The notes beneath the pieces are model-generated. The model worked only from the letters and a program-made list of their open reading frames with translations, was not told the origin of the DNA and did not search any database. Shown here in pieces: positions 1-64,000 of a stretch of DNA of 64,000 bases. Position numbers and translations under genes: made by a program. This DNA is from Mesoterricola sediminis (GTDB lineage Bacteria; Acidobacteriota; Holophagae; Holophagales; Holophagaceae), in assembly GCF_030295425.1 (NCBI RefSeq), contig NZ_AP027081.1, positions 4,013,001 through 4,077,000 on the forward strand, given 5' to 3'. How positions within the stretch are numbered: position 1 is the first letter of the stretch; every line of letters begins with the position of its first letter.

Positions 1-64
1 GAGGGTCTCCCCCTCCTCCGGCTCGAGGCCCCCGGGCGGCAAGGGCCCCGGGCGGGTCCAGCCC

Positions 65-760
65 TTAAACGTCGCTGCCGTCATCCGGCCCCTCCTGCAA
101 GTCCTCCGGGCCCATGTCCTCGTCCAGCCCCTCGAAGAGGCCGCCCTCGGGCAGCGCGGGCTCCAGGCGCGCCAGCGCCTGCGCCTCCAGGTTCCCCTCC
201 CCGAAGTCCGCCAGGCGAGGCAGGTCGTTGAGGCTGTTGAGACCGAAATGGACGAGGAACTTCCGGGTGGTGGCGTACATCATGGGCCGCCCCACCACCG
301 ACTTCCGGCCGGCGGGGAGGATGAGCTCCCGCTCCAGGAGGCTCTTGACCTGGTTGGCGCAGCTCGTGACGCCGCGCAGCTCGTTGATCTCGGGGATCGT
401 CACCGGCTGCCGGTAGGCGATGATGGCCAGCGTCTCCACCTGGGCCGGCGTCAGCTTGCCGCTCCGGGTGATGGTGACGAGGCGCGAGACCATGGCCTGG
501 TACTCGGGCGCCGCCGCGAGCCGCCAGCCTCCGCCCACCTCGAGCAGGCGCATGCCGCAGGGCGGCTGGAGGCGTTCGCCCAGCTTCTCCAGGCCCAGCC
601 GGAGGGTGCCCTCGCCCAGGCCGGTGACCTCCCGGAGGCGGGCCATGTCCATCACCTCGCCCGAGGCCGCCAGGATCGCCTCCAGGGCCCCGGCCAGATC
701 CCCGCCGGCCTCCCAGAGGGGTTCCGCGTCCTGGAAGATGGCGTCGTCCGGGCCGGTCAC
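65..760 (-). CDS. scpB: Segregation and condensation protein ScpB
   Basis: Predicted 231-residue ScpB, the winged-helix partner of ScpA and SMC in the bacterial condensin that organises and segregates the chromosome. The body shows the ScpB pattern of two winged-helix units: an N-terminal half ending in a 'GGGWRLAA' strand, and a second half with the family hallmark 'LAIIAYRQPVTIPEI', then 'GRPMMYATT' and 'FLVHFGLNSLNDLP'. The acidic tail is typical. The GTG start at 758-760 overlaps the stop of the upstream psd gene as GTGA, so the two genes are probably translationally coupled. The reading frame stays open upstream inside psd, but that stretch is Pro/Arg/Gly-rich and is a shadow. No scpA lies in the window. 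The 64 bases beyond the stop hold no recognisable gene start. Confidence 0.9.
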   Translation of the reverse strand: MTGPDDAIFQDAEPLWEAGGDLAGALEAILAASGEVMDMARLREVTGLGEGTLRLGLEKLGERLQPPCGMRLLEVGGGWRLAAAPEYQAMVSRLVTITRSGKLTPAQVETLAIIAYRQPVTIPEINELRGVTSCANQVKSLLERELILPAGRKSVVGRPMMYATTRKFLVHFGLNSLNDLPRLADFGEGNLEAQALARLEPALPEGGLFEGLDEDMGPEDLQEGPDDGSDV

Positions 761-1704
761 GGGTACGACCCCAGCCGCTGGCCGACCTGGACGGGGCCTT
801 CCGTGAGGAGGGGCCGCCAGCGCCCGGCGCCGGGACCGCCGATCAGGAGCACGACGGTGCTGCCGAACTGGAAGGTGCCGAGGTCGTCCCCGGCGCGGCA
901 GGGCAGGTCGTCCACCCCGAAGGCGCCGTCCCGGGGCAGCTCGCGCCCGCCCAGCCACCGGGGATCGAGGAGGACGCCCCCCACGTGGGTGGCCCCGACG
1001 GCGACGGCGGCCACCTCCAGCCCCTCGTCGGGGCCGGTCCCGGTGGCGACCCAGGTCGCGCGGCGGTTGCGGGCGTAGAGGCGCGGCACATGGGCCGTGC
1101 TCGCGTCGTTGACGGGCCAGAGCTCGCCCTCGACCCGGCCCACGGAGGTGACCTTCCCCTGGAAGGGGACATGGATGCGGTGGTAGTCCCGGGGCGAGAG
1201 GTAGAGGGTGAGGTAGTGCCCCCCCTCGAACCGCATGGCCATGGGGTCGTGCTTCAGCAGGTCCTGCAGGGCGTAGGGGAGGCCCTTGGCCTGGATGGCG
1301 TGCCCGGCCTCGATGCGGCCGCAGGCGATGATCCTGCCGTCCACGGGGCTGTTCACCGCCCCCGGCACCAGGAGCTCCTGGGGGCGCAACCCGGGCTTGA
1401 GGCGCCGGGTGAAGAGGGCCTGGAGGCTGGGGTAGGCCTCGAGGGGCAGTTCGGCCTCGGCCATGTCGACCCCGTAGGCCCGCACGAAACGGGTGAGCAC
1501 CGCGCGGCGGAGGGGGCCCGGAAGAGACCGGCCCGCGGCCCAACCGGCCGCAGCACTGCCTGCCCGCTTAGGGTACAGGCGCAGCAGGGAGAGGGAGAGG
1601 GGCCAGGAACTCATGCACAACCAAGTTATCACGCCCAGGGTCACCCCCAGCCCCGCCAGGCGCTTCCAGCGCCGGCGCAGCCAGGGTCGGGAAAAGCGTC
1701 GCAT
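757..1704 (-). CDS. psd: Phosphatidylserine decarboxylase proenzyme
   Basis: Predicted 315-residue membrane-associated enzyme that makes phosphatidylethanolamine from phosphatidylserine. Family landmarks are 'FTRRLKPGLRP', 'SPVDGRI', 'LYLSPRDYHRIHVP' with its His residues, and near the C-terminus 'FGST', the self-cleavage site at which Ser282 becomes the pyruvoyl cofactor of a small alpha chain of about 34 residues. The common motif is LGST, so the Phe is a mild variant. A basic N-terminus followed by a hydrophobic stretch (about residues 17-35) suggests membrane attachment. ATG at 1704 was chosen because a GGGAGGG Shine-Dalgarno lies just upstream. A further upstream in-frame start falls in an AT-rich promoter-like region. 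It is first in a two-gene unit with scpB. Confidence 0.92.
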   Translation of the reverse strand: MRRFSRPWLRRRWKRLAGLGVTLGVITWLCMSSWPLSLSLLRLYPKRAGSAAAGWAAGRSLPGPLRRAVLTRFVRAYGVDMAEAELPLEAYPSLQALFTRRLKPGLRPQELLVPGAVNSPVDGRIIACGRIEAGHAIQAKGLPYALQDLLKHDPMAMRFEGGHYLTLYLSPRDYHRIHVPFQGKVTSVGRVEGELWPVNDASTAHVPRLYARNRRATWVATGTGPDEGLEVAAVAVGATHVGGVLLDPRWLGGRELPRDGAFGVDDLPCRAGDDLGTFQFGSTVVLLIGGPGAGRWRPLLTEGPVQVGQRLGSYP

Positions 1705-1762
1705 TCTGTCCACCCTCCCAAAATAACCTATAAAAATAGTCATGTTACTTTCGATATTTTTA

Positions 1763-1774
1763 GAACGATTGTTC
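1763..1774. promoter_or_regulatory. GAAC-N4-GTTC palindrome in divergent promoter region
   Basis: The AT-rich 220-base gap between psd (minus) and hdrC (plus) contains GAACGATTGTTC, an inverted repeat with a 4-base centre. GAAC-N4-GTTC is the half-site arrangement of Gram-positive-type LexA boxes, and TetR-family operators look similar. It lies about 150 bases before hdrC and 60 before psd, so it could control either gene. Which regulator binds is not known from this window. Confidence 0.4.
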
Positions 1775-1926
1775 GCACTTCCCGGCTCCCGGCGCTAGAA
1801 TCGAGGGGCGGCGGCGCGGCGGGAAACCTGGCCGGACCGGCGCCTAACCTGCCTGTGGACCGAGCCACCCCCCGGCCGCTGGCTTCCAGCCATTCGATCC
1901 CGACTTTCCGCCTGGAGGAGAGGCCT

Positions 1927-2490
1927 ATGGGCAGCCCTTCACACGAACCCGACACCCTCAAGGCCCGTCTGCGCAGGGACCTCGGGGTCAACTTGAACCA
2001 CTGCTACCAGTGCGGGAAGTGCTCCGCCGGTTGCCCCGTGGCCGAGGACATGGACCTGACCTCCAGCCGGGCCATGCGCCTCCTCCAGATGGGCGACCCC
2101 GAGCTCGACCGGCAGGTGATGGCCAGTGAAGGGATCTGGCTCTGCCTCACCTGCGAGACCTGTTCCACCCGCTGCCCCCAGGAGGTGGAGGTCGCCCAGG
2201 TCATGGACCACGTGCGGCACGAGGCCCTCCAGGCGGGCCTGGCCCACCCCCGGAGTCGGGACATCGTGGCCTTCCACGTGGCTTTCATGGATTCCGTGCG
2301 CACCACCGGCCGCCTTTACGAGATCGGCCTGGTGGCCGACTACAAGGCCCGGAGCCGCCACCTGTTCAAGGACGTGACCCTGGCCCCCAAGATGTATGTC
2401 CGCGGGAAGCTGCCCCTCCTGCCCCACCTGATCAAGGGCCGCAACGCCCTGAAGGGCATCTTTGCCCGGACCCTCGGAAAGGGGAGGTGA
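1927..2490 (+). CDS. hdrC: Heterodisulfide reductase subunit C-like iron-sulfur protein
   Basis: Predicted 187-residue cytosolic HdrC-type electron carrier with two [4Fe-4S] ferredoxin motifs: 'CYQCGKCSAGCP' from Cys26 and 'CLTCETCSTRCP' from Cys73. It has no membrane segments, so it is the soluble HdrC form and not the DsrM/HdrE-linked form. HdrC passes electrons from HdrA to HdrB. The start at 1927 has a strong GGAGGAGAGG ribosome site; the frame is open far upstream but over low-complexity shadow sequence. It is the first gene of a seven-gene operon; hdrB starts 4 bases after its stop. The true electron acceptor in bacteria (a DsrC-like disulfide or another thiol) cannot be read from the sequence. 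Confidence 0.9.
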   Translation: MGSPSHEPDTLKARLRRDLGVNLNHCYQCGKCSAGCPVAEDMDLTSSRAMRLLQMGDPELDRQVMASEGIWLCLTCETCSTRCPQEVEVAQVMDHVRHEALQAGLAHPRSRDIVAFHVAFMDSVRTTGRLYEIGLVADYKARSRHLFKDVTLAPKMYVRGKLPLLPHLIKGRNALKGIFARTLGKGR

Positions 2491-2494
2491 CGCC

Positions 2495-3343
2495 ATGCGC
2501 ATGGGCTACTACCCCGGTTGCTCCCTGCTCGGCTCCAGCCGGGAATTCGACGAATCCGTGCGGGCCGTGGCCGCCGCCCTGGACCTGGACCTGGTCCAGG
2601 TGCCGGACTGGAACTGCTGCGGCGCGTCCAGCGCCCACGTGCTGGACGCCAAGCTGGCCGCCGCCCTTCCCGCCCGGATCCTGGCCCAGGCCGCCGAGGC
2701 GGGCCTGGACGAAGTCCTGGCCCCCTGCGCCGCCTGCTACAACCGCCTCGTCTCCGCCCAGCAGGCCCTCGCCAAGAACCCCGCCTTCGCGGAGGAGATC
2801 GCCGGCATCACCGGCGCCCCGGCCGCCACTCGGGTCCGGGTCCTGAACGTGCTGGAGGTCCTCGACCGCCTGCGCGATACCATCCAGGCCCGGGTGAAGA
2901 CCCCCTTCGGACGCAAGGTGGCCTGCTACTACGGCTGTCTCCTGGTCCGTCCTCCCCGCGTCGTCGCCTTCGATCGCCCCGAGGACCCCCGCTCCATGGA
3001 CCTGCTGGCCGAGGCCGCCGGGGCCGTCCCCCTGCCCTGGTCCCACAAGACCGAGTGCTGCGGCGCCTCCTTCTCCGTCACCCGCACCGACATCGTCGCC
3101 AAGCTCTCCGGGCGCGTCCTGGACGCGGCCGTGAAGGCCGGGGCCGAGGCCGTCCTCGTGGCCTGCCCCATGTGCCAGTCCAACCTGGACATGCGCCGGC
3201 CCGAGATCAACGCCCACCTGGGCCGGGAACTCGACATCCCCGTCCTCTACATCACCCAGGCCCTGGGCCTGGCCCTTGACCTGGATCCGGAGAAGCTGGG
3301 CCTGCACCGCCACATGGTCCCCGCCATGCCGGCCAGAGCCTGA
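2495..3343 (+). CDS. hdrB: Heterodisulfide reductase subunit B-like protein (two CCG domains)
   Basis: Predicted 282-residue HdrB, the subunit in which two cysteine-rich CCG domains bind noncubane [4Fe-4S] clusters and reduce a disulfide. Domain 1 shows 'YYPGC' near the N-terminus, 'NCCGA' and 'PCAACYNRL'. Domain 2 shows 'ACYYGCL', 'ECCGASF' and 'ACPMCQSNLD'. Both CCG signatures appear complete, so catalytic ability is expected. ATG at 2495 follows GGGGAGG; the earlier in-frame region belongs to the hdrC end. It lies between hdrC and hdrA in the usual CBA order. In methanogens HdrB acts on CoM-S-S-CoB. In bacteria with Flx partners the acceptor is thought to be a small thiol protein or metabolite, and none is encoded next to it here. 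Confidence 0.92.
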   Translation: MRMGYYPGCSLLGSSREFDESVRAVAAALDLDLVQVPDWNCCGASSAHVLDAKLAAALPARILAQAAEAGLDEVLAPCAACYNRLVSAQQALAKNPAFAEEIAGITGAPAATRVRVLNVLEVLDRLRDTIQARVKTPFGRKVACYYGCLLVRPPRVVAFDRPEDPRSMDLLAEAAGAVPLPWSHKTECCGASFSVTRTDIVAKLSGRVLDAAVKAGAEAVLVACPMCQSNLDMRRPEINAHLGRELDIPVLYITQALGLALDLDPEKLGLHRHMVPAMPARA

Positions 3344-3353
3344 GGAGGCAGCC

Positions 3354-5345
3354 ATGTCCCGTATCGGCGTCTTCACCTGCCACTGCGGCGAGAACATCGG
3401 CGCCACCGTCGATTGCGCCAAGGTGGCCGAATGCACCCGCTCCGTCCCCGGGGTCGTCCATTCCGTGGACTACAAGTACATGTGCTCCGACCCGGGCCAG
3501 ACCATGATCAAGGAGGCCATCAAGGAGCACGGCCTCACCGGCGTGGTCGTCGCGGCCTGCTCCCCCCGCATGCACGAGCCCACCTTCCGGGCCGCCGTGG
3601 CCCAGGCCGGCCTGAACCCCTACCTCTGCGAGATGGCCAACCTCCGCGAGCACTGCAGCTGGGTGCACGAGAAGGGCGAGGTCACCACGGAGAAGGCCGC
3701 CGACCTCGTGCGGGTCATGGTCGAGAAGGTCAAGCACAACCAGCCCCTCCACCCCATCAAGGTCCCCGTCACCAAGCGGGCCCTGGTCCTGGGCGGCGGC
3801 ATCGCCGGCATCCAGGCCGCGCTCGACATCGCCGACGCGGGCCACCAGGTGGTGCTGGTCGAGAAGTCCCCCTCCATCGGCGGCCACATGAGCCAGCTCT
3901 CGGAGACCTTCCCGACCCTGGACTGCTCCCAGTGCATCCTCACCCCCCGCATGGTGGAGGCCGCGCGCCACCCCAACATCACCCTGATGACCTATTCCGA
4001 GCTGGAGAAGCTCGAGGGTTTCATCGGCAATTTCAAGGCGACCATCCGCCGCAAGGCCCGGAAGATCGACGAGAAGCTCTGCACGGGCTGCGGGCTCTGC
4101 ATCCAGAAGTGCCCCCAGAAGAAGATCAAGGACGAGTTCAACGAGGGCCTCGGCAACCGCACCGCCATCTACGTGCCCTTCCCCCAGGCCGTGCCCAACA
4201 AGCCCGTCATCGACACCGCCAACTGCACCTTTTTCAAGGCCGGCAAGTGCAAGGTCTGCGAGAAGATGTGCCCCACGGGCGCCATCCGCTACGAGCAGGA
4301 GGACGAGCTCGTCACCCTGGAGGTGGGCGCCCTCGTGCTGGCCACGGGCTTCAAGGTGATGCGCACCGACAAGTTCCCCGAGTACGGCTACGGCCAGGAC
4401 CCCGACATCCTGGACGGCCTGCAGTTCGAGCGGCTCGCCTCCGCCTCCGGCCCGACCCTGGGCGCCATGAAGCGCCCCAGCGACGGCAAGGAGCCCGAGA
4501 CGGTGGTCTTCCTGGCCTGCTCCGGCAGCCGCGACCGGTCCAAGGGCGTGCCCTACTGCTCGAAGATCTGCTGCATGTATACGGCCAAGCACGCCATGCT
4601 CTACCGGCACAAGGTGCACCACGGCAAGGCCGTCGTCTTCTACATGGACATCCGCTCCGGCGGCAAGGACTACGACGAGTTCGTGCGCCGCGCCATCGAG
4701 GAGGACGACGTCCAGTACGTGCGCGGCCGCGTCTCCCGCATCTACCGGGACGGCGACAAGCTCGTCGTCAAGGGCGCCGACACCCTCCAGGGCGGCGCGC
4801 CCGTGGAGGTCCGGGCCGACATGGTCGTGCTCGCCACCGCGGTCCAGAGCCAGGACGGCAGCGAGGAGCTCGCCCAGAAGCTCCACGTCAGCTACGACCC
4901 CTACCACTTCTTCGCGGAGAGCCACCCCAAGCTCAAGCCGGTGGAGACCAACACGGCCGGCATCTACCTGGCCGGCGCCTGCCAGGCCCCCCGGGACATC
5001 CCCGAGACCGTGGCCCAGGCCAGCGGCGCCGCCGCCAAGGTTGCCGCCCTCTTCGCCCGGGACGAGCTGACCCGGGAGCCCGTGGTGGCCGTCGTGAACC
5101 GCCTCCCGGCCCCGCAGTTCTCGTACTGCGTCGGCTGTTTCCTTTGCCAGAGCGCCTGCCCTTACCAGGCCATCGAGCAGGAGGAGATCAAGGGCCGGGA
5201 CGGGTCCGTGCTGAAGGTCGTCGCCAAGGTGAACGCGGGCCTCTGCCAGGGCTGCGGCACCTGCGTCGCCACCTGCCGCACCAAGGCCATCGACATCCAG
5301 GGCTTCAGCAACGAGCAGATCTTCGCCGAACTCATGACCCTCTAG
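3354..5345 (+). CDS. hdrA: Heterodisulfide reductase subunit A-like bifurcating flavoprotein
   Basis: Predicted 663-residue HdrA, the FAD-containing core of the complex, where flavin-based electron bifurcation takes place. It starts with the HdrA signature 'FTCHCGENIG', then an FAD Rossmann motif 'LGGGIAGIQAAL' near residue 146 and the conserved 'DCSQCILTP'. Four Fe-S motifs follow: 'CTGCGLCIQKCP' (from Cys243), 'CKVCEKMCP' (from Cys299), 'CVGCFLCQSACP' (from Cys592) and 'CQGCGTCVATC' (from Cys631). The length is normal for HdrA without a fused MvhD domain; here the MvhD-like part is the separate next gene. GAGG precedes the ATG. Upstream hdrB and downstream flxD are separated by only 10 bases each, which indicates one transcript. 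Confidence 0.94.
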   Translation: MSRIGVFTCHCGENIGATVDCAKVAECTRSVPGVVHSVDYKYMCSDPGQTMIKEAIKEHGLTGVVVAACSPRMHEPTFRAAVAQAGLNPYLCEMANLREHCSWVHEKGEVTTEKAADLVRVMVEKVKHNQPLHPIKVPVTKRALVLGGGIAGIQAALDIADAGHQVVLVEKSPSIGGHMSQLSETFPTLDCSQCILTPRMVEAARHPNITLMTYSELEKLEGFIGNFKATIRRKARKIDEKLCTGCGLCIQKCPQKKIKDEFNEGLGNRTAIYVPFPQAVPNKPVIDTANCTFFKAGKCKVCEKMCPTGAIRYEQEDELVTLEVGALVLATGFKVMRTDKFPEYGYGQDPDILDGLQFERLASASGPTLGAMKRPSDGKEPETVVFLACSGSRDRSKGVPYCSKICCMYTAKHAMLYRHKVHHGKAVVFYMDIRSGGKDYDEFVRRAIEEDDVQYVRGRVSRIYRDGDKLVVKGADTLQGGAPVEVRADMVVLATAVQSQDGSEELAQKLHVSYDPYHFFAESHPKLKPVETNTAGIYLAGACQAPRDIPETVAQASGAAAKVAALFARDELTREPVVAVVNRLPAPQFSYCVGCFLCQSACPYQAIEQEEIKGRDGSVLKVVAKVNAGLCQGCGTCVATCRTKAIDIQGFSNEQIFAELMTL

Positions 5346-5355
5346 GGGCGACGCC

Positions 5356-5787
5356 ATGTCCTTCGAACCCAAGATCACCGCCTTCGTCTGCAACTGGTGC
5401 ACCTACGCCGGGGCGGACCTCACGGGCACCAGCCGCATCAAGTACCAGCCCAATGTCCGGGTCCTGCGGCTGCCCTGCACGGGCCGCATCGACTTCATGC
5501 TCCTGGCCAAGGCCTTCGCCCGGGGCGCCGACGGCATCATCGTCTCCGGCTGCCACCCCAACGACTGCCACTACACCTCCGGCAACTACCACGCCCGGCG
5601 GCGCTGGATGGTCTACCGGGGCCTCATGGACTTCATGGGCATCGACACGCGCCGGGTGACCTTCTCCTGGGTCTCCGCCGCCGAGGGCGCCCGCTGGGCG
5701 GAACTGGTGAACGAGGTCACCACCACGGTGCGGGAGCTGGGCCCCTACCAGGACTACAAGGAACTCGCCCTGGCGGGCGTGGAGTGA
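5356..5787 (+). CDS. flxD: MvhD/FlxD-type [2Fe-2S] electron-transfer subunit
   Basis: Predicted 143-residue small iron-sulfur protein of the MvhD (methyl-viologen hydrogenase delta) family. Its hallmark cysteines are present: 'FVCNWCTYAGAD' near the N-terminus, 'RLPCTGRID' and 'SGCHPNDCHY'. MvhD-type proteins carry electrons into HdrA from a partner oxidoreductase, either a hydrogenase or the Flx proteins. No hydrogenase is nearby, and the following three genes are Flx-like, so this is best read as FlxD. It begins 10 bases after hdrA and is followed 4 bases later by flxC. Confidence 0.9.
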   Translation: MSFEPKITAFVCNWCTYAGADLTGTSRIKYQPNVRVLRLPCTGRIDFMLLAKAFARGADGIIVSGCHPNDCHYTSGNYHARRRWMVYRGLMDFMGIDTRRVTFSWVSAAEGARWAELVNEVTTTVRELGPYQDYKELALAGVE

Positions 5788-5791
5788 CGCC

Positions 5792-6592
5792 ATGGACCTG
5801 ATCACCAAATCCCGCGAACTCCTGGAGACCGGCGCCGTGAAGGCCGTCATCGGCTTCGAGGCCGGGCGGCGCGGCACCGTCCGTCCCGCCTTCGTGCGGG
5901 AGGCCGCAAAGGCCTCCACCCTCGTCTTCGACGAGCGCTGCACCCAGAATCTCGCCGCCTACCTGACCCGTCGCGAAGTGAAGCGCATGGGCCGGGTGGC
6001 CGTGGCCGCCGCCCCCGACACGCTGCGGGCCCTCCTCCAGCTCATGGCGGAGCGCCAGGTCAAGGAGGAGGAGGTCCTGCCCCTGGCCGTGGCCGCCGAC
6101 GGCACCGTCACGGAGCTCCCCTGCGCCGCCGACGTCGAGGCCCACCTGGCCCTCCAGGCCAAGGAGCTCAAGGCCGCCGACCGCGAGCTGCTCGCGAAGC
6201 TCGACGCCATGTCCCGGGAGGAGCGCTGGGCCTACTGGCAGAAGGAGCTCTCCCGCTGCGTGAAGTGCTACGCATGCCGCAACGCCTGCCCGATGTGCTA
6301 CTGCGCCCACTGCACCATGGACTGCAACCGTCCCCAGTGGGTGCCGGTGGCCAGCCACGCCCTGGGCAACCTGGAATACCACATGGTGCGGGCGATGCAT
6401 CTCGCCGGGCGCTGCGTGGAATGCGGGGACTGCGGCCGGGCCTGCCCCGTGGGCATCCCCGTGCACCTCCTGGCCTTCCACTGCCAGGAGAGCGTCCATG
6501 CCCAGTTCGGGCAGCGGGCGGGGACCAGCGCGAAGCTGGACTACGCCCTCTCCACCTTCCGTCCCGACGACAAAGAGACCTTCATCCGGTAG
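5792..6592 (+). CDS. flxC: FlxC-like 4Fe-4S dicluster protein
   Basis: Predicted 266-residue cytosolic iron-sulfur protein. The N-terminal 130 residues form an alpha/beta domain without cysteine motifs. The C-terminal half holds a dense cysteine region, 'CVKCYACRNACPMCYCAHC', and a second motif 'CVECGDCGRACPVGIP', giving at least two [4Fe-4S] clusters and perhaps more because of the extra cysteines. It matches the FlxC/FloxC member of Flx-Hdr clusters known from sulfate reducers and fermenters, where it links the NADH-oxidising FlxA/B to HdrA. The assignment rests mainly on the cluster order hdrCBA-flxDCBA and the cysteine pattern. The start ATG follows the flxD stop by 4 bases with only a weak ribosome site (GGAG inside the flxD end), suggesting coupling. 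Confidence 0.82.
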   Translation: MDLITKSRELLETGAVKAVIGFEAGRRGTVRPAFVREAAKASTLVFDERCTQNLAAYLTRREVKRMGRVAVAAAPDTLRALLQLMAERQVKEEEVLPLAVAADGTVTELPCAADVEAHLALQAKELKAADRELLAKLDAMSREERWAYWQKELSRCVKCYACRNACPMCYCAHCTMDCNRPQWVPVASHALGNLEYHMVRAMHLAGRCVECGDCGRACPVGIPVHLLAFHCQESVHAQFGQRAGTSAKLDYALSTFRPDDKETFIR

Positions 6593-6598
6593 GGCGCC

Positions 6599-7600
6599 AT
6601 GGCCGAGACCCGTTTCCTCCCATCCGAATCCCTGGACACCTTCGTCAAGGCCCTGCGCCGCGACGGACGGCGCGTCCTGGCCCCCACCGCCCGGGACGGG
6701 CGGGCCGAGCTGAACCCCGTGGAGGCCGCGGCCGAGATCGACCTGGAAGGCCTCCAGACCGCCCTCAGCGCCAAGGAGACCGTCTTCCCCAAGGTGGAGC
6801 GGATCCTCGAATACTCCCTGTCCGGCGGCGGCGTGGACCTCCGGGACGTGGCCCCCAAGGCCGAGCCCACGGTCCTCCTCGGCGTCCGGCCCTGCGACGC
6901 CGCGGGCTTCGGGGCCCTGGACGCCGTCTTCAACTGGGACACCCGCGACCGCTTCTTCAACGCCCGGCGCGAGGCCCTGGCCATCGTGGCCGTGGCCTGC
7001 ACCCGGGCCGACGACGCCTGCTTCTGCACTTCCGTCGGCGGGGGCCCGGGCTCCACCGCCGGCAGCGACATCCTCCTCACCCCCGTCCAGGGCGGCTTCC
7101 TCGCCGAGCTGGTCACGGAGAAGGGCGCGGCCCTCGCCGCCCTCTGCCCCGACGCCTTCCGGCCCGACCCGGGCCTGGAGAAGAAGGTGGCCGACCTGCC
7201 CATGGCCTTCGACCACGCCGCCCTCACCGCCTCGCTCCAGGGCCGCTTCGAGGATCCTCTCTGGGAGCGCCAGAGCCTGCGCTGCCTGGGCTGCGGGGCC
7301 TGCGCCTTCGTGTGCCCCTCCTGCGTGTGCTTCGACCTCGTGGAGGAGGCCGACGCGAGGGAGGGCCGCCGGCTGAGGACCTGGGATACCTGCGGCACCG
7401 CCCTCTTCACCCTGCACGCCTCGGGCCACAACCCCCGAGAGAGCCAGGCGCAGCGCTGGCGACAGCGGGTCTACCACAAGTTCTCCTACTACCCCGAGCG
7501 CTACGGCAGGCTCGGCTGCGTGGGCTGCGGCAAGTGCACCCGCGCGTGCCCCGTGGACATGGACCTCCAGGAGCACCTCCTGGAAGCGGCGCAGGCGTAA
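6599..7600 (+). CDS. flxB: FlxB-like 4Fe-4S dicluster protein (sulfhydrogenase beta family)
   Basis: Predicted 333-residue protein of the 4Fe-4S dicluster family that includes sulfhydrogenase subunit beta (HydB) and anaerobic sulfite reductase A. Features are 'LLGVRPCDAAG' near residue 95, 'ACTRADDACFC' near residue 136, and two C-terminal ferredoxin motifs, 'CLGCGACAFVCPSCVC' and 'CVGCGKCTRACPVDMD'. These proteins pair with a FAD/NAD(P)-binding gamma-type subunit, here flxA, 10 bases downstream. Together the pair should take electrons from NAD(P)H into the Fe-S chain that leads to HdrA. The start has a minimal AGGG ribosome site overlapping the flxC stop. Confidence 0.86.
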   Translation: MAETRFLPSESLDTFVKALRRDGRRVLAPTARDGRAELNPVEAAAEIDLEGLQTALSAKETVFPKVERILEYSLSGGGVDLRDVAPKAEPTVLLGVRPCDAAGFGALDAVFNWDTRDRFFNARREALAIVAVACTRADDACFCTSVGGGPGSTAGSDILLTPVQGGFLAELVTEKGAALAALCPDAFRPDPGLEKKVADLPMAFDHAALTASLQGRFEDPLWERQSLRCLGCGACAFVCPSCVCFDLVEEADAREGRRLRTWDTCGTALFTLHASGHNPRESQAQRWRQRVYHKFSYYPERYGRLGCVGCGKCTRACPVDMDLQEHLLEAAQA

Positions 7601-7609
7601 GGAGCGGCC

Positions 7610-8449
7610 ATGAGCGAGACCAACATCTACCTCCCTCACCTCATGCGCATCGCGAAGGTCACCCGCGAGGCCCCGGGCGTCAAGACCTTCCGCCTGGAGT
7701 TCGTGGACCAGGCCGCCGCCGACGCCTTCGACTTCCAGACCGGCCAGTTCGGCCTCTACAGCGCCTTCGGGGAGGGCGAGAGCACCTTCTGCATCGCCTC
7801 CAGCCCCACCCGCAAGGGCTACATCGAGTGCACCTTCCGGGAAGTGGGCCGCGTCACCGCCGCCCTCGCCGACAAGGAGGAGGGCGACGTCGTCGGCTTC
7901 CGCGGCCCCTACGGCAACCGCTTCCCCATCGAGCAGTGGAAGGGCAAGAGCCTGGTCTTCGTGGCCGGCGGCATCGCCCTGCCCCCCCTGCGCAGCGTCA
8001 TCTGGAACTGCCTGGACCTGCGGGACTGGTTCAAGGACATCACCATCGTCTACGGCGCCCGGAGCGTGGCCGACCTGGTCTACAAGCACGAACTGGCCGA
8101 GTGGGAGGCCCGGCCCGACGTGAACCTCGTGGTGACCGTCGACCCCGGCGGCGAGACCCCCGACTGGAAGGGCAAGGTGGGCTTCGTCCCCCCCGTGGTG
8201 GAGGCCCTGGCCCCCAGCCCCGCCGACACCGTCGCCCTCGTCTGCGGCCCCCCCATCATGATCAAGCTGACCCTCCCCGTCCTGGCGAAGCTCGGCTTCC
8301 AGCCCGACGCCATCTACACGACCCTGGAGAACCGCATGAAGTGCGGCCTGGGCAAGTGCGGCCGCTGCAACACCGGCAGCAGCTACGTGTGCAAGGACGG
8401 CCCCGTCTACACCCTGGCCCAGCTCAACGCCCTTCCGGCGGAGTACTAG
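7610..8449 (+). CDS. flxA: FlxA-like FAD/NAD(P)-binding oxidoreductase
   Basis: Predicted 279-residue flavoprotein of the ferredoxin-NADP reductase superfamily, like sulfhydrogenase gamma (HydG) and dihydroorotate dehydrogenase electron-transfer subunit PyrK. It has the FAD-binding barrel ('FRGPYGNRFP' near residue 100), a nucleotide-binding domain opening with 'FVAGGIALPPLRS', the 'CGPPIMIK' loop, and a C-terminal [2Fe-2S] set 'KCGLGKCGRCN' plus a later Cys in 'SYVCKDGP'. It is the expected NAD(P)H entry point of the Hdr-Flx complex. AAGGAG precedes the ATG. It is last in the operon; the 251 bases after it contain no clear terminator. Confidence 0.88.
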   Translation: MSETNIYLPHLMRIAKVTREAPGVKTFRLEFVDQAAADAFDFQTGQFGLYSAFGEGESTFCIASSPTRKGYIECTFREVGRVTAALADKEEGDVVGFRGPYGNRFPIEQWKGKSLVFVAGGIALPPLRSVIWNCLDLRDWFKDITIVYGARSVADLVYKHELAEWEARPDVNLVVTVDPGGETPDWKGKVGFVPPVVEALAPSPADTVALVCGPPIMIKLTLPVLAKLGFQPDAIYTTLENRMKCGLGKCGRCNTGSSYVCKDGPVYTLAQLNALPAEY

Positions 8450-8630
8450 GTGTAGGCAGATCGAATCACCCGAACCACCTTGTCCCGATCCTTCGTGCTG
8501 GCAAGGGAAAGCTAAGAACCCGTACGCCAAGTCACGCGGCGTCGGCTTCGCGGTTCAGCCCAAGACACCTGGGAGCCTGTCACCTTTTTAGCCAGATGCC
8601 CCGGGCCTTGGTCACAAGGTGGCCTGCCGT

Positions 8631-8660
8631 TTGGGTCCCCGTCCAGGCCTCACGTATCAT
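8631..8660 (+). promoter_or_regulatory. Candidate sigma70-type promoter for S9 peptidase
   Basis: TTGGGT (8631-8636), an 18-base spacer and TATCAT (8655-8660, 5 of 6 matches to TATAAT) lie about 40 bases before the peptidase start. The 251-base gap 8450-8700 that contains it otherwise shows no gene, RNA or convincing hairpin. Confidence 0.45.
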
Positions 8661-8700
8661 GTAGCGATGCCAACCCACCCCGGGCTGGCGAGGAGGATGC

Positions 8701-10752
8701 ATGTTCCGGCCCCTGATCCTGTCCCTGCTCTGCGGGGCGATGACGGTACCCGCCCTGGCCGCGGGTACCCATCCCGTCTCCATCAACGATCTCCTGGCCA
8801 TGGAGCGCCTGGGCGATCCCAAGGTCTCCCCCGACGGCAAGGTGGTGGCCTTCTCGGTCTCCAAGCCCGACGTGGCCGCCAACAAGAGCTCCCACGAGCT
8901 CTGGCTGGCCTCGGTGGACGGCGCCTGGAAGCGGCGCGTCTCGGCCCCGGGCACCAGCAATTCCCAGGCCCGCTGGGCCCCCGACGGCAAGGCCCTGTTC
9001 TTCGTCTCCGCCCGCTCCGGCTCGGCCCAGGTGTGGCGCATGCCCATGGACGGCGGCGAGGCGGTGCAGGTGACGAACCTGCCCCTGGACGTGGACGCCC
9101 TTACCGTCGCCCCCGACGGCAAGCACCTCTTCCTGGGCATGGCCGTCTTCCCCGGCACCTCCCCCGAGGAGACCAAGAAGCGCATGGACGCCCGCGCCGC
9201 CGACAAGGCCACGGGCATGGTCTTCGATCGCCTCTTCGTGCGTCACTGGGACACCTGGGCGGACGGCACCCGCAACCACGTGTTCCGCTATGAAGTCTCC
9301 ACCGGCAAGGCCGTGGACCTGATGCCCGCCATGGACGCGGACTGCCCCTCCAAGCCCTTCGGGGGCGCCGAGGATTTCGCCGTCTCCCCCGACGGGACCA
9401 CCGTGGTCTTCTCGGCCCGGGACATGGGCCGCCAGGAAGCCTGGTCCACCAACTTCGACCTCTTCGCCGTCCCCGCCGACGGCTCCAAGGCCCCCGCGAA
9501 GCTCACCACCAACCCCGCCTGGGACGCCCAGCCCCGCTTCAGCCCCGACGGCAGGACCCTGGCCTACGTGGCCATGAGCCGCCCCGGCTTCGAGGCGGAC
9601 CGCTTCGACCTCGTCCTGCGGGACATGGCGAGCGGCAAGGAGCGCAAGTTCGTGCTCAAGGCCGACGACACCCCCCGCGGCGACCGCTCCGTGGCCAACT
9701 TCGCCTGGAGCCCGGACGGGAAGGTCATCTACGCCGAGGCCGAGAACTTCGGCCAGCGGGCCCTCTTCGCCGTTGACCCCGCCACCGGCAAGGCCCGGAT
9801 CATCGTGGGCCAGGGCACCCTGGACGGCATCGAGTTCACCCACGACGGCCGCATCCTCTACGGCATGCACTCCCTCCAGGGCCCCACGGAGCTCTACACG
9901 ACCGATGCGGCCGGCAAGGACATCCGCCGCGTGACCCGCTTCAACGATGGTCTCCTGGCCGCGACGAAGCTGGGCAGGCCCGAGCAGTTCTCCTTCAAGG
10001 GCGCCAAGGGTGATACCGTCTACGGCTACATCGTCACCCCCGCGGACTTCGATCCCGCGAAGAAGTATCCCGTGGCCTTCCTCATCCACGGCGGCCCCCA
10101 GGGCACCTTCGGCAACGACTGGCACTACCGCTGGAACCCCCAGGTCTACGCCGGCGCCGGCTACGCCGCCGTCATGATCGACTTCCACGGCTCCACCAGC
10201 TACGGCCAGGCCTTCACCGACGACATCCGCGACGACTGGGGCGGCGCCCCCTTCGAGGACCTCATGAAGGGCCTGGACTTCGCCCTCGCCAAGTACCCCT
10301 TCCTGGACAAGGACCGCATGGGCGCCCTCGGGGCCTCGTACGGCGGCTTCATGATCAACTGGATCGCGGGCCACACCGACCGCTTCAAGACCCTCGTGTG
10401 CCACGACGGCAACCTCGACGAGCGCATGGCCTACTACGACACCGAGGAGCTGTGGTTCCCCGAATGGGAGCACAAGGGCCTGCCCTGGGAGAACCCCCAG
10501 AGCTACGTCAAGCAGAACCCCGTGGAGTTCGTGAAGAACTGGAAGACCCCCATGTTCGTCATCCACGGCATGAAGGATTTCCGCATCACCTACGCCCAGG
10601 GCCTCTCCACCTTCACGGCCCTGCAGCGCAAGGGCATCCCCTCCAAGCTGCTCATCTTCCCCGATGAGAACCACTGGGTGCTCCGCCCCGCCAATTCCCT
10701 CCAGTGGCACCAGAACGTCCTGGGCTGGCTGGACCAGTGGCTGAAGAAGTAG
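8701..10752 (+). CDS. Secreted S9-family (prolyl oligopeptidase-type) serine peptidase
   Basis: Predicted 683-residue exported peptidase. The N-terminus is a Sec signal peptide (hydrophobic 'LILSLLCGAMTVPALAA'). The middle is a TolB/WD40-like propeller with repeated 'SPDG' blades ('VSPDGKVVAF', 'FSPDGRTLAY', 'WSPDGKVIYA'). The C-terminal alpha/beta-hydrolase domain carries Ser546 in 'GASYGGFM', Asp626 in 'GMKDFR' and His658 in 'ENHWV', the catalytic triad of the DPP IV/acylaminoacyl peptidase group. It likely cleaves di- or oligopeptides in the periplasm; substrate choice cannot be read. The start has GAGGAGGA upstream. A strong terminator follows at 10771, so it is monocistronic. Confidence 0.92.
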   Translation: MFRPLILSLLCGAMTVPALAAGTHPVSINDLLAMERLGDPKVSPDGKVVAFSVSKPDVAANKSSHELWLASVDGAWKRRVSAPGTSNSQARWAPDGKALFFVSARSGSAQVWRMPMDGGEAVQVTNLPLDVDALTVAPDGKHLFLGMAVFPGTSPEETKKRMDARAADKATGMVFDRLFVRHWDTWADGTRNHVFRYEVSTGKAVDLMPAMDADCPSKPFGGAEDFAVSPDGTTVVFSARDMGRQEAWSTNFDLFAVPADGSKAPAKLTTNPAWDAQPRFSPDGRTLAYVAMSRPGFEADRFDLVLRDMASGKERKFVLKADDTPRGDRSVANFAWSPDGKVIYAEAENFGQRALFAVDPATGKARIIVGQGTLDGIEFTHDGRILYGMHSLQGPTELYTTDAAGKDIRRVTRFNDGLLAATKLGRPEQFSFKGAKGDTVYGYIVTPADFDPAKKYPVAFLIHGGPQGTFGNDWHYRWNPQVYAGAGYAAVMIDFHGSTSYGQAFTDDIRDDWGGAPFEDLMKGLDFALAKYPFLDKDRMGALGASYGGFMINWIAGHTDRFKTLVCHDGNLDERMAYYDTEELWFPEWEHKGLPWENPQSYVKQNPVEFVKNWKTPMFVIHGMKDFRITYAQGLSTFTALQRKGIPSKLLIFPDENHWVLRPANSLQWHQNVLGWLDQWLKK

Positions 10753-10770
10753 GGTTCATCGAACCTGCGC

Positions 10771-10796
10771 GCGGAGGCCGGCTTGCCGGCCTCCGC
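10771..10796 (+). terminator. Rho-independent terminator after S9 peptidase
   Basis: Perfect 12-bp inverted repeat GCGGAGGCCGGC / GCCGGCCTCCGC with a 2-base centre (four-base loop after fraying), followed by TATTTAT. It begins 18 bases after the peptidase stop. Confidence 0.75.
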
Positions 10797-10857
10797 TATT
10801 TATAAGGCTGGGAACAGGGGCCTTCCCCTCAAAATTACCCGTGCGCGCACCCCGCTA

Positions 10858-10955
10858 CGGCCTAGGTTTTGGGCGGGACCCTGGCCCGTGGGGCGCGGGG
10901 TTCCCCTTCCAACCTAGCCGATGGCCAACCGCACCAGCGGTTGGCCCCATGGAGG
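10858..10955 (+). promoter_or_regulatory. Structured 5' leader before exported protein gene
   Basis: Two nested or adjacent stems precede the ribosome site of the next gene. The outer repeat CGGcCTAGGTT (10858-10868) pairs with AACCTAGCCG (10911-10920) with one bulge. Immediately after it, GGCCAACCGC-ACCA-GCGGTTGGCC (10923-10946) forms a perfect 10-bp hairpin four bases before the GGAGG at 10951. The arrangement could gate translation or be an RNA thermometer or riboswitch-like element. It does not match any class I recognise. Confidence 0.4.
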
Positions 10956-10959
10956 TACC

Positions 10960-11544
10960 ATGCTCCGTCACGCAGCCCTCGCCATCCTCGCCGCCGCCCT
11001 CCCCCTGGGCGCCCAGACCCTGCAGGACCTGAACGGCCTCAAGGCCGAGGCCCGCCACTTCGTGTCCACGGGCCTCTCCAGCTCAGGGGAGAACCGGAAG
11101 ACGGAACTCTACCGGATCATCGGCGACCCCGGCCCCGTCTCCCCCGGCCTCCTGCAGCGGGGTGTGGACGTGCTGCACTGGCGGTTCCAGTACAAGATCC
11201 TGGAACGGAACCCCGGACCGGGCGCCATGGAGGCCGCCCAGCACCGCCAGTGCTGGGCCGACTGCCTCCGGGGCGTCTTCACCAATTTCGAGTACTCGGA
11301 TGTGATCGTCACGGACGCCCGGCCCATCGAACATGCCTGGATCGCCGTGGGCCTGGACGAGGCCATCGGCGAGCTGAAGAAGCACGGCTACACCCACGGC
11401 TTCGAGAAGGTCACCCTCATGCGCCCCATGCACCCGGCCCTTCCCGACGAGTTCGTCTACATCTTCCAGTGCCCCGTGGAAAAGACCCAGGTGGCCATCT
11501 CCACCCAGACGGGCGCCCTCATGTGGAAGGAATCCTGGAATTGA
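10960..11544 (+). CDS. Exported protein of unknown function
   Basis: Predicted 194-residue protein, not recognised as a known family. A clear signal peptide ('LAILAAALPLGAQ') predicts export to the periplasm. The mature part has two cysteines close together ('QCWADCLRG', about residues 91-95) and one near the end ('IFQCPVE'). It is followed by a hydrophilic alpha/beta-looking region ending 'STQTGALMWKESWN'. Start ATG 10960 was chosen because GGAGG lies at 10951-10955 and because the upstream in-frame ATG at 10921 sits inside a strong hairpin and would bury the signal peptide. It sits alone between a terminator-ended peptidase gene and htpG; the htpG promoter candidate lies just after its stop. 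Confidence 0.7.
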   Translation: MLRHAALAILAAALPLGAQTLQDLNGLKAEARHFVSTGLSSSGENRKTELYRIIGDPGPVSPGLLQRGVDVLHWRFQYKILERNPGPGAMEAAQHRQCWADCLRGVFTNFEYSDVIVTDARPIEHAWIAVGLDEAIGELKKHGYTHGFEKVTLMRPMHPALPDEFVYIFQCPVEKTQVAISTQTGALMWKESWN

Positions 11545-11550
11545 ATGGAC

Positions 11551-11580
11551 TTGTAAAATGACGCGGATTCCTGGTAGATT
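11551..11580 (+). promoter_or_regulatory. Candidate promoter for htpG
   Basis: TTGTAA (11551-11556), an 18-base spacer and TAGATT (11575-11580) lie 28 bases before the htpG start. The fit to sigma70 is moderate (4 of 6 at each box). No heat-shock repeat such as CIRCE is visible. Confidence 0.4.
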
Positions 11581-11607
11581 TTCACCCTCTGCCAGCGGAG
11601 ACGCGCC

Positions 11608-13485
11608 ATGTCCGAAAAGCATACCTTCAAGAGCGAACTGCAGCAGGTGCTGCACATCATTACCCACAGCCTCTACTCCCACAAGGAGATCTTCCTGCGG
11701 GAGCTGATCAGCAACGCCAGCGACGCCATCGACAAGGTCCGGTTCAATTCCCTCCAGAACGAACACCTCCTGGAGGGGGACCGGGACTTCAGGATCCGCC
11801 TGGCCGTGGACAGGGAGGCCCGCACCCTCACCGTGTCCGACAACGGCGTGGGCATGGACCACGACGCCATTGTGGACAACCTGGGCACCATCGCCAAGTC
11901 CGGCACCAAGGCCTTTCTGGAGAGCCTGAAGGCCGCGGACGCGGCCGCGCGGCCCGGCCTCATCGGCCAGTTCGGGGTGGGCTTCTATTCCGCCTTCATG
12001 GTCGCCGACCGGGTGACGGTCCTTTCCCGCGCCGCGGGTTCCAGCCAGGCGGTGCGCTGGGAATCGGACGGCCTGGGCGAGTTCACGGTGGAACCCGCCG
12101 AGCGCGCCGGCCGCGGCACCGACGTCATCCTCCACCTCAAGGAGGACGAGAAGGAGTTCCTGGAGTCCTGGCGCCTGCGCGCCATCGTCAAGCAGTTCTC
12201 CGACTTCATCGAGCACCCCGTCGTCATGGACGTGGAGAAGGGCGAGGGCGAGGACCGCAAGGTCGAGGAGGAGACCCTCAACTCCCGCAAGGCCCTGTGG
12301 CTGCGGGGCAAGACCGACGTGACGGAGGAGGAGCACAACGCCTTCTACCGGCAGATCTCGGGCGACTTCGAGGATCCCGCCAAGGTGATCCACTACGCCG
12401 CCGAGGGCGCCCTGGAGTTCCGGGCCCTGCTCTACATCCCCCGGCGCAAGAGCTGGGACCTGCAGTTCGCGGAGCCCAAGGTCGGGCCGAAGCTCTACGT
12501 CAACCGGGTGCAGATCATGGACCACTGCGAGGCCCTGCTGCCCCCGTACCTGCGCTTCGTGAAGGGGGTCGTGGACTGCTCCGACCTGCCCCTCAACGTC
12601 AGCAGGGAGCTGCTCCAGCACAATCCGCTCCTGGAGCGCATCCAGAAGAGCCTCGTGAAGAACGTCTTCCAGGCCCTGACCGACCTGAGGACCTCGGACC
12701 CCGAGGCCTACCGCACCTTCTTCTCGGAGCTGGGCCCCATCCTGAAGGAGGGCCTCGCCAGGGATTACGCCAACCGGGAGCAGATCGCCGATCTCCTCCT
12801 CTTCGAGAGCCTGCGCACCGAACCCGGCAAGACCACGACCCTGGCCGAGTACCAGGCCGCCATGCCCGAGGCCCAGAAGGACATCTATTGGCTGGCCGGC
12901 GAGGATCGCGCGGTGCTGGAGCCCTCCCCCAGCCTCGAGGCCTTCCGCCGCAAGGGCTGGGACGTGCTGCTGCTCACCGATCCCATCGACGCCTTCGTCT
13001 TCCCCGGCCTGGCCGACTTCAAGGGCACGCCCCTGAAGGCCGCCGACCGCCACCAGCCCGAGCTCGAGCCCGAGGAGAAGGCCCTGGCCGAGGAGGCCCA
13101 GGCCGCCTTCAAGGGGCTGCTGGACGCCCTCAAGGGCCGGTTCAAGGGCGTGAAGGACGTGCGCCTCTCCCAGAACCTGGTGGAGAGCGCCTCGCGCCTC
13201 GCCGCGGACGACGACGCCCTGGATCCCCACATGGAGCGCCTCCTCCAGAAGCTGGGCCAGGCCCCCGGCCACCAGGACCGGATCCTGGAGCTGAACCCCG
13301 CCCACCCCGTCGTGAAGGCCCTCCAGGCCGTCCACGCCCGGGACGCCGCCGATCCCCGGGTGGAGGCCTACGGCCAGCTCCTCCACGATCAGGCCCTCCT
13401 GGCCGAGGGCTCCCGCCTGCCGGACCCCGGCGCCTTCCTTAAGCGGCTCAACGAACTGGTGGTGAAGGACGCGGGGATCCACTAG
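11608..13485 (+). CDS. htpG: Molecular chaperone HtpG (Hsp90)
   Basis: Predicted 625-residue cytosolic Hsp90, which remodels client proteins in an ATP-dependent cycle. The N-terminal GHKL ATPase is intact: 'ELISNASDAIDK' (N-box Asn), 'DNGVGMD', 'GTIAKSGTKAF' and the lid 'GQFGVGFYSAFMVAD'. The middle domain has 'SRELLQHNPLL' with the catalytic Arg region, and a C-terminal dimerisation domain completes the normal bacterial length. GGAG precedes the ATG. It is a single-gene unit ended by an exceptionally long hairpin starting 4 bases after the stop. Confidence 0.97.
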   Translation: MSEKHTFKSELQQVLHIITHSLYSHKEIFLRELISNASDAIDKVRFNSLQNEHLLEGDRDFRIRLAVDREARTLTVSDNGVGMDHDAIVDNLGTIAKSGTKAFLESLKAADAAARPGLIGQFGVGFYSAFMVADRVTVLSRAAGSSQAVRWESDGLGEFTVEPAERAGRGTDVILHLKEDEKEFLESWRLRAIVKQFSDFIEHPVVMDVEKGEGEDRKVEEETLNSRKALWLRGKTDVTEEEHNAFYRQISGDFEDPAKVIHYAAEGALEFRALLYIPRRKSWDLQFAEPKVGPKLYVNRVQIMDHCEALLPPYLRFVKGVVDCSDLPLNVSRELLQHNPLLERIQKSLVKNVFQALTDLRTSDPEAYRTFFSELGPILKEGLARDYANREQIADLLLFESLRTEPGKTTTLAEYQAAMPEAQKDIYWLAGEDRAVLEPSPSLEAFRRKGWDVLLLTDPIDAFVFPGLADFKGTPLKAADRHQPELEPEEKALAEEAQAAFKGLLDALKGRFKGVKDVRLSQNLVESASRLAADDDALDPHMERLLQKLGQAPGHQDRILELNPAHPVVKALQAVHARDAADPRVEAYGQLLHDQALLAEGSRLPDPGAFLKRLNELVVKDAGIH

Positions 13486-13488
13486 CCC

Positions 13489-13546
13489 GGCCAGTTAAGC
13501 GAGCGTGTCCCGGATTCTTGTCAGGGACACGCTCGCTTAATTGGCC
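13489..13546 (+). terminator. Very long hairpin after htpG
   Basis: A 17-bp perfect stem TTAAGCGAGCGTGTCCC / GGGACACGCTCGCTTAA (13495-13511 with 13524-13540) extends outwards with GGCCAG/TTGGCC to 23 bp, with a single G-U pair and a 12-base loop. It starts four bases after the htpG stop. It probably terminates transcription, but the stem is longer than the other terminators in this window and lacks a T run. Confidence 0.6.
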
Positions 13547-13587
13547 ACCCTCCTGGAGGGTGCTCCCGCCCGGGACGGATCCCAAGA

Positions 13588-13613
13588 AAGAAGGCTCCGC
13601 GAGGGGCCTTCTT
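13588..13613 (-). terminator. Hairpin terminator facing the GxxExxY gene
   Basis: AAGAAGGCTCC-GCGA-GGGGCCTTCTT is an 11-bp stem with one G-U pair. Read on the minus strand it is followed by a TTTCTT tract, so it fits a terminator for the minus-strand gene at 13770. Confidence 0.55.
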
Positions 13614-13710
13614 GCGTGAGGGGGGAACTGGGCGCTGTCGGCAAACCCAAGGCGTTCCCTGACATGGGTGAAGGAGAAGGTTGTAGGCGAAGCGATCCCA
13701 CTTCATCCCC

Positions 13711-13728
13711 TGCATCTGCGTTAATCCC
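13711..13728. repeat. Left imperfect terminal inverted repeat
   Basis: TGCATCTGCGTTAATCCC here resembles the reverse complement of the element at 14238-14254 (TGCATCCTGTTTATCCC). The pair brackets the GxxExxY gene. Similar AT-leaning oligonucleotides often sit next to GxxExxY genes, as I recall; the sequence here shows only this one pair. Confidence 0.4.
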
Positions 13729-13769
13729 TGTTACAGCAGGGCCAGCGCCGGGATGGGTCGTGGGTCGTG

Positions 13770-14186
13770 TTACTGGACGTCGCTGGCATCGAGTTCCATG
13801 CTCCCGGCGCCCTGGCCAGGGTTCATGGCCAACCGGCGAACTTCGATCTTGGCTTGTCCGAAATTGACGAGAAGGCATGTCGGAAGGCCAGTAGCCCTCA
13901 GGTAGTTCAAGCCTTGAGCGATATCAATCTCGCCTAGGGCCCGGATTGCCTTGACCTCAACGATGACCTGGCCGTCGACGATGAGATCGGCCTTATACAA
14001 GCCCACCTTCTCGCCCTCATAGAACACCTCGATCGACTGCTGTTGGGCAAAGGCCAGCTTGGTTCTGCGGAGTTCGAAGGCCAGGGCGTTCTCATAGACC
14101 TTCTCGATGAACCCGTGCCCCAGCGTGTTCGCGATTCGATAGCACAAGCCGATGATCTGTTGCGTGAGCGGGTCCTGGATGGGCAT
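13770..14186 (-). CDS. GxxExxY protein (PD-(D/E)XK nuclease-like)
   Basis: Predicted 138-residue protein of the GxxExxY family. The name motif is present as 'GFIEKVY' in 'LGHGFIEKVYENAL'. The rest shows a PD-(D/E)XK-like core, 'YKADLIVDGQVIVEVKAI' with Asp, Glu and Lys in the expected strand-turn-strand order, then 'LNYLRATGLPTCLLVNFG'. Members often occur in many copies per genome; the function is not established and nuclease activity is inferred from fold. ATG at 14186 follows GGAG. An upstream in-frame start would add 23 unrelated residues. Base use is visibly less GC-rich than its neighbours, and the gene lies between inverted repeats, so recent mobility is plausible. Confidence 0.82.
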   Translation of the reverse strand: MPIQDPLTQQIIGLCYRIANTLGHGFIEKVYENALAFELRRTKLAFAQQQSIEVFYEGEKVGLYKADLIVDGQVIVEVKAIRALGEIDIAQGLNYLRATGLPTCLLVNFGQAKIEVRRLAMNPGQGAGSMELDASDVQ

Positions 14187-14237
14187 GGTCCGTCTCCATG
14201 CCCCAAGGTGGAGGCAACCCGCTGCGTGGTTCAAACG

Positions 14238-14254
14238 GGGATAAACAGGATGCA
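14238..14254. repeat. Right imperfect terminal inverted repeat
   Basis: GGGATAAACAGGATGCA, the inverted partner of 13711-13728 with small indels, lies upstream of the GxxExxY start. A shortened direct echo, 'GCAGGATAAGGA', follows about 10 bases later. Confidence 0.4.
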
Positions 14255-14283
14255 AAGGAAACTGCAGGATAAGGACTTGCTAG

Positions 14284-15021
14284 CTATTCATTGGCCAGGA
14301 CCCGCAGGTATCCGCGGGCGCCCGCCAGGCCCCACAGGGTTGCCGCCAGGCCCCCCAGGAGCCCCACCCCGAGGAGCCTCGGATCGGACTGGGCCGCGAC
14401 GGCCAGGGCGTTGGTCGCCCCATGGAGCGCGATGCAGGGCAGGAGCGAGCCGGTGCGCTCCCGGAGGAGGCCGCACAGAAGGCCGAATACGGCCGTATGC
14501 GCGAATCGGGCAAGGCCGGGATGGCCGAGGCCGAAGAGGAGGGCGGGGAGGAGGATCCCCGCGAACCGTCCCCACCGCAGGCGCAGCGCCGGCTGGAGGT
14601 CCCCGCGATACAGGAGCTCCTCGGCCACCGGGGCGACCAGGAGGATGCCTGGGAGGGTGTTCCCCACCCCCCGGCTTTCCGGGGAATCCGGCAGGAGAAC
14701 CGAGGTGGGAATCCCCACCGCCAGGTACAGGAACAGACTGCCACCAACCTGGCCGGTTGCGGCCCTCCAGCCTCCGGCCGGAGGACCCCAGGCCCCGCCC
14801 CAGGACAGGCCCGCGCCCCTCAGCCCCACCGCCGAGGCCGCCAGCATGCCGAGGCCCTCCTGGACGTCGGACCCGGCCTGGGAATTCCATCCCCAGGCCG
14901 CGCCGGCCGCAATGAGCAGGCAGCTCAACGAAAGGGTCAGGCCCCACAGGGCCAGGGTCTGGCCCAGGCCCAGCCCCGCTGCGCCTGGGCCATCGGATAT
15001 GAAAGGGTCAAGGTGGGGCAT
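14284..15021 (-). CDS. CPBP-family intramembrane metalloprotease (CAAX/Abi type)
   Basis: Predicted 245-residue polytopic membrane protein with the CPBP (ABI/CAAX) motifs: 'PVAEELLYRG' (EExxxR motif), 'LLFGLGH' and 'ALHGATNAL' in three successive hydrophobic segments. In bacteria such proteins process or give immunity to exported peptides, among other roles. It lies 68 bases downstream of the ABC exporter genes on the same strand, so it may belong to that peptide-export unit as processing or self-protection factor; this is inference. ATG 15021 begins the first hydrophobic region sensibly but has only a weak ribosome site, so the start is uncertain. Confidence 0.78.
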   Translation of the reverse strand: MPHLDPFISDGPGAAGLGLGQTLALWGLTLSLSCLLIAAGAAWGWNSQAGSDVQEGLGMLAASAVGLRGAGLSWGGAWGPPAGGWRAATGQVGGSLFLYLAVGIPTSVLLPDSPESRGVGNTLPGILLVAPVAEELLYRGDLQPALRLRWGRFAGILLPALLFGLGHPGLARFAHTAVFGLLCGLLRERTGSLLPCIALHGATNALAVAAQSDPRLLGVGLLGGLAATLWGLAGARGYLRVLANE

Positions 15022-15089
15022 GGCCACGGTCCGTCCTACCGGGAGATGCGCCGCCGGAGCCGTTCGTTCCGCGGCCCGAAGCCGGCCGC

Positions 15090-17045
15090 CTAGGGGGTCT
15101 GGCTCCGGGTCCGCCCGTGCTCGGCGGTGATGACCGTCCACGGGCCCTCGGCCAGGACCCGGCCCAGGGCGGCGGCGGAGACGGGATCCAGGTTGGCCAG
15201 GGGCTCGTCGAGGAGCAGGACCCCCTTCCCCGCGGCCAGGGCGGCGGTGAGGGCGGCCCACTGGCGCTGGCCGCCGGACAGGGACCGGCCGCCCTGGGGC
15301 AGCGGGGTCTTCCAGCCCAGGGGAAGGGTGGCCACGAAGGCCTCGAAGCCGGTCGCTTCAGCGGCCCGGAGGATCGCCGGGGTCGCGGCCCCCGCCGAAA
15401 GGGCCCGGAGGCTGTCCAGGAGGGAGCCCCCATAGAGCTGCACGGACTGGGGCAGGTACACGATCCGGTCCCGCATCCGGGAGGGGGGCTGGCCCCCGAC
15501 GAGGATCTCCCCCCGCGACGGGGTCTCCAGGCCCGCCAGGACCCGCAGGAGGGTGGACTTGCCCCAGCCCGAGGGTCCGTCCAGGAGGAGCCTGCCGCCG
15601 GCGGGCACCTGGAGGGCCGCGCCCTGGAGGATCCAGGGGGAGCCGGGCCCGTACCGGAACCAGAGGTCCCGAGCCTCCACGGCGGCCGGTGAAGGATCGG
15701 GGACCCGCGGGGGCGGGACCTCCTCCCGGGGGATCTCCAGGATGGCCGAGGCCCGCTGGAGCTGGGGCGCCAGGACGATGAGGCGCAGCCAGGTGCCCGC
15801 GAGGCCCAGGAAGGCGCCGGAGAAGGCGGTGGCCAGCTGCAGGAAGGCCATGAACGTGCCCAGGTCCAGCTCCCCCCGCACCACCCGCAGGCCGCCCCAG
15901 GCCATCAGGCCCACGTCCTGGACCCGGGCCAGGGTCGCCGCCGCGGCCTCCGCCCAGAGCCCGGTCCTGGCCCGTCCCAGGCCCAGCAGCAGGCCCTTGC
16001 GGAACACGGCCCGCCAGCGGGAGAGGGCCTGGCCTTCGGCGCCGCAGGCCTTGAGGGTGGCCGCCCCGTGGATGAGGCCCGCCAGGAGGCTCTGCTCCCG
16101 GGCGCCCAGGGCCACCTGCCGCGCCTGGTAGGCCACCTCGATGCGGCCCGCGGCCAGGGCGATCGCCGCGACGGCGAGGGAGCCCCCCAGGACCGCCGCC
16201 GCCGGCCCCGGCAGGAGCAGGGCCATGGCCCCCAGGAGGACCAGGGCGAGACAGCCGTCCAGCACCGCGCCCAGGGTCTTTTCCGGCAGGAGGTCCTTGG
16301 CCGCGGAGAGCCCGCCCGCGGCCTGGAGCCATTCCCCGAGGGCCCGCGTCCGCAGGTCCGCGTAGGGAAGGGAGAGGACGTGTTCCAGGAAGCCGCGCTC
16401 GGCGCCCAGGTCCATGCGCTGGGAGAAGTGCAGCAGGGCCCGGCCCCGCACGTAGCCGATCCAGGCGTGGAAGATGGCCCCCAGGAGGCTCCCCGCGGAG
16501 GCCAGCAGGAGCAGGCCCCCCGCGCCGTCCGGCAGGGCCCGGTTCAGCACGACCCGGGTGAGCGCCGGCGTGACGAGGCCCAGGGCCTGGAGGAGGAGGG
16601 CGCAGCCCGCGACGAGGGCGAGGGCGTTCCGGTTCCGCGCCAGGAGGCCCCCCAGGCGCCGCCAGAGCCCACCCCGCCCGGGCAGGCCGGGGGTGAGGTC
16701 CAGGACGGTGCCGTCCAGGGACCCGGCGAGGCTGTCCCGGTCGAGCCGGGCCGTCCGGCCCCCCGGGCCCAGGAGCAGGTAGCGGCCGCCCTTCCGGGCG
16801 CGGAGCAGAATCCACCCGCCTTCGCGCAGGCGGGCCAGGGTGGGCAGGTCCAGGACCGCGAGGCCCCCGGGGCCGGGCAGGACGGGCCGGGCGTGGAACC
16901 CGCGCCGGCCCAGGGCCTCCGCCAGGGTCTCGGGGGAGGGGTCCGCCCCCACCTCGGCCCGGAGCGCGTCCCGGTCCGCCTCCCGGCCCCGCAGGCGCAG
17001 CAGGCAGGCCAGAGCCTCGTCGCCCGCGAAGCCCCGCTCAGGCAT
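15090..17045 (-). CDS. ABC transporter permease/ATPase, NHLM-like second subunit with inactive C39-like domain
   Basis: Predicted 651-residue half-transporter. The N-terminal about 120 residues resemble a C39-like domain, but the position of the catalytic Cys is not Cys ('GDEALACLL' where the active partner has 'AAECGVACL'), so it is likely a non-cleaving docking domain. A six-helix exporter region follows, then an ATPase with 'GPSGWGKST' (Walker A), 'LPQSVQLYGG' (Q-loop), 'LSGGQRQ', 'GVLLLDEP' and 'ITAEHG'. In NHLM bacteriocin systems a peptidase-bearing ABC protein works with exactly this kind of second ABC protein and an HlyD partner. The start overlaps the upstream gene by 8 bases. Confidence 0.87.
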   Translation of the reverse strand: MPERGFAGDEALACLLRLRGREADRDALRAEVGADPSPETLAEALGRRGFHARPVLPGPGGLAVLDLPTLARLREGGWILLRARKGGRYLLLGPGGRTARLDRDSLAGSLDGTVLDLTPGLPGRGGLWRRLGGLLARNRNALALVAGCALLLQALGLVTPALTRVVLNRALPDGAGGLLLLASAGSLLGAIFHAWIGYVRGRALLHFSQRMDLGAERGFLEHVLSLPYADLRTRALGEWLQAAGGLSAAKDLLPEKTLGAVLDGCLALVLLGAMALLLPGPAAAVLGGSLAVAAIALAAGRIEVAYQARQVALGAREQSLLAGLIHGAATLKACGAEGQALSRWRAVFRKGLLLGLGRARTGLWAEAAAATLARVQDVGLMAWGGLRVVRGELDLGTFMAFLQLATAFSGAFLGLAGTWLRLIVLAPQLQRASAILEIPREEVPPPRVPDPSPAAVEARDLWFRYGPGSPWILQGAALQVPAGGRLLLDGPSGWGKSTLLRVLAGLETPSRGEILVGGQPPSRMRDRIVYLPQSVQLYGGSLLDSLRALSAGAATPAILRAAEATGFEAFVATLPLGWKTPLPQGGRSLSGGQRQWAALTAALAAGKGVLLLDEPLANLDPVSAAALGRVLAEGPWTVITAEHGRTRSQTP

Positions 17046-19167
17046 GGGCGGCCCGCACCAGGTCCCGGAAGGGCCCCGGCCGCGCCTCCAGGTCGCCGTA
17101 GGCGCCTTCCTGGACGATGCGCCCCTCCGCCAGCACCAGGATGCGGTCGGCGTCCCGCACCGTGGCCAGGCGGTGGGCCACGAGGATGCGCGTGCACCCC
17201 AGGGCCGCCAGGTTGCGGTGCACCTCCGCCTCCGTGGCCAGGTCCAGGCTGCTCGTGGCCTCGTCCAGGACGAGGATGGCGGGCTCCCGCGCCAGGGCCC
17301 GGGCCAGGCACAGCCGCTGCCGCTGGCCCCCGGACAGGGCCGCGCCGCCCTCCCCCGCCCTGCCCGACCAGCCCCCGGCGCGGGCCAGGATCACCCCTTC
17401 GACGCAGGCGAGGCGCGCGGCCCGGGCCAGGGCCTCCGGAGCGGCCCCGTCCACCCCCAGGGCCACATTGGCGCGGAAGGTGTCGTCGAAGACCGTGTCG
17501 TCCTGGAGGACGGCCCCCATCTGGCGGCGCAGGGCCGCCAGGTCCAGCTCCCGCAGGTCCACCCCGTCGAAGTGGACCGAGCCCTCCGTGGGGACCTGGA
17601 GGCCCAGGAGGATCCGGGCCAGGGTGGACTTCCCCGCCCCCGAAGGGCCCACCAGGGCGATCTTCTCGCCGGGGCGCACGTCCAGGCTGATCCCCCGCAG
17701 CACGGGAGCGGCCCCGGCGGCGTGGCGGAAGCCCACGTCCCGGAGGCGGATGGCGCCCTTCAGGCGCCCCGGGTCCCGCGGGCCCGTGGGTTCGGGAGCC
17801 GTCTCCAGGACGTCGTCGAGGCGACGCAGGTGGACACCCAGCTGCAGGACCTCCCCCCAGGCCTCCAGGAGGGCCCCCAGCGGCGCCAGGAAGAGGCCCT
17901 GGAGGGCCAGGAAGGCCACGAAGACGCCCAGGGTCATGCGCCCCGCCAGCACCTCACGGCCGCCCAGGAGGAACACCGCCGCCGCGCCGGCCCCGGCCAG
18001 GGCGTCCAGGGCCGCTCCCGCCGCGAGCTCCAGGCGGCGGCGGCCCAGGCCCGCCTCCACCCGCGCCGCCATGCGGTGGGTCCACCGGAGCACCATGCGG
18101 GGCCCGCCCCCGGTGGCCTTGAGGGTCTCGAAGGCCGTGAGCGCCTCCAGGAGGGCCCCCGCCTCACGCCCCGCCGCCGCGGCCTCCGAGGCGGCCATCT
18201 GGCGCGTGCGCGCCCGCAGCAGGAGGCTCGCGGCCGCCTGGGCCGCGCCCAGGCCCATCACCAGGAGGCCCAGGCGCGGGTGGTAGGCCACCATGAGCCC
18301 GGCGTAGGCGGCCAGGAGCGCGCCGTCCAGGAAGACGCGGGCGAGGCTCCCGCCCAGGAAGGCCCGCACCGCCGCGAGGCTTCCGGCCCGGGCCAGGAGG
18401 TCCCCCGGCTCCCGCCGCGCGAAGAACGCCCAGGGCAGGCGCAGGAGGTGCTCCAGGTAGGCGCCCATGAGGGCATCGTCCATGCGCGCGTGGAGGGTGG
18501 CCGCCACCCGCCCCTGCAGGCAGGTCAGGAGGACCGAGGCCAGCCCGGCCGCGCCCAGCGCCGCCCCCAGCCCCCAGAGCCAGGGTTCCCGGCGGGGCAG
18601 GATCACGTGGTCCAGGAGGATCCGGGTGGACACGGGCGCGACGAGGCCCGCCACCTGGAGGGCCGCGGCGGCCAGCAGGAGGAAGGCCAGCGCCGGGAGG
18701 CTCTCCCGCAGCACCGCCCGGTAGCGCGCGAGGCTCGGCCGCGGCCGGCGGAGCCGGGCGAACCCGGGCCCGGGCTCGAACACGAGGGCGGCCCCCGTGA
18801 AGGCGCGGTCCAGCTCCGCGGGGCCCGCGCGCCGCCGCCCCGAGGCGGGATCCACGAGGACGGCGCCGCGGCGCCCCGCGCGCTCCAGGACGACGAAGTG
18901 GTCGAAGCCCCAGTGGAGGATGGCGGGCGTGGGCAGGGTGCGGAGGTCCGCCGGCTCCGCCCGCACCCCGGCGGCCTCCAGGCCGTAGCGTTCGCCGGCG
19001 CGGAGGATGGCGAGGGCGCTGGTGCCGTCCCGGGAGACGCCGCAGGCCTCGCGCAGCTCCGCCAGGCCCACGTGGCGGCCATGGGCGGCCAGCACCATGG
19101 CGAGGCAGGCCACCCCGCATTCGGCGGCCTCCATCTGCGGCACGAAGGGCACCCTCACCGCAGCCAC
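17038..19167 (-). CDS. Peptidase-containing ABC transporter (PCAT, NHLM/bacteriocin type)
   Basis: Predicted 709-residue inner-membrane exporter that removes a double-glycine-type leader and secretes the peptide. The N-terminal peptidase C39 domain looks active: Gln11, Cys17 in 'EAAECGVACLAMV', His90 in 'HWGFDHFVVLE' and Asp106 in 'VDPASG'. A transmembrane domain follows, then the ATPase with 'GPSGAGKST', 'LSGGQRQR', 'ILVLDEATSSLD' and 'LVAHRL'. The size matches the roughly 710-residue peptidase/ATPase subunit of NHLM systems. It overlaps the HlyD gene by 13 bases and the second ABC gene by 8, so the three are one operon. No precursor peptide gene is visible nearby. Confidence 0.92.
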   Translation of the reverse strand: MAAVRVPFVPQMEAAECGVACLAMVLAAHGRHVGLAELREACGVSRDGTSALAILRAGERYGLEAAGVRAEPADLRTLPTPAILHWGFDHFVVLERAGRRGAVLVDPASGRRRAGPAELDRAFTGAALVFEPGPGFARLRRPRPSLARYRAVLRESLPALAFLLLAAAALQVAGLVAPVSTRILLDHVILPRREPWLWGLGAALGAAGLASVLLTCLQGRVAATLHARMDDALMGAYLEHLLRLPWAFFARREPGDLLARAGSLAAVRAFLGGSLARVFLDGALLAAYAGLMVAYHPRLGLLVMGLGAAQAAASLLLRARTRQMAASEAAAAGREAGALLEALTAFETLKATGGGPRMVLRWTHRMAARVEAGLGRRRLELAAGAALDALAGAGAAAVFLLGGREVLAGRMTLGVFVAFLALQGLFLAPLGALLEAWGEVLQLGVHLRRLDDVLETAPEPTGPRDPGRLKGAIRLRDVGFRHAAGAAPVLRGISLDVRPGEKIALVGPSGAGKSTLARILLGLQVPTEGSVHFDGVDLRELDLAALRRQMGAVLQDDTVFDDTFRANVALGVDGAAPEALARAARLACVEGVILARAGGWSGRAGEGGAALSGGQRQRLCLARALAREPAILVLDEATSSLDLATEAEVHRNLAALGCTRILVAHRLATVRDADRILVLAEGRIVQEGAYGDLEARPGPFRDLVRAAHA

Positions 19168-20372
19168 TTCCGCAGGGGCTCGAGGGCGAGGGTGATGGCC
19201 CGCTGGCGGCGCAGGGTGAAGCGGGCCCGCAGGAGCATGCCGCTGCGCAGGGGCACGCCGGCCCTGGCGGCGGCGCCGGCGTCGGTGAGGACCAGTTCCA
19301 CGCGGAAGGCGGGCCCCGCGAGGGCCGGGCCCTCCCCCAGGGCCTCGGCCACCTCGTGGGGGGCGGCCAGGTCGGAGCTGACGCGGAGCACCCGCGCCGA
19401 CACCGTGCCGTATTCGGCGTAGGGCAGCTGGTCCATCTCCAGCACCGCCGCGTCCCCGGCCTTGACGAAGGCCCGGTCCTTCTCGTCCAGGAAGGCCACC
19501 GCATGGAGGGGGATCCCGTCCGGGACCACCTTCCCCAGGGGGCGCCCCGGCGCGACCACGTCGCCGGGCTTCACGAGGAGGGCCTCCACGATCCCTTCAC
19601 GAGGGGCCCGCACCACGGTCTGGGCCTGGAGGATGGCCAGGGCCCGCTCCTGGGTCTCGGCGTTGCGGATGGTCTGCTCCCGCCGCCAGAGCAGTTCCTG
19701 GCGCTGGTGGTCCAGGCCCGCCTGCTCCTGGACCGCCTGGTCCAGTCCCTGTTCCGCGCCCTGGAGGGCCCGCTGGGCCTGGGCCAGGTCCTCCCGGGCC
19801 GCCTCCACCGCGTCGGGGCTGATCACCCCCTCCGCCCCCAGGCGCGCGAGGGCCTCCAGGCGCCGGCCGACGTGCGCCACGGAGCGCGCCTGGCTCCGGC
19901 ACTGGGCCTCCAGGCCCGCGCGGCGGCGGGCCAGGGTGGCGCATTGGCGGGCATGGGCCGCGTCCTGGTGGCGGCTCGCCTCCCGGAACGCGGCCCGCAC
20001 GGATTCAGCCGCCCGGCGCGCCTCGTACAGGCGCGCCTCGAGGGCGGGGGCCTCGAGGCGCAGGAGCACGGCGCCGGCCGCCACCCGCTGGCCGGAGTGC
20101 ACCACCACCTGGCTGACCGTCCCATCCACCTGGCAGAGGACCCTGGGGATGCCGCTTTCGGGATGCAGGATCCCCCGGGCCCGCCCTTTCACTTCCACCC
20201 GCCCCAGGCAGGCCGCCGCCAGGGCCGTTCCCAGGGCCGCCAGGAGGATGATCAGCAGGCTCCAGGCCCCGGGCGGCGCGACCCGCGCCAGGGCCCGCCC
20301 CTCCTCGGCCTCCAGGTAGTGCTCCAGGGCCTCCGGCCGGAATAGGCTGCCGGAACCCGCCTGCGTCACCAC
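19155..20372 (-). CDS. HlyD-family periplasmic adaptor, NHLM secretion type
   Basis: Predicted 405-residue membrane-fusion protein. One N-terminal membrane helix ('LLIILLAALGTALAAACLG', about residues 38-57) is followed by a lipoyl-like half ('VDGTVSQVVVHSGQRV'), a long Ala/Arg/Glu/Gln-rich coiled coil (about residues 115-245), a returning half ('VRAPREGIVEALLVKPGDVV') and a beta-barrel. It links an inner-membrane ABC exporter to an outer-membrane channel or stabilises the exporter. GTG is the start, behind GGGAGGGGGG; a second GTG follows at once. It is the first gene of the export unit. No TolC-like gene is in the window. Confidence 0.87.
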   Translation of the reverse strand: MVTQAGSGSLFRPEALEHYLEAEEGRALARVAPPGAWSLLIILLAALGTALAAACLGRVEVKGRARGILHPESGIPRVLCQVDGTVSQVVVHSGQRVAAGAVLLRLEAPALEARLYEARRAAESVRAAFREASRHQDAAHARQCATLARRRAGLEAQCRSQARSVAHVGRRLEALARLGAEGVISPDAVEAAREDLAQAQRALQGAEQGLDQAVQEQAGLDHQRQELLWRREQTIRNAETQERALAILQAQTVVRAPREGIVEALLVKPGDVVAPGRPLGKVVPDGIPLHAVAFLDEKDRAFVKAGDAAVLEMDQLPYAEYGTVSARVLRVSSDLAAPHEVAEALGEGPALAGPAFRVELVLTDAGAAARAGVPLRSGMLLRARFTLRRQRAITLALEPLRKWLR

Positions 20373-20462
20373 ACCCCGCCCCCCTCCCGCCGGACCGCCC
20401 CGCGCCGCGGGGCCGATGGACGGAGCAGGGGTGGCGGCCCCCGCCGGAAGGTTCCGGAGGCG

Positions 20463-22019
20463 TCAGGGCACGTACCGCTTGACGGTCTCCTGCAGCGTCC
20501 GAAGGGAGAAGGGCTTTTTCAGGAAGGCGAGGAAGCCCCCGTCCTGGGCCGCCCGGGCCCCCGCGGCCTCGGAAAAGCCGCTGCACAGCACGGCCTGGGC
20601 CCCCGGGTCCAGTTCGCGGATGAGGCGGAAGGCGTCGGGGCCATTCATGCGGGGCATGGTGGCGTCCATGAGGATGAGCCCCACCTGGGCGCCGTAGAGG
20701 CGCCAGGCCTCCACGGCCTCCGCGCCGTCCCGGGCCTGGATCAGGTCGTAGCCCAGGATGTCCCGCAGGTATTCGGCCAGGGTCTCCTGCAGATCCTCGT
20801 CGTCGTCCACCAGGAGCAGCGCCTTCCGGCCCGCATGGGCGTCCGTGTCCGCCGGCGCCGGGCCGGGGTCGGCCGCGCGGGCCTGCGGCAGGAGCGCCCG
20901 CACCCAGGTCCCGCCCCCCGGGGCGGTGGCGATCCAGAGGCCCGCCCCGTGGGCCTTCAGGATGCCCAGGGCCGCCGACAGGCCGAGGCCCCGGCCCGGC
21001 CGGTGGGTGGAGAAGAACGGGTCGAAGGCCCGGTCCAGGACGTCCGGCGTCATGCCCCCCCCTTGGTCCCGCACGGAGAGGGCAACCATCGGCGCCTCGG
21101 TGTCGGGCCGGTGGATCCATTGGCCCCCTTGCAGGTCAGCTGGTACGACGTGGGCGAGGGCGACCTCGATGGGGGCGCCGCCGGGGCCCTGGGCCTCCCG
21201 GGCATTGGCCACGAGGCCCGCCAGGACCTCCCGGAGCTGGCTCGCATCCCCCTCCACGGGCGGCAGGGGACCCGGTTCCACCAGGTGGACGGCGGCGGCG
21301 CCGGGGAAGGCGATCTGCCCATCCAGCACCTCCCGGACCAGGGCCGCGGCGTCCAGGGCCTCGGTGTGGAGGAACCCCTTGCCGGTGAAGTCGAGCATGC
21401 GGCGCGCCAGGACCGCGGCCTTGGCGAGCACCCGAAGGGCGCGGCCCGCGGCCGCCCGGGTGGATTCCGGCGGCTGGTCCGGGTCGGCGGCCAGTTCCAG
21501 GTTGCCCTGGATGGCCTGGAACAGGTTGTTGAAATCGTGGGCGATGCCCTCGGCCATGCGGCCCAGGCTCTCCATCTTCCGGGCATGGCGCAGCTGCTCG
21601 TCGGCCGCCCGCAATTGGGTCTGGGCCTCCGCCAGCCTCCGCTCCGTGTGGACCGCCAGGAGGGCCCGTTCCACCGCGCCGGGCAGGGCCTCCAGGAAGT
21701 GGGCATCCTTGACCAGGTAGTCCCGGGCCCCCTGCTTCATCATCTCCACGGCCGTGCGTTCATCCCCCGAACCGGTGGTGACGAGGAAGGGCGGCATCGC
21801 CGTCCGCGCCAGGAGCTGGCGGGCGTTCATGTCCGGCAGGGAGAAGTCCAGGAGGACGAGGTCGGGGGTGTGCGCCGCCAGGAGGTCCAGGGCGGCGGCC
21901 CCCGTGGCCGCGTGCAGGAAGCCCCAGCCCCGGGCGGTCATCTCCTCGCGGATGAGTTCCGCCAGCCCGAGGTCGTCCTCGACGGCGAGGATCAGCGCGC
22001 CTTCCGGTCCGGCGCTCAT
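20463..22019 (-). CDS. Hybrid sensor histidine kinase (REC-HK-REC)
   Basis: Predicted 518-residue cytosolic signalling protein. Order: receiver domain (phospho-Asp in 'LVLLDFSLPDM', Lys in 'LVKDAHF'), short coiled coil, DHp with His161 in 'GIAHDFNN', HATPase with 'LVANAREAQ', 'DQGGGM' and 'GRGLGLS', and a second receiver ('LILMDATMPRMNG', 'KKPFS'). There are no membrane segments or sensor domain, so input probably comes through the first receiver from a partner kinase. Its ATG overlaps the stop of the preceding single-domain regulator as ATGA. A GC-rich palindrome (20397-20413) in the 90-base gap before the HlyD gene may end or attenuate the transcript. Confidence 0.9.
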   Translation of the reverse strand: MSAGPEGALILAVEDDLGLAELIREEMTARGWGFLHAATGAAALDLLAAHTPDLVLLDFSLPDMNARQLLARTAMPPFLVTTGSGDERTAVEMMKQGARDYLVKDAHFLEALPGAVERALLAVHTERRLAEAQTQLRAADEQLRHARKMESLGRMAEGIAHDFNNLFQAIQGNLELAADPDQPPESTRAAAGRALRVLAKAAVLARRMLDFTGKGFLHTEALDAAALVREVLDGQIAFPGAAAVHLVEPGPLPPVEGDASQLREVLAGLVANAREAQGPGGAPIEVALAHVVPADLQGGQWIHRPDTEAPMVALSVRDQGGGMTPDVLDRAFDPFFSTHRPGRGLGLSAALGILKAHGAGLWIATAPGGGTWVRALLPQARAADPGPAPADTDAHAGRKALLLVDDDEDLQETLAEYLRDILGYDLIQARDGAEAVEAWRLYGAQVGLILMDATMPRMNGPDAFRLIRELDPGAQAVLCSGFSEAAGARAAQDGGFLAFLKKPFSLRTLQETVKRYVP

Positions 22020-22447
22020 GGCTCGGCCACCTGGATCACGGGCAGGAACCGGCCCAGGCGCAGGAGGGCCTCGGAGAACGCCTCGAAGCTCCGGGGCTTG
22101 GTGAGGTAGAGGTTGCACCCGGCCCCGTAGCAGAGGGCCACTTCCGCCGGATCGTCGGTGGTGGTCAGCATGATCACGGGCGTGGTCCGCGTGGCGGGGT
22201 CCGCCTTGAGGCGCCGGAGCACCTCAATGCCGTCGACCCGGGGCATGTTGATGTCGAGAAGGAGGATGCACCGCTCCCCCCGCCCCGGCCCCTGGAACCA
22301 GTCCAGCGCCTCCTGGCCGTCCCGGAACCGGAGGATGGGGTTCGCCAGCCCCGCCTCCTCCAGGTGCTCCCGGATCAGGACGGCATGGCCCTCGTCGTCC
22401 TCGGCGATGAGGACGGTGACGGTCTCGAACGGCAGGGGGGGCTGCAT
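22016..22447 (-). CDS. Single-domain response regulator (Rcp1-like)
   Basis: Predicted 143-residue CheY-type receiver without an output domain. It has the acidic pair in 'LIAEDDEGHAVLI', the phospho-Asp in 'LLLDINMPRVDG', Thr in 'VIMLTTTDD' and Lys in 'YLTKPRSF'. The insertions ('PATRTTPVIMLTT', 'AGCNLYLTKP') are those of the Rcp1 group that pairs with phytochrome-like or PAS kinases. The PAS kinase gene ends 7 bases upstream and the hybrid kinase overlaps it downstream, so it may shuttle phosphate between them. ATG 22447 was chosen because GAGG precedes it; the upstream in-frame stretch is the shadow of the kinase C-terminus. Confidence 0.9.
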   Translation of the reverse strand: MQPPLPFETVTVLIAEDDEGHAVLIREHLEEAGLANPILRFRDGQEALDWFQGPGRGERCILLLDINMPRVDGIEVLRRLKADPATRTTPVIMLTTTDDPAEVALCYGAGCNLYLTKPRSFEAFSEALLRLGRFLPVIQVAEP

Positions 22448-22454
22448 GGCGACC

Positions 22455-24440
22455 TCAGGTGGCGGCCCGGGGGAGTTCCAGGCGGAACCGGCATCCCGGG
22501 CCTTCGGTGGGCTCCAGGAGGACCCGGCCGCCATTGCGCTCGGCCATCCTCCGCACGAGGGTCAGCCCGAGGCCGTCGCCCTGGACGGGGCCCTGGGGGT
22601 CCAGGCGCTGGAAGATCTCCCACACCCGGGCGCGGTGCTCGGCGGGGATGCCGAGGCCGTTGTCCTCGACGGTGTACGCGCAGGCCTCCGGCAGGACCTC
22701 GCCGCGCACCGAGATCCGCAGCGGCCGCTCCCGGTCGCGGTACTTCACCGCGTTGTCCAGCAGGTTCGACAGGATCTGCGCCGTCTGGACCGGGTCCGCC
22801 TTGCAGGGAGGGAGCTCGCCGATCTCCAGGGTGCCGCCCGCGGACTCGAGCTGGTAGGCCAGGGCGGCGGCGCAGGCGCGGGCCACCGCGTCCATGTCCA
22901 GGACCTCCGCGCGCAGCACCATCCGGCCCGCGCGGGAGAGGGTGAGGAGGCCGTTGATGATGGCGTCCATCCTGGCCCCGGAGGCCCGGATGAATTCCAG
23001 GGACCCGGGCATGCGCTCCTGCAGGTGCGGGGCGGCCGCGGCCCGGAAGGCCGCGAGGTCCGGGCCGGCCTCCTGGAGGCGCCGCAGCTCGTCCAGGGAC
23101 CGGGCCAGGCGCTGGCTGAAGCCCTGGATGTTCACGAGGGGGGACCGGAGATCGTGGGAGGCGACGTAGAGGAGGGTCTCGAGCTCCTTGTTCTTCTGCT
23201 CCAGCTCGGCGACGAGGCGCTCCCGGTCCTGCTCGGCCCGCTTGGCCACGGAGATGTCCGTGGCCAGGATCGCCAGGGCCGTCGGGACCCCCTGGGCGTC
23301 CACCACCGAGGCCAGCGAGATCCGCGTGGGCAGGATGGCGCCGCCGGCGGTGCGCAGGCCCAGCTCGAAGGTCTCGCCCGCGACCCGGCGCTGGAGGTAG
23401 GCCTTCTCCAGGAGAATGGCGCGGTCGGATTCGAAGATGAATTCGCCGTAGTGGCGCCCGACCAGGTCCCCGGGGCGGTAGCCGCCCATCTCCGCGAGGC
23501 GGGTGTTGCAGAAGGTGAAGCGCCCCTCCAGGTCCACGAGCCCCAGCCCCTCGCTGAGGGCCTCGACGACCACCCGGTGCCGCTCCTCGGAGGCCTTGAG
23601 CGCGAGGGCGGCCTCCCGGCCCTCGGTGACGTCGTCCAGGAGGCAGAGCAGGAGCCGCTCGCCCCGGCTTTCGAAGGGAACCAGGTGGGCCACCGCCCAG
23701 AAGGTCCGGCCGAAGGCGGACCGGTACCGGCCCTCCAGGTGCTGGTCGGCGGCCCCGGCCAGGGCGGCCTCGGCGGCGTCCCGGAGGCCGCTCTCCCGCC
23801 AGGCGGGGTCCCGCCGGAAGTTCTGGCCCAGCAGGTCCTCCTCCCCCGCGCCGAGGATCCGGCACAGGGCAGCGTTGACGAGCACGCACGCACCATCGGC
23901 CGCCCGGTACAGGCCGATGCCCGTGGGCGAGGAGGAGATCAGCTTCTGGTTCAGCGCCAGGACCTCGGTGAGGTCGAGCTGGGCCTCCACCCGGCCCGTC
24001 ACGTCCTCCATGAACCACAGGGTGCCCTCCTCCGGGCGGCCCGACACCGCGGGCGCGCAGGTGAGGTGGGCCCAGAACGGGCTGCCGTCCACCCGGCGAA
24101 GCCGGACGTCCTCCTGGAAGGGCTGGCCCTCGGCCAGGGTCTGGCGCACCCGCCGGAGGAACAGCTCGAAGGCGGCGTCGTCCAGCAGGAAGGCGCGGAT
24201 GTGGGCACCCTCCAGGATGCCGGGATGGGCGCCGAGGATGGTCCCCGCCGCGGGGTTGGCCCGCACCAGGGTCCGGTCGACCACGACCAGGACGCCCAGG
24301 GGCGCCTCCTGCAGTTCCTGGGACCAGGCCGGGACCGCCTGGGGGGCCGGCCGGCCACGGCGCGGCCGCGCCAGGGCGGCGCCCGCGGCCCCCCCCACGA
24401 GGAGGGCGGCGATGGCGGCGAACAGGCTCCCGGCCTCCAT
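22455..24440 (-). CDS. Membrane-anchored PAS sensor histidine kinase
   Basis: Predicted 661-residue kinase. One N-terminal membrane helix ('LFAAIAALLVGGAAGAAL') is followed by three PAS-like domains (about residues 40-160, 165-285 and 290-405), a short coiled coil, DHp with His429 in 'YVASHDLRSPL', and HATPase motifs 'LSNLLDNAVKY', 'DNGLGIP' and 'GDGLGLTLV'. The DHp/HATPase style is that of phytochrome-related kinases, which fits the neighbouring Rcp1-like regulator. Start 24440 places the membrane helix at the N-terminus; the longer open frame upstream overlaps the OmpR-type regulator and is not credible. The ribosome site is weak. Confidence 0.88.
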   Translation of the reverse strand: MEAGSLFAAIAALLVGGAAGAALARPRRGRPAPQAVPAWSQELQEAPLGVLVVVDRTLVRANPAAGTILGAHPGILEGAHIRAFLLDDAAFELFLRRVRQTLAEGQPFQEDVRLRRVDGSPFWAHLTCAPAVSGRPEEGTLWFMEDVTGRVEAQLDLTEVLALNQKLISSSPTGIGLYRAADGACVLVNAALCRILGAGEEDLLGQNFRRDPAWRESGLRDAAEAALAGAADQHLEGRYRSAFGRTFWAVAHLVPFESRGERLLLCLLDDVTEGREAALALKASEERHRVVVEALSEGLGLVDLEGRFTFCNTRLAEMGGYRPGDLVGRHYGEFIFESDRAILLEKAYLQRRVAGETFELGLRTAGGAILPTRISLASVVDAQGVPTALAILATDISVAKRAEQDRERLVAELEQKNKELETLLYVASHDLRSPLVNIQGFSQRLARSLDELRRLQEAGPDLAAFRAAAAPHLQERMPGSLEFIRASGARMDAIINGLLTLSRAGRMVLRAEVLDMDAVARACAAALAYQLESAGGTLEIGELPPCKADPVQTAQILSNLLDNAVKYRDRERPLRISVRGEVLPEACAYTVEDNGLGIPAEHRARVWEIFQRLDPQGPVQGDGLGLTLVRRMAERNGGRVLLEPTEGPGCRFRLELPRAAT

Positions 24441-24510
24441 CAGAGGGCCGTCCGTGGCGCGGGGGCGTCGGCCAGGACCCGGGGGAGGGGGGGGACCATG
24501 GGCCTCGGGC

Positions 24511-25230
24511 CTAGTCTTCGCCCTTGCGGGGCGTGCCTTCCGGATCGAAGAGGTAGCCGACGCTCCGGACGGTGTGGACCCAGCGGGGGATGTGGGCGTC
24601 CTTCTCCATGGCCCGGCGGATGCGGACGATGAAATTGTCAACGGTGCGCGTGGTGGGGTAGGCCTCCTCGCCCCAGACCTTGTCCAGGATCTCGGCCCGG
24701 CTCACGACCTGGCCGGGCTGCTCCATGAGGAGCTTCAGGATCATGCACTCCTTGACCCCCAGCACGAAGGGCCCGTGGGGCCCCTCCCCGCAGAAGTTCT
24801 CGAAGTCCACCCAGTGGGAGCCGAAGCGCTGGCGGCCGCTGAGGCTGCGGTTGCGGTACCAGTCCTCCCGGCGGAGGATGGCGCGGATGCGCAGGAGCAG
24901 TTCCGTGACCTGGAAGGGCTTGCCGAGGTAGTCGTCGCCGCCCGTCTCGAAGCCGCGGACGCGGTCGTCCTCGGTGTTCTTGGCGGTCAGGAAGAGGATG
25001 GGCGTGTAGTTCTTGGCATCGCGGACCTCCTTGCAGACGGTGAAACCGTCCATGCCCGGCAGCATCACGTCCAGCAGGACGAGGTCGTACTGGCCCGTCA
25101 GGATCTGCTTCAGGGCCTCGTCGCCGCGCGTCACCCAGACGCAGGGAAGGCCCTCCAGCTCGAGGTTGAGCTTGATGCCCTCCGCGAGGCTCAGCTCGTC
25201 TTCAACCAGAAGGATCTTGGGTTCGTTCAT
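24511..25230 (-). CDS. OmpR/PhoB-family response regulator
   Basis: Predicted 239-residue DNA-binding regulator. The receiver has 'LLVEDELSLAEG', phospho-Asp in 'LVLLDVMLPGMDG', 'LFLTAKN' and 'LGKPFQ'. A winged-helix output domain follows with 'REDWYRN', 'EILDKVWGEEAYPTTRTVDNFIVR' in part, and 'VRSVGYLFD'. AGGAG lies before the ATG. It is the first gene of the minus-strand run that continues through the PAS kinase towards the exporter, and it faces a glycosyltransferase gene across only about 60 bases. Its targets cannot be read from sequence; the downstream exporter operon is a reasonable guess. Confidence 0.93.
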   Translation of the reverse strand: MNEPKILLVEDELSLAEGIKLNLELEGLPCVWVTRGDEALKQILTGQYDLVLLDVMLPGMDGFTVCKEVRDAKNYTPILFLTAKNTEDDRVRGFETGGDDYLGKPFQVTELLLRIRAILRREDWYRNRSLSGRQRFGSHWVDFENFCGEGPHGPFVLGVKECMILKLLMEQPGQVVSRAEILDKVWGEEAYPTTRTVDNFIVRIRRAMEKDAHIPRWVHTVRSVGYLFDPEGTPRKGED

Positions 25231-25289
25231 GGGCGGGCTCCTGCAAGTCCCTCGGCGTTACGGGTAGAATGGCCTTATCGGAGTCCCGG

Positions 25290-26252
25290 ATGGTTCCCTA
25301 CCTCAGCATCGTCATCCCCATTTATAACGAAGAAGCCAATATTGGCAACCTCTGGGCCAGGCTCTCCAAGGTCCTCAGGGAGAACTTCGTCGGGGAGGAC
25401 CGGGAGTGGGAGGTCGTCTTCACCGACGACGGGAGCCGGGACGCCTCCCTGGACATGCTCATCGCCATCGCCCGCGACGAGCCCCGGGTGACCGTGGTGG
25501 AGTTCAACCGCAACTACGGCCAGCATTCCGCCATCTTCGGCGCCTTCTCCGTCGTGCGGGGCAAGGTCGTCGTGACCATGGACGCCGACCTCCAGAACCC
25601 CCCCGAGGAGATCCCCAAGCTGGTCGCCAAGATCGAGGAGGGCTTCGACGTCGTCGGCGGCTGGCGCCAGGGCCGGACCGACAACGACAGCCTCTTCCGC
25701 ACCCTCCCCAGCAAGCTCGTGAACGCCGTCACCCGGAAGACCACCGGCGTCCGGCTCCACGACTACGGCTGCATGCTCCGGGCCTACCGGCGCGAGATCG
25801 TGGACGCGATGCTGCTCTGCAAGGAGCGCAGCAGCTTCATTCCCGCCCTGGCCAACAGCTTCGCCAAGCGCATCGCCGAGGTGCCCGTGGCCCACGCGGA
25901 ACGGGCGGCCGGCGATTCCAAGTACGGCCTCTGGAAGCTCGTCAACCTCCAGTTCGACCTGCTCACCAGCTTCTCCCTCCTGCCCCTCCAGATGCTCAGC
26001 GTCCTCGGCCTGCTGGTCTCGCTCCTGGGCATCGGCTTCGGCGTCTTCCTCCTCGCCTACCGGATCCTCCACCCCGAGGGCACGGTGCAGGGCGTGTTCA
26101 CCCTGTTCGCCGTGCTCTTCTTCTTCGTCGGGGCCCAGTTCCTCGCCTTCGGGCTCCTGGGCGAGTACATCGGCCGGATCTACCAGGAAGTGCGGGACCG
26201 GCCCCGCTATGTGGTCAAGACCCTGCACCGCCAGGACGGCGACGCGTCCTGA
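25290..26252 (+). CDS. Family 2 glycosyltransferase, polyprenyl-phosphate type (ArnC/GtrB-like)
   Basis: Predicted 320-residue membrane glycosyltransferase. The catalytic GT-A domain has 'SIVIPIYNEEANIG', 'DDGSRD', and the metal-binding 'TMDADLQNPPEE'. After about residue 220, two hydrophobic helices with the ending 'GEYIGRIYQEVRDRPRYVV' are typical of enzymes that put a sugar on undecaprenyl or dolichyl phosphate, as in lipid A or O-antigen modification. ATG 25290 has GGAG at a good distance; an in-frame ATG 21 bases earlier has no good site and overlaps a TAGAAT box. Confidence 0.9.
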   Translation: MVPYLSIVIPIYNEEANIGNLWARLSKVLRENFVGEDREWEVVFTDDGSRDASLDMLIAIARDEPRVTVVEFNRNYGQHSAIFGAFSVVRGKVVVTMDADLQNPPEEIPKLVAKIEEGFDVVGGWRQGRTDNDSLFRTLPSKLVNAVTRKTTGVRLHDYGCMLRAYRREIVDAMLLCKERSSFIPALANSFAKRIAEVPVAHAERAAGDSKYGLWKLVNLQFDLLTSFSLLPLQMLSVLGLLVSLLGIGFGVFLLAYRILHPEGTVQGVFTLFAVLFFFVGAQFLAFGLLGEYIGRIYQEVRDRPRYVVKTLHRQDGDAS

Positions 26253-26291
26253 CCTCCCCCGGGGGCCAGCGGCCTTTCAAGGAGGCGAACC

Positions 26292-27515
26292 ATGGACGAC
26301 CGGAGGCGGATCCTCTTCGTGGAGGACGACGCATTCCTGCTTGAGGCCCTCCGGGAGGCCATGGCCGACATGGCCGGAACCTGGGACATGGCCTTCGTCG
26401 GCACCGCCGAGGCCGCCCTCGAGGCCCTGGCCGGAGGCCCCTTCGACGCCGTCGTCGCCGACCTCTACCTGCCCGGGATGCAGGGCGCCCAGTTCCTGCA
26501 GCGGGTCCAGGTCCGGCACCCGTCCACCGTGCGCTTCGTCCTGTCCGCCAGCGGCGACCGGGAACTGGCGATGGAGGTCGTGGACCGGGCCCATCAGTTC
26601 CTGCGCAAGCCCTGCGATCCGGAGCTCCTGAAATCCGCCCTCCGGCGCACCTTCGCCCTGGGCGCCGGCGTGCGCAGCGACCACGTCCGGGAGCTGGTGA
26701 CCCGGGTCGGCCGTCTGCCCAGCGTACCGACCCTCTACCAGGAGATCACCCGCCTCCTGGAATCCGAGCGGGCCACGGTGGAGAACCTGGGCACCGCCAT
26801 CGGCAAGGACATGGCCATGACGGCCATGACCCTCAAGCTGGCCAACTCCGCCTTCTTCAGCCTTCGCCACGCCGTGGGCACCCCGGCCGAGGCCATCTCC
26901 ATCCTCGGCGTGGACCTCCTCCGGTCCCTGGTGCTCGCCCACGGCCTGTTCACCCAGACGGGCGCCTTCCGCCTCCCCCACTTCGGCCTCGGCCACCTCT
27001 GGCGCCACAGCGTCACCGTGGCGGCCCTCACCCGGCAGATCGCGGCGGAGGAGGGCGTGACCCGCGCCCGGTGCGCCGACTATTTCACGGCCGGCCTGCT
27101 CCACGACGTGGGCATCCTGGTCCTGGCCTCCCGGTTCCCCGAAGCCTACGCCCGCGTGCTGGACACCGCCCGCCAGGACGGCGTGGACCTGGAGGCCGCC
27201 GAATTCCATGTGCTGGGCGCGACCCACGGGGAGGTCGGCGCCTTCCTCCTGGGCCTCTGGGGCCTGCCCCCCGCGATCGTGGACGCCGCGGGGTTCCACC
27301 ACGAGATCTGCGGCCAGACCTCGGCGGCCTTCACCCCCGCCCTGGCCGTCCACGCCGCCAACGCCATCCTCGCCGAGGACCCGGAACACGAGGTGTTCGC
27401 CACGGCCCGCCTGGACGAGAACCACCTGCGCAGCCTCGGCTACACCCACCGCATCCCGGCCTGGCGCGCCTGCGCCGCGGACGGGGCGGTGGGGCTGATG
27501 GATCTCATCTCGTAG
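26292..27515 (+). CDS. Response regulator with HDOD output domain
   Basis: Predicted 407-residue signalling protein with an N-terminal receiver ('LFVEDDAFLLEAL', 'VVADLYLPGMQG', 'LRKPCD') and a HDOD domain from about residue 140 ('LPSVPTLYQEI', 'LKLANSAFF', 'AISILGVDLLRSL', 'LWRHSVTVA', 'GLLHDVG'). Some HD-like residues are kept ('LLHDVGILVL', 'HGEVGAFLLGLW'). Such proteins tie two-component input to c-di-GMP-related or motility control in other bacteria. AAGGAGG precedes the ATG. It lies 39 bases after the glycosyltransferase and converges with mrp. Confidence 0.9.
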   Translation: MDDRRRILFVEDDAFLLEALREAMADMAGTWDMAFVGTAEAALEALAGGPFDAVVADLYLPGMQGAQFLQRVQVRHPSTVRFVLSASGDRELAMEVVDRAHQFLRKPCDPELLKSALRRTFALGAGVRSDHVRELVTRVGRLPSVPTLYQEITRLLESERATVENLGTAIGKDMAMTAMTLKLANSAFFSLRHAVGTPAEAISILGVDLLRSLVLAHGLFTQTGAFRLPHFGLGHLWRHSVTVAALTRQIAAEEGVTRARCADYFTAGLLHDVGILVLASRFPEAYARVLDTARQDGVDLEAAEFHVLGATHGEVGAFLLGLWGLPPAIVDAAGFHHEICGQTSAAFTPALAVHAANAILAEDPEHEVFATARLDENHLRSLGYTHRIPAWRACAADGAVGLMDLIS

Positions 27516-27528
27516 CGCCGGTTCTTCG

Positions 27529-28557
27529 CTACTTCCCAGCCAGCCTCGCGGCCATGGCCATGAAGACCTCGGTCTGGGGGCTGTCCGGGTGGCCGGCCAC
27601 GAGGGGGGTGCCCTCATCCCCGCCCTGGCGGATGGCCAGGTCGATGGGGATCTCGCCCAGGAAGGGGAGGCCCATGCGCTCGGCGGCGGCCTTCACGCCC
27701 CCGTGCCCGAAGATCTGGGTCTCCTGGCGGCAGCCGGGGCAGATGAAGCTGCTCATGTTCTCCACGACGCCGACGATGGGCACCTTGACGGTGTTGAAGA
27801 GGCCGATGGCCTTGCGGGCGTCGAGGAAGGCCACGTCCTGGGGGGTGCTGACGATGACGGCCCCGTCCACCTTGGCGTTCTGGATGAGCGAGATCTGGGT
27901 GTCGCCGGTGCCCGGGGGCAGGTCGATGAACAGGAAGTCGAGGTCGCCCCAGAGGACGTCGCCCAGGAACTGGGTGAGGGCCTTGTTGAGCATGGGGCCG
28001 CGCCACACGACGGGGCGGTCCTCGTCGATGAGGAAGGCGATGGACATGAGCTTCAGGCCGAACTTCTCGACGGGAATGATCTTCCCGTCGGGGGTGGCGT
28101 CGGGCCCCTCCTTGATGCCGAACATCATGCCCATGCTCGGGCCGTGGATGTCCGCGTCCAGGAGGCCCACCTTGTAGCCCTGGGCGGCCATGGCCACGGC
28201 CAGGTTGGAGCTCACGGTGCTCTTGCCGACGCCGCCCTTGCCGGAGGCGATCACGAAGCACTTCTTCACGGTGGTCAGCAGGTTCTTGAAGTCGGCCTGG
28301 GGGGTGCGCTCCCATTCCACCTGGACGCCCACGCGCTCCACGCCGTCGATGGCCCCCACGGCCTTGGCCAGGGCCTCCCGGATGGCGTCGGCGCGGTCCT
28401 GGTAGGCGTCGAGGAGCTGGAGGTGCAGGGTGACCGTCCCCTCCTCCACGTCGATGGCCTTCACCGCCTTGAGGGACACCAGGGTGGCGTTCACCCCGGG
28501 CACCTGCCAGGCGTTCAGGACATCATAGATGGCGGCGCGACTGATTCTCGATCCCAT
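27529..28557 (-). CDS. mrp: Mrp/ApbC-type iron-sulfur cluster carrier ATPase
   Basis: Predicted 342-residue P-loop ATPase that carries Fe-S clusters to target proteins. An N-terminal DUF59/MIP18-like domain (about residues 1-90) is followed by the deviant Walker A 'ASGKGGVGKST', 'LLDADIHGPS', 'FIDLPPGTGD', and the cluster-binding 'CPGC' with 'IFGHGG'. ATG 28557 is preceded by GGAG; the open frame runs on upstream into ppk but as a shadow. It lies 59 bases after ppk on the same strand. A role in supplying the many Fe-S proteins of this genome, including the Hdr-Flx complex, is plausible. Confidence 0.94.
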   Translation of the reverse strand: MGSRISRAAIYDVLNAWQVPGVNATLVSLKAVKAIDVEEGTVTLHLQLLDAYQDRADAIREALAKAVGAIDGVERVGVQVEWERTPQADFKNLLTTVKKCFVIASGKGGVGKSTVSSNLAVAMAAQGYKVGLLDADIHGPSMGMMFGIKEGPDATPDGKIIPVEKFGLKLMSIAFLIDEDRPVVWRGPMLNKALTQFLGDVLWGDLDFLFIDLPPGTGDTQISLIQNAKVDGAVIVSTPQDVAFLDARKAIGLFNTVKVPIVGVVENMSSFICPGCRQETQIFGHGGVKAAAERMGLPFLGEIPIDLAIRQGGDEGTPLVAGHPDSPQTEVFMAMAARLAGK

Positions 28558-28616
28558 TGGACGGTCTCCAGCCTTATAGACTGCCACGGAAAGGCCTTGC
28601 TGCCCAGGTTCGGCGC

Positions 28617-30752
28617 TCAGATGTCCGCGTCCAGGGCATCCGGGAGCTTCTGGGTGATCGCCCGGACCCCGCTCTGGAGGAGGGCGTGCTCGTAGCTGCG
28701 GTACTGGCTCCGGAGAACCGGCCAGGCCGGATCGAGGCCCCGGCGCGCCACCGATCCGTCCGGGGCCAGGACCCGCCCCTTGATCGTGTCGTGGAGCTGG
28801 AGCTCCAGCATCTCCAGGACCTGCTCGGCCACGATGGGGTCCACCAGGGGAAAGGCGATCTCCACCCGGTTGTCCAGGTTGCGCTGCATCAGATCCCCGG
28901 AGGCGAGGAGGGTCTCGGGGTCGCCGCCGTTGGCGAAGTGGTAGACGCGCGCGTGCTCCAGGTAGCGGTCGATGATGCTCACGGCCCGGATGTTCTCCGA
29001 CAGGCCCGGCACCCCGGGGCGCAGGCAGCACGTGCCGCGGACCAGGAGGTCGATCTGCACCCCGTCCTGGGAGGCCTCGTAGAGGCGCTGGATCATGGGC
29101 GGGTCCACCAGGGCGTTCATCTTGAGGATCATGCGGGCGGGCCTGCCCGCCTTGGCGTGCTCCCGCTCGCGCTCGATGCGGGCGTAGAGGCCCGGCCGGA
29201 AGTGCTGGGGGGCCAGGATGAGCTGGTGGAGGGCGGGCGGCCGGGTGTAGCCGGTGAGCACGTTGAAGGTGTTGGAGAGGTCCTCCCCGAATTCGCGCCG
29301 GGCCGTGAAGAGGCCCAGGTCCGAGTAGAGGCGGCTCGTGCGCTCGTTGTAGTTGCCGGTGGACAGGTGGCAGTAGCGGCGGATCCCCTCGGGCTCCTGG
29401 CGGATCACGAGGCAGGCCTTGCCGTGGGTCTTGTACTGCAGCATGCCGTAGACCACGTGGACCCCGGCCTTCTCCAGGCGCCGGGCCCAGGCGATGTTGC
29501 CCTCCTCGTCGAACCGGGCCCGCAGCTCCACGATGGCCGCGACCTGCTTCCCCCGTTCCGCGGCGCGCTCAAGGGCGGCGGCGATGGGGCTGGAGGTGCT
29601 GATGCGGTAGAGGGTCATCTTGATGGCCAGCACCTTGGGATCGTCCGCGGCCTCCCGCACGAACCGCACGACGCTGTCGTCGAAGCTCTGGTAGGGGTGC
29701 ATGAGCAGGATGTCGTGCTTCGCGATCGCCTCGAACACGCTGCCGGCCGCCTCCAGCTGGGGCACCGGCAGCGGCGGCATGGGCGCGTCCTTGAGGTGCG
29801 GGAGGTCCAGCTGGGCGTACAGCTGGAAGAGGTCCGAGAAGGCCGCGAAGCCCTCGCTCGGGTAGAGGTCCTCCGGACTCAGCTCCAGCTCCTCGATGAG
29901 CATCTCCAGCAGGTTCGGGCTGAGGCCCTGCTCGTACTGGAGGCGCACGACGGCGCCCCGGCGCCGGCTGCGGAGGTGCTCCTCCACCGTCTTCATCAGG
30001 TCCTCGTTCGGGTCCTCCTCCACCGGCAGGTCCGAGTCCCGCGTCACCCTCAGGGCGTGGCAGTTGCGGATCCGGTAGCCGCGGAAGACCTGGTCCAGGT
30101 GCATGCGCACCACGTCCTCCAGCATCAGGAACACGTGCCGGCCCGGCTCCGAGGGCAGCCGCAGGAACCGCGCCGAGACGGGGGTCGGGATCGGGATGAC
30201 CGCGAGCTCCGAGACGGGGAAGGCGTCCTCCCCGGAGAGCGTCTCGGCCTCCAGCTCCGCCATGAGCACGAGCATGCGGTTGTTGAGGCGGGGGAAGGGG
30301 TGCCCCGTGTCCACCGCCAGCGGGGTCACCAGGGGCAGCAGGTTGTTCTCGAAGTAGGCCCGGACGAAGTCCGCCTGGGCCGGGTCCAGCTCCGAAGGCT
30401 TCAGGATGGAGATGCCCTCCCGGCCCAGCCGGGGCTTGATCACCCCGTGGAAGAGCTCGTGCTGGCGCCGGGCCAGGTCGTGGATGCGCCGCGACACCTC
30501 CTCCAGGACCTGCCGGGGGGTGCGCCCGTCGGCGGTGGGCTGGGTGATGCCCGCGTCGATCTGCCGCCAGATGCCGGCCACTCGAACCATGAAAAACTCA
30601 TCCCAGTTGCTGGAGACGATGGCGAGGAACTTCACCCGCTCCAGGAGGGGCAGGGTCGGATCCTCGGCCTCTTCCAGCACGCGCTCATTGAAGGCCAGCC
30701 AGCTCAGTTCCCGGTTGAGGATGTGCTCGGGACGGGGCGCGGATCGGCTCAT
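28617..30752 (-). CDS. ppk1: Polyphosphate kinase 1
   Basis: Predicted 711-residue enzyme that makes polyphosphate from ATP reversibly, usually at the membrane surface. The four PPK1 domains are present: N-terminal 'NRELSWLAFNERVL', head domain 'VSSNWDEFFMVRVAG', and the C1/C2 catalytic domains with 'HPYQSFD', autophosphorylated His443 in 'KTHGKACLV', 'TGNYNERTSRLYSD' and 'LRPGVPGLSENI'. The length is standard. ATG 30752 has only a weak ribosome site. It is divergent from rplY across 197 bases of intergenic sequence in which I could assign no firm promoter. mrp follows on the same strand. Confidence 0.96.
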   Translation of the reverse strand: MSRSAPRPEHILNRELSWLAFNERVLEEAEDPTLPLLERVKFLAIVSSNWDEFFMVRVAGIWRQIDAGITQPTADGRTPRQVLEEVSRRIHDLARRQHELFHGVIKPRLGREGISILKPSELDPAQADFVRAYFENNLLPLVTPLAVDTGHPFPRLNNRMLVLMAELEAETLSGEDAFPVSELAVIPIPTPVSARFLRLPSEPGRHVFLMLEDVVRMHLDQVFRGYRIRNCHALRVTRDSDLPVEEDPNEDLMKTVEEHLRSRRRGAVVRLQYEQGLSPNLLEMLIEELELSPEDLYPSEGFAAFSDLFQLYAQLDLPHLKDAPMPPLPVPQLEAAGSVFEAIAKHDILLMHPYQSFDDSVVRFVREAADDPKVLAIKMTLYRISTSSPIAAALERAAERGKQVAAIVELRARFDEEGNIAWARRLEKAGVHVVYGMLQYKTHGKACLVIRQEPEGIRRYCHLSTGNYNERTSRLYSDLGLFTARREFGEDLSNTFNVLTGYTRPPALHQLILAPQHFRPGLYARIEREREHAKAGRPARMILKMNALVDPPMIQRLYEASQDGVQIDLLVRGTCCLRPGVPGLSENIRAVSIIDRYLEHARVYHFANGGDPETLLASGDLMQRNLDNRVEIAFPLVDPIVAEQVLEMLELQLHDTIKGRVLAPDGSVARRGLDPAWPVLRSQYRSYEHALLQSGVRAITQKLPDALDADI

Positions 30753-30949
30753 GGTGGGATTATCTCAAGGCCCGTCAACGAAACCTTGTAAATTCCGGGT
30801 CAAATCTGCCGCCGTCCCGCCGGCCCGCGCGACAAAAGCCGTGGATTTGCACTTATTTTCCGGGTATTCTGGGCGTTCGTCTCGAAACGCCCCGCCCGGG
30901 GCATCCCACCAACGAGAGGGCCGGAAGGACCGGCCAGGTAGGAGGAACC

Positions 30950-31582
30950 ATGAGCCAGGAAATCATCACCGTCGCGCTTCGCCAGGACACCGGCAAGTCC
31001 GCCAGCCGCAAGCTGCGCAAGGAGGGGATGATCCCCGCCGTCATCTACGGCCTGAACGAGGCCCCCGTCGCCATCACCATCAGCCCGAAGGTGATCGCCC
31101 GCGTCATCGCCAGCGAGAGCGGCATGAACTCCCTGCTGCACCTCCAGCGCGAGGGCACGGAGATCAAGCGCCACGTCATCATCAAGGACGTCCAGCGCGA
31201 TCCCGTCACCCGCCGCCTGACCCACGTCGACCTGATGCGCGTCGATCCCGACCACAAGGTCCGCGTGAAGGTGCCCGTGGTCCTCAAGGGCCTGGCCATC
31301 GGCGTCAAGGAAGGCGGCATCATGGACTTCACCCACCGCGAGATCGAAGTCGAGTGCCTGCCCAGCTTCATCCCCGCCCACATCGACGTCAACGTCGAGA
31401 AGATGAAGGTCGGCGACGCCATCCGCCTGGACCAGCTGAACCTGGACAGCCACCTCACCGTGCTGGGCGACGCCCACAACGTGATCTGCTCCGTGGTCGG
31501 CAAGCAGGCCGAGGAAGAGGCCGCTGCCGCCGAGGCCGCCCCGGCCGAGGCCCCCGCCGCCCCCGCCAAGGCCAAGAAGTAG
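30950..31582 (+). CDS. rplY: 50S ribosomal protein L25/general stress protein Ctc
   Basis: Predicted 210-residue bL25 of the long Ctc (TL5) type. The N-terminal 5S-rRNA-binding domain ('RQDTGKSASRKLRKEGMIPAV', read in part) is followed by a C-terminal beta domain ('HVDLMRV', 'VPVVLKGLAIGVKEGG') and a low-complexity Ala/Glu/Pro/Lys tail. TAGGAGGA is a strong ribosome site before ATG 30950. pth follows 4 bases after the stop, the usual rplY-pth pair. Confidence 0.96.
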   Translation: MSQEIITVALRQDTGKSASRKLRKEGMIPAVIYGLNEAPVAITISPKVIARVIASESGMNSLLHLQREGTEIKRHVIIKDVQRDPVTRRLTHVDLMRVDPDHKVRVKVPVVLKGLAIGVKEGGIMDFTHREIEVECLPSFIPAHIDVNVEKMKVGDAIRLDQLNLDSHLTVLGDAHNVICSVVGKQAEEEAAAAEAAPAEAPAAPAKAKK

Positions 31583-31586
31583 GCCC

Positions 31587-32150
31587 TTGCCCGTCCTCGT
31601 TCCCCTGGGCAATCCGGGCGCGGAATACGCCGCCACCCGGCACAACCTCGGGCGCATCATGCTCCAGCGCTGGATGGAGGACCACTGCCCCAACCCCGCA
31701 GTGGTCCACCAGTTCAGCGCTGGAACGCTGTACCGCCTGAAGCATCCCTTCCTGGCCCTCGTCCCGGGCACCTACATGAACCACAGCGGCCAGGTCTGCG
31801 CCGAGGCGGTGAAGGCGGGCTTCGGCCCGGAGCGCATGGTGGTCCTCTACGACGACAAGGACCTGCCCCTGGGCGAGGGCCGCTTCCGGCTCACGGGCAG
31901 CGACGGGGGCCACAACGGGCTCCGGTCCGTGATGGAGCACCTGGGCACCCCGGACGTGGCCCGGCTGCGCCTGGGCATCGGCCCCTTCACCCGGCCCCTG
32001 GTCGAGTTCGTGCTGGGGGAGTGGACGGACGCGGAATGGGCGCGCCTGGACGCCATGGACGCGCCCTTCGCCGCCTTCATGGACCAGCTGGCCCGGGCCG
32101 GCTCCCCCGCCGAGCTGGCGGGGAAGGCCGGCTTCCGGCCCCCGGCCTGA
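31587..32150 (+). CDS. pth: Peptidyl-tRNA hydrolase
   Basis: Predicted 187-residue enzyme that frees tRNA from stalled peptidyl-tRNA. The family motif near the N-terminus is intact: 'LGNPGAEYAATRHNLG' with catalytic His19, then 'PGTYMNHSG', 'VVLYDDKDLPLG' with the helper Asp, and 'GHNGLRSVMEHLGT'. The start is TTG at 31587, since no ATG or GTG lies before the conserved N-terminal strand; it follows the rplY stop by 4 bases. The two genes are surely co-transcribed. Confidence 0.94.
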   Translation: MPVLVPLGNPGAEYAATRHNLGRIMLQRWMEDHCPNPAVVHQFSAGTLYRLKHPFLALVPGTYMNHSGQVCAEAVKAGFGPERMVVLYDDKDLPLGEGRFRLTGSDGGHNGLRSVMEHLGTPDVARLRLGIGPFTRPLVEFVLGEWTDAEWARLDAMDAPFAAFMDQLARAGSPAELAGKAGFRPPA

Positions 32151-32169
32151 TCGAATCCCCGGAGGCGCC

Positions 32170-32817
32170 TCAGAGCGCCGCTTCGACGCTTCGGGCCGCC
32201 TTCTCCAGGTCCGGCGCGAAGCCTTCGAAGGCGCGCTTCCAGTTGGCGGAGACGCCCCGGGTGTAGGCGATGCCCCGCAGGAGGCCCTCCAGTTCCGCGT
32301 CCGGGAGGGTGTTCCAGTCGTCGGAGAACCGGGCCCACAGGGTGTCCATGGGCCCCGCGCTGAGGTGCCGCCGGTCCAGTTCCTGGCAGAGCTCGAGGGC
32401 GTCGTACACCGACGCCAGCTCCTGGAGCAGCGCCGGCGGAACGTTGCGGAGCATGCCGGAGGCCTTGGCCGCGCTCCAGGCGGAGGTGGAGAAGATCACA
32501 TCCCGCCGGCGGCTCTTGGCGGTGATGCGGGGCGGCGGCAGGCCGCGCTTCCGGGCGTCCAGGGCGGCCTGCACCTGCCGGAGGGCCTCCTCGTCCGCGG
32601 TCTGGCAGGCCTGCATGGACACGGCCATCTCCCGGTCGGTCTCCAGGTTCCGCACCAGCTCCGCGTGGACCCGCTCCAGGAAGGCCCGGGTCATCCGCCG
32701 TTCCCGCCCGTGCTCGGCGCAGGATTCCAGCCCCAGGGCCATCAGGAGGCCCAGGAACGTGGCGAACAGGTGCTTGGTGAAGCCGCGGACGGAGTCGGGC
32801 ACGTGGGGATGGAGCAT
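32170..32817 (-). CDS. Uncharacterised protein with N-terminal membrane anchor
   Basis: Predicted 215-residue protein, family not recognised. One hydrophobic helix near the N-terminus ('TKHLFATFLGLLMALGLE') is followed by a long charged, mainly helical region ('ERRMTRAFLERVHAELVRNLETDREM') and a globular tail. The layout 'membrane helix, then AEHGRERR-like basic segment' resembles small inner-membrane proteins of unknown role seen in several phyla. ATG 32817 follows GAGG; an upstream in-frame start adds unrelated residues. It is reversed between the ribosomal-protein pairs rplY-pth and rpsF-rpsR, with its own presumed promoter in the 200-base gap it shares with rpsF. Confidence 0.7.
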   Translation of the reverse strand: MLHPHVPDSVRGFTKHLFATFLGLLMALGLESCAEHGRERRMTRAFLERVHAELVRNLETDREMAVSMQACQTADEEALRQVQAALDARKRGLPPPRITAKSRRRDVIFSTSAWSAAKASGMLRNVPPALLQELASVYDALELCQELDRRHLSAGPMDTLWARFSDDWNTLPDAELEGLLRGIAYTRGVSANWKRAFEGFAPDLEKAARSVEAAL

Positions 32818-33018
32818 GGGACCTCGGTCGGATGGGAAGCCTCCATTGAACCAGGGAACGGGCGAGCGTGGCCACGACGGCGGGCACAACCGGTCCCCGG
32901 GAAACCTGGCCTTGAATTTGCTGGCATTTCCTGAGATCCTTTCCCTTCGCGTTCCCGAGCGCCGGGAACCTCCTTGCTCCGGATCCAGTCCGGGGCTTCA
33001 CATCCACGAGGAGGAATG

Positions 33019-33408
33019 ATGCGTCGATACGAGACCATCTTCATCGCCTCCCCCACGTTGACCGACGAACAGGCTGAAGAGCTCGTCCGTCACTTCGAGG
33101 GGATCATTGCCGAGCAGGGTGGCGAACTGCTCAAGACCGAGAAGTGGGGCCGCAAGAAGCTGGCCTACGAAGTGCAGAAGTTCAGCGAGGGCTACTACAC
33201 CCTGTTCGACATGAACGCGGGTCCCACCCTCATCGCCGAGCTCGAGCGCCGCTTCCGCAACCACGACTCCGTGATCAAGTACCTGTCCGTCCGCATGGAC
33301 GAGCAGACCAAGGCCGCCGAGCGCCAGAAGGTGCGCTACGAGCGCGAGGGCCGTCGCAAGGCCCAGGCCGGGATCAAGGAACGCACCCTTGAAGAGGTGA
33401 TGGGATGA
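33019..33408 (+). CDS. rpsF: 30S ribosomal protein S6
   Basis: Predicted 129-residue bS6 with the family pattern '[17 protein letters not shown]', '[17 protein letters not shown]', '[15 protein letters not shown]' and a charged C-terminal tail. Two ATGs lie in a row (33016 and 33019); the second is better spaced from AGGAGG at 33009. Its stop overlaps the rpsR start as ATGA. S6 and S18 bind each other on the 30S platform, which explains the pairing. Confidence 0.96.
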
Positions 33409-33668
33409 AGCGGCGTACCGACGGAAAGGGCAAGCCCAAGAAGAAGAAGGTCTTTGGCGGCCGGCGCAGCAAGTTCTGCAAGTTCTGCGTCGAGAAGTCC
33501 ACCTTCATCGACTACAAGGATGTGAAGACCCTCGGCGGCTTCACCCCCGAGCGCGGCAAGGTGCTGCCCCGGCGCACCAGCGGCGTCTGCGCCCTCCACC
33601 AGCGCATGCTGGTCGAGGCGATCAAGCGCGCCCGCAACATCGCCCTGCTCCCCTTCGCCACCGACTAG
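33405..33668 (+). CDS. rpsR: 30S ribosomal protein S18
   Basis: Predicted 87-residue bS18. A basic N-terminus is followed by '[10 protein letters not shown]', 'IDYKDVKTL', '[19 protein letters not shown]' and '[12 protein letters not shown]'. The CxxC plus later Cys and His ('VCALH') keep the zinc-binding (C+) form. It overlaps rpsF by 4 bases and is followed by a strong terminator. rplI (L9), often third in this operon, is absent. Confidence 0.96.
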
Positions 33669-33688
33669 GCGAACCTCAGTGCCTCACC

Positions 33689-33722
33689 GGGAAGCCCCGG
33701 GCGGAAACGCCCGGGGCTTCCC
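33689..33722 (+). terminator. Rho-independent terminator after rpsR
   Basis: 15-bp perfect stem GGGAAGCCCCGGGCG / CGCCCGGGGCTTCCC with a GAAA tetraloop, followed by GCTTTCC. It lies 20 bases after the rpsR stop. Confidence 0.85.
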
Positions 33723-33726
33723 GCTT

Positions 33727-33737
33727 TCCGGTAGACT
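33727..33737 (+). promoter_or_regulatory. TCCGGTAGACT box 6 bases before a start codon
   Basis: TAGACT (33732-33737) ends 6 bases before the ATG at 33744, where transcription would be expected to begin at or next to the start codon. The same TCCGGTARAMT sequence precedes genes at 51924 and 54779. No good -35 box is seen. Confidence 0.45.
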
Positions 33738-33743
33738 GGAACC

Positions 33744-34265
33744 ATGGCCGACGCGAAGCCCCTTCCCAAGCTGCCCGCCCCGCTCCGGGGCCCCAAGGCC
33801 TTCAAGGCCTCCTGGAAGCCCGTCCTCCTCAACTGGCTCGTGCCGGGCCTGGGCTACTGGATCATCGGTGAACGCGGCCGCGCCAAGGCCCTCTTCGGGG
33901 TCTCCGCGGTCTTCCTCCTGATGGGGTTCCTCCAGCTCCAGTTCGGCGCCGTGGACGGCATCCGGGGCGGCGTGTACGTGCCGACCTTCGCCCCCTTCCA
34001 GTGGATGCCCACCCTGGGCGCCCTGGCCACCGCCGGCACGGGCCCCATCTACGCCGTCTACGGCTGGCTCTTCGGGGGCGTGGGCACCGAGCCGGTGCGC
34101 AACCTGGTGCAGGAGTACGGGGCCTCGTACGTCATGGTCACCGGCATCCTGAACTGGATGGCCTGTTTCGACATCTTTGACCGCACCACCGGCCGTTGGG
34201 TGTGGCGCCTGCCCCGGGACGAGCAGGAAACCCTGGCCACCCAGGAAGAACCCAAAGCGAAGTGA
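33744..34265 (+). CDS. Multi-pass membrane protein, possibly DUF6677
   Basis: Predicted 173-residue inner-membrane protein with about four hydrophobic segments: 'LLNWLVPGLGYWIIG', 'ALFGVSAVFLLMGFLQL', 'GTGPIYAVYGWLFGG' and 'MVTGILNWMACFDIFD'. The opening 'NWLVPGLGYWIIGERGRAKALF' resembles TM2-like/DUF6677 proteins found in Acidobacteriota; I am only moderately sure of the family. It has no ribosome site and a -10-like box 6 bases before the ATG, so its mRNA may be leaderless. The MFS gene starts 4 bases after its stop. Confidence 0.7.
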   Translation: MADAKPLPKLPAPLRGPKAFKASWKPVLLNWLVPGLGYWIIGERGRAKALFGVSAVFLLMGFLQLQFGAVDGIRGGVYVPTFAPFQWMPTLGALATAGTGPIYAVYGWLFGGVGTEPVRNLVQEYGASYVMVTGILNWMACFDIFDRTTGRWVWRLPRDEQETLATQEEPKAK

Positions 34266-34269
34266 TGTG

Positions 34270-35448
34270 ATGGCAAGAGATTCGGCAGCCGGGGCGCGGA
34301 CCCGGCGAAGCCTGGCGGTCGCGTTCGCGGGCTTTTCAGCCTTCCTGGGCCTGTATGCGACCCAGCCCCTCCTTCCCATGCTGGAACGGCTGTTCCACAC
34401 CGGCAAGGCGCAGGTGAGCCTCACCTTGACCGCCTCCACCCTGGGCGTCGCCATGGCCGCGCCCCTGGTGGGCTCCATCGCGGACCGCCTCGGCCGGAAA
34501 CGGGTGATCGTCGCCTCCGCCTCCCTCCTCGCCCTCGCCACCCTCCTGGACGCCACGGCCACCGGGCTGGGCTCCCTCGTCTTCTGGCGCTTCCTCCAGG
34601 GGCTCTTCACGCCCGGCGTCTTCGCGACCACGGTGGCCTACGTGCAGGACGAATGGGCCGAGGGCGCCGGCCGCGCCATGGCCATCTACGTCACCGGGAC
34701 GGTCATCGGCGGGTTCACGGGGCGCCTCCTGTCGGGCGTCATCGCCACCCTCGGCGGCTGGCACTGGACCTTCGTCGTCCTCGGCGCGCTGGGGGGCGTG
34801 GCCGCCCTGGCCCTCCAGGCCTGGCTGCCCCCGGAGCGGCGGTTCACCGGGGCCGGGACGGGGGAGCGCCTCTGGACCGCCATGGCCGCCCACCTGCGCA
34901 ACCCCCGCCTCCTCGCCACCTTCGCGGTGGGCTTCGGCGTGCTCTTCAGCCTCATGGCCACGTTCACCTACGTGACCTTCCACCTGGCGGGCCCCCCCTT
35001 CCACCTCCGCCCCCTGGCCCTCAGCGCCCTCTTCCTGTCCTACCTCATCGGCGCCGTCGTCACCCCGCCCTGCGGGCGCATCATCGACCGCAGCGGCCAC
35101 CGCCTGGCCATCGCCCTGGCCCTGGGCAGCGCCATGGTGGGCATGCTCCTCACCCTCGTCCCCAGCCTGCCGGCCGTGGTGGCCGGCCTCACCCTCTGCT
35201 GCTCCGGCGTCTTCGTCGCCCAGGCCGCGAGCACCAGCTTCATCGGCCGCGCCACGGACCAGGGCCGGGCCCTGGCGGTGGGCATGTACGTCACCTGCTA
35301 CTACGTGGGCGGGAGCGTGGGCGCGGAGCTGCCCAGCTTCCTCTGGCGCCTGGGCGGGTGGACGGCCTGCGTGGCCCTCGTGATGGCGGTCCAGGCCGCC
35401 ACCATCACCCTCGCCTGGAACACCTGGCGAACGCCCGCGAAGGCCTGA
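34270..35448 (+). CDS. MFS transporter (YnfM-like)
   Basis: Predicted 392-residue 12-helix major facilitator. The motif-A-like loop 'GSIADRLGRKRVIV' lies between helices 2 and 3, and a related loop 'GRIIDRSGHRLAIAL' lies in the second half. The N-terminal 'GFSAFLGLYATQPLLPML' is typical of the YnfM/arabinose-efflux-like group of drug or metabolite exporters. The substrate is unknown. ATG 34270 lies 4 bases after the preceding stop; the longer open frame upstream lacks support. A second MFS gene follows after 3 bases. Confidence 0.88.
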   Translation: MARDSAAGARTRRSLAVAFAGFSAFLGLYATQPLLPMLERLFHTGKAQVSLTLTASTLGVAMAAPLVGSIADRLGRKRVIVASASLLALATLLDATATGLGSLVFWRFLQGLFTPGVFATTVAYVQDEWAEGAGRAMAIYVTGTVIGGFTGRLLSGVIATLGGWHWTFVVLGALGGVAALALQAWLPPERRFTGAGTGERLWTAMAAHLRNPRLLATFAVGFGVLFSLMATFTYVTFHLAGPPFHLRPLALSALFLSYLIGAVVTPPCGRIIDRSGHRLAIALALGSAMVGMLLTLVPSLPAVVAGLTLCCSGVFVAQAASTSFIGRATDQGRALAVGMYVTCYYVGGSVGAELPSFLWRLGGWTACVALVMAVQAATITLAWNTWRTPAKA

Positions 35449-35451
35449 CCC

Positions 35452-36633
35452 ATGTCCGCCCCCCTCATCACCCCCCGCTTCCTGCTGGTCTGCGCGATCA
35501 CCTTCATCACCTTCTTCGCCGCCTTCCAGCTCTTCCCGACCGTGCCCCTGCGCCTCCTGGACATGGGGGCCAGCATCGCCGAGTCGGGCCGGTTCATGAC
35601 GGCCTTCACCGCCGGTTCCGCCACCGGCGCCCTGTTCACCGGGCCCCTGGGCGACCGCATCGGCCAGCGGCGGATGGTGGTGGCCTGCGCCGCCGGGTTC
35701 GGCCTCTTCCTGGGCCTCTACGGCGTCCTGCAGGTGCGGTGGGCCTTCTACGCCCTCGCCTTTCCCCACGGGGTCGTGTGGTCCGGCCTGCTCACGGGCA
35801 CCATGGCCACCCTGGGCCACGTCCTGCCTCCCGACCGGAGGGCGGACGGCATGTCCCTGTACGGCCTCGCGAGCCCCGGCGGCGTGATCTTCGGCCCCGT
35901 CGTGGGCCTGGCCCTCCACCAGCGCTGGGGCTTCCCGCCCGTGGCCTTGGTGCTCGCCGGCCTCTTCGTGGCCCTGGCCTTCCTCGCCCTGGGCCTGCCC
36001 AAGGACGAAGGGCACGGCGGCGCGCGCCGCCCCCTGGAGCTGCCCGGCGGCGAGATGGCCGTGCCTTGCCTCGTCCTCTTCGCCACGGCCCTGGGCTACG
36101 GGGCCCTGGGCACGTATACCGCCCAGGAAGCCATCCGCCAGGGGTTCCCTCCCCTCTTCGGGCGTGTGCCCACCGAGGCCGCCTTCCTCTCCTGCATGGC
36201 CCTCGGCATGGTCCTCATGCGGATCTTCATGTCCCGCCGCGGCTTCGGCAAGCGACCCACCCGGATGCTCCCCGGCATGGTGCTGGCGGCGGCGGTGGGG
36301 CTCGCGCTCCTGGCGGCCCTGCCCGGCGGCGCCGCCCGCCACGCCCTCTCGGCCCTGCTCTACGGGGGCGGCTACAGCATGGTCCACACCCTCGTGAACG
36401 CCCACGTCCTCGACATCACGCCCCCCGAGCGCCGGGGCGCGGCCTTCGGGGCCACCCTCTTCTCCTTCGACTCCGGCATCGGCATCGGCTCCCTGCTCAT
36501 CGGGGCCATCATCGGCCAGGGCTGCCGGTGGCTGGGCCCCTCCGGGTACCGGCTGGGCTGGGCCGCCGCCGCGTGCTTCGCGTTCGCCGTCTGGCCCCTA
36601 TCACACCGCCTGGTCCGGCAGACGGAGGCCTAG
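35452..36633 (+). CDS. MFS transporter
   Basis: Predicted 393-residue major facilitator, different in sequence from its upstream neighbour. It has motif A as 'GPLGDRIGQRRMVV', a second-half loop 'RRGFGKRPTRML' and a late 'GAAFGATLFSFDSGIGIGS' helix pair typical of drug-efflux-type members. The two MFS genes are 3 bases apart and probably co-expressed. Whether they form a functional pair or arose independently is unclear. The substrate is unknown. Confidence 0.88.
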   Translation: MSAPLITPRFLLVCAITFITFFAAFQLFPTVPLRLLDMGASIAESGRFMTAFTAGSATGALFTGPLGDRIGQRRMVVACAAGFGLFLGLYGVLQVRWAFYALAFPHGVVWSGLLTGTMATLGHVLPPDRRADGMSLYGLASPGGVIFGPVVGLALHQRWGFPPVALVLAGLFVALAFLALGLPKDEGHGGARRPLELPGGEMAVPCLVLFATALGYGALGTYTAQEAIRQGFPPLFGRVPTEAAFLSCMALGMVLMRIFMSRRGFGKRPTRMLPGMVLAAAVGLALLAALPGGAARHALSALLYGGGYSMVHTLVNAHVLDITPPERRGAAFGATLFSFDSGIGIGSLLIGAIIGQGCRWLGPSGYRLGWAAAACFAFAVWPLSHRLVRQTEA

Positions 36634-36695
36634 GGCCGCGCCCGCCAAGTCTCTGGAAGCATCCGGACGCGGTGGGAGCGGCCCTCGCCGGGGGT

Positions 36696-36721
36696 CTGGG
36701 GGCCCGGCATGGGGCCCCCAG
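36696..36721. terminator. Hairpin between convergent genes
   Basis: CTGGGGGCCC / GGGCCCCCAG, a perfect 10-bp stem with a 6-base loop, lies between the MFS gene and the convergent hydrolase gene. It has no T run, so termination strength is uncertain in either direction. Confidence 0.5.
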
Positions 36722-36736
36722 GGGGCGACCGTCGAC

Positions 36737-37273
36737 CTAACGGGCTTCCTGGAAGGCGTCCCAGCTGGCGTGGACCCAGTCCACGATGCGGGGCATCCAG
36801 GCGTCGAAGTCGTGGGTGCCGGCGGGATCGAGGGTCAGGGGCAGGGATTCGGGGAGCATGCCCAGGTGATCGCCGGGCGGGACCCGGTCATCCTCGCCGC
36901 CGTGGAGGATCCGCCACCCCGGCTTGGCGGCCGCGCGCTGGATGGCGTCGGCGCTGAGCTGGGCCCAGGGGCTGCACACGGAGAGGCGAAGGGGGGAGGG
37001 GGAAAAGGCGGACAGGAGGCCCCCGAAGCTGAAGCCCACCGTGAGGTGGGGCACCCGGGTGCCCAGGAAGGCGTTCATTTCGTCCCAGGCCTGCACGAAG
37101 ACGCGGTCCATGGGCTTGCCCTCGGGGGGCAGATGGACGGCCTGGAGGGTCGGCCGGAGGTAGACGGCCTTGTCCCAGCCGCTGGCGACGAGGTGCTCTT
37201 CAAGGAGCTTCACGGTTCCGAGACCGCTTCCTCCCAGACCGTGGAGTAGGAGGATGGAGGAGGGTGCTGGCAT
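36737..37273 (-). CDS. Small alpha/beta-hydrolase
   Basis: Predicted 178-residue hydrolase with a minimal alpha/beta fold. It has an oxyanion-hole strand 'ILLLHGLGGSG', nucleophile elbow 'VGFSFGGLL' (GxSxG), acidic residues in 'HGGEDDRVPPGDH' and a late His in 'AGTHDFDAW'. The size fits short esterase/YqiA-like enzymes. Substrate is unknown. ATG 37273 was chosen because the 24 residues that an upstream start would add are Arg/Gly/Trp-rich and not typical. A 118-base gap to the SDR gene contains no clear signals apart from a CTGGAATTTCCAG palindrome at about 37350-37362. Confidence 0.78.
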   Translation of the reverse strand: MPAPSSILLLHGLGGSGLGTVKLLEEHLVASGWDKAVYLRPTLQAVHLPPEGKPMDRVFVQAWDEMNAFLGTRVPHLTVGFSFGGLLSAFSPSPLRLSVCSPWAQLSADAIQRAAAKPGWRILHGGEDDRVPPGDHLGMLPESLPLTLDPAGTHDFDAWMPRIVDWVHASWDAFQEAR

Positions 37274-37391
37274 ACGCGTCCTATGATGCCACGGACCCCG
37301 GCCCCAAGGCCAGTTTCCGCGCCCCGGACGCCGTGCCACAGGCAAGCGGCCTGGAATTTCCAGACATCCAGGATCAACCTTGTTGAAGTTT

Positions 37392-38165
37392 TCAGGCCCG
37401 GCGGTGGACCTTGGTGCCGTTGTGGCTCGCCTGGTCCCGGCACTTCACGATGATCTCGTCGATGTTCACGTGATCCGGAAGGGCGATGGCCCAGCGGACG
37501 CATTCGGCCACGTCCTCCGCCCGCAGGGGCTCCACGCCCCGGTAGACGGCGTCCGCCTTGCCCTCGTCCTGGAGGCGCACCATGGAGAATTCGGTCACCG
37601 CCATGCCCGGATCGATCTCGGTGACCCGGATGGGCTCGCCGCACAGCTCCAGACGGAGGGTGCGGGTCAGGGCCTTGAGGGCGTGCTTGCTGGCGCAGTA
37701 GGCGCCGCCGCCTTCGTAGACCCAGTGCCCCGCGGTGGAGCCGATGGTGAGGAAGTGGCCCCAGCCGCTTTTGCGGACGTGGGGCAGCGTGGCCTTGAGG
37801 GTCCGGATCACCCCCTCCACGTTGGTGTGGAGCATGGCCTGCCAGTCCTCCTCGAGCACCGAGGCGATCGGATCGACGCCGCGGGCGAGGCCGGCGTTGG
37901 CCAGCACCACGTTCAGGCTCCCGAGGGCCTCGACGCTGGCCGCGACGAAGCGGTCCACGCTGGCGGTGTCGCGGGTGTCGACGGCGCCCGCGAAGACGCG
38001 GACCCCGTGCTTCGCGGACAGTTCCTCGGCGAGCGCGCGGACGCGCTCCACCCGGCGGGCCCCCAGGGCCAGGGCATAGCCGTCCGCGGCGAGGAGGCGC
38101 GCGGCGGCCTCCCCGAACCCGCTGGACGCGCCGGTGATCATGACGACAGGATGCTCAGGCCGCAT
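37392..38165 (-). CDS. Short-chain dehydrogenase (YdfG-like)
   Basis: Predicted 257-residue NADP-type SDR. The cofactor loop 'TGASSGFGEAAA' and 'GARRVERV' (Arg residues favouring NADP) are followed by 'LANAGLARGVDP', catalytic Ser in 'IGSTAGHW', Tyr156 and Lys160 in 'AYCASK'. The C-terminal 'LPDHVNIDEI' and final 'KVHRRA' closely follow E. coli YdfG, which reduces 3-hydroxy acids and malonic semialdehyde. ATG 38165 has GGGAG ahead. It lies 40 bases after the aminotransferase on the same strand, so the two are probably one operon. Confidence 0.9.
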   Translation of the reverse strand: MRPEHPVVMITGASSGFGEAAARLLAADGYALALGARRVERVRALAEELSAKHGVRVFAGAVDTRDTASVDRFVAASVEALGSLNVVLANAGLARGVDPIASVLEEDWQAMLHTNVEGVIRTLKATLPHVRKSGWGHFLTIGSTAGHWVYEGGGAYCASKHALKALTRTLRLELCGEPIRVTEIDPGMAVTEFSMVRLQDEGKADAVYRGVEPLRAEDVAECVRWAIALPDHVNIDEIIVKCRDQASHNGTKVHRRA

Positions 38166-38205
38166 GGCTTCTCCCAAATCTCGGTTTCGGGTGGATGAAG
38201 GGGGG

Positions 38206-39420
38206 CTAGCTGGGGTTGGCCGCCATGTAGGCGTCCACCGCGCGGCCCAGGATGTCCATGGCCGCCTTCAGCTTGGGCGTCTCGAGCACGTAGGCCAGAC
38301 GGACCTGGTTGAGGCCCTGGCCCTTCTCCTCGTACTTGCCCCGGGCGTAGAAGCCCGGCCCCGGCGCGACCATGACGGTCGAATTGTCATGGTGGTAGTC
38401 GGTGAGCAGCCACTTGGCGAAGGACTCGCAGTCCTCGACGGGAAGCTCGGCCATGATGTAGAAGGCGCCCTTGGGCTCCAGGCAGGTCACGCCGGGGATC
38501 CGCATCAGGCCCTCGTAGGTGGCGTCGCGGCGGCGGCGGTACTCGTCCCGGAGCGGCGCGAAGAAGTCCATGCCCAGCTGGGCCATGGCGAGGCAGGCCT
38601 CCTGCTCCACGCTGGCGGGGCAGAGGCGGCTCATCGCGAGGCGCACCGCCGCGGCCCGGGCGTCCCGGTTGCGGGTGACGAGGCACCCGATGCGGGCGCC
38701 GCAGGCGCTGTAGCGCTTGGAGACGCTGTCGACCAGGATGGCGTTGTCCTCCAGGCCCTTGAGGTGCATGACGCTGGTGTGGACCCCCTCGTAGCAGAAC
38801 TCCCGGTAGACCTCGTCGCTGATGAGGAAGAGGCCGAGGTCCTTGGCGATGGCGCCGAGGCGGCGCATCTCGTCCTCGGTGAACACGGTGCCGGTGGGGT
38901 TGTTGGGCGTGCAGACCAGGATGGCCTTGGTGCGGGGGCCGATGGCGGCCCGGATGGCCTCGTCCGGGGGCAGGTGGAAGCCCGTGGAGGCCAGGGTGCG
39001 CACCGGGCGCAGGCTGATGTCGCACATCAGGGCGAAGGCGTTGTAGTTGGTGTAGAAGGGCTCGAAGACGAGCACCTCGTCGCCGGGCTCGGTGGCCACC
39101 TGGAAGGCGAAGAGGATCGCCTCGCTCCCGCCCTGGGTCACCACGATGTCGTTGGCGGAGACCTCGATGTCGCAGCCGGCGTAGTACTTCGCCAGGGCCT
39201 CCCGGTAGGGCTGCTCGCCCTCGGACTTGCCGTAGGCGATGACCTGCCGGTCATAGGCCTTGAGGGCGTCCAGGAAGGGCCGGGGCGTGGGAATGTCGGG
39301 CTGGCCGATGTTCAGCGGATAGACCGTACGTCCCAGGGCGCGGGCCTGGTCCGCGTAGGGGACCAGCTTCCGGATGGGGGAGTCGGGGAAGACCGTGGCG
39401 CGTTCGGAGACTCGGAGCAT
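38206..39420 (-). CDS. Class I/II PLP-dependent aminotransferase
   Basis: Predicted 404-residue fold-type-I aminotransferase of the aspartate aminotransferase family. Landmarks are 'LNIGQPDIPTP', 'YGKSEGEQPYREALA', 'TQGGSEAILFAF', 'CTPNNPTGTVF', 'LISDEVYREFCYEG', and the PLP Lys235 in 'SVSKRYSACGARIG'. The C-terminal Arg in 'NQVRLAYV' would bind the substrate carboxylate. Its amino donor and acceptor cannot be fixed from sequence. ATG 39420 follows AGGA. A TAGACT box on this strand (39464-39459) may be its -10. Confidence 0.92.
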   Translation of the reverse strand: MLRVSERATVFPDSPIRKLVPYADQARALGRTVYPLNIGQPDIPTPRPFLDALKAYDRQVIAYGKSEGEQPYREALAKYYAGCDIEVSANDIVVTQGGSEAILFAFQVATEPGDEVLVFEPFYTNYNAFALMCDISLRPVRTLASTGFHLPPDEAIRAAIGPRTKAILVCTPNNPTGTVFTEDEMRRLGAIAKDLGLFLISDEVYREFCYEGVHTSVMHLKGLEDNAILVDSVSKRYSACGARIGCLVTRNRDARAAAVRLAMSRLCPASVEQEACLAMAQLGMDFFAPLRDEYRRRRDATYEGLMRIPGVTCLEPKGAFYIMAELPVEDCESFAKWLLTDYHHDNSTVMVAPGPGFYARGKYEEKGQGLNQVRLAYVLETPKLKAAMDILGRAVDAYMAANPS

Positions 39421-39740
39421 CGGGGCATCCTTTTCAAAGGCAGCATAGGGCTTCGTCAAGTCTAGGAGCGCGCCTTCCCGAGAGAAAGGCGGTGCGCGGC
39501 AAGGTGTGACGTCGGTCCCAGCGCCCCAGGGATGGGCCGCACCCCCCATCCGCATTCAGAATATTTTTTTAAAACTTGGGGAACTTTTCTGATTCCTATA
39601 TTATTCTCATGCCTCTACCCTATTTCTCATCTCTCCAACCCTGGGATCCTTCCCCCAAAGGCTCCCCAAGGTGCCAGTCCGTCCCGCCTGGGGGACGTCT
39701 GGCGGCCACCCCCCCAGGTTTCTTTTTCTAGGAAGTTGCA
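39421..39740. other. 320-base intergenic region before cold-shock genes
   Basis: This gap between the divergent aminotransferase and first cold-shock gene is AT-rich in its middle (39558-39640), unlike nearly all of the window. It contains a candidate promoter (39576-39604) and about 130 bases of untranslated leader before the csp start, a feature shared with long csp leaders elsewhere. I see no gene in it. Confidence 0.6.
39576..39604 (+). promoter_or_regulatory. Candidate promoter of first csp gene
   Basis: TTGGGG (39576-39581), 17-base spacer, TATTAT (39599-39604, 5 of 6 matches). This is one of the best sigma70-like signals in the window. Confidence 0.55.
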
Positions 39741-39944
39741 ATGGCTCAGGGCACCGTCAAGTGGTTCAACGCCGAGAAGGGCTACGGATTCATCACCCCC
39801 GATGAGGGTGGCGCCGACCTGTTCGTCCATCACACCGCGATCCAGGATCGCGGCTTCCGCACCCTCACCGAGAATCAGCGCGTGAGCTTCGACGTGGCCC
39901 AGGGCCAGAAGGGGCCCCAGGCCACCAACGTCGTCAAGCTGTAG
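39741..39944 (+). CDS. Cold-shock domain protein (copy 1)
   Basis: Predicted 67-residue CspA-type single-strand nucleic-acid binding protein. It has '[15 protein letters not shown]' (Trp8 and the RNP1 motif KGYGFI) and 'DLFVHHTAI' (RNP2). Such proteins melt RNA structure in the cold or in general growth. AGGAAG precedes the ATG. The gene is its own transcription unit, with a promoter upstream and a T-rich terminator after it. It differs from copy 2 at 5 of 67 residues. Confidence 0.96.
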
Positions 39945-39952
39945 GTCGATGA

Positions 39953-39990
39953 GCGGCCCCCCCGCCCAAGGGCCCGGAGGCCGCTTTTTT
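39953..39990 (+). terminator. Terminator after csp copy 1
   Basis: GCGGCC (39953-39958) pairs with GGCCGC (39979-39984), with further G-C pairs inside, followed by six T. Confidence 0.85.
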
Positions 39991-40168
39991 GTTCGCCGTA
40001 TTGTGTTGTTGGGCCTGGGGGGCCGTGCTAACCTCCAGGGGGCATCTGCCGAAGGCAGGTTGTCCATCGCGCACCGGGAGGTCCCTCTCCCCCTGGATCC
40101 TTGGCCTGGCAAGGACCCTGACATACCCACCAGGCACTGGGGCGACGCCCCGCAGGAAGAAGGCTTCA

Positions 40169-40372
40169 ATGTCCGAAGGCACCGTCAAGTGGTTCAACGC
40201 TGAAAAGGGCTACGGCTTCATCACCCCCGACGGAGGTGGCGCCGATCTTTTCGTTCATCATTCCGCCATCCAGGATCGCGGCTTCCGCACCCTCACCGAG
40301 AACCAGCGCGTGAGCTTCGAGGTCGCCCAGGGCCAGAAGGGGCCCCAGGCCACCAACGTCGTGAAGCTGTAG
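40169..40372 (+). CDS. Cold-shock domain protein (copy 2)
   Basis: Predicted 67-residue CspA-type protein, 62 of 67 residues identical to copy 1; both RNA-binding motifs are intact ('KGYGFI', 'DLFVHHSAI'). ATG 40169 follows AGGAAGAAGG. The frame is open for a further 180 bases upstream, but that part is not csp-like. A weak promoter candidate (TTGTTG, 17 bases, TAACCT) begins about 40 bases after the copy-1 terminator. It ends in its own terminator. Confidence 0.96.
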
Positions 40373-40392
40373 CATCCGCGGATCGTTTCGCG

Positions 40393-40424
40393 GGGGGCGC
40401 CTGTGATGGGCGCCCCCTTTTTTT
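40393..40424 (+). terminator. Terminator after csp copy 2
   Basis: 9-bp perfect stem GGGGGCGCC / GGCGCCCCC with a TGTGATG loop, followed by seven T. Confidence 0.9.
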
Positions 40425-40508
40425 GGCATGAAATTAACATGATTGAACCCATCAAGGGCCCTGTCTAGGCTGGGTTCTGGGCGGACCCCCCGCCCGGGGA
40501 TGGACACC

Positions 40509-40712
40509 ATGACGGCTGGCTTCGTGAAATCCTTCAGTGCCCAGAAGGGCTTCGGATTCATCACCCCCGACGAGGGCGGCCCCGACATCTTCGTCCACCA
40601 GTCCGCCGTCCTGAAGGGCGGGATCCGGACCCTGGACGTGAACGCCCGCGTCCAGTTCGAGATCGCCCAGGGCGCCCGGGGCCCCCAGGCGACGATGGTG
40701 GTCCGCCTCTAG
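40509..40712 (+). CDS. Divergent cold-shock domain protein (copy 3)
   Basis: Predicted 67-residue cold-shock fold protein, same length as its two upstream neighbours but clearly divergent. RNP1 ('KGFGFI') and RNP2 ('DIFVHQSAV') are kept, whereas the usual 'KWFN' is 'KSFS': the nucleic-acid-stacking Trp8 is Ser and Asn10 is Ser. Binding preference or strength should differ. ATG 40509 was chosen over 40500 because GGGGA lies upstream and because it gives the same 67-residue length. TTGAAC, 17 bases, TAGGCT upstream is a weak promoter candidate. Confidence 0.9.
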   Translation: MTAGFVKSFSAQKGFGFITPDEGGPDIFVHQSAVLKGGIRTLDVNARVQFEIAQGARGPQATMVVRL

Positions 40713-40800
40713 ACGGGCGCCTGGGCCATGGACGGGAAGGCCGTCATCGCGTAGGATACGGTGATCACACGGATGCCGTTTTTCCCCAAGCGCGAGGTCC

Positions 40801-42504
40801 ATGTCCATGCCGGCGCTCCCCCCAGGGCTCAATGAACCGCTCCAGCAGCGCCTGGCGCAGGTGCTCTACCGCTGCCTGGAGGACCTGGGCACCACCAAGG
40901 CCGCCTTCTACATGCTGGACCCGGCGACCCGGGGCTTCGACCTGGCCGTCCACTACGGGTGGCCCCGGAACATGCCGCCGCCGGCCCACCTTCCGCCCCT
41001 GGACCCCCTCCTGGTCATGGTGAGCCGCGAGAAGCGGGGACTCGCCGTGAACGACAGCCGGGGCTCCCGGGAACTCCAGGCCTTCTCCGCCGGATCCGAG
41101 CATCCGCGCTTCCACCTGGCCCCGGTCTACGACCGCGGCGAGTGGCGGGGCCTCCTGATCCAGCGCGACCCGCCCCGGGGCGGCGCCTTCGAGCCGGAAC
41201 GGCAGGACCCCGTGATCCAGTCCATCTGCGAGGACTTCGTGGAAGCCCTCCGCACCCTCGGCCCCGCCGACGACCTGGAGACCTGGCCCGGCGACACCCC
41301 GGCCCTGGAGCCCCAGGCCACGGCCCAGGAGGAGGTCCCCGCCCTCCGCGTCCACGCCCCGCCCCCGGCGGCCCTGGCGCGCATCGAACCCGCCGCCGGC
41401 ACCGGCACGGCGCCGGCCTGGGGCGGCACGGGCACGTCCGGATCGGCCACCGCCCTCGCGCGCACCTCGTCCCCCGGCGATCCGTTCAAGGAGATCCTGG
41501 CCGGCGACCCCGAGGCCTTCCTTCCGGAGCAGCAGACCTTCTTCTGGGAGACGGCGAACCTCCTCTGCCGGCTGGCCCCGTCCACGGCCGTGGCCCTCTG
41601 GCTCAGCGACCCCGCCGACGTGAGGCCCCTCCTCGCCTACAGCCGGTTCCCCCTCTCCAACGACCTGAAGCACCAGCTCATCGGCCAGACCCTGGCCCAG
41701 GTCTCCCGCCTGAAGCGCAAGGACATCCGCCTGCTCCTCAAGGCCGAATGGCCCGAGCGGGATCCCGTGGCCGGGCACTTCGCCACCGTCCTGCCCGTGT
41801 TCCTGGAGGAGGAGGTGGGCGAGGACAACCTGCTGATGCTGCTCCGCATCGAGGACCGCCCCTTCACGGCGCAGGAGCAGGAGGACGTTCGTCAGGTTTC
41901 CCGGATGCTCGGCTTCTACCTCCAGGAGGTCCGCCTCCACGAGCGCTACCACCAGGCCTTCCTCTCCGTCAGCCACCGGATCCTGTCCTCGGCGGAGGGC
42001 CGCCTTCCGGCCATCCGGGCGCACAGCGTGAACACGGCCGAGCGGAGCCGGGACCTGGCCCGCCGCCTGGAACTCTCCACCGCGGAGGTGGAGGCCGTCA
42101 GCATCTCGGCCATCCTCCACGACGTGGGCACCCTGCTCCTGGACTACCGGGTGCTGGACAAGCCGCGCCTGAGCTCCGAGGAGCTGGCCCAGGTGCGGAC
42201 CCACCCCCTGCTGGCTTCCACCTTCCTCAAGGACCTGTACTTCCCCTTCAACGTCCTGGAGATCATCCGCCACCACCACGAGAACTGGGACGGATCGGGC
42301 TACCCCTCGGGCCTCCAGGGGGAGGCGATCCCCATCGGCAGCCGCATCATCCGCCTGGTCGAGGCCTACGAGATGATGACGTCCCCCACGCCGTACCGGG
42401 CTGCCAAGCCAGAGGACGAGGCCCTCGTCGAGATCCGGAAACTCTCCGGCACCCACTTCGATCCCGGCCTGGTGGCCGCCTTCCTGGACCTGCTGGGGCA
42501 CTGA
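40801..42504 (+). CDS. GAF/HD-GYP cyclic-di-GMP phosphodiesterase
   Basis: Predicted 567-residue cytosolic regulator. The N-terminal 140 residues and a region at about 230-395 look like two GAF-type sensor domains, joined by a Pro/Ala-rich linker. The C-terminal HD-GYP domain carries His440-Asp441 in 'ILHDVG', 'THPLLAS', 'RHHHENWDGSGYP' (Gly500-Tyr501-Pro502) and 'RLVEAYEMM'. The motifs look complete, so c-di-GMP hydrolysis is expected. GAGG precedes the ATG. The 88 bases before it hold TAGGAT as a possible -10. The next gene begins 68 bases after its stop. Confidence 0.9.
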   Translation: MSMPALPPGLNEPLQQRLAQVLYRCLEDLGTTKAAFYMLDPATRGFDLAVHYGWPRNMPPPAHLPPLDPLLVMVSREKRGLAVNDSRGSRELQAFSAGSEHPRFHLAPVYDRGEWRGLLIQRDPPRGGAFEPERQDPVIQSICEDFVEALRTLGPADDLETWPGDTPALEPQATAQEEVPALRVHAPPPAALARIEPAAGTGTAPAWGGTGTSGSATALARTSSPGDPFKEILAGDPEAFLPEQQTFFWETANLLCRLAPSTAVALWLSDPADVRPLLAYSRFPLSNDLKHQLIGQTLAQVSRLKRKDIRLLLKAEWPERDPVAGHFATVLPVFLEEEVGEDNLLMLLRIEDRPFTAQEQEDVRQVSRMLGFYLQEVRLHERYHQAFLSVSHRILSSAEGRLPAIRAHSVNTAERSRDLARRLELSTAEVEAVSISAILHDVGTLLLDYRVLDKPRLSSEELAQVRTHPLLASTFLKDLYFPFNVLEIIRHHHENWDGSGYPSGLQGEAIPIGSRIIRLVEAYEMMTSPTPYRAAKPEDEALVEIRKLSGTHFDPGLVAAFLDLLGH

Positions 42505-42543
42505 GGCGGCGCGGATCGCCCTTCCCTATCGCGGCCAGGCTCC

Positions 42544-42549
42544 TAGAAT
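42544..42549 (+). promoter_or_regulatory. TAGAAT box before pseudopilin-like gene
   Basis: TAGAAT here overlaps an in-frame ATG at 42548. If it is a -10 box, transcription would start near 42556 and the usable start codon is the later ATG at 42572, which has its own GGAGG. Confidence 0.4.
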
Positions 42550-42571
42550 GGGTCAGGAGGGCCGGTCAGGC

Positions 42572-43138
42572 ATGGCGCGTGGCGGGGACGAGCACAGAGG
42601 GTCGCGGGGCTTCATCCTGGCCATGCTGCTGGCGATCATCGTCGGCATGGGGATCCTCCTGACCGCCGTGCAGCCCACCCTCTCCACCGAGGTCCAGCGG
42701 GACCGCGAGGCGGAGCTGATCTTCCGGGGCCAGTCCATCGCCGGCGCCATCCGGGCCTACAAGGCGCGGACCGGGGGCTATCCCCTCAGCCTGGACGACC
42801 TGGGCAAGCTCCGGCCCCGGGTCATCCGCCAGATCTACACGGACCCCATGGTGGCCGACGGGGAATGGGAGCTCATCACCGCCGTCCAGCCCGGCGCCTC
42901 CGGCGACACCACGGGCCTGCCCATCGTCGGGGTGCGGAGCCGGTGCACGGACAACGCGTTCAAGATCTACAACGGCAAGACCCTCATCAGCGACTGGACC
43001 TTCTCCGCCACGGGCAACATGCTCGGCCTGGCCGGGCCCGCCGCCAACCTCCTGGCCGCCCCGGCCACCGGGACCCCCGGCAAGGACGCAACCGAGGCGC
43101 CGGCCAAGAGCGGCGACACCAAGTCCACCACCCCGTGA
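42572..43138 (+). CDS. Pseudopilin-like exported protein
   Basis: Predicted 188-residue protein with a short basic N-terminus, 'RGFILAMLLAIIVGMGILL' as a pilin-like hydrophobic helix, then a charged helix ('QRDREAELIFRGQSIAGAI') and 'YKARTGGYPLSLDDLGKL', a segment seen in type II secretion pseudopilins. The helix begins with Gly-Phe as in prepilins, but the usual Glu at +5 is Ala, so classic processing is uncertain. The tail is Ala/Pro/Thr/Lys-rich. There are no other pilus genes beside it. dacB follows after 19 bases. Confidence 0.72.
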   Translation: MARGGDEHRGSRGFILAMLLAIIVGMGILLTAVQPTLSTEVQRDREAELIFRGQSIAGAIRAYKARTGGYPLSLDDLGKLRPRVIRQIYTDPMVADGEWELITAVQPGASGDTTGLPIVGVRSRCTDNAFKIYNGKTLISDWTFSATGNMLGLAGPAANLLAAPATGTPGKDATEAPAKSGDTKSTTP

Positions 43139-43157
43139 CCCCGGAACGCCCCACGCC

Positions 43158-44300
43158 ATGATCCGACGCGCCCTGCTCGCCCTGTGCCTCCTCCTCGCCC
43201 TGCCCGCGGCCGCCCTCGACCCCATGGGCGCCTGGGTCCAGCGCATGGAGGCCCGGAACATCCGCGCCTCCGCGGGCCTGTGGGACCTGGAGACGGGCCG
43301 GCTCCTGGAGGGCCACCAGATGGACCTCGCCCTGGTGCCCGCCAGCACCACCAAGGTCCTGTCCACCTACGCCCTCCTCAAGACCTGGAAGCCCAACTAC
43401 CGGATCGAGACCGAGGTGTGGGGCGACCTGCGCGGCGACACCGTCGCCGGGGACCTGGTCTTCAAGGGGGCCGGGGACCCCTTCCTCACCGGCGAGCGCC
43501 TGTGGCTCCTCGCCGAGGAGCTGAAGGCCCGGGGGGTCCGCACCGTGTCCGGCAAGCTGCGCATCGACCAGGGCGCCTTCGACGACCAGCGCTACGGGAA
43601 CGGCTGGGAGGGCACCTCCAGCAACACGACCCCGCCCATCCTCCCCTTCTCCGTGAATTTCAACAAGGAGGACGGCCGGCTGGTCAAGGACCCCGACCGC
43701 CTCGCCCTCGAAACCCTCGCCCGCACCCTGCGCCAGGCGGGCATCACCGTGGAGGGCGGCCCCTCCGGCTCGGAGGGCCGGCGCCTCCTCGCCTTCCCCT
43801 CCCTGCCCCTCCGGGACCTGGTGGGGGACATCAACAAGTTCTCCAACAACTTCATGATCGAGATGCTCGTCAAGCGCTTCGGCGGCGGCACCTGGACCCA
43901 GGGCATCCGGCAGATCCAGGCCTTCTACCAGACCATGCTGGACCTGGGTCCCGACAAGGTGGCCCTCACGGACGGCTCGGGCCTCTCCAAGGAGAACCAC
44001 CTCTCCGCGCGGACCCTGGCCATCGTCCTCCGGGCCGCCTGGAACGACTTCGAGGTGGGCCCCGAAATGGTCGGCTCCCTGAAGATCATCGGGGGCGAGC
44101 CCTTCCGGCTCCACATCAAGGACCCGGACCTGGCCCGGCGCATCCGGTGCAAGACCGGGCATCTCAACGGCGTCACCAGCGTCTGCGGCTACCTGCAGAT
44201 GCTGGACGGCCGCCGGCGGGTCTTCGCGGTCATCCTCAACGGCCCCTGCGCCGAAGCGGACGCCTGGGACCTCGTGCGCCGCTGGGCGAGCCAGGGCTAG
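43158..44300 (+). CDS. dacB: D-alanyl-D-alanine carboxypeptidase/endopeptidase (PBP4, S13)
   Basis: Predicted 380-residue periplasmic penicillin-binding protein that trims peptidoglycan peptides. A signal peptide ('LLALCLLLALPAAAL') precedes the three active-site motifs: Ser63-x-x-Lys66 in 'PASTTKV', Ser229-x-Asn231 in 'KFSNNF' and Lys332-Thr-Gly in 'CKTGHL'. It is shorter than E. coli DacB (477), so the inserted domain is reduced. Its stop and that of the convergent GTPase-fusion gene share the four bases CTAG at 44297-44300. Confidence 0.92.
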   Translation: MIRRALLALCLLLALPAAALDPMGAWVQRMEARNIRASAGLWDLETGRLLEGHQMDLALVPASTTKVLSTYALLKTWKPNYRIETEVWGDLRGDTVAGDLVFKGAGDPFLTGERLWLLAEELKARGVRTVSGKLRIDQGAFDDQRYGNGWEGTSSNTTPPILPFSVNFNKEDGRLVKDPDRLALETLARTLRQAGITVEGGPSGSEGRRLLAFPSLPLRDLVGDINKFSNNFMIEMLVKRFGGGTWTQGIRQIQAFYQTMLDLGPDKVALTDGSGLSKENHLSARTLAIVLRAAWNDFEVGPEMVGSLKIIGGEPFRLHIKDPDLARRIRCKTGHLNGVTSVCGYLQMLDGRRRVFAVILNGPCAEADAWDLVRRWASQG

Positions 44301-46663
44301 GAGGCCGAGGCCAGCAGGTCGGCGAGGGACTGTTTCAGGCGCTTGAGATCGAAGGGCTTGCCCAGGTGGGGCAGGTTCGACGATTCCAGGAAGGCGCGGG
44401 TCTCGGGGTCGAAGGAGTCGCCGGTGGTGAAGAGGACGCGGCGGCTCATGGCCGGCTGGTGCTCCTGGATCCACCCGTAGAGCTGGATGCCGCTCAGGCC
44501 GGGCATGCGGATGTCCGAGACGACGAGGTCGAAGGTGTCGCCCTGGAGCTTCTGGATGGCCTCGGCGGCCAGGGAGCAGGACACCACCTCGCATCCCCAG
44601 GAGGTGATGGCGTCGTTGAGGCACTCCAGCAGGAAGGGTTCATCGTCCACCACCAGCACGCGATGTCCCTCGAGGGCGGGAACGTTCGGGGAGGAGGGGG
44701 CTGCTTCGGACATGGGGAGCTCCACCAGGTATGCGTTGCCGAGGCCTTCCTGACTGCGCACCGAGACGCGGCCCCCGTGGGCCCGCGCGACGGCGGCGAT
44801 GACGCTGGTGCCCAGGGAGTCGGCGTCGGCCGCCTGGGCGACGTCGAACACCCGGCGGGCGGCTTCCTCCGGCAGGGCCGGACCGGTGTCCTGGGAAACG
44901 AGCTGGAGGCCAGCGGACGTCCGGCGGGTTCCCACGCGCACGCGCTTCCCCGCGGACCGGGCCGAGGCCCGGATGGCCACCCGGAACAGGCAGACGAGTC
45001 CCTCCCGGAGCAGGGCCGGGTCCAGGGCCGCCTCCGGCAGGGCCGGGTCCAGGCTCAGGTCCAGGGCCACGCCCGCGGCGGCGGCCTCGGGCTCCATGCG
45101 CTTGAGGGCCTCCTGCACCAGGGTGTTGAGCTGGACCGCCTCGAGGCGGGGCGCGCTGGGCGAGAAGACCATGAGGAGGGGCCGCAGCAGGGCCTGGATG
45201 TGATCGATGGACGCGAAGATCCTCCCCGCCCGCTCCGCGGCCAGGGGGTCCCCCAGCTCCTGCAGGTACAGGTCCCGGTGCAGGACGAGCGGCGCCAAGC
45301 GATTGGACAGCTCGTTGAACATGGACGGCAGGATCCGCGCCAGGGTGCCCACGTGCTCCGCTTCGCCCAGCTGGACCTCCAGGCGCTTGCGGTCGGCTTC
45401 GTCCCGGATGAGGGCAGAGTAGGCCAGCACCCGCTCATCCGCGCCCCGGATGGGGGCGTAGGTGATGAGCACCGGGAACTCCGTGCCGTCCTTGCGCAGG
45501 CGGCTCGTGGGCACGTCCCGGATGATCTGTCCCCCGGCCACCACGGCCATGGCCTGCTCGACCTCCCCGCCCCGGGCGGGGGGGGTGAGCTGGTGGATGG
45601 AGCGGCCCACGATCTCCACGCGGGGATAGCCGAAGATCTGCTCGGCCGCGGCGTTCCAGGTGAGGATGCGGCCGTCGGCGCTGAAGCTGATGATGGCCTC
45701 GCCCACGCTCTGGACGAGCCCCTCCAGGTAGCGCCGGGTCTTCAGGTTGTCCTGGTTCGCCCGCTCCAGCTGGGAATAGAGGGTGTGGAGCTCCTGGTTC
45801 TTCTTCTCCAGGGACTCCTGGGCCGTCCGCAGCTCCGAGTAGAGGCGGGCGGTCTCCATGTTGGACTTGAGGGCGTCCTCCAGCAGGTCCTGGGCGTCGG
45901 CCACCTTGCCGGGGGCCAGTTCGTTGATGCTCACCCCCGCGTGGCGGAGGATCGTGGACTCGGGCTGGGGCGGCGCGGGTTCGGCCTCGGCCCGGGGGAA
46001 CTCCCGCATGCTGGCGCGGATGTTGGACTCGATGAGGTTGAGCATCTCATCGAAATCCTTGATCTTCTTGTCCAGGTGGTATTTCCGGAACGTGGTGCCC
46101 ACCGTCTCCCGGGTGATGGCCAGGAAGGTGTCCAGCACCCCTTCCCCGCGGTTGGCGACGGACTCGAAGTACGGCACCGACCGGAAGTTGAGGCGGCGGT
46201 TCATGACGCCCACCGGCATGGCGTCCCCCAGGTCCCGCTTGTTGTACTGCAGGACGAAGGGGATCTGCTTGATGTTCAGCCGGTTCGCGTTGAGGTTGTG
46301 GTAGAGGTTCGACAGGGAGTCCACGTTCTCCTGCATCTTGGACTCGCTGGAATCGGCCACGAAGACCACGCCGTCGCTGCCCCCCAGCACCACGCGCCGG
46401 CTGGCGTCGTACTGCACCTGGCCGGGGACGGTGTAGATCTGCAGGTGGATGGCGTTCCCGTAGATGTAGCCGAGGTTGATGGGCAGCAGGTCGAAGAAGA
46501 GGGTGCGGTCCTCCTGCGTGTTCACGGAGAACATCTCGCCCCGGTTGGATTCGGCGCACATGGCGTGCAGGGCCTGGAGGTTCGTCGTCTTGCCCGAGAG
46601 ACCCGGCCCGTAATAGACCAGCTTGAGCAGGATCTCATTGGCTCGGGTGTTGAATTGGACCAT
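44297..46663 (-). CDS. MglA-type GTPase fused to PAS, degenerate histidine kinase and receiver
   Basis: Predicted 788-residue cytosolic fusion. Residues 1-200 are an MglA-like small GTPase: P-loop 'GPGLSGKTT' (19-27), 'YTVPGQVQYDASR', 'GVVFVADS' and 'QYNKRD'. A coiled coil (about 250-305) leads to a PAS domain (about 310-425). A kinase-like core follows in which the phospho-acceptor position is Asn450 ('FNELSN' where kinases have H-E-x-N-N), the N-box Asn is missing ('FRVAIRA') and the G1 box reads 'DTGPAL'. The final receiver (about 660-785) is intact, with 'VVDDEP', Asp717 in 'SDIRMPG' and Lys in 'LGKPFD'. The polypeptide probably uses GTP state and PAS input to control the receiver without autophosphorylating. 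It is divergent from uppS; no mglB or roadblock gene is nearby. Confidence 0.9.
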   Translation of the reverse strand: MVQFNTRANEILLKLVYYGPGLSGKTTNLQALHAMCAESNRGEMFSVNTQEDRTLFFDLLPINLGYIYGNAIHLQIYTVPGQVQYDASRRVVLGGSDGVVFVADSSESKMQENVDSLSNLYHNLNANRLNIKQIPFVLQYNKRDLGDAMPVGVMNRRLNFRSVPYFESVANRGEGVLDTFLAITRETVGTTFRKYHLDKKIKDFDEMLNLIESNIRASMREFPRAEAEPAPPQPESTILRHAGVSINELAPGKVADAQDLLEDALKSNMETARLYSELRTAQESLEKKNQELHTLYSQLERANQDNLKTRRYLEGLVQSVGEAIISFSADGRILTWNAAAEQIFGYPRVEIVGRSIHQLTPPARGGEVEQAMAVVAGGQIIRDVPTSRLRKDGTEFPVLITYAPIRGADERVLAYSALIRDEADRKRLEVQLGEAEHVGTLARILPSMFNELSNRLAPLVLHRDLYLQELGDPLAAERAGRIFASIDHIQALLRPLLMVFSPSAPRLEAVQLNTLVQEALKRMEPEAAAAGVALDLSLDPALPEAALDPALLREGLVCLFRVAIRASARSAGKRVRVGTRRTSAGLQLVSQDTGPALPEEAARRVFDVAQAADADSLGTSVIAAVARAHGGRVSVRSQEGLGNAYLVELPMSEAAPSSPNVPALEGHRVLVVDDEPFLLECLNDAITSWGCEVVSCSLAAEAIQKLQGDTFDLVVSDIRMPGLSGIQLYGWIQEHQPAMSRRVLFTTGDSFDPETRAFLESSNLPHLGKPFDLKRLKQSLADLLASAS

Positions 46664-46769
46664 GCGTATGCGCCGTTTCCCCAGTATGCGACCAGATTAC
46701 CGCAACCGCCGGGCCGAAACGCTCGCCCGTATGCATTTTATGCCTTCCAGAGGGGCTGAAGTGCACCCA

Positions 46770-46778
46770 TGTTAGAAT
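46770..46778 (+). promoter_or_regulatory. Extended -10 box before uppS
   Basis: TGTTAGAAT fits an extended -10 (TGn plus TAGAAT), 43 bases before the TTG start of uppS. No good -35 is seen, as expected for extended -10 promoters. Confidence 0.45.
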
Positions 46779-46821
46779 CCGCAGCACACCCTTTCCCTCC
46801 GGAGCCCCCCTTGGAGTTGTC

Positions 46822-47508
46822 TTGAGCCTCCCCCGCCACGTCGCGCTCATTATGGACGGCAACGGACGCTGGGCGGCCCAGCGCGGTTGGCCCCGCATCA
46901 AGGGTCACAAGGAGGGGGTCCGGGCCGTCCAGGACATCCTGGACGAGGCCAGCGCCCTGGGGATCGAGCACCTGACGCTCTACGCGTTCTCCACCGAGAA
47001 CTGGAAGCGGCCCGCCCCGGAAGTGGCCATGCTCATGGCCCTCCTGCGCATGTACCTGCGCATGTTCCTCCCCAAGCTGCGGCGCCGGGGGATCCGGTTC
47101 CACCACCTGGGGTGCGAGGAGGGCCTGCCGGACGGCATTCTGGCCGATCTGCGCGCCCTGGAGGCCCAGACCGCGGACCACACGGGCATGGTCTTCCACC
47201 TGGCCGTCAACTATGGGTCCCGGCTGGAACTGGCCCACGCGGCGCGCCGATGCGTGGAGGACGGCCTGGCCCCCGGGGAGGTGGACGAGGCGGCCCTGGC
47301 CTCCCGCCTCTGGACGGCGGGCGTGCCGGACGTCGATCTGCTCATCCGGACCTCCGGGGAGCTCAGGATCTCGAATTTCCTGCTCTGGCAGGCAGCCTAC
47401 GCCGAGTTCTACATGACCGAATGCCTCTGGCCGGACTTCCGGGGCCCCCAGCTCCGGGAGGCCCTGGAAGCCTTCGCCCAGCGCGAACGCCGCTTCGGCG
47501 GCATATGA
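46822..47508 (+). CDS. uppS: Isoprenyl transferase (undecaprenyl diphosphate synthase)
   Basis: Predicted 228-residue cis-prenyltransferase that makes the C55 carrier for peptidoglycan and LPS. It has 'LIMDGNGRWAAQRG' with catalytic Asp12, 'GHKEGVRAV', 'LTLYAFSTENWKRP', 'NYGSRLEL', and 'DLLIRTSGELRISNFLLWQ'. The start is TTG 46822 behind GGAG; the next in-frame ATG would remove the catalytic Asp region. The cdsA gene follows with overlapping or closely spaced starts, beginning the uppS-cdsA-dxr-rseP group common in bacteria. Confidence 0.95.
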   Translation: MSLPRHVALIMDGNGRWAAQRGWPRIKGHKEGVRAVQDILDEASALGIEHLTLYAFSTENWKRPAPEVAMLMALLRMYLRMFLPKLRRRGIRFHHLGCEEGLPDGILADLRALEAQTADHTGMVFHLAVNYGSRLELAHAARRCVEDGLAPGEVDEAALASRLWTAGVPDVDLLIRTSGELRISNFLLWQAAYAEFYMTECLWPDFRGPQLREALEAFAQRERRFGGI

Positions 47509-47522
47509 CCGGAGACCGCCCC

Positions 47523-48428
47523 ATGACCGCCGCCACCCCCGCCACGAGGCCCGGCATCGACAAGGCCAACCTGGCCGTCCGCGTCGGCTCCGCCCTCGTC
47601 TTCGCCGTGTTCTTCTTCACCCTCCTCTACCAGGGCGCGCAGCCCTGGGCCAAGGCCGTCTTCCTCGGGGTCCTGGCCCTGGCCGCGGCCATGGGCGTGC
47701 ACGAGCTGACCCTCATGGGCCGGAAGCTCGGCCACAACCCCTCCTTCCCGGCCGGCACCCTCGCGGCCTGGGGCATCCTCGTCCACTTCTTCCTGGTGGG
47801 CCGCGACGTGACGGACCCCCTGCCCCTCTGGGCCGTCCTCGCCTTCGGCGCCATCGTCATCCACTTCGGGGCCCTCTTCTTCGACCGCGACCTGGACAAG
47901 GCCCTCACGAGCCAGGCCATCACCTGGATGGGCGCCCTCTACATGGGCCTGGGCACCGGCTTCATCATGAAGCTCTTCATGTTCACGGAGACGACCCTCT
48001 CCAACACCGGGGGCCGCCTCGTGCTCGCCCTCTTCCTCATCACCTGGATGGGCGACACGACGGCCTACTTCGTGGGGAGCCTCCTGGGGCGCCACAAGCT
48101 CGCCAGGCGGGTCAGCCCGAAGAAGTCCTGGGAGGGCGCCCTGGGCAACCTGGCCGGCAACGTCGCGGCGGCCTTCGTGATCCGCGCCTTCGTGTGCGTC
48201 CAGTGGACGGCCGTGGACGCCGTCGCCATCGGCCTCCTCCTGGGCACGGCGGGCCAGCTCGGCGACCTGGCCGAGAGCACCTGGAAGCGCAGCGCCGGCG
48301 TCAAGGACTCCAACATGGGCTCCATCTCCATCCCCGGCCACGGGGGCATGCTGGACCGGCTCGACAGCCTCGCCTTCGCGGCGCCGGTGTTCTACGCCTA
48401 CGTCCACTTCGTCCACGGGCTGAACTGA
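47523..48428 (+). CDS. cdsA: Phosphatidate cytidylyltransferase
   Basis: Predicted 301-residue polytopic membrane enzyme that makes CDP-diacylglycerol, the precursor of all phospholipids including the substrate chain for Psd at the window start. About seven hydrophobic helices and the C-terminal family signature 'KRSAGVKDSN' followed by 'PGHGGMLDRLD' are present. ATG 47523 has GGAG; an in-frame ATG at 47505 overlaps the uppS stop as ATGA but lacks a ribosome site, so the start is one of these two. Confidence 0.94.
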   Translation: MTAATPATRPGIDKANLAVRVGSALVFAVFFFTLLYQGAQPWAKAVFLGVLALAAAMGVHELTLMGRKLGHNPSFPAGTLAAWGILVHFFLVGRDVTDPLPLWAVLAFGAIVIHFGALFFDRDLDKALTSQAITWMGALYMGLGTGFIMKLFMFTETTLSNTGGRLVLALFLITWMGDTTAYFVGSLLGRHKLARRVSPKKSWEGALGNLAGNVAAAFVIRAFVCVQWTAVDAVAIGLLLGTAGQLGDLAESTWKRSAGVKDSNMGSISIPGHGGMLDRLDSLAFAAPVFYAYVHFVHGLN

Positions 48429-48431
48429 ACG

Positions 48432-49598
48432 ATGCGCAGGATCGCACTCCTCGGGTCGACGGGATCCATCGGCACTTCCACCCTGGACGTGGTGGCGGCC
48501 CACCCCGGGCGCCTGGAGGTGGCCGCCCTCGCCGCCGGACGCAACCGCGACCTCATGCTCGCCCAGGCCCGGCGCTTCCGCCCCCGGCTGATCTCCGTCT
48601 CCCGGGCCGAGGACGCCGCCTGGATCGCCGCCAACCTCGACCACAAGGCCGACGTCCTGCACGGCATGGAGGGCCTGAAGGCCTGCGCCCTGGAATCGGG
48701 CGCCGACACCCTCCTGGCCGCCGTCGTGGGCGCCGCGGGGCTGGCGAGCACCGAGGCCGCCCTGCGCGCCGGCATGCGGGTCTGCGTGGCCAACAAGGAG
48801 AGCCTCGTCGTGGGCGGCGCCCTCATGCGCCAGGCCCTGGAGGCCGGGGGCGGGGAGCTCCTGCCCGTGGATTCCGAGCACGCCGCCCTCCACCAGCTCC
48901 TCGCGGGAAGCCGGGTCCCGGTCCGGGAGGTGCGCATCACCGCCAGCGGCGGCCCCTTCCGCACCTGGTCCCTGGAGCGGATCCAGGCCGCCACGGTGGA
49001 CGAGGCCCTCAACCACCCCACCTGGAAGATGGGGCCCAAGATCACCATCGATTCGGCGACCCTCATGAACAAGGGGCTGGAGGTCATCGAGGCCGCCCAC
49101 CTCTTCGGGCTGGCCCCCGCCGCCATCCAGGTGACCATCCACCCCCAGAGCCAGGTCCACGCCATGGTCGGCTTCGAGGACGGCACCTACCAGCTCCAGG
49201 TCTGCGCCAACGACATGAAGCTGCCCATCCAGTACGCCCTCCTCCACCCGGACCGGATCCCGGGCCCCGTGCCCCCCTACGACTGGGAGGCCTCCCGCCA
49301 GTGGACCTTCGAGACCCCGGACCTGGCGCGGTTCCCGCTGCTGGGCCTCGCCTACAAGGCCCTCGAGGCCGGGGGCACCGCCCCGGCGATCCTCAACGCC
49401 GCCAACGAGGAGGCCGTGGCCGCCTTCCTGGCCGGTCACCTCGGCTTCTGGGCCATCCAGGCCTGCGTGGCCGCGGTCCTCGACGGCATTCCGGCGGAAC
49501 CCGCCCATACTCTGGATCAGGTGATGGAAGTCGACCGGCGCTCCCGGGCGGCGGCCGCCACCTGGATCCGCCACCACGCTCCCACAGGAACAGCATGA
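48432..49598 (+). CDS. dxr: 1-deoxy-D-xylulose 5-phosphate reductoisomerase
   Basis: Predicted 388-residue NADPH enzyme, second step of the MEP isoprenoid pathway. It has the Rossmann loop 'LLGSTGSIGTSTLD', 'ANKESLV', metal and substrate residues in 'PVDSEHAALHQ', 'ITASGGPFR', 'PTWKMGPKITIDSATLMNKG' and 'HPQSQVHAMV'. The gene begins 4 bases after cdsA and overlaps rseP by 4 (ATGA). With uppS it supplies and uses isoprenoid units for the undecaprenyl carrier. Confidence 0.97.
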   Translation: MRRIALLGSTGSIGTSTLDVVAAHPGRLEVAALAAGRNRDLMLAQARRFRPRLISVSRAEDAAWIAANLDHKADVLHGMEGLKACALESGADTLLAAVVGAAGLASTEAALRAGMRVCVANKESLVVGGALMRQALEAGGGELLPVDSEHAALHQLLAGSRVPVREVRITASGGPFRTWSLERIQAATVDEALNHPTWKMGPKITIDSATLMNKGLEVIEAAHLFGLAPAAIQVTIHPQSQVHAMVGFEDGTYQLQVCANDMKLPIQYALLHPDRIPGPVPPYDWEASRQWTFETPDLARFPLLGLAYKALEAGGTAPAILNAANEEAVAAFLAGHLGFWAIQACVAAVLDGIPAEPAHTLDQVMEVDRRSRAAAATWIRHHAPTGTA

Positions 49599-50719
49599 AG
49601 CGCCTTCTCTTCACGGTACCGGCCCTGGCCCTCGTGTCCCTCATCCCCGGCGTCGGGTTCTGGGGACCCGTCATCCTGCTGGTCAGCCTCATCTTCTTCC
49701 ACGAACTCGGCCACTTCCTCGTGGCCAAGTGGATGGGCCTCCCCGTGGAGGTCTTCTCCCTGGGCTTCGGTCCCCGCGTCGCGGGCTTCGCCTGGAAGGA
49801 GACCGACGTCCGCCTCTCCCTGCTCCCCCTGGGGGGCTACGTCCGGCTCGCGGGCTACAACCCCGAGGACCCGGACGCCGAGGACCCCCACGGCTTCCTG
49901 GCCCAGCCGGCCTGGAAGCGCCTCGCCTTCTACGGCGGCGGCATCCTCGCCAACATCCTCATCACGGTCGTGGTCTTCTTCTTCCTGGGCGTCCACAGCG
50001 CCCGGGTGGTCTCCGCCAAGCCCCAGTCCAGCCCCCTGATGGTGCTGGAGGCGGTGAAGGACCTGCCGGCCGCCAAGGCCGGGATCCAGGCCGGGGACCA
50101 GATCCGCGTCCTGGGGGACCTGCGCTTCCCCGGGAACGCCAGCGACGAGGTGATCCCCTACGTGCGGAGCCAGGCGGGCAAGTCCCTCCCCGTGGTCCTG
50201 GACCGGGACGGCCGGCAGGTGTCCCTTTCCCTCGTGCCCCAGGGGGACCCGGGCTCGGCCCGCATCGGCGTCAACTTCGAACCCACCGCCTGGACCTTCG
50301 AGAAGCGCCCCCTGAAGGCCAGCGACCTGTGGACCGGCACCACCTTCGCCACCCGGGAGAGCTGGCGCCTGGGCGTGGACATCCTGGGCAACTTCGGCAA
50401 GCTCATCACCGGACGCGTAAGCGTCAAGGAGGTGGGCGGCCCCATCACCATCGCCCGGGTCGGCAGCCGCGCCGCCAAGGCCGGCCTCATGCAGTTCATG
50501 GCCCTCCTGGCCCTCATCTCCATGAACCTGGCCATCCTCAACGCCCTGCCCATCCCCTTCCTGGACGGCGGCCATGCCCTCCTCCTCATCATCGAGAAGA
50601 TCCGGGGCCGGGACCTGTCCGCCCGGGTGAAGGAGCGCATCCTCACCGGCGGCTTCATCTTCATCGTCGGGCTCTTCGCCCTGATCATCTTCCAGGACCT
50701 GCTGAAGCTGAGGCACTGA
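49595..50719 (+). CDS. rseP: Site-2 intramembrane zinc protease RseP
   Basis: Predicted 374-residue inner-membrane protease. The zinc motif is 'FFHELGHFL' (His36, Glu37, His40), a single PDZ domain lies at about residues 140-215, and the second zinc region is 'NALPIPFLDGGHALL' near residue 320. RseP cuts anti-sigma factors or leftover signal peptides within the membrane. One PDZ is seen where E. coli has two. The ATG overlaps the dxr stop; the convergent smpB gene begins its stop 4 bases away with no terminator between. Confidence 0.95.
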   Translation: MKRLLFTVPALALVSLIPGVGFWGPVILLVSLIFFHELGHFLVAKWMGLPVEVFSLGFGPRVAGFAWKETDVRLSLLPLGGYVRLAGYNPEDPDAEDPHGFLAQPAWKRLAFYGGGILANILITVVVFFFLGVHSARVVSAKPQSSPLMVLEAVKDLPAAKAGIQAGDQIRVLGDLRFPGNASDEVIPYVRSQAGKSLPVVLDRDGRQVSLSLVPQGDPGSARIGVNFEPTAWTFEKRPLKASDLWTGTTFATRESWRLGVDILGNFGKLITGRVSVKEVGGPITIARVGSRAAKAGLMQFMALLALISMNLAILNALPIPFLDGGHALLLIIEKIRGRDLSARVKERILTGGFIFIVGLFALIIFQDLLKLRH

Positions 50720-50723
50720 GCCC

Positions 50724-51179
50724 CTACTCCCGGTCCCCCTTGCGGATGCGGTCCAGCTCGCGCTTGTTCTCCCGCTCCTTCAGGGCCTCCCGCTTGTCGC
50801 CCATCGTCTTGCCCTCGGCCAGGCCGATCCGCACCTTGATGCGGCCCCGGGGGTTCAGGTAGATGGCCAGGGGAACGATGGTCAGCCCCTTGCGGTCCAC
50901 CCGGGCGAGGATCTTGGTGATTTCAGCACGGTTGAGGAGCAGCTTCCGGGGGCGCAGGGGGTCGTGGTTGGCGTAGGTGCCGAAGGCGTACGGGCTGATA
51001 TTGGCCTGCTTGAGCCACAGTTCGCCCTTCTCCCCGTCCACGTAGGCGTCCTGGAGCTGACCGTGGCCGCCCCGCAGGGCCTTCACCTCGGTGCCCACCA
51101 GGGCGATGCCCGCCTCCCACGTGTCCAGGATCGTGTACACGTGGGTCGCCTTGCGGTTGCGGACGAGGTCTTCGCTCAT
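50724..51179 (-). CDS. smpB: SsrA-binding protein SmpB
   Basis: Predicted 151-residue tmRNA-binding protein for ribosome rescue. It shows 'VRNRKATHVYTILDTWEAG', 'VKALRGGHGQLQDAYV', 'PYAFGTYANHDPLRPRKLLL' and a basic tail with 'KRELDRIRKGDRE', all typical. The tail acts in the empty mRNA channel. No ssrA gene is visible in this window. The ATG lies 6 bases after a TAGACT box and has no ribosome site, so the message may be leaderless. Confidence 0.96.
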   Translation of the reverse strand: MSEDLVRNRKATHVYTILDTWEAGIALVGTEVKALRGGHGQLQDAYVDGEKGELWLKQANISPYAFGTYANHDPLRPRKLLLNRAEITKILARVDRKGLTIVPLAIYLNPRGRIKVRIGLAEGKTMGDKREALKERENKRELDRIRKGDRE

Positions 51180-51185
51180 GGATCC

Positions 51186-51191
51186 AGTCTA
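51186..51191 (-). promoter_or_regulatory. TAGACT box 6 bases before smpB start
   Basis: On the minus strand TAGACT-GGATCC-ATG places a -10-like hexamer 6 bases before the start codon, the same spacing as at 33732 and 51912. Confidence 0.45.
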
Positions 51192-51225
51192 TTCCAGGTT
51201 ACGCTTAGGGGTTCAGGAGTCTCGA

Positions 51226-51873
51226 TTGCTTCACCGATTGCTCGCACCTGTCGTCGCGTGGATGACCGCCGTCATGGCCGCCATGGGCCCCCTGGGCGTC
51301 ACCCTGCTCATGGGCATTGAAAGCGCCTGCATCCCCCTCCCCAGTGAAGTGATCATGCCCTTCGCCGGGTTCCTGGCCTTCAAGGGGCAGATGACGTTCA
51401 TGGGCCTGGGCGCCGGCAACCCCGCCGCGCAGATCTGGATCGCCGGGATCTTCGGCGCCCTGGGCTGCAACCTGGGCTCCATCCCCGCCTACGAGCTGGG
51501 CGCCTGGGGCGGCCGCCGCGCCGTGGAGAAGTACGGACGCTACATCTTCCTCAACCTGGATCACCTGGACCAGGCCCATCGCTTTTTCGAGCGGTTCGGC
51601 CACTGGGCCATCCTGGCGGGCCGCATGCTGCCCGTCATCCGCACCTTCATCGCCCTCCCCGCCGGCATCGCCCGCATGGACCGCACCAAGTTCCACCTGT
51701 ACACCTTCGCCGGCAGCCTGCCCTGGTGCCTGGGCCTGGCCTGGGTGGGCTACAAGCTGGGCGAGAAGTGGGACACGCTCGGGGTGTGGTTCCACCGCCT
51801 GGACCTGGTCATCGGCGCCGTCATCCTGGCGGGCGTCGCCTGGTTCGTCTGGAGCCATTTCCGCAAGCGCTGA
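51226..51873 (+). CDS. DedA-family membrane protein
   Basis: Predicted 215-residue polytopic membrane protein of the DedA/SNARE-associated family, thought to help recycle lipid carriers or maintain membrane homeostasis. It has the family pattern 'LLMGIESACIPLPSEVIMPFAGFL', 'GCNLGSIPAYELGAWGG', 'FFERFGHWAILAGRMLPVIRTFIALPAGIARM' in parts and 'GSLPWCLGLAWVGYKLG', with the conserved Glu and Arg residues. The start is probably TTG 51226, with AGGAG 6 bases before; the first ATG at 51262 would cut into the expected N-terminus and has no ribosome site. Confidence 0.9.
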   Translation: MLHRLLAPVVAWMTAVMAAMGPLGVTLLMGIESACIPLPSEVIMPFAGFLAFKGQMTFMGLGAGNPAAQIWIAGIFGALGCNLGSIPAYELGAWGGRRAVEKYGRYIFLNLDHLDQAHRFFERFGHWAILAGRMLPVIRTFIALPAGIARMDRTKFHLYTFAGSLPWCLGLAWVGYKLGEKWDTLGVWFHRLDLVIGAVILAGVAWFVWSHFRKR

Positions 51874-51906
51874 GCGGCGGATTAAAGGGCGGAGGGACCG
51901 GCCGAG

Positions 51907-51917
51907 TCCGGTAGAAT
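51907..51917 (+). promoter_or_regulatory. TCCGGTAGAAT box 6 bases before MscS-like gene
   Basis: TCCGGTAGAAT is followed by six bases and the ATG at 51924. A leaderless mRNA is suggested; no ribosome site precedes the ATG. Confidence 0.5.
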
Positions 51918-51923
51918 GCCCCC

Positions 51924-53339
51924 ATGTTCCGGGATCTCAGAACGGCGGTCAGTGTCCGGCGGCGCGTCGCCGCCTACGCCCTCCTCCTGGCCGCCCTGGG
52001 CCTGGGGGCCTTCACCCTCGGCACCCAGCAGCACCATCCCCCGTTCATCCGGGCCGCCACGGCCCTCTTCGCGGTGGTGGGCGCCTACCTGGGCATCCGC
52101 CTCTTCACCTGGCTCCTCCTGGACCCCCTCCTCAGCGACCGGAAGACCGCTGTCCCCGGCTTCGCCCGGGACCTGGTGGTCTTCGCCCTCTACGTCACCG
52201 CCGCCGTCCTGCTCCTCAACCGCATGGCCGGCGTCCAGCCCGGCGCCCTCCTGGGCACCGGCGCCATCGCGGCGGCCGTCGTGGGCCTCTCGCTCCAGGA
52301 GACCCTGGGCAACCTCTTCGCGGGCATCTCCATGCAGCTGGACGAGGCCTTCCGGGTGGGGGACTGGATCGAGGTGACCGGCAACCTGCGCGGCGGCCCG
52401 GGCCAGGAGACCCTCGTGGGCCAGGTGGAGACCATGACCTGGCGCTGCGTCCAGATGATCACCGAGAACGGCGACACCACGGTCATCCCCAACCGGATCC
52501 TCGCCCAGGCGGTGGTGACCAACCTCTACGCCCCCTCGGGGCTGCACCGGCGCACCCTGAAGGTCACCGTCCAGCCCCACGCCGGCATGCACCGCACCCT
52601 GGCCGCCCTGGAGCAGGCCCTGGGGGGCATCCCCCACCACCCCCATCGCAAGCCCGAGGTGGTCTCCCACAGCTTCGACATGGGCGGCGTCGTCCTGGAG
52701 CTGCGCTGGTGGAGCCTGGGCTGGCGCAACGGACGAGCGGGCAACTTCCTGGCGGTCCGCCTCGCCCAGACCGTGCTCAACCGCCTCGGCGTGCCCCTCC
52801 TGGGCCCCCACGGGGCCACGACGCCCCACGTGCCCCCCCTCGTCATGAAGGAGGGGACGGTCAAGGACCTCCTCCGGAAGATGAACCTCCCGGCCGAATG
52901 GGCGACGGAGCTGCAGCAGGGCATCGTCCTCCGCCGCGCCGTCCCCGGGGAGGGCATCATCCGGGAGGGCGACGCCGGCGAATCCCTGTTCATGGTCATG
53001 GCCGGCGCCCTCCAGGTGGTGCGGGTTGCCGAACGGACGGAGCCCTACACCGGCCTCTTCTGGGAGGTGCTGGCCGACCTGGGGCCGGGCGACTGGTTCG
53101 GGGAGGGCTCCCTCCTCACCGGGTCCCCCCGCAGCGCCACCATCGTCGCCGCCGCCCCCTGCGAGCTCGTGGAGATGCCCAAGGCCGCCCTGGAGGCCTG
53201 CCTGAAGCGCAACCCCCAGATCATCGAGGGCCTCGCCGACCTGATGGCCTCCCGGGAGCCCCGCCCCGAGGAGGCCCCGCGGGCCGCCAGCCTCCACGAG
53301 GAGTTCCTGGACCGCATCCGGCGGTGGTTCCGCATGTGA
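51924..53339 (+). CDS. MscS-type channel with C-terminal cyclic-nucleotide-binding domain
   Basis: Predicted 471-residue membrane protein. Three to four hydrophobic helices (about residues 15-125) end in a pore-like 'GTGAIAAAVVGLSLQETLGNLFAG'. An MscS beta domain follows ('VGDWIEVTG', 'GQVETMTWRCVQMITENGDTTVIPN' in parts). From about residue 320 there is a cyclic-nucleotide-binding domain with phosphate-binding cassette 'FGEGSLLTGSPRSATIVA'. This is the architecture of bacterial cyclic-nucleotide-gated (bCNG) MscS relatives. No adenylate cyclase is adjacent. It ends before a small unknown gene, 41 bases on. Confidence 0.9.
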   Translation: MFRDLRTAVSVRRRVAAYALLLAALGLGAFTLGTQQHHPPFIRAATALFAVVGAYLGIRLFTWLLLDPLLSDRKTAVPGFARDLVVFALYVTAAVLLLNRMAGVQPGALLGTGAIAAAVVGLSLQETLGNLFAGISMQLDEAFRVGDWIEVTGNLRGGPGQETLVGQVETMTWRCVQMITENGDTTVIPNRILAQAVVTNLYAPSGLHRRTLKVTVQPHAGMHRTLAALEQALGGIPHHPHRKPEVVSHSFDMGGVVLELRWWSLGWRNGRAGNFLAVRLAQTVLNRLGVPLLGPHGATTPHVPPLVMKEGTVKDLLRKMNLPAEWATELQQGIVLRRAVPGEGIIREGDAGESLFMVMAGALQVVRVAERTEPYTGLFWEVLADLGPGDWFGEGSLLTGSPRSATIVAAAPCELVEMPKAALEACLKRNPQIIEGLADLMASREPRPEEAPRAASLHEEFLDRIRRWFRM

Positions 53340-53380
53340 CCCCCGGCCGCCCCCGCAGTACCATGGGGACGGAGGCGGCC

Positions 53381-53647
53381 ATGGACATTCCGGACAATCT
53401 CAAGGCCCTCGTGGACCGCCTCGGCGAATCCATGGTCCGCGCCCTGGCCCAGGACCCGGAGGTCCGGACCCTGGCCCGGGAGGTCCAGGAATGGGGCTAC
53501 GACATCGCCCTGGTCATGGAGGCCACCATCGCCCTCCAGCCGCGCTCCGCCCTTGAGGCCGAGGAGCCCGGCGCGCCCGAACCCGAGGCGGCCCCGTGGT
53601 CCGAGGAGGACCGGGCCTTCCTCCGCACCTTCCGGATCTCGATGTGA
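53381..53647 (+). CDS. Small protein of unknown function
   Basis: Predicted 88-residue acidic, mainly helical protein with no recognised domain. It starts 'MDIPDNLKALVDRLGESM' and ends 'EDRAFLRTFRISM'. ATG 53381 is supported by GGAGG at 53371-53375. It sits between the MscS-like channel and rlmN, and its stop overlaps a GTG that may start rlmN (GTGA), which supports it being a real gene in an operon. Confidence 0.62.
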   Translation: MDIPDNLKALVDRLGESMVRALAQDPEVRTLAREVQEWGYDIALVMEATIALQPRSALEAEEPGAPEPEAAPWSEEDRAFLRTFRISM

Positions 53648-54723
53648 ACTGGGACGCCCCCGCCCCCGAACTCGCCCCGGGCCCCCGGCCCAACGCCGCC
53701 GGCATGGACCTGGAGGCCCTCAAGGCCCTCGTCGCGGGCCTGGGGGAGCGCCCCTGGCGCGCCGTCCAGATCCACCAGGGCCTCTACCGCATGCGCTGGA
53801 CCGGCTGGGACGCCTTCACCTCCCTCTCCAAGGGCCTGCGGTCCAGGCTGGAGGCCGAGGTCCGCCTGGAATGGCCGGCCCTCGTGGACGGCGCCACCTC
53901 CGCCGACGGCTCCACCAAGCACGCCTTCCGGCTCGAGGACGGCGCGGTGGTGGAGGGGGTGCACATGCCCTACGAGGACCGGACCACCCTCTGCCTCTCC
54001 AGCCAGGTGGGGTGCGCCATGGGCTGCACCTTCTGCGCCACGGGCCAGATGGGCATCCGGCGCAACCTGACGCCCGGCGAGATCGTGGGCCAGGTGGTGG
54101 CCATGCTCAACGCCCACGCCCACCCCCAGGGCCGGCCCGTCAACCTCGTGTTCATGGGCATGGGCGAGCCGCTCCACAACCTCGACAACCTCATGAAGGC
54201 CTTCGCCCTGCTCACCGATCCCGAGGGCCTGGCCATCCCTCCCCGGCGGATCACCGTCTCCACCTCCGGCCTCGTCACCGGCATCCGGCGCCTCGGCGCC
54301 TTCCGGCCCCGGCCCCGCCTCGCCCTGAGCCTCAACGCCACCACGGACGACTACCGGTCCCGCATCATGCCCGTGAACCGGGTCTGGGGGCTGGAGGACC
54401 TGGCCGCGGAGCTCTCGGCCTTCCCCCTGGAGGCCGGAGAGCGCATCACCCTGGAATACGTGCTTCTGAAGGGCGTCACGGACGCCCCCGAGGACGGGCG
54501 CCGCCTCGCGGCCTTCGCCTCCCGGTTCCCGGCCAAGGTGAACCTCATCCCCTTCAACCCCCACGAGGGCTCCGGTTTCCAGCCCCCCGACGAGGCCCGC
54601 ATCTCGGAGCTCCTGGGCATCCTCTCCGCCAAGGGCATCACCGCCAGCGTGCGCCGCAGCCGCGGCCAGGACGTGGCCGGGGCCTGCGGGCAGCTGGCGA
54701 GGGAACAGGACCGGCGGGGGTGA
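53644..54723 (+). CDS. rlmN: Dual-specificity RNA methyltransferase RlmN
   Basis: Radical-SAM enzyme that methylates A2503 of 23S rRNA and A37 of some tRNAs. It has the family N-terminus 'DLEALKALVAGLGERPWRAVQI', 'SQVGCAMGCTFCATG' with CxxxCxxC (Cys124, 128, 131), 'FMGMGEPLHN', 'STSGLV', and the C-terminal Cys in 'RGQDVAGACGQL' that takes part in methyl transfer. The start is uncertain: GTG 53644 overlaps the preceding stop as GTGA and gives 359 residues, while ATG 53704 gives 339 and begins right at the conserved region. The extra 20 residues are Pro/Ala-rich and not conserved-looking. Neither has a good ribosome site. Confidence 0.9.
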   Translation: MNWDAPAPELAPGPRPNAAGMDLEALKALVAGLGERPWRAVQIHQGLYRMRWTGWDAFTSLSKGLRSRLEAEVRLEWPALVDGATSADGSTKHAFRLEDGAVVEGVHMPYEDRTTLCLSSQVGCAMGCTFCATGQMGIRRNLTPGEIVGQVVAMLNAHAHPQGRPVNLVFMGMGEPLHNLDNLMKAFALLTDPEGLAIPPRRITVSTSGLVTGIRRLGAFRPRPRLALSLNATTDDYRSRIMPVNRVWGLEDLAAELSAFPLEAGERITLEYVLLKGVTDAPEDGRRLAAFASRFPAKVNLIPFNPHEGSGFQPPDEARISELLGILSAKGITASVRRSRGQDVAGACGQLAREQDRRG

Positions 54724-54742
54724 ATGGCGGGCCGGGGACCCA

Positions 54743-54753
54743 TCCGGTAAACT
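54743..54753 (+). promoter_or_regulatory. TCCGGTAAACT box before leuS
   Basis: TCCGGTAAACT repeats the boxes at 33727 and 51907. The TAAAC...GTTTA inverted repeat (54748-54762) overlaps it. The leuS ATG lies 25 bases on, with GAGGA as ribosome site. Confidence 0.4.
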
Positions 54754-54778
54754 CTAGGTTTACCCGCGAGGACCCGCC

Positions 54779-57202
54779 ATGCCCTTCGAACCGCTCCAGC
54801 AGGAACCCAGGATCCAGCAGCGCTGGATGGAGGCCGGCGCCTTCAAGGCCCCCCGCGCCGCCGAGATCAAGGCCTCGGACCGGACGTTCTACATGCTGGT
54901 CATGCTCCCCTACCCCAGCGGCCGCATCCACATGGGCCACGTGCGCAACTACACCCTGGGCGACGTCGTGGCGCGGTTCCGCCGCATGCGGGGCGACAAG
55001 GTCATGAACCCCCTGGGCTGGGACTCCTTCGGGCTCCCCGCCGAGAACGCCGCCATCAAGAACGGCATCCACCCCGCCAAGTGGACCCGGGCCAACATCC
55101 AGGAGATGAAGGGCCAGATCCAGAAGATGGGCATCAGCTACGACTGGGACCGGGAGATCGCCACCTTCCTCCCCGAGTACTACCGCTGGAACCAGTGGTT
55201 CTTCCTCAAGATGTGGGAGCGGGGCGACGTCTTCCGGGCCCTGCGCAACGTCAACTGGTGCGAGGCCCTGGGCACGGTCCTGGCCAACGAGCAGGTCGTG
55301 GACGGCAAGGACGAGCGCACGGGCCACCCCGTCGTCCAGAAGCCCATGGAGCAGTACTTCTTCGCCATCACCAAGTACGCCGACGAGCTCCTCTCCGGCC
55401 ACGACCAGCTGGACTGGCCCGAGAACGTCAAGGCCATGCAGCGCCATTGGATCGGCAAGTCCGAAGGCGCCCGCCTCACCTTCGACCTGGCCGACGGGAA
55501 GCAGGTGCAGGTCTTCACCACCCGCCTGGACACCCTCTTCGGCGTGACCTTCATGGCCCTGTCCACGGAGCACCCCTTCATCGTGGAGGCCGCCGAGAGC
55601 GACCCCGGGCTCAAGGCCTTCTGCGACCAGGTCGCCGCCATGAGCCGCGAGGACCGCCTCATGAGCGACATCAAGCTCGGCCACCGCTCCCGGCTCGAGG
55701 CGATCCACCCCTTCACGGGCGAGAAGGTGCCCATCTTCGCCGCCAACTACGTCCTCATGGACTACGGCACCGGCGCGGTCATGGGCGTGCCCGCCCACGA
55801 CGAGCGCGACCACGCCTTCGCGGAGAAGTACGGCCTCCCGATCCCCAAGGTCATCGAGAGCACGGACCCCTGGGAGCCCGGCATCCTCGTGAACTCCGGC
55901 GAGTTCGACGGCCTGACCTCCGAGGCGGCCGTGGACGCCATGGTCGCGAAGCTCGGCGGCCGCGCCGAGAAGGCCGTGACCTTCAAGCTGAAGGACTGGG
56001 GCCTCTCCCGCCAGCGCTACTGGGGCACCCCCATCCCCACCATCCACTGCCCCGATTGCGGCGTCGTGCCCGAGAAGCCCGAGAACCTCCCCGTGCTCCT
56101 GCCCGAGGACGTCGCCTTCACCGGCACCGGCGCGTCGCCCCTGACGACCTCCCGCACCTTCCTGGACTGCGCCTGCCCCCGCTGCGGCAAGCCGTCCCGG
56201 CGCGAGACGGACACCATGGACACCTTCGTGGACTCCAGCTGGTACTGGATGCGCTACCTGGACCCGAAGAACACCGAGCTCCCCTTCGCCCGGGCCGAGG
56301 CCGACGCCTGGAGCCCCGTCGACCTCTACATCGGCGGCATCGAGCACGCCACCATGCACCTCATCTACGCCCGCTACTTCTACAAGATCATGCGGGACCT
56401 GGGCCTGGCGCCCGGCGACGAGCCCTTCCGCAAGCTGATCTGCCAGGGCATGGTGCTCAAGGACGGGTTCAAGATGTCCAAGTCGAAGGGCAACATCGTC
56501 GACCCCGACGAGGTCATCGCCAAGTACGGCGCCGACGCCCTCCGCCTCTTCATGATCTTCGCGGCCCCCATCGAGAAGGAGATCGACTGGACCGGCTTCG
56601 AGGGCATCGAGGGCGCCACCCGGTTCCTGCGCCGCGCCGCGCGCATGGTCGAGGACCACGCCCCCTGCAAGGAGCCCGTGCCCGCCAAGGAGGTCCTCAC
56701 CGCCGAGGAGAAGGCCCTCATGGTGAAGGTCCACCAGACCCTCCACAAGGTCACCGACGACCTGAGCCACCGCTACCAGTTCAACACCCTCGTCTCCAGC
56801 CTCATGGAGATGGCCAACGCCCTCGCCGACCTGCCCGCGGACGCGCCCCACCGGGGCCCCGTGATGCAGCACGCCCTGGAGGTCTTCACCCTCATGCTCA
56901 GCCCCGCCGCGCCCCACCTGGCCGAGCAGCTCTGGGAGACCCTCGGCCACGCGGGCCTCTGCATGCACGCCTCCTGGCCGGTGGCCGAGGAGGGCTGGCT
57001 CACCGCCGACGAGGTGACCGTGGTGGTCCAGGTCAACGGCAAGGTCCGCGGCCGCGTCCAGGTCCCGGCCTCCGCCGGCGAGGAGGCCCGCCGCGAGGCC
57101 GCCCTGGCCTGCCCCGAGGCCCAGCCGCACCTGGCCGGCAAGACGATCGTGAAGGTGGTCGTGCCTCCGGGCGGCAAGCTCGTGAGCATCGTCGTCAAGT
57201 AG
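54779..57202 (+). CDS. leuS: Leucyl-tRNA synthetase
   Basis: Predicted 807-residue class Ia synthetase that charges tRNA-Leu. It has the HIGH-type 'YPSGRIHMGHVRN', editing-domain elements ('TTRLDTLFGVTFMALS', 'YGTGAVMGVPAHDERD'), a zinc-type insertion with paired cysteines ('HCPDCG', 'CACPRCG'), 'YIGGIEHATMHLIYARYF' and KMSKS at 565-569. The anticodon-binding and C-terminal domains follow and the length is slightly under the bacterial average of about 860. It is followed by pyrE 8 bases later. Confidence 0.98.
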   Translation: MPFEPLQQEPRIQQRWMEAGAFKAPRAAEIKASDRTFYMLVMLPYPSGRIHMGHVRNYTLGDVVARFRRMRGDKVMNPLGWDSFGLPAENAAIKNGIHPAKWTRANIQEMKGQIQKMGISYDWDREIATFLPEYYRWNQWFFLKMWERGDVFRALRNVNWCEALGTVLANEQVVDGKDERTGHPVVQKPMEQYFFAITKYADELLSGHDQLDWPENVKAMQRHWIGKSEGARLTFDLADGKQVQVFTTRLDTLFGVTFMALSTEHPFIVEAAESDPGLKAFCDQVAAMSREDRLMSDIKLGHRSRLEAIHPFTGEKVPIFAANYVLMDYGTGAVMGVPAHDERDHAFAEKYGLPIPKVIESTDPWEPGILVNSGEFDGLTSEAAVDAMVAKLGGRAEKAVTFKLKDWGLSRQRYWGTPIPTIHCPDCGVVPEKPENLPVLLPEDVAFTGTGASPLTTSRTFLDCACPRCGKPSRRETDTMDTFVDSSWYWMRYLDPKNTELPFARAEADAWSPVDLYIGGIEHATMHLIYARYFYKIMRDLGLAPGDEPFRKLICQGMVLKDGFKMSKSKGNIVDPDEVIAKYGADALRLFMIFAAPIEKEIDWTGFEGIEGATRFLRRAARMVEDHAPCKEPVPAKEVLTAEEKALMVKVHQTLHKVTDDLSHRYQFNTLVSSLMEMANALADLPADAPHRGPVMQHALEVFTLMLSPAAPHLAEQLWETLGHAGLCMHASWPVAEEGWLTADEVTVVVQVNGKVRGRVQVPASAGEEARREAALACPEAQPHLAGKTIVKVVVPPGGKLVSIVVK

Positions 57203-57210
57203 GAGCCCCC

Positions 57211-57840
57211 ATGCTCGCATCCGATCTCGCGGCCGGCCTCCTCGACGCCGGCGCCGTCCGCCTCAGCCCCCGGAAGCCCTTCACCTGGGCGTCCGGCCTG
57301 AGGAGCCCCATCTACTGCGACAACCGGCAGCTCCTGGGGTTCCCCCCCCTGCGGGGCCGCATCCGCGCGGCCCTCGCCGAGGCCGCCCGGAAGCACGCGC
57401 CGACCCTCGTCGCCGGCACGAGCACCGCCGGCATCGCCTGGGCCGCCCTCGTCGCCGACGACCTGGGCCTGCCCATGGCCTACGTGCGGCCCGAGCCCAA
57501 GAAGCACGGCATGGGGCGCCAGGTCGAGGGCCCCCACACCGACGGGCACCGGGTGGTCCTCATCGAGGACCTCATCTCCACCGGCGGCTCCAGCATCAAG
57601 TGCGTGGACGCCCTCCGCCACGAGGACGCCCAGGTGCTCTGCGTGCTGGCCCTCTTCAGCTACGGGCTCCCCCAGGCCGAGGCCGCCTTCGCCGAGGCGG
57701 GCGTACCCCTGGAGGTGCTCACCACCTTCCCCGAGCTGGCCGAACAGGCCCAGCTGAAGGGCATCCTGGAGGCCCGGGACATGGCCTCCCTGTCCGAGTG
57801 GCGGGCCGATACCGTGGCCTGGAGCAAGCGGCACGAGTGA
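57211..57840 (+). CDS. pyrE: Orotate phosphoribosyltransferase
   Basis: Predicted 209-residue enzyme joining orotate to PRPP in pyrimidine synthesis. It has 'FTWASGLRSPIYCDNR', 'VAGTSTAGIAWAALVAD', 'YVRPEPKKHGMGRQVEG' and the PRPP-binding 'VVLIEDLISTGGSS'. ATG 57211 has AGGAG just after the leuS stop. The open frame running further upstream is a leuS shadow. The next gene overlaps or nearly overlaps its stop. Confidence 0.95.
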   Translation: MLASDLAAGLLDAGAVRLSPRKPFTWASGLRSPIYCDNRQLLGFPPLRGRIRAALAEAARKHAPTLVAGTSTAGIAWAALVADDLGLPMAYVRPEPKKHGMGRQVEGPHTDGHRVVLIEDLISTGGSSIKCVDALRHEDAQVLCVLALFSYGLPQAEAAFAEAGVPLEVLTTFPELAEQAQLKGILEARDMASLSEWRADTVAWSKRHE

Positions 57841-57848
57841 GGGACCCC

Positions 57849-58418
57849 GTGAAGATCTATACGCGCGCTGGCGATGAAGGCACCACCGGGCTCTTCGGGG
57901 GCGAGCGGGTGTCCAAGTCGCACCTCCGTCTGGCCGCATACGGGACCCTCGACGAGCTGAACAGCCTCCTGGGGGTGCTGGCCCCGCACCTGTCCCCGGC
58001 CCTGAAATCGGGGGGCCACCTGGAACGGGTCCAGCACGATCTGTTCACCCTGGGGGCCACCCTCGCCACTCCAGCCGACCGCTCCGATCTGCTGGGCCAG
58101 CGCCTGGACCGGGGCACCTGGCCCATCGCCGCCATGGAGGCGGACATCGACCGCCTGACCGCCCTGGCCCCCGCCCTTACCGCCTTCGTGCTGCCGGGCG
58201 GCTGCCAGGCTTCCGCCTACGCCCACTGGGCCCGCACGGTTTGCCGGCGCGCCGAACGGGAGACCGTCGCCCTCGCGGCCGCCGAACCCATCCCCTCGGA
58301 CGTGCTCGTGTACCTGAACCGCTTGAGTGACTGGCTGTTCGCGCTGGCCCGGGCCGCCAACGCCGTGGCGGCCGTGCCGGACATCACCTGGTCCCCCCGG
58401 GAGGGGGCCGACCGGTGA
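57849..58418 (+). CDS. ATP:cob(I)alamin adenosyltransferase, PduO type
   Basis: Predicted 189-residue enzyme that makes adenosylcobalamin. It has the family start 'KIYTRAGDEGTTGLFGGERVSK' (in parts), 'GTLDELNSLLGV', 'FVLPGGCQASAYAHWARTVCRRAER' and 'YLNRLSDWLFALAR', which holds the ATP and corrin contacts. GTG 57849 has GAGGG and gives the usual N-terminus. Another in-frame GTG at 57837 overlaps the pyrE stop and is the alternative. Its presence implies B12-dependent enzymes elsewhere in the genome. Confidence 0.93.
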   Translation: MKIYTRAGDEGTTGLFGGERVSKSHLRLAAYGTLDELNSLLGVLAPHLSPALKSGGHLERVQHDLFTLGATLATPADRSDLLGQRLDRGTWPIAAMEADIDRLTALAPALTAFVLPGGCQASAYAHWARTVCRRAERETVALAAAEPIPSDVLVYLNRLSDWLFALARAANAVAAVPDITWSPREGADR

Positions 58419-58450
58419 CAACCCCCTTAGAATAGGGGACGGGCCGACCC

Positions 58451-59278
58451 ATGAGACGCCTCCTGCCCCTCCTCCTCCTCCATTCCCTGGCCGCCACCGC
58501 CGCCGGGAAGCCGGGCCAGACCTACCTCTACACGTACTTCGACAAGAACGGGAACACGATCATCAACAACCTGCCGCCCTCGTACGTGAAGGGCCAGGGC
58601 CTCACCCTGAAGCGGGTGGGCGTCGGGCAGATCCGGCTGGCCATCACCTCGACCCAGATGGCCAAGGTGCTGAAGAGCCCCGAGCTCCTCACCCTGGTGG
58701 ACACCATCGCGTCCGAGGAGGGGGTGGACCCCTTCCTGGCCCGGGCCGTGATCCAGGCCGAAAGCGCCTTCTACACACGAGCGCGGAGCCGGGCAGGCGC
58801 CCTGGGCCTCATGCAGCTCATGCCCCAGACGGCCGAACGTTTCGGCGTGCTGGACCCCTTCGACCCCCGGCAGAACATCACCGGCGGCGTGAAGTACCTG
58901 CGCTGGCTCATGAACGCCTTCCAGGGCGACCTGCCCCGGGTCATCGCCGCCTACAACGCCGGCGAGGCCAACGTCATCAAGTACAAGGGCATCCCCCCCT
59001 TCGCCGAGACGCGGGCCTACGTGCCCCGGGTGATGAACCTCTTCACCAAGCGCCTGGTCCAGGCGGACCCGAGGGCCGCGGGCTCCATGGAACTCCTCAA
59101 GAAGGGCCGCGGCGGCTTCCAGGTCGAGGAGAAGGCCCTCCCCGAGGCCCAGCCCCGGCCCGCCGAGCCGCCCCGGGGCAACACCCGCATCTACCACTGG
59201 GTGGACGCCTCCGGGCGGACCCAGATCAGCGACCAGCCCCCGCCCAAGGGCACCCCCGGCGTGAAGCTCAGCGACTAG
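58451..59278 (+). CDS. Periplasmic lytic transglycosylase with two DUF4124-like ends
   Basis: Predicted 275-residue exported enzyme that cleaves peptidoglycan. A signal peptide is followed by a DUF4124-like strand ('YLYTYFDKNGNTIINNLPP'). The Slt-type transglycosylase domain has Glu104 in 'VIQAESAF', 'GALGLMQLMPQTA', 'NITGGVKYLRWLM' and 'VIAAYNAGEANV'. A second DUF4124-like module ('RIYHWVDASGRTQISDQPP') closes the protein. TAGAAT at about 58430 may be its -10. The ribosome site is weak. It is followed 37 bases later by the alcohol dehydrogenase gene. Confidence 0.9.
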   Translation: MRRLLPLLLLHSLAATAAGKPGQTYLYTYFDKNGNTIINNLPPSYVKGQGLTLKRVGVGQIRLAITSTQMAKVLKSPELLTLVDTIASEEGVDPFLARAVIQAESAFYTRARSRAGALGLMQLMPQTAERFGVLDPFDPRQNITGGVKYLRWLMNAFQGDLPRVIAAYNAGEANVIKYKGIPPFAETRAYVPRVMNLFTKRLVQADPRAAGSMELLKKGRGGFQVEEKALPEAQPRPAEPPRGNTRIYHWVDASGRTQISDQPPPKGTPGVKLSD

Positions 59279-59315
59279 GGCGTGTCATAATCCAGGTCCC
59301 ACTTCCGGAGGATCC

Positions 59316-60368
59316 ATGATCCAGGCCAAAGGCTACGCAGCGCACGACCCCGCCTCCGACCTCGTCCCCTTCACCTTCGAGCGGAGGGAGCCAGGGCCCC
59401 ACGATGTGCAGATCGAGGTGCTCTACTGCGGCATCTGCCACTCCGACCTCCACCAGGCCAGGAACGACTGGCGCAACTCGCTCTATCCCATGGTCCCGGG
59501 CCACGAGGTGATCGGCCGGGTCACCCGGGTCGGCGCCCACGTGACGCGCCTCAAGCCGGGCGATTTCGCCGGCGTGGGCTGCATGGTCGACTCCTGCCGC
59601 ACCTGCTCCTCGTGCCAGGCCGACCTCGAGCAGTACTGCCTGGAGGGCCCCACCTTCACCTACAACTGCAAGGAGCGGGACGGCAGGACCCTCACCTTCG
59701 GCGGCTACTCCGACGTGATCGTCGCCGAGGAGCGGTTCGTCGTCCACATCCCCCCCGCGCTGGACCTGCGCGGCGCGGCCCCCCTCCTCTGCGCGGGCAT
59801 CACCACGTGGAGCCCCCTGCGCCACTGGAACGTGGGCTCCGGCCAGAAGGTCGGCGTCATCGGCCTGGGCGGCCTCGGGCACATGGGCGTCAAGTTCGCC
59901 AAGGCCCTCGGCGCCCACGTCGTGATGGTCACCACCTCCCCCGCCAAGGGCGCCGACGCCCTCCGCCTCGGCGCGGACGAGGTGCTGGTGTCCACGGACC
60001 CCGAGGCCATGAAGCGGCACGCCGGCAGCTTCCACTTCCTCCTCAACACCATCCCCAACGGCCACGACCTCAACCCCTACGCCGGCCTCCTGAAGGTCGA
60101 CGGCGTCATGGTGCTCGTGGGCGCCCTCATGGCCCTGGAGCCCGCCCTCTACGGCGGCAGCCTCATCGGCGGCCGCAAGACCGTGGCCGGATCCTGCATC
60201 GGCGGCATGAAGGAGACCCAGGAGATGATCGACTTCTGCGCCAAGCACGGCATCACCTCCGACGTGGAGATGATCGACATCGCCAAGGTGAACGAGGCCT
60301 ACGCCCGCCTCCTGAAGAACGACGTCAAGTACCGGTTCGTCATCGACATGGCGACCCTCAAGGGCTGA
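59316..60368 (+). CDS. Zinc-dependent NAD(P) alcohol dehydrogenase (YahK/CAD-like)
   Basis: Predicted 350-residue medium-chain dehydrogenase. Catalytic zinc ligands lie in 'YCGICHSDLH' and 'PGHEVIG', structural zinc ligands in 'CRTCSSCQADLEQYC', and the Rossmann loop is 'GLGGLGHMG'. It fits the cinnamyl-alcohol-dehydrogenase/YahK group, broad NADPH-dependent aldehyde reductases. GGAGGA precedes the ATG and a CATAAT box lies about 25 bases upstream. A GC-rich hairpin follows the stop. Confidence 0.92.
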   Translation: MIQAKGYAAHDPASDLVPFTFERREPGPHDVQIEVLYCGICHSDLHQARNDWRNSLYPMVPGHEVIGRVTRVGAHVTRLKPGDFAGVGCMVDSCRTCSSCQADLEQYCLEGPTFTYNCKERDGRTLTFGGYSDVIVAEERFVVHIPPALDLRGAAPLLCAGITTWSPLRHWNVGSGQKVGVIGLGGLGHMGVKFAKALGAHVVMVTTSPAKGADALRLGADEVLVSTDPEAMKRHAGSFHFLLNTIPNGHDLNPYAGLLKVDGVMVLVGALMALEPALYGGSLIGGRKTVAGSCIGGMKETQEMIDFCAKHGITSDVEMIDIAKVNEAYARLLKNDVKYRFVIDMATLKG

Positions 60369-60375
60369 GCCGGCG

Positions 60376-60404
60376 GGCCCCCCTCCGCGCCGCGGAGGGG
60401 GGCC
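60376..60404. terminator. GC-rich hairpin between convergent genes
   Basis: 14-bp perfect inverted repeat GGCCCCCCTCCGCG / CGCGGAGGGGGGCC with almost no centre lies between the alcohol dehydrogenase and the HPt gene. It probably terminates both directions, although T runs are lacking. Confidence 0.55.
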
Positions 60405-60422
60405 GTTCCGCCCGGGCGGCCC

Positions 60423-60797
60423 TCAGCGGCGGGAGGCGACGAAGGCCTCCAGGGCCCCGAGGCTCTCGGTGTAGGCCGCGCGCAGGGCGGCCAGGATCGC
60501 GGCCGGATCCCCCTCCCACGTGCCGGTCCGCCCGCCAGATTCCAGCTGGGCGGCGAGGGCCCGGACCCGGGGCGCGCCCATGGTGCCCGCCGACCCCTTG
60601 ATGGCGTGGGCCACGTCGGCCATGTCGGACCACTCGGACCGGCCCAGGGCGTCGCCCACCGCGTCGAGGCGGCCCGGGGTGTCCTCCTGGTAGAGGCCGA
60701 TCATCTCCTCCAGGAGCCCCACGGCGCCGTCGTCCAGGCCCAGCAGCTGCTCCATGACGTCCATGTCGAGGCACGCGAAACGGTCGTCAGGGGCCAT
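60423..60797 (-). CDS. Orphan histidine-phosphotransfer (HPt) protein
   Basis: Predicted 124-residue four-helix HPt protein with phosphorylatable His64 in 'VAHAIKGSAGTMGA', 'LLEEMIGLYQEDTPGRL' before it and 'LAAQLESGGR' after it, as in phosphorelay intermediates. No kinase or receiver is adjacent. The REC-HK-REC protein at 20463-22019, ending in a receiver, is a possible partner. AGGAGGA lies before ATG 60797. The open frame upstream reaches into the gap with gmhA and is not needed. Confidence 0.88.
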   Translation of the reverse strand: MAPDDRFACLDMDVMEQLLGLDDGAVGLLEEMIGLYQEDTPGRLDAVGDALGRSEWSDMADVAHAIKGSAGTMGAPRVRALAAQLESGGRTGTWEGDPAAILAALRAAYTESLGALEAFVASRR

Positions 60798-60892
60798 GGG
60801 TTCCTCCTGCCCCATTATCCCCGGAACGGGCCGGGTGGGATATTTGAATCCAGGCGCTTTGGCGTCAAACTGGAAAGCCACGCGGAGCCCCC

Positions 60893-61459
60893 ATGCGCGA
60901 CCTCCTCCTCCAGCACGTCCAGGACGCCGTCGACCTGAAGAAGGCCTTCTTCGAGGCCGAGGCCGACCACATCCTGGCGCAGGCGGCGGACATGGCCGAG
61001 CGGCTCCGGCGCGGCGGCCGGATCCTGGTCTGCGGGAACGGCGGCAGCGCCGCCGACGCCCAGCACCTCGCGGCCGAACTCAGCGGGCGCTACGTCAAGG
61101 AGCGGCGGGCCCTGGCCGGCATCGCCCTCACCGTGGACACCTCGGCCCTCACCGCCATCGGGAACGACTATGGGTTCGACCAGGTGTTCAGCCGCCAGGT
61201 GGAAGCCCTGGGCCGGCCCGGCGACCTGCTCATCGGCATCTCCACCAGCGGGAACAGCCCCAACGTCATCCGCGCCGTGGAGGCCGCCAAGGCCCTGGGC
61301 CTGCGCACCCTCGGCCTCCTGGGCCGGGACGGCGGGCGCCTGCGGGAGCTGGCCGACGACTGCCTCGTCGTCCCCAGCCGGGTGACGGCCCGGATCCAGG
61401 AAGTCCACCTCATGATCTACCACTTCTGGTGCGAGGCCCTTGACACCCACTTCGACTGA
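60893..61459 (+). CDS. gmhA: Phosphoheptose isomerase
   Basis: Predicted 188-residue SIS-fold enzyme that turns sedoheptulose 7-phosphate into D-glycero-D-manno-heptose 7-phosphate, the first step to LPS core heptose. It has '[20 protein letters not shown]', '[21 protein letters not shown]' and '[18 protein letters not shown]', with the catalytic Glu and His residues in place. It indicates a Gram-negative envelope. GGAG precedes the ATG. Its end overlaps the hemW start by 20 bases. Confidence 0.95.
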
Positions 61460-62597
61460 GGCGCCGCGGGAGCCCCTCGGGCTCTACGTCCACATCCCTT
61501 TCTGCAGGGACCGGTGCACCTACTGCTCCTTCGTCACCACGCGCGACGGGGCCCTCAAGGGCGCGGTCCTGGATCGGCTGGTCGGAGACCTGGGCGATTG
61601 GGGCAGCTGGCTGGGCCGCCCGGAAGTGGACACCCTCTACCTGGGGGGCGGGACCCCGTCCATCCTCGCCGCGGAGGAGCTGGCCCGGCTCACTGCGGCC
61701 ATCCGGGCCGCCTTCGACCTCGGCCCGCTGAACGAGGCCACCCTGGAGGCCAACCCCGGCACCGTGGACCTGCCCTGGCTGGAGGCCGCCCGGGCCCTCG
61801 GGTGGGACCGCCTCAGCCTGGGGGTCCAGGCCCTGGACGACACGCTCCTGGCCCACCTGGGGCGCATCCACGGCGCCGCCCAGGCCCTGGAGGCCCTGGA
61901 CCTGGCGCGCCGCGCCGGCTTCCGCCGCATCAGCGCCGACCTCATGGTGGGCATCCCCGGCCAGCGCCTGGACCGGGTGCTGGAGGATGCCCGGGCCCTC
62001 GTGGCGGCGGGCGCCTCCCACCTCTCCGTCTACCTGCTCGACCTGGACAAGGCCTGCCCCCTCAAGGCCCGCGTCGAGGACGGCAGCCTCGTCCTCCCCA
62101 GCGACGACGAGGTCGCCGACGTCTTCGAGGCCCTGCAGCGGGAGCTGCCCGCCCTCGGCCTGGAGCCCTACGAGATCAGCAACTATGCCCGGCCCGGCGA
62201 GGCCTCGCGCCACAACACCCGCTACTGGGAGCGCAGGCCCTACCTGGGGGTGGGACCGGGCGCCGCCTCCCACCTGGGCTCCCGGCGCTGGACGGAGACC
62301 CCGGTCATCCAGGCCTGGGCGGAGGGCCGGGGCGAGCCGGAGGCGCAGGAGCTGGATGCCGCCGAGGCCCTGGCGGAAGTGCCCCTCCTGGGCCTGCGCA
62401 TGCACCGCGGCGTCGACTGGGCCGCGCTGAGGGCCCGGGCCGAGGCGGAAAACCTCGTTCCCCTCGTGGACGCCTGGGAGGCCCGCATGCGCGCCTTCGC
62501 CCGGGGCGGCCTCCTGGAATGGGACGGCCCGCGGCTGAGGTTCACCCCGCGGGGCATGCTGGTGAGCAACGGCGTGCTCCAGACATTCGTGGGCTGA
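61440..62597 (+). CDS. hemW: Radical-SAM heme chaperone HemW-like protein
   Basis: Predicted 385-residue radical-SAM protein of the HemN/HemW family. It has '[19 protein letters not shown]' (CxxxCxxC), '[12 protein letters not shown]', 'EANPGT', '[11 protein letters not shown]', 'DLMVGIPGQ' and '[10 protein letters not shown]'. HemW delivers heme; the extra Cys after the CxxxCxxC found in true HemN is not there, which favours HemW. The only plausible start before the conserved strand is TTG 61440, overlapping gmhA by 20 bases. It converges with the DUF2339 gene, 1 base apart. Confidence 0.9.
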
Positions 62598-62598
62598 T

Positions 62599-64000
62599 TC
62601 AGGCCTCCGGACCTCCCCGCAGCACGAAGCGCTGCAGGATCACCGCCACCCCCGCCAGGCACACGGCGAGCCCCAGGAAGGAGGCGGCCTGGTACAGGCC
62701 CCGCAGGTTGGAGAGATCCACCAGGAAGGCCTTGAGCACGGTGACGGTGAGCAGGGCGATCGCCGAGATCCGCGTCGCCCGGGAGCGCAGGACCACCCCG
62801 GCCCCGAGGGCGACGATGGCGTAGACGCCCCACCCGATGGTGGTGGCCAGCCCCTCGGCCAGGGTCCCCCCCGTGAGGTTGAAGGCGAGGGCGCCGCCGG
62901 CGCTGAAGGCGTCGGCGATCTCGATGTTGAGCAGGAGGAAGAGGAGGACGGCGCCGCCCGCGGGCAGGGCCCCGCGCAGGATGCGGAGGAGGCGATCGGG
63001 CGTCTCCCCGTCCCGCGCGAGGAGCCAGGCCCCCGCGAAGCAGCAGAGGGCGGGCACCAGGTAGGTGTAGAGGTACCAGTTGAACACCAGGATCTCGGCG
63101 CGCGGATGGTAGGTCAGCACCGCCGGGTTCAGGGCGAGGCGGACGAAGACCGCGGCGTAGAGCGCGGCGGCCCACAGGAGGAGCCCGCGATGGGGCACCC
63201 GCCGGTGGAGCCAGACCAGGGCCGCGGCCAGCAGGGCCCAGCCCAGGGTGATCCACTCCCGGTCCAGCTGGAGGGGGATCGCCACGGTGACGAAGGCCAG
63301 CACCACCGCGGCCGCGAGGGCCAGCGGGGTCCGGGACCCGCCGTCGCGCGCGAGGGCCCGGGCCCGGAGCACGTGCGGCGCGGTGAGGGCGGCCTGGGCC
63401 AGGGGCAGGAGGCCGATGGCGCCTTCGCACCCGAGGGTGCCCAGGGCGGGGCGGGCCGCGAGGAAGAAGACCGCGGACGCCAGGGCGAAGGCGATCCAGG
63501 GCAGGCGGTCCCGGCCCGCCTCCCGTTCCAGGAGGAGGGGGTTGAGCGCCTGGAGCAGGTAGAACGGCGCGGCCACGGCCAGCGCCTGCCAGGCCTGGGC
63601 CCGGGTCGGGCCGCCCCAGCCCAGCATCACGACGGCGCCGGCCGCCGCCAGGGCCACGGACCAGCCCTGGGCGCCGGTGCGGCGGGCCAGGACCAGGAGC
63701 CCCGCCGCCAGGAGGGCCTGGACCAGGACCTGCGCCGGCAGGAACGCCGCGGGCGCGACCTCCCGCAGGCAGAGGAGGGCCGCGAAGCCCCCGAGGAGGG
63801 CCAGGCCCGCCGTGAAGGGGAAGCCGGCGTCGCCCCGGGACCGGCCCGCCTCGAAGGTGGCGAAGGCGCCGGCGCCGAAGCCCAGCGCCGCCCAGGGGGC
63901 GATCCCCAGGTGGGCGGGGGGCGCGAAGCAGATCCAGGCGCCCAGCACGAGCTGGGCCCCCAGGAACCCGCCCGCGGCGAGGGCGCCGAGGCCGGTCCGG
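62599..64000 (-). CDS. DUF2339-like multi-pass membrane protein (5' end beyond window)
   Basis: At least 467 residues of a highly hydrophobic protein with a dozen or more Ala/Leu-rich membrane helices. The C-terminal pattern 'LLNIEIADAF', 'TTIGWGVYAIVALGAGVVLRS' and 'LLTVTVLKAFLVDLSNL' plus 'GLYQAASFLGL' matches DUF2339 family proteins, whose function is unknown. The reading frame remains open to base 64000, so the start lies outside; a GTG at 63948 is internal, since the upstream frame (ending 'GGFLGAQL' before it) is just as hydrophobic. Confidence 0.8.
   Translation of the reverse strand, partial: RTGLGALAAGGFLGAQLVLGAWICFAPPAHLGIAPWAALGFGAGAFATFEAGRSRGDAGFPFTAGLALLGGFAALLCLREVAPAAFLPAQVLVQALLAAGLLVLARRTGAQGWSVALAAAGAVVMLGWGGPTRAQAWQALAVAAPFYLLQALNPLLLEREAGRDRLPWIAFALASAVFFLAARPALGTLGCEGAIGLLPLAQAALTAPHVLRARALARDGGSRTPLALAAAVVLAFVTVAIPLQLDREWITLGWALLAAALVWLHRRVPHRGLLLWAAALYAAVFVRLALNPAVLTYHPRAEILVFNWYLYTYLVPALCCFAGAWLLARDGETPDRLLRILRGALPAGGAVLLFLLLNIEIADAFSAGGALAFNLTGGTLAEGLATTIGWGVYAIVALGAGVVLRSRATRISAIALLTVTVLKAFLVDLSNLRGLYQAASFLGLAVCLAGVAVILQRFVLRGGPEA

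What the first reader, a model, noticed from the sequence alone, without database searches (positions are those of the whole stretch)
44297..46663. MglA-type GTPase fused to a pseudo-histidine kinase and an intact receiver
One 788-residue protein joins a complete MglA-like GTPase (GPGLSGKTT, TVPGQ, NKRD), coiled coil, PAS, a kinase core lacking the phospho-His (Asn450) with altered N-box and G1 motifs, and a receiver with all acidic residues. In known systems MglA and two-component proteins are separate polypeptides that meet through response regulators such as RomR. Here GTP switching, PAS sensing and a receiver are covalently tied, while the kinase activity appears lost. This may be a one-protein polarity or signalling switch.
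Basis: partly seen in the sequence, partly recalled or inferred. Interest (0 to 1): 0.85.

Follow-up and report, generated by a model that had tools for sequence, protein, structure and literature searches.

The report
Ras-like GTPase wired to dead kinase
One bacterial protein joins a working Ras-type GTP switch to a sensor, a broken histidine kinase and a phosphate receiver; relatives across Acidobacteriota show that such all-in-one GTPase sensors are a large family, absent from the literature I could search, whose kinase part is repeatedly disabled or lost while the switch is kept.

Summary
The gene lies on the minus strand (44297-46663): one 788-aa frame, GTPase-coiled coil-PAS-DHp-HATPase-receiver, with Asn450 where the phospho-His belongs. 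Orthologues occur in 67 of 77 Holophagaceae genomes, so it is not a frameshift or assembly join. Asn450 is invariant in 15/15 sequences from six genera. The Geothrix clade has His there (23/23), g7 has Asp/Thr, and ATP-binding boxes are degraded throughout Holophagaceae. The constant core is MglA-CC-PAS; receiver, or receiver plus kinase half, is missing in several lineages, yet every retained domain is under purifying selection. The novelty claim is too strong: MglA-GAF-histidine kinase fusions are common in Acidobacteriota, form one clade with this family apart from stand-alone MglA (bootstrap 100), and several also lack the phospho-His. I found no published description of these fusions. Best explanation (inference): a cis-wired GTPase switch in which PAS and a phospho-receiver, through a NifL/DivL-like non-catalytic kinase scaffold, set the GTP state of an MglA output, probably acting on type IV pili or polarity. 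In family f3 the gene directly follows a pilin gene in 5/5 genomes.

The parts
44297..46663 (-). whole gene, 788 aa: MglA-type GTPase / coiled coil / PAS / pseudo-histidine kinase / receiver
46094..46663 (-). residues 1-190, MglA-type GTPase
   Evidence: 49% identical to M. xanthus MglA 6hjh (E 1.6e-55; Foldseek); mean 92% identity in Holophagaceae
46586..46609 (-). P-loop GPGLSGKT (residues 19-26)
   Evidence: invariant core in 31 homologues
45728..46093 (-). residues 191-312: linker with motif LLEDALKSNMETARLYSEL shared with GAF-type fusions, then long helix/coiled coil 257-319
   Evidence: helix predicted
45389..45727 (-). residues 313-425, PAS domain
   Evidence: Pfam PF00989 6e-16; pLDDT about 90
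45134..45388 (-). residues 426-510, DHp-like helical hairpin without phospho-His
   Evidence: helices 423-461 and 473-500; alignment
45314..45316 (-). codon of Asn450 at the phospho-acceptor position
   Evidence: N in 15/15 sequences of six genera, H in 23/23 of the Geothrix clade
44699..45133 (-). residues 511-655, HATPase-fold domain with degraded N, G1 and G2 boxes
   Evidence: PF02518 7.6e-7; motifs; pLDDT about 90
44306..44665 (-). residues 667-786, receiver with D673/D674, D717, K769
   Evidence: PF00072 1.2e-19; residues conserved in REC-bearing orthologues
46822..47508 (+). uppS (undecaprenyl diphosphate synthase), divergent neighbour conserved in 52 of 53 testable Holophagaceae loci
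43158..44300 (+). D-Ala-D-Ala carboxypeptidase (Peptidase_S13), converging, overlaps the 3' end by 4 nt; seen there only in the closest relatives (L099-L101)

Best explanation
A cis-wired GTPase switch. The output is the N-terminal MglA GTPase, which keeps its own catalytic residues. Input comes from the PAS domain (unknown ligand) and from phosphorylation of the receiver by another kinase. The DHp/HATPase part works as a dimeric, non-catalytic scaffold, as in NifL or DivL, carrying conformational change along the coiled coil to the GTPase and so setting its GTP/GDP state or its access to GAP or effectors. The likely target is type IV pili or polarity machinery. Shown: domains, motif conservation and loss, common clade with other sensor-fused MglA, purifying selection on each domain, f3 pilin operon. 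Inferred: direction of signalling, dimer scaffold, receiver phosphorylated in trans, pilus/polarity target.
For: GTPase-CC-PAS is the only part present in every full-length class homologue; HK and REC vary or are absent. Mean identity to the window in Holophagaceae: GTPase 92%, CC 80%, PAS 65%, REC 65%, HATPase 50%, DHp 39%. R53, T54, D58, Q82 invariant. Pseudo-kinase and receiver still constrained, dN/dS 0.03-0.45; N450, N454, R455, L456 invariant in N-type. Receiver residues intact although the cis His is gone. In the GAF-type relatives the phospho-His is lost in 5 of 13 aligned proteins while the HATPase N-box Asn and G1 residues stay invariant. f3: pilin gene ends 12-28 bp upstream, same strand, 5/5 genomes. 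Own genome has PilB/PilT-like ATPases. Foldseek hits include NifL-NifA and DivL; NifL signals by conformational change (PMC3466315).
Against: No experiment. The pilin link is in another family of the class; in Holophagaceae the neighbour is uppS. The Geothrix clade keeps His450 and N-box Asn residues, so some members may retain phospho-chemistry. pTM of the model is low (0.38), so no domain contacts can be read. The genome's one clear MglB gene sits beside the stand-alone MglA, and the MglB-contact residue Phe59 is Leu here, so the GAP is unknown.
Confidence: 0.5

Rival explanations
1. Phosphorelay protein: DHp is still a phosphotransfer or kinase module (at least in His450-bearing Geothrix), and the GTPase is a regulatory input to a hybrid kinase; the window lineage is a recently weakened version.
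For: His450 in 23/23 Geothrix-clade sequences with a canonical-looking flank QKHEALGRLVPxLFHE and N-box NLLLNG; stronger HATPase score there (50 vs 30 bits); low DHp dN/dS in those pairs (0.05-0.09); GAF-type relatives with complete kinases.
Against: G1 second Gly and G2 glycines are lost in Geothrix too; His absent in seven Holophagaceae genera (g1, g4, g5, g7-g10); kinase half absent in g11, SZAS-17 and f3.
Confidence: 0.2
2. Kinase half is a fading relic: only GTPase-coiled coil-PAS matters, and DHp/HATPase/REC merely remain attached.
For: Repeated absence of REC (g7) or of DHp-HATPase-REC (g11, SZAS-17, f3); highest dN/dS in DHp of the own genus (0.31-0.45).
Against: dN/dS is well below 1 in every domain and pair; receiver catalytic residues conserved in the REC-bearing orthologues; N450/N454/R455/L456 invariant over six genera.
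Confidence: 0.15
3. A cell-envelope regulator rather than a pilus/polarity switch, tied to isoprenoid and peptidoglycan precursor genes.
For: Divergently paired with uppS-cdsA-dxr-rseP in 52 of 53 testable Holophagaceae loci; D,D-carboxypeptidase or family 2 glycosyltransferase on the other side in some.
Against: Inherited synteny explains this; the uppS link is absent in f2 and f3, where f3 has a pilin operon. MglA proteins of known function act on motility and pili (PMC3441718, PMC3983030).
Confidence: 0.15

Closest known systems
MglA (Myxococcus xanthus, Thermus thermophilus), group 1 small GTPase
   Same: whole G domain, R53, Q82, T54, D58, PGQ, NKRD
   Different: stand-alone and mostly paired with MglB; here fused, no MglB next door, F59L, F84Q, L91V
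MglA-GAF-HisKA-HATPase fusions of Acidobacteriota (no published description found)
   Same: same GTPase clade (fused vs stand-alone bipartition 100) and shared linker motif LxxA[VL]xxNxxxAxL
   Different: GAF in place of PAS, usually intact kinase, no receiver in those examined, often Ala at position 21
Actinobacterial conservons (CvnA-CvnD)
   Same: couple a histidine kinase-like sensor to an MglA-type GTPase (PMC4316618, PMC13343842)
   Different: separate proteins with a roadblock protein, no receiver
RomR-MglA-MglB polarity module
   Same: a receiver domain influences an MglA GTPase (PMC3441718)
   Different: separate proteins; no PAS or kinase fold
NifL and DivL (non-canonical histidine kinases)
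   Same: PAS plus kinase-fold proteins used without classical His phosphorylation (NifL: PMC3466315; DivL from general knowledge)
   Different: no GTPase; regulate partners in trans

Membership tests
MglA group 1 GTPase | P-loop, Arg53 finger, Gln82, NKxD | tested here: met
MglA group 1 GTPase | single-domain protein of about 200 aa | tested here: not met
   788 aa; PMC4316618 treats the superfamily as single-domain
MglA group 1 GTPase | genetic pairing with MglB (roadblock) | tested here: not met
   one Robl_LC7 gene over cut-off in the genome, next to the stand-alone MglA; a second weak match (21 bits, below cut-off) not followed
MglA group 1 GTPase | MglB-binding Phe56/Phe57/Phe59 surface | tested here: inconclusive
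   F56 and F57 kept, F59 is Leu (PMC6785124)
Hybrid histidine kinase | phospho-acceptor His in DHp | tested here: not met
   Asn450
Hybrid histidine kinase | ATP-binding N, G1 and G2 boxes | tested here: not met
   C558/V562, D592 kept but A596, G2 degenerate
Hybrid histidine kinase | receiver with acidic pair, phospho-Asp and Lys | tested here: met
   D673/D674, D717, K769
Conservon (Cvn) G-protein system | four separate genes A-D in one operon | tested here: not met
NifL/DivL-like pseudo-kinase regulator | conformational, non-catalytic signalling | not testable with these tools
   fold similarity only
Sensor-fused MglA clade | groups with other sensor-fused MglA apart from stand-alone MglA | tested here: met
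   UFBoot 100, 48 sequences; sampling of stand-alone and extended MglA limited to 8

The most novel reading that the evidence does not exclude
Acidobacteriota use a family of one-polypeptide Ras-like GTPase sensors in which input domains, including a receiver, control the GTP state of an MglA output directly; the family has repeatedly dispensed with histidine kinase chemistry, turning two-component parts into allosteric regulators of a Ras-type switch.
Probability: 0.4. Interest if true: 0.78.

Novelty: new variant of a known kind. Interest (0 to 1): 0.62.

Why it matters
In the systems described in the literature I read, two-component signalling reaches MglA GTPases through separate proteins, and how the signal sets the nucleotide state is still being worked out. 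A protein holding sensor, receiver and GTPase in one chain makes the coupling testable in vitro with one purified protein, and the natural series (intact His, Asn, Asp/Thr, kinase absent) is a ready set of variants for asking whether kinase chemistry is needed at all.

Tried and rejected
Frameshift or gene-join artefact: rejected, same length in dozens of genomes. Asn450 as a family-wide rule: rejected. MglA-kinase fusion unique to this lineage: rejected. Separate kinase or receiver gene replacing missing domains next to the gene in g7, g11, f3: none adjacent and clearly derived. Direction of change at 450 (loss of His vs gain): unresolved, the root inside Holophagaceae is weakly supported (56-67), though the canonical flank in Geothrix favours His as ancestral. 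Rfam and promoter scans of the uppS/GTPase gap gave nothing. Plasmid protein search gave only PAS-kinase matches, none covering 80%. Literature searches for MglA or GTPase fused to histidine kinase found no description, but the library lacks most subscription journals. RomR and SgmX homologues were not searched.

Full report
What is there. The gene is on the minus strand of the window, 44297-46663, one frame of 788 codons. Pfam gives a Ras/Arf-type GTPase, PAS, HATPase_c and Response_reg. The first 190 residues match crystal structures of MglA (E 1.6e-55). AlphaFold2 from 31 homologues gives confident PAS, HATPase and receiver folds (pLDDT about 90), a two-helix DHp hairpin and a long helix before PAS (mean 78, pTM 0.38, so relative domain positions are not known). 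Foldseek finds PAS-histidine kinases, MglA, NifL-NifA and DivL.

How real and how old. In 77 genomes of the same family, 67 hold a match at E<=1e-60, most covering residues 1-785. Named hits place the family in Holophagaceae (Geothrix and relatives); deeper relatives include Acanthopleuribacter pedis and Sulfidibacter corallicola. The 10 genomes without a match include three reduced genomes of genus g2 and several incomplete ones.

Architecture series. Six Holophagaceae genera (g1, g4, g5, g8-g10) have the window's form with Asn450. The Geothrix clade (g3, g6) has His450 and mostly the N-box Asn. Genus g7 has Asp/Thr and no receiver. One g6 genome (SZAS-17) and g11 end right after PAS. f2 (Acanthopleuribacter, Sulfidibacter) has GTPase-CC-PAS-HATPase without the DHp His and without a receiver. 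f3 is GTPase-CC-PAS only, about 410 aa. GTPase-CC-PAS is therefore the constant core. Whether the shorter forms are ancestral or truncated was not resolved for f3 and f2; within Holophagaceae g7, g11 and SZAS-17 look truncated. Mean identity to the window protein in Holophagaceae: GTPase 92%, coiled coil 80%, PAS 65%, receiver 65%, HATPase 50%, DHp 39%.

Is the kinase dead? In this protein the phospho-acceptor is Asn450, both N-box Asn are replaced (C558, V562), the second G1 Gly is Ala596, and G2 is degenerate. G1 and G2 are also degraded in Geothrix, although it keeps His450. Yet the region is not junk: within-genus dN/dS is 0.03-0.45 in DHp, HATPase and receiver, and Asn450, Asn454, Arg455, Leu456 are invariant over six genera. 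The receiver keeps its catalytic residues although it has no cis His, so a phosphodonor in trans is likely (inference).

Wider family. Searches of 396 genomes of the phylum show many proteins of about 690-790 aa with an MglA domain; those examined are mostly MglA-CC-GAF-HisKA-HATPase, by Pfam for two and by alignment or reading of motifs for the rest. Many have an intact H-box, so the statement that MglA and two-component kinases are separate polypeptides does not hold. In a GTPase tree of 48 sequences, sensor-fused and stand-alone/extended MglA separate with ultrafast bootstrap 100, and the PAS family is a clade with 100. They share a linker motif at the start of the coiled coil, which argues for one ancient fusion. 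In 5 of 13 aligned GAF-type proteins the His is replaced (L175 Thr, L176 Ala, L178 Glu, L186 Asp, L094 Gln) while the N-box Asn and G1 residues remain invariant. Loss of the phospho-acceptor is thus recurrent across the fused family. Positions 59, 84 and 91 differ between fused and stand-alone MglA; Phe59 is part of the MglB contact in M. xanthus (PMC6785124), which suggests altered GAP dependence.

Surroundings. In Holophagaceae the gene is divergent from uppS-cdsA-dxr-rseP in 52 of 53 testable loci. In f3, five of five genomes have a type IV pilin gene ending 12-28 bp upstream on the same strand. The window's genome has PilB/PilT-type ATPases, one clear MglB beside a stand-alone MglA, and two further MglA proteins with C-terminal extensions.

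Mechanism. Most likely the GTPase is the output and PAS plus receiver are inputs, coupled through a non-catalytic kinase scaffold; NifL is the best-described precedent for a PAS/kinase-fold protein acting by conformation (PMC3466315). The pilus/polarity target rests on the f3 operon and on known MglA biology (PMC3441718, PMC3983030), and is inference.

Relation to known systems. MglA, RomR and the conservons couple the same parts as separate proteins (PMC4316618, PMC13343842, PMC3441718). The 2014 survey of prokaryotic Ras GTPases treats them as single-domain proteins (PMC4316618), which may be why fusions were passed over. I found no description of the fused family in the papers available.

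Noticed in passing
L172-L178, L181, L182, L186, L094-L097, L196-L200: MglA-GAF-histidine kinase fusions are widespread in Acidobacteriota; the phospho-His is replaced in several while HATPase motifs persist, and most carry Ala where MglA has Gly21.
   Followed up: partly
L088-L092, L162-L164, L171: In family f3 the GTPase-CC-PAS gene directly follows a type IV pilin gene (gap 12-28 bp).
   Followed up: yes
L201:2152-3564 (-), L202:1747-3129 (-): Shorter fusions that look like MglA plus a GAF-like domain with no kinase (about 465 aa), read from sequence only.
   Followed up: no
window 42548-43138 (+): Protein with a pseudopilin-like hydrophobic N-terminus (GFILAMLLAIIVGMGILLTAV), no Pfam family, about 1.2 kb from the 3' end of the GTPase gene.
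   Followed up: no
L003:1219-2085 (-), L004:922-2067 (-): Two further MglA-type proteins of the same genome with Pro/Ala-rich or acidic C-terminal extensions, no MglB next to them.
   Followed up: no
window 40131-40372 and 40443-40712 (+): Two neighbouring cold-shock-domain proteins.
   Followed up: no
L160:7255-7662 (+): In Sulfidibacter a single-domain receiver gene lies about 0.65 kb downstream of the receiver-less GTPase-PAS-HATPase gene, a possible separated partner.
   Followed up: no
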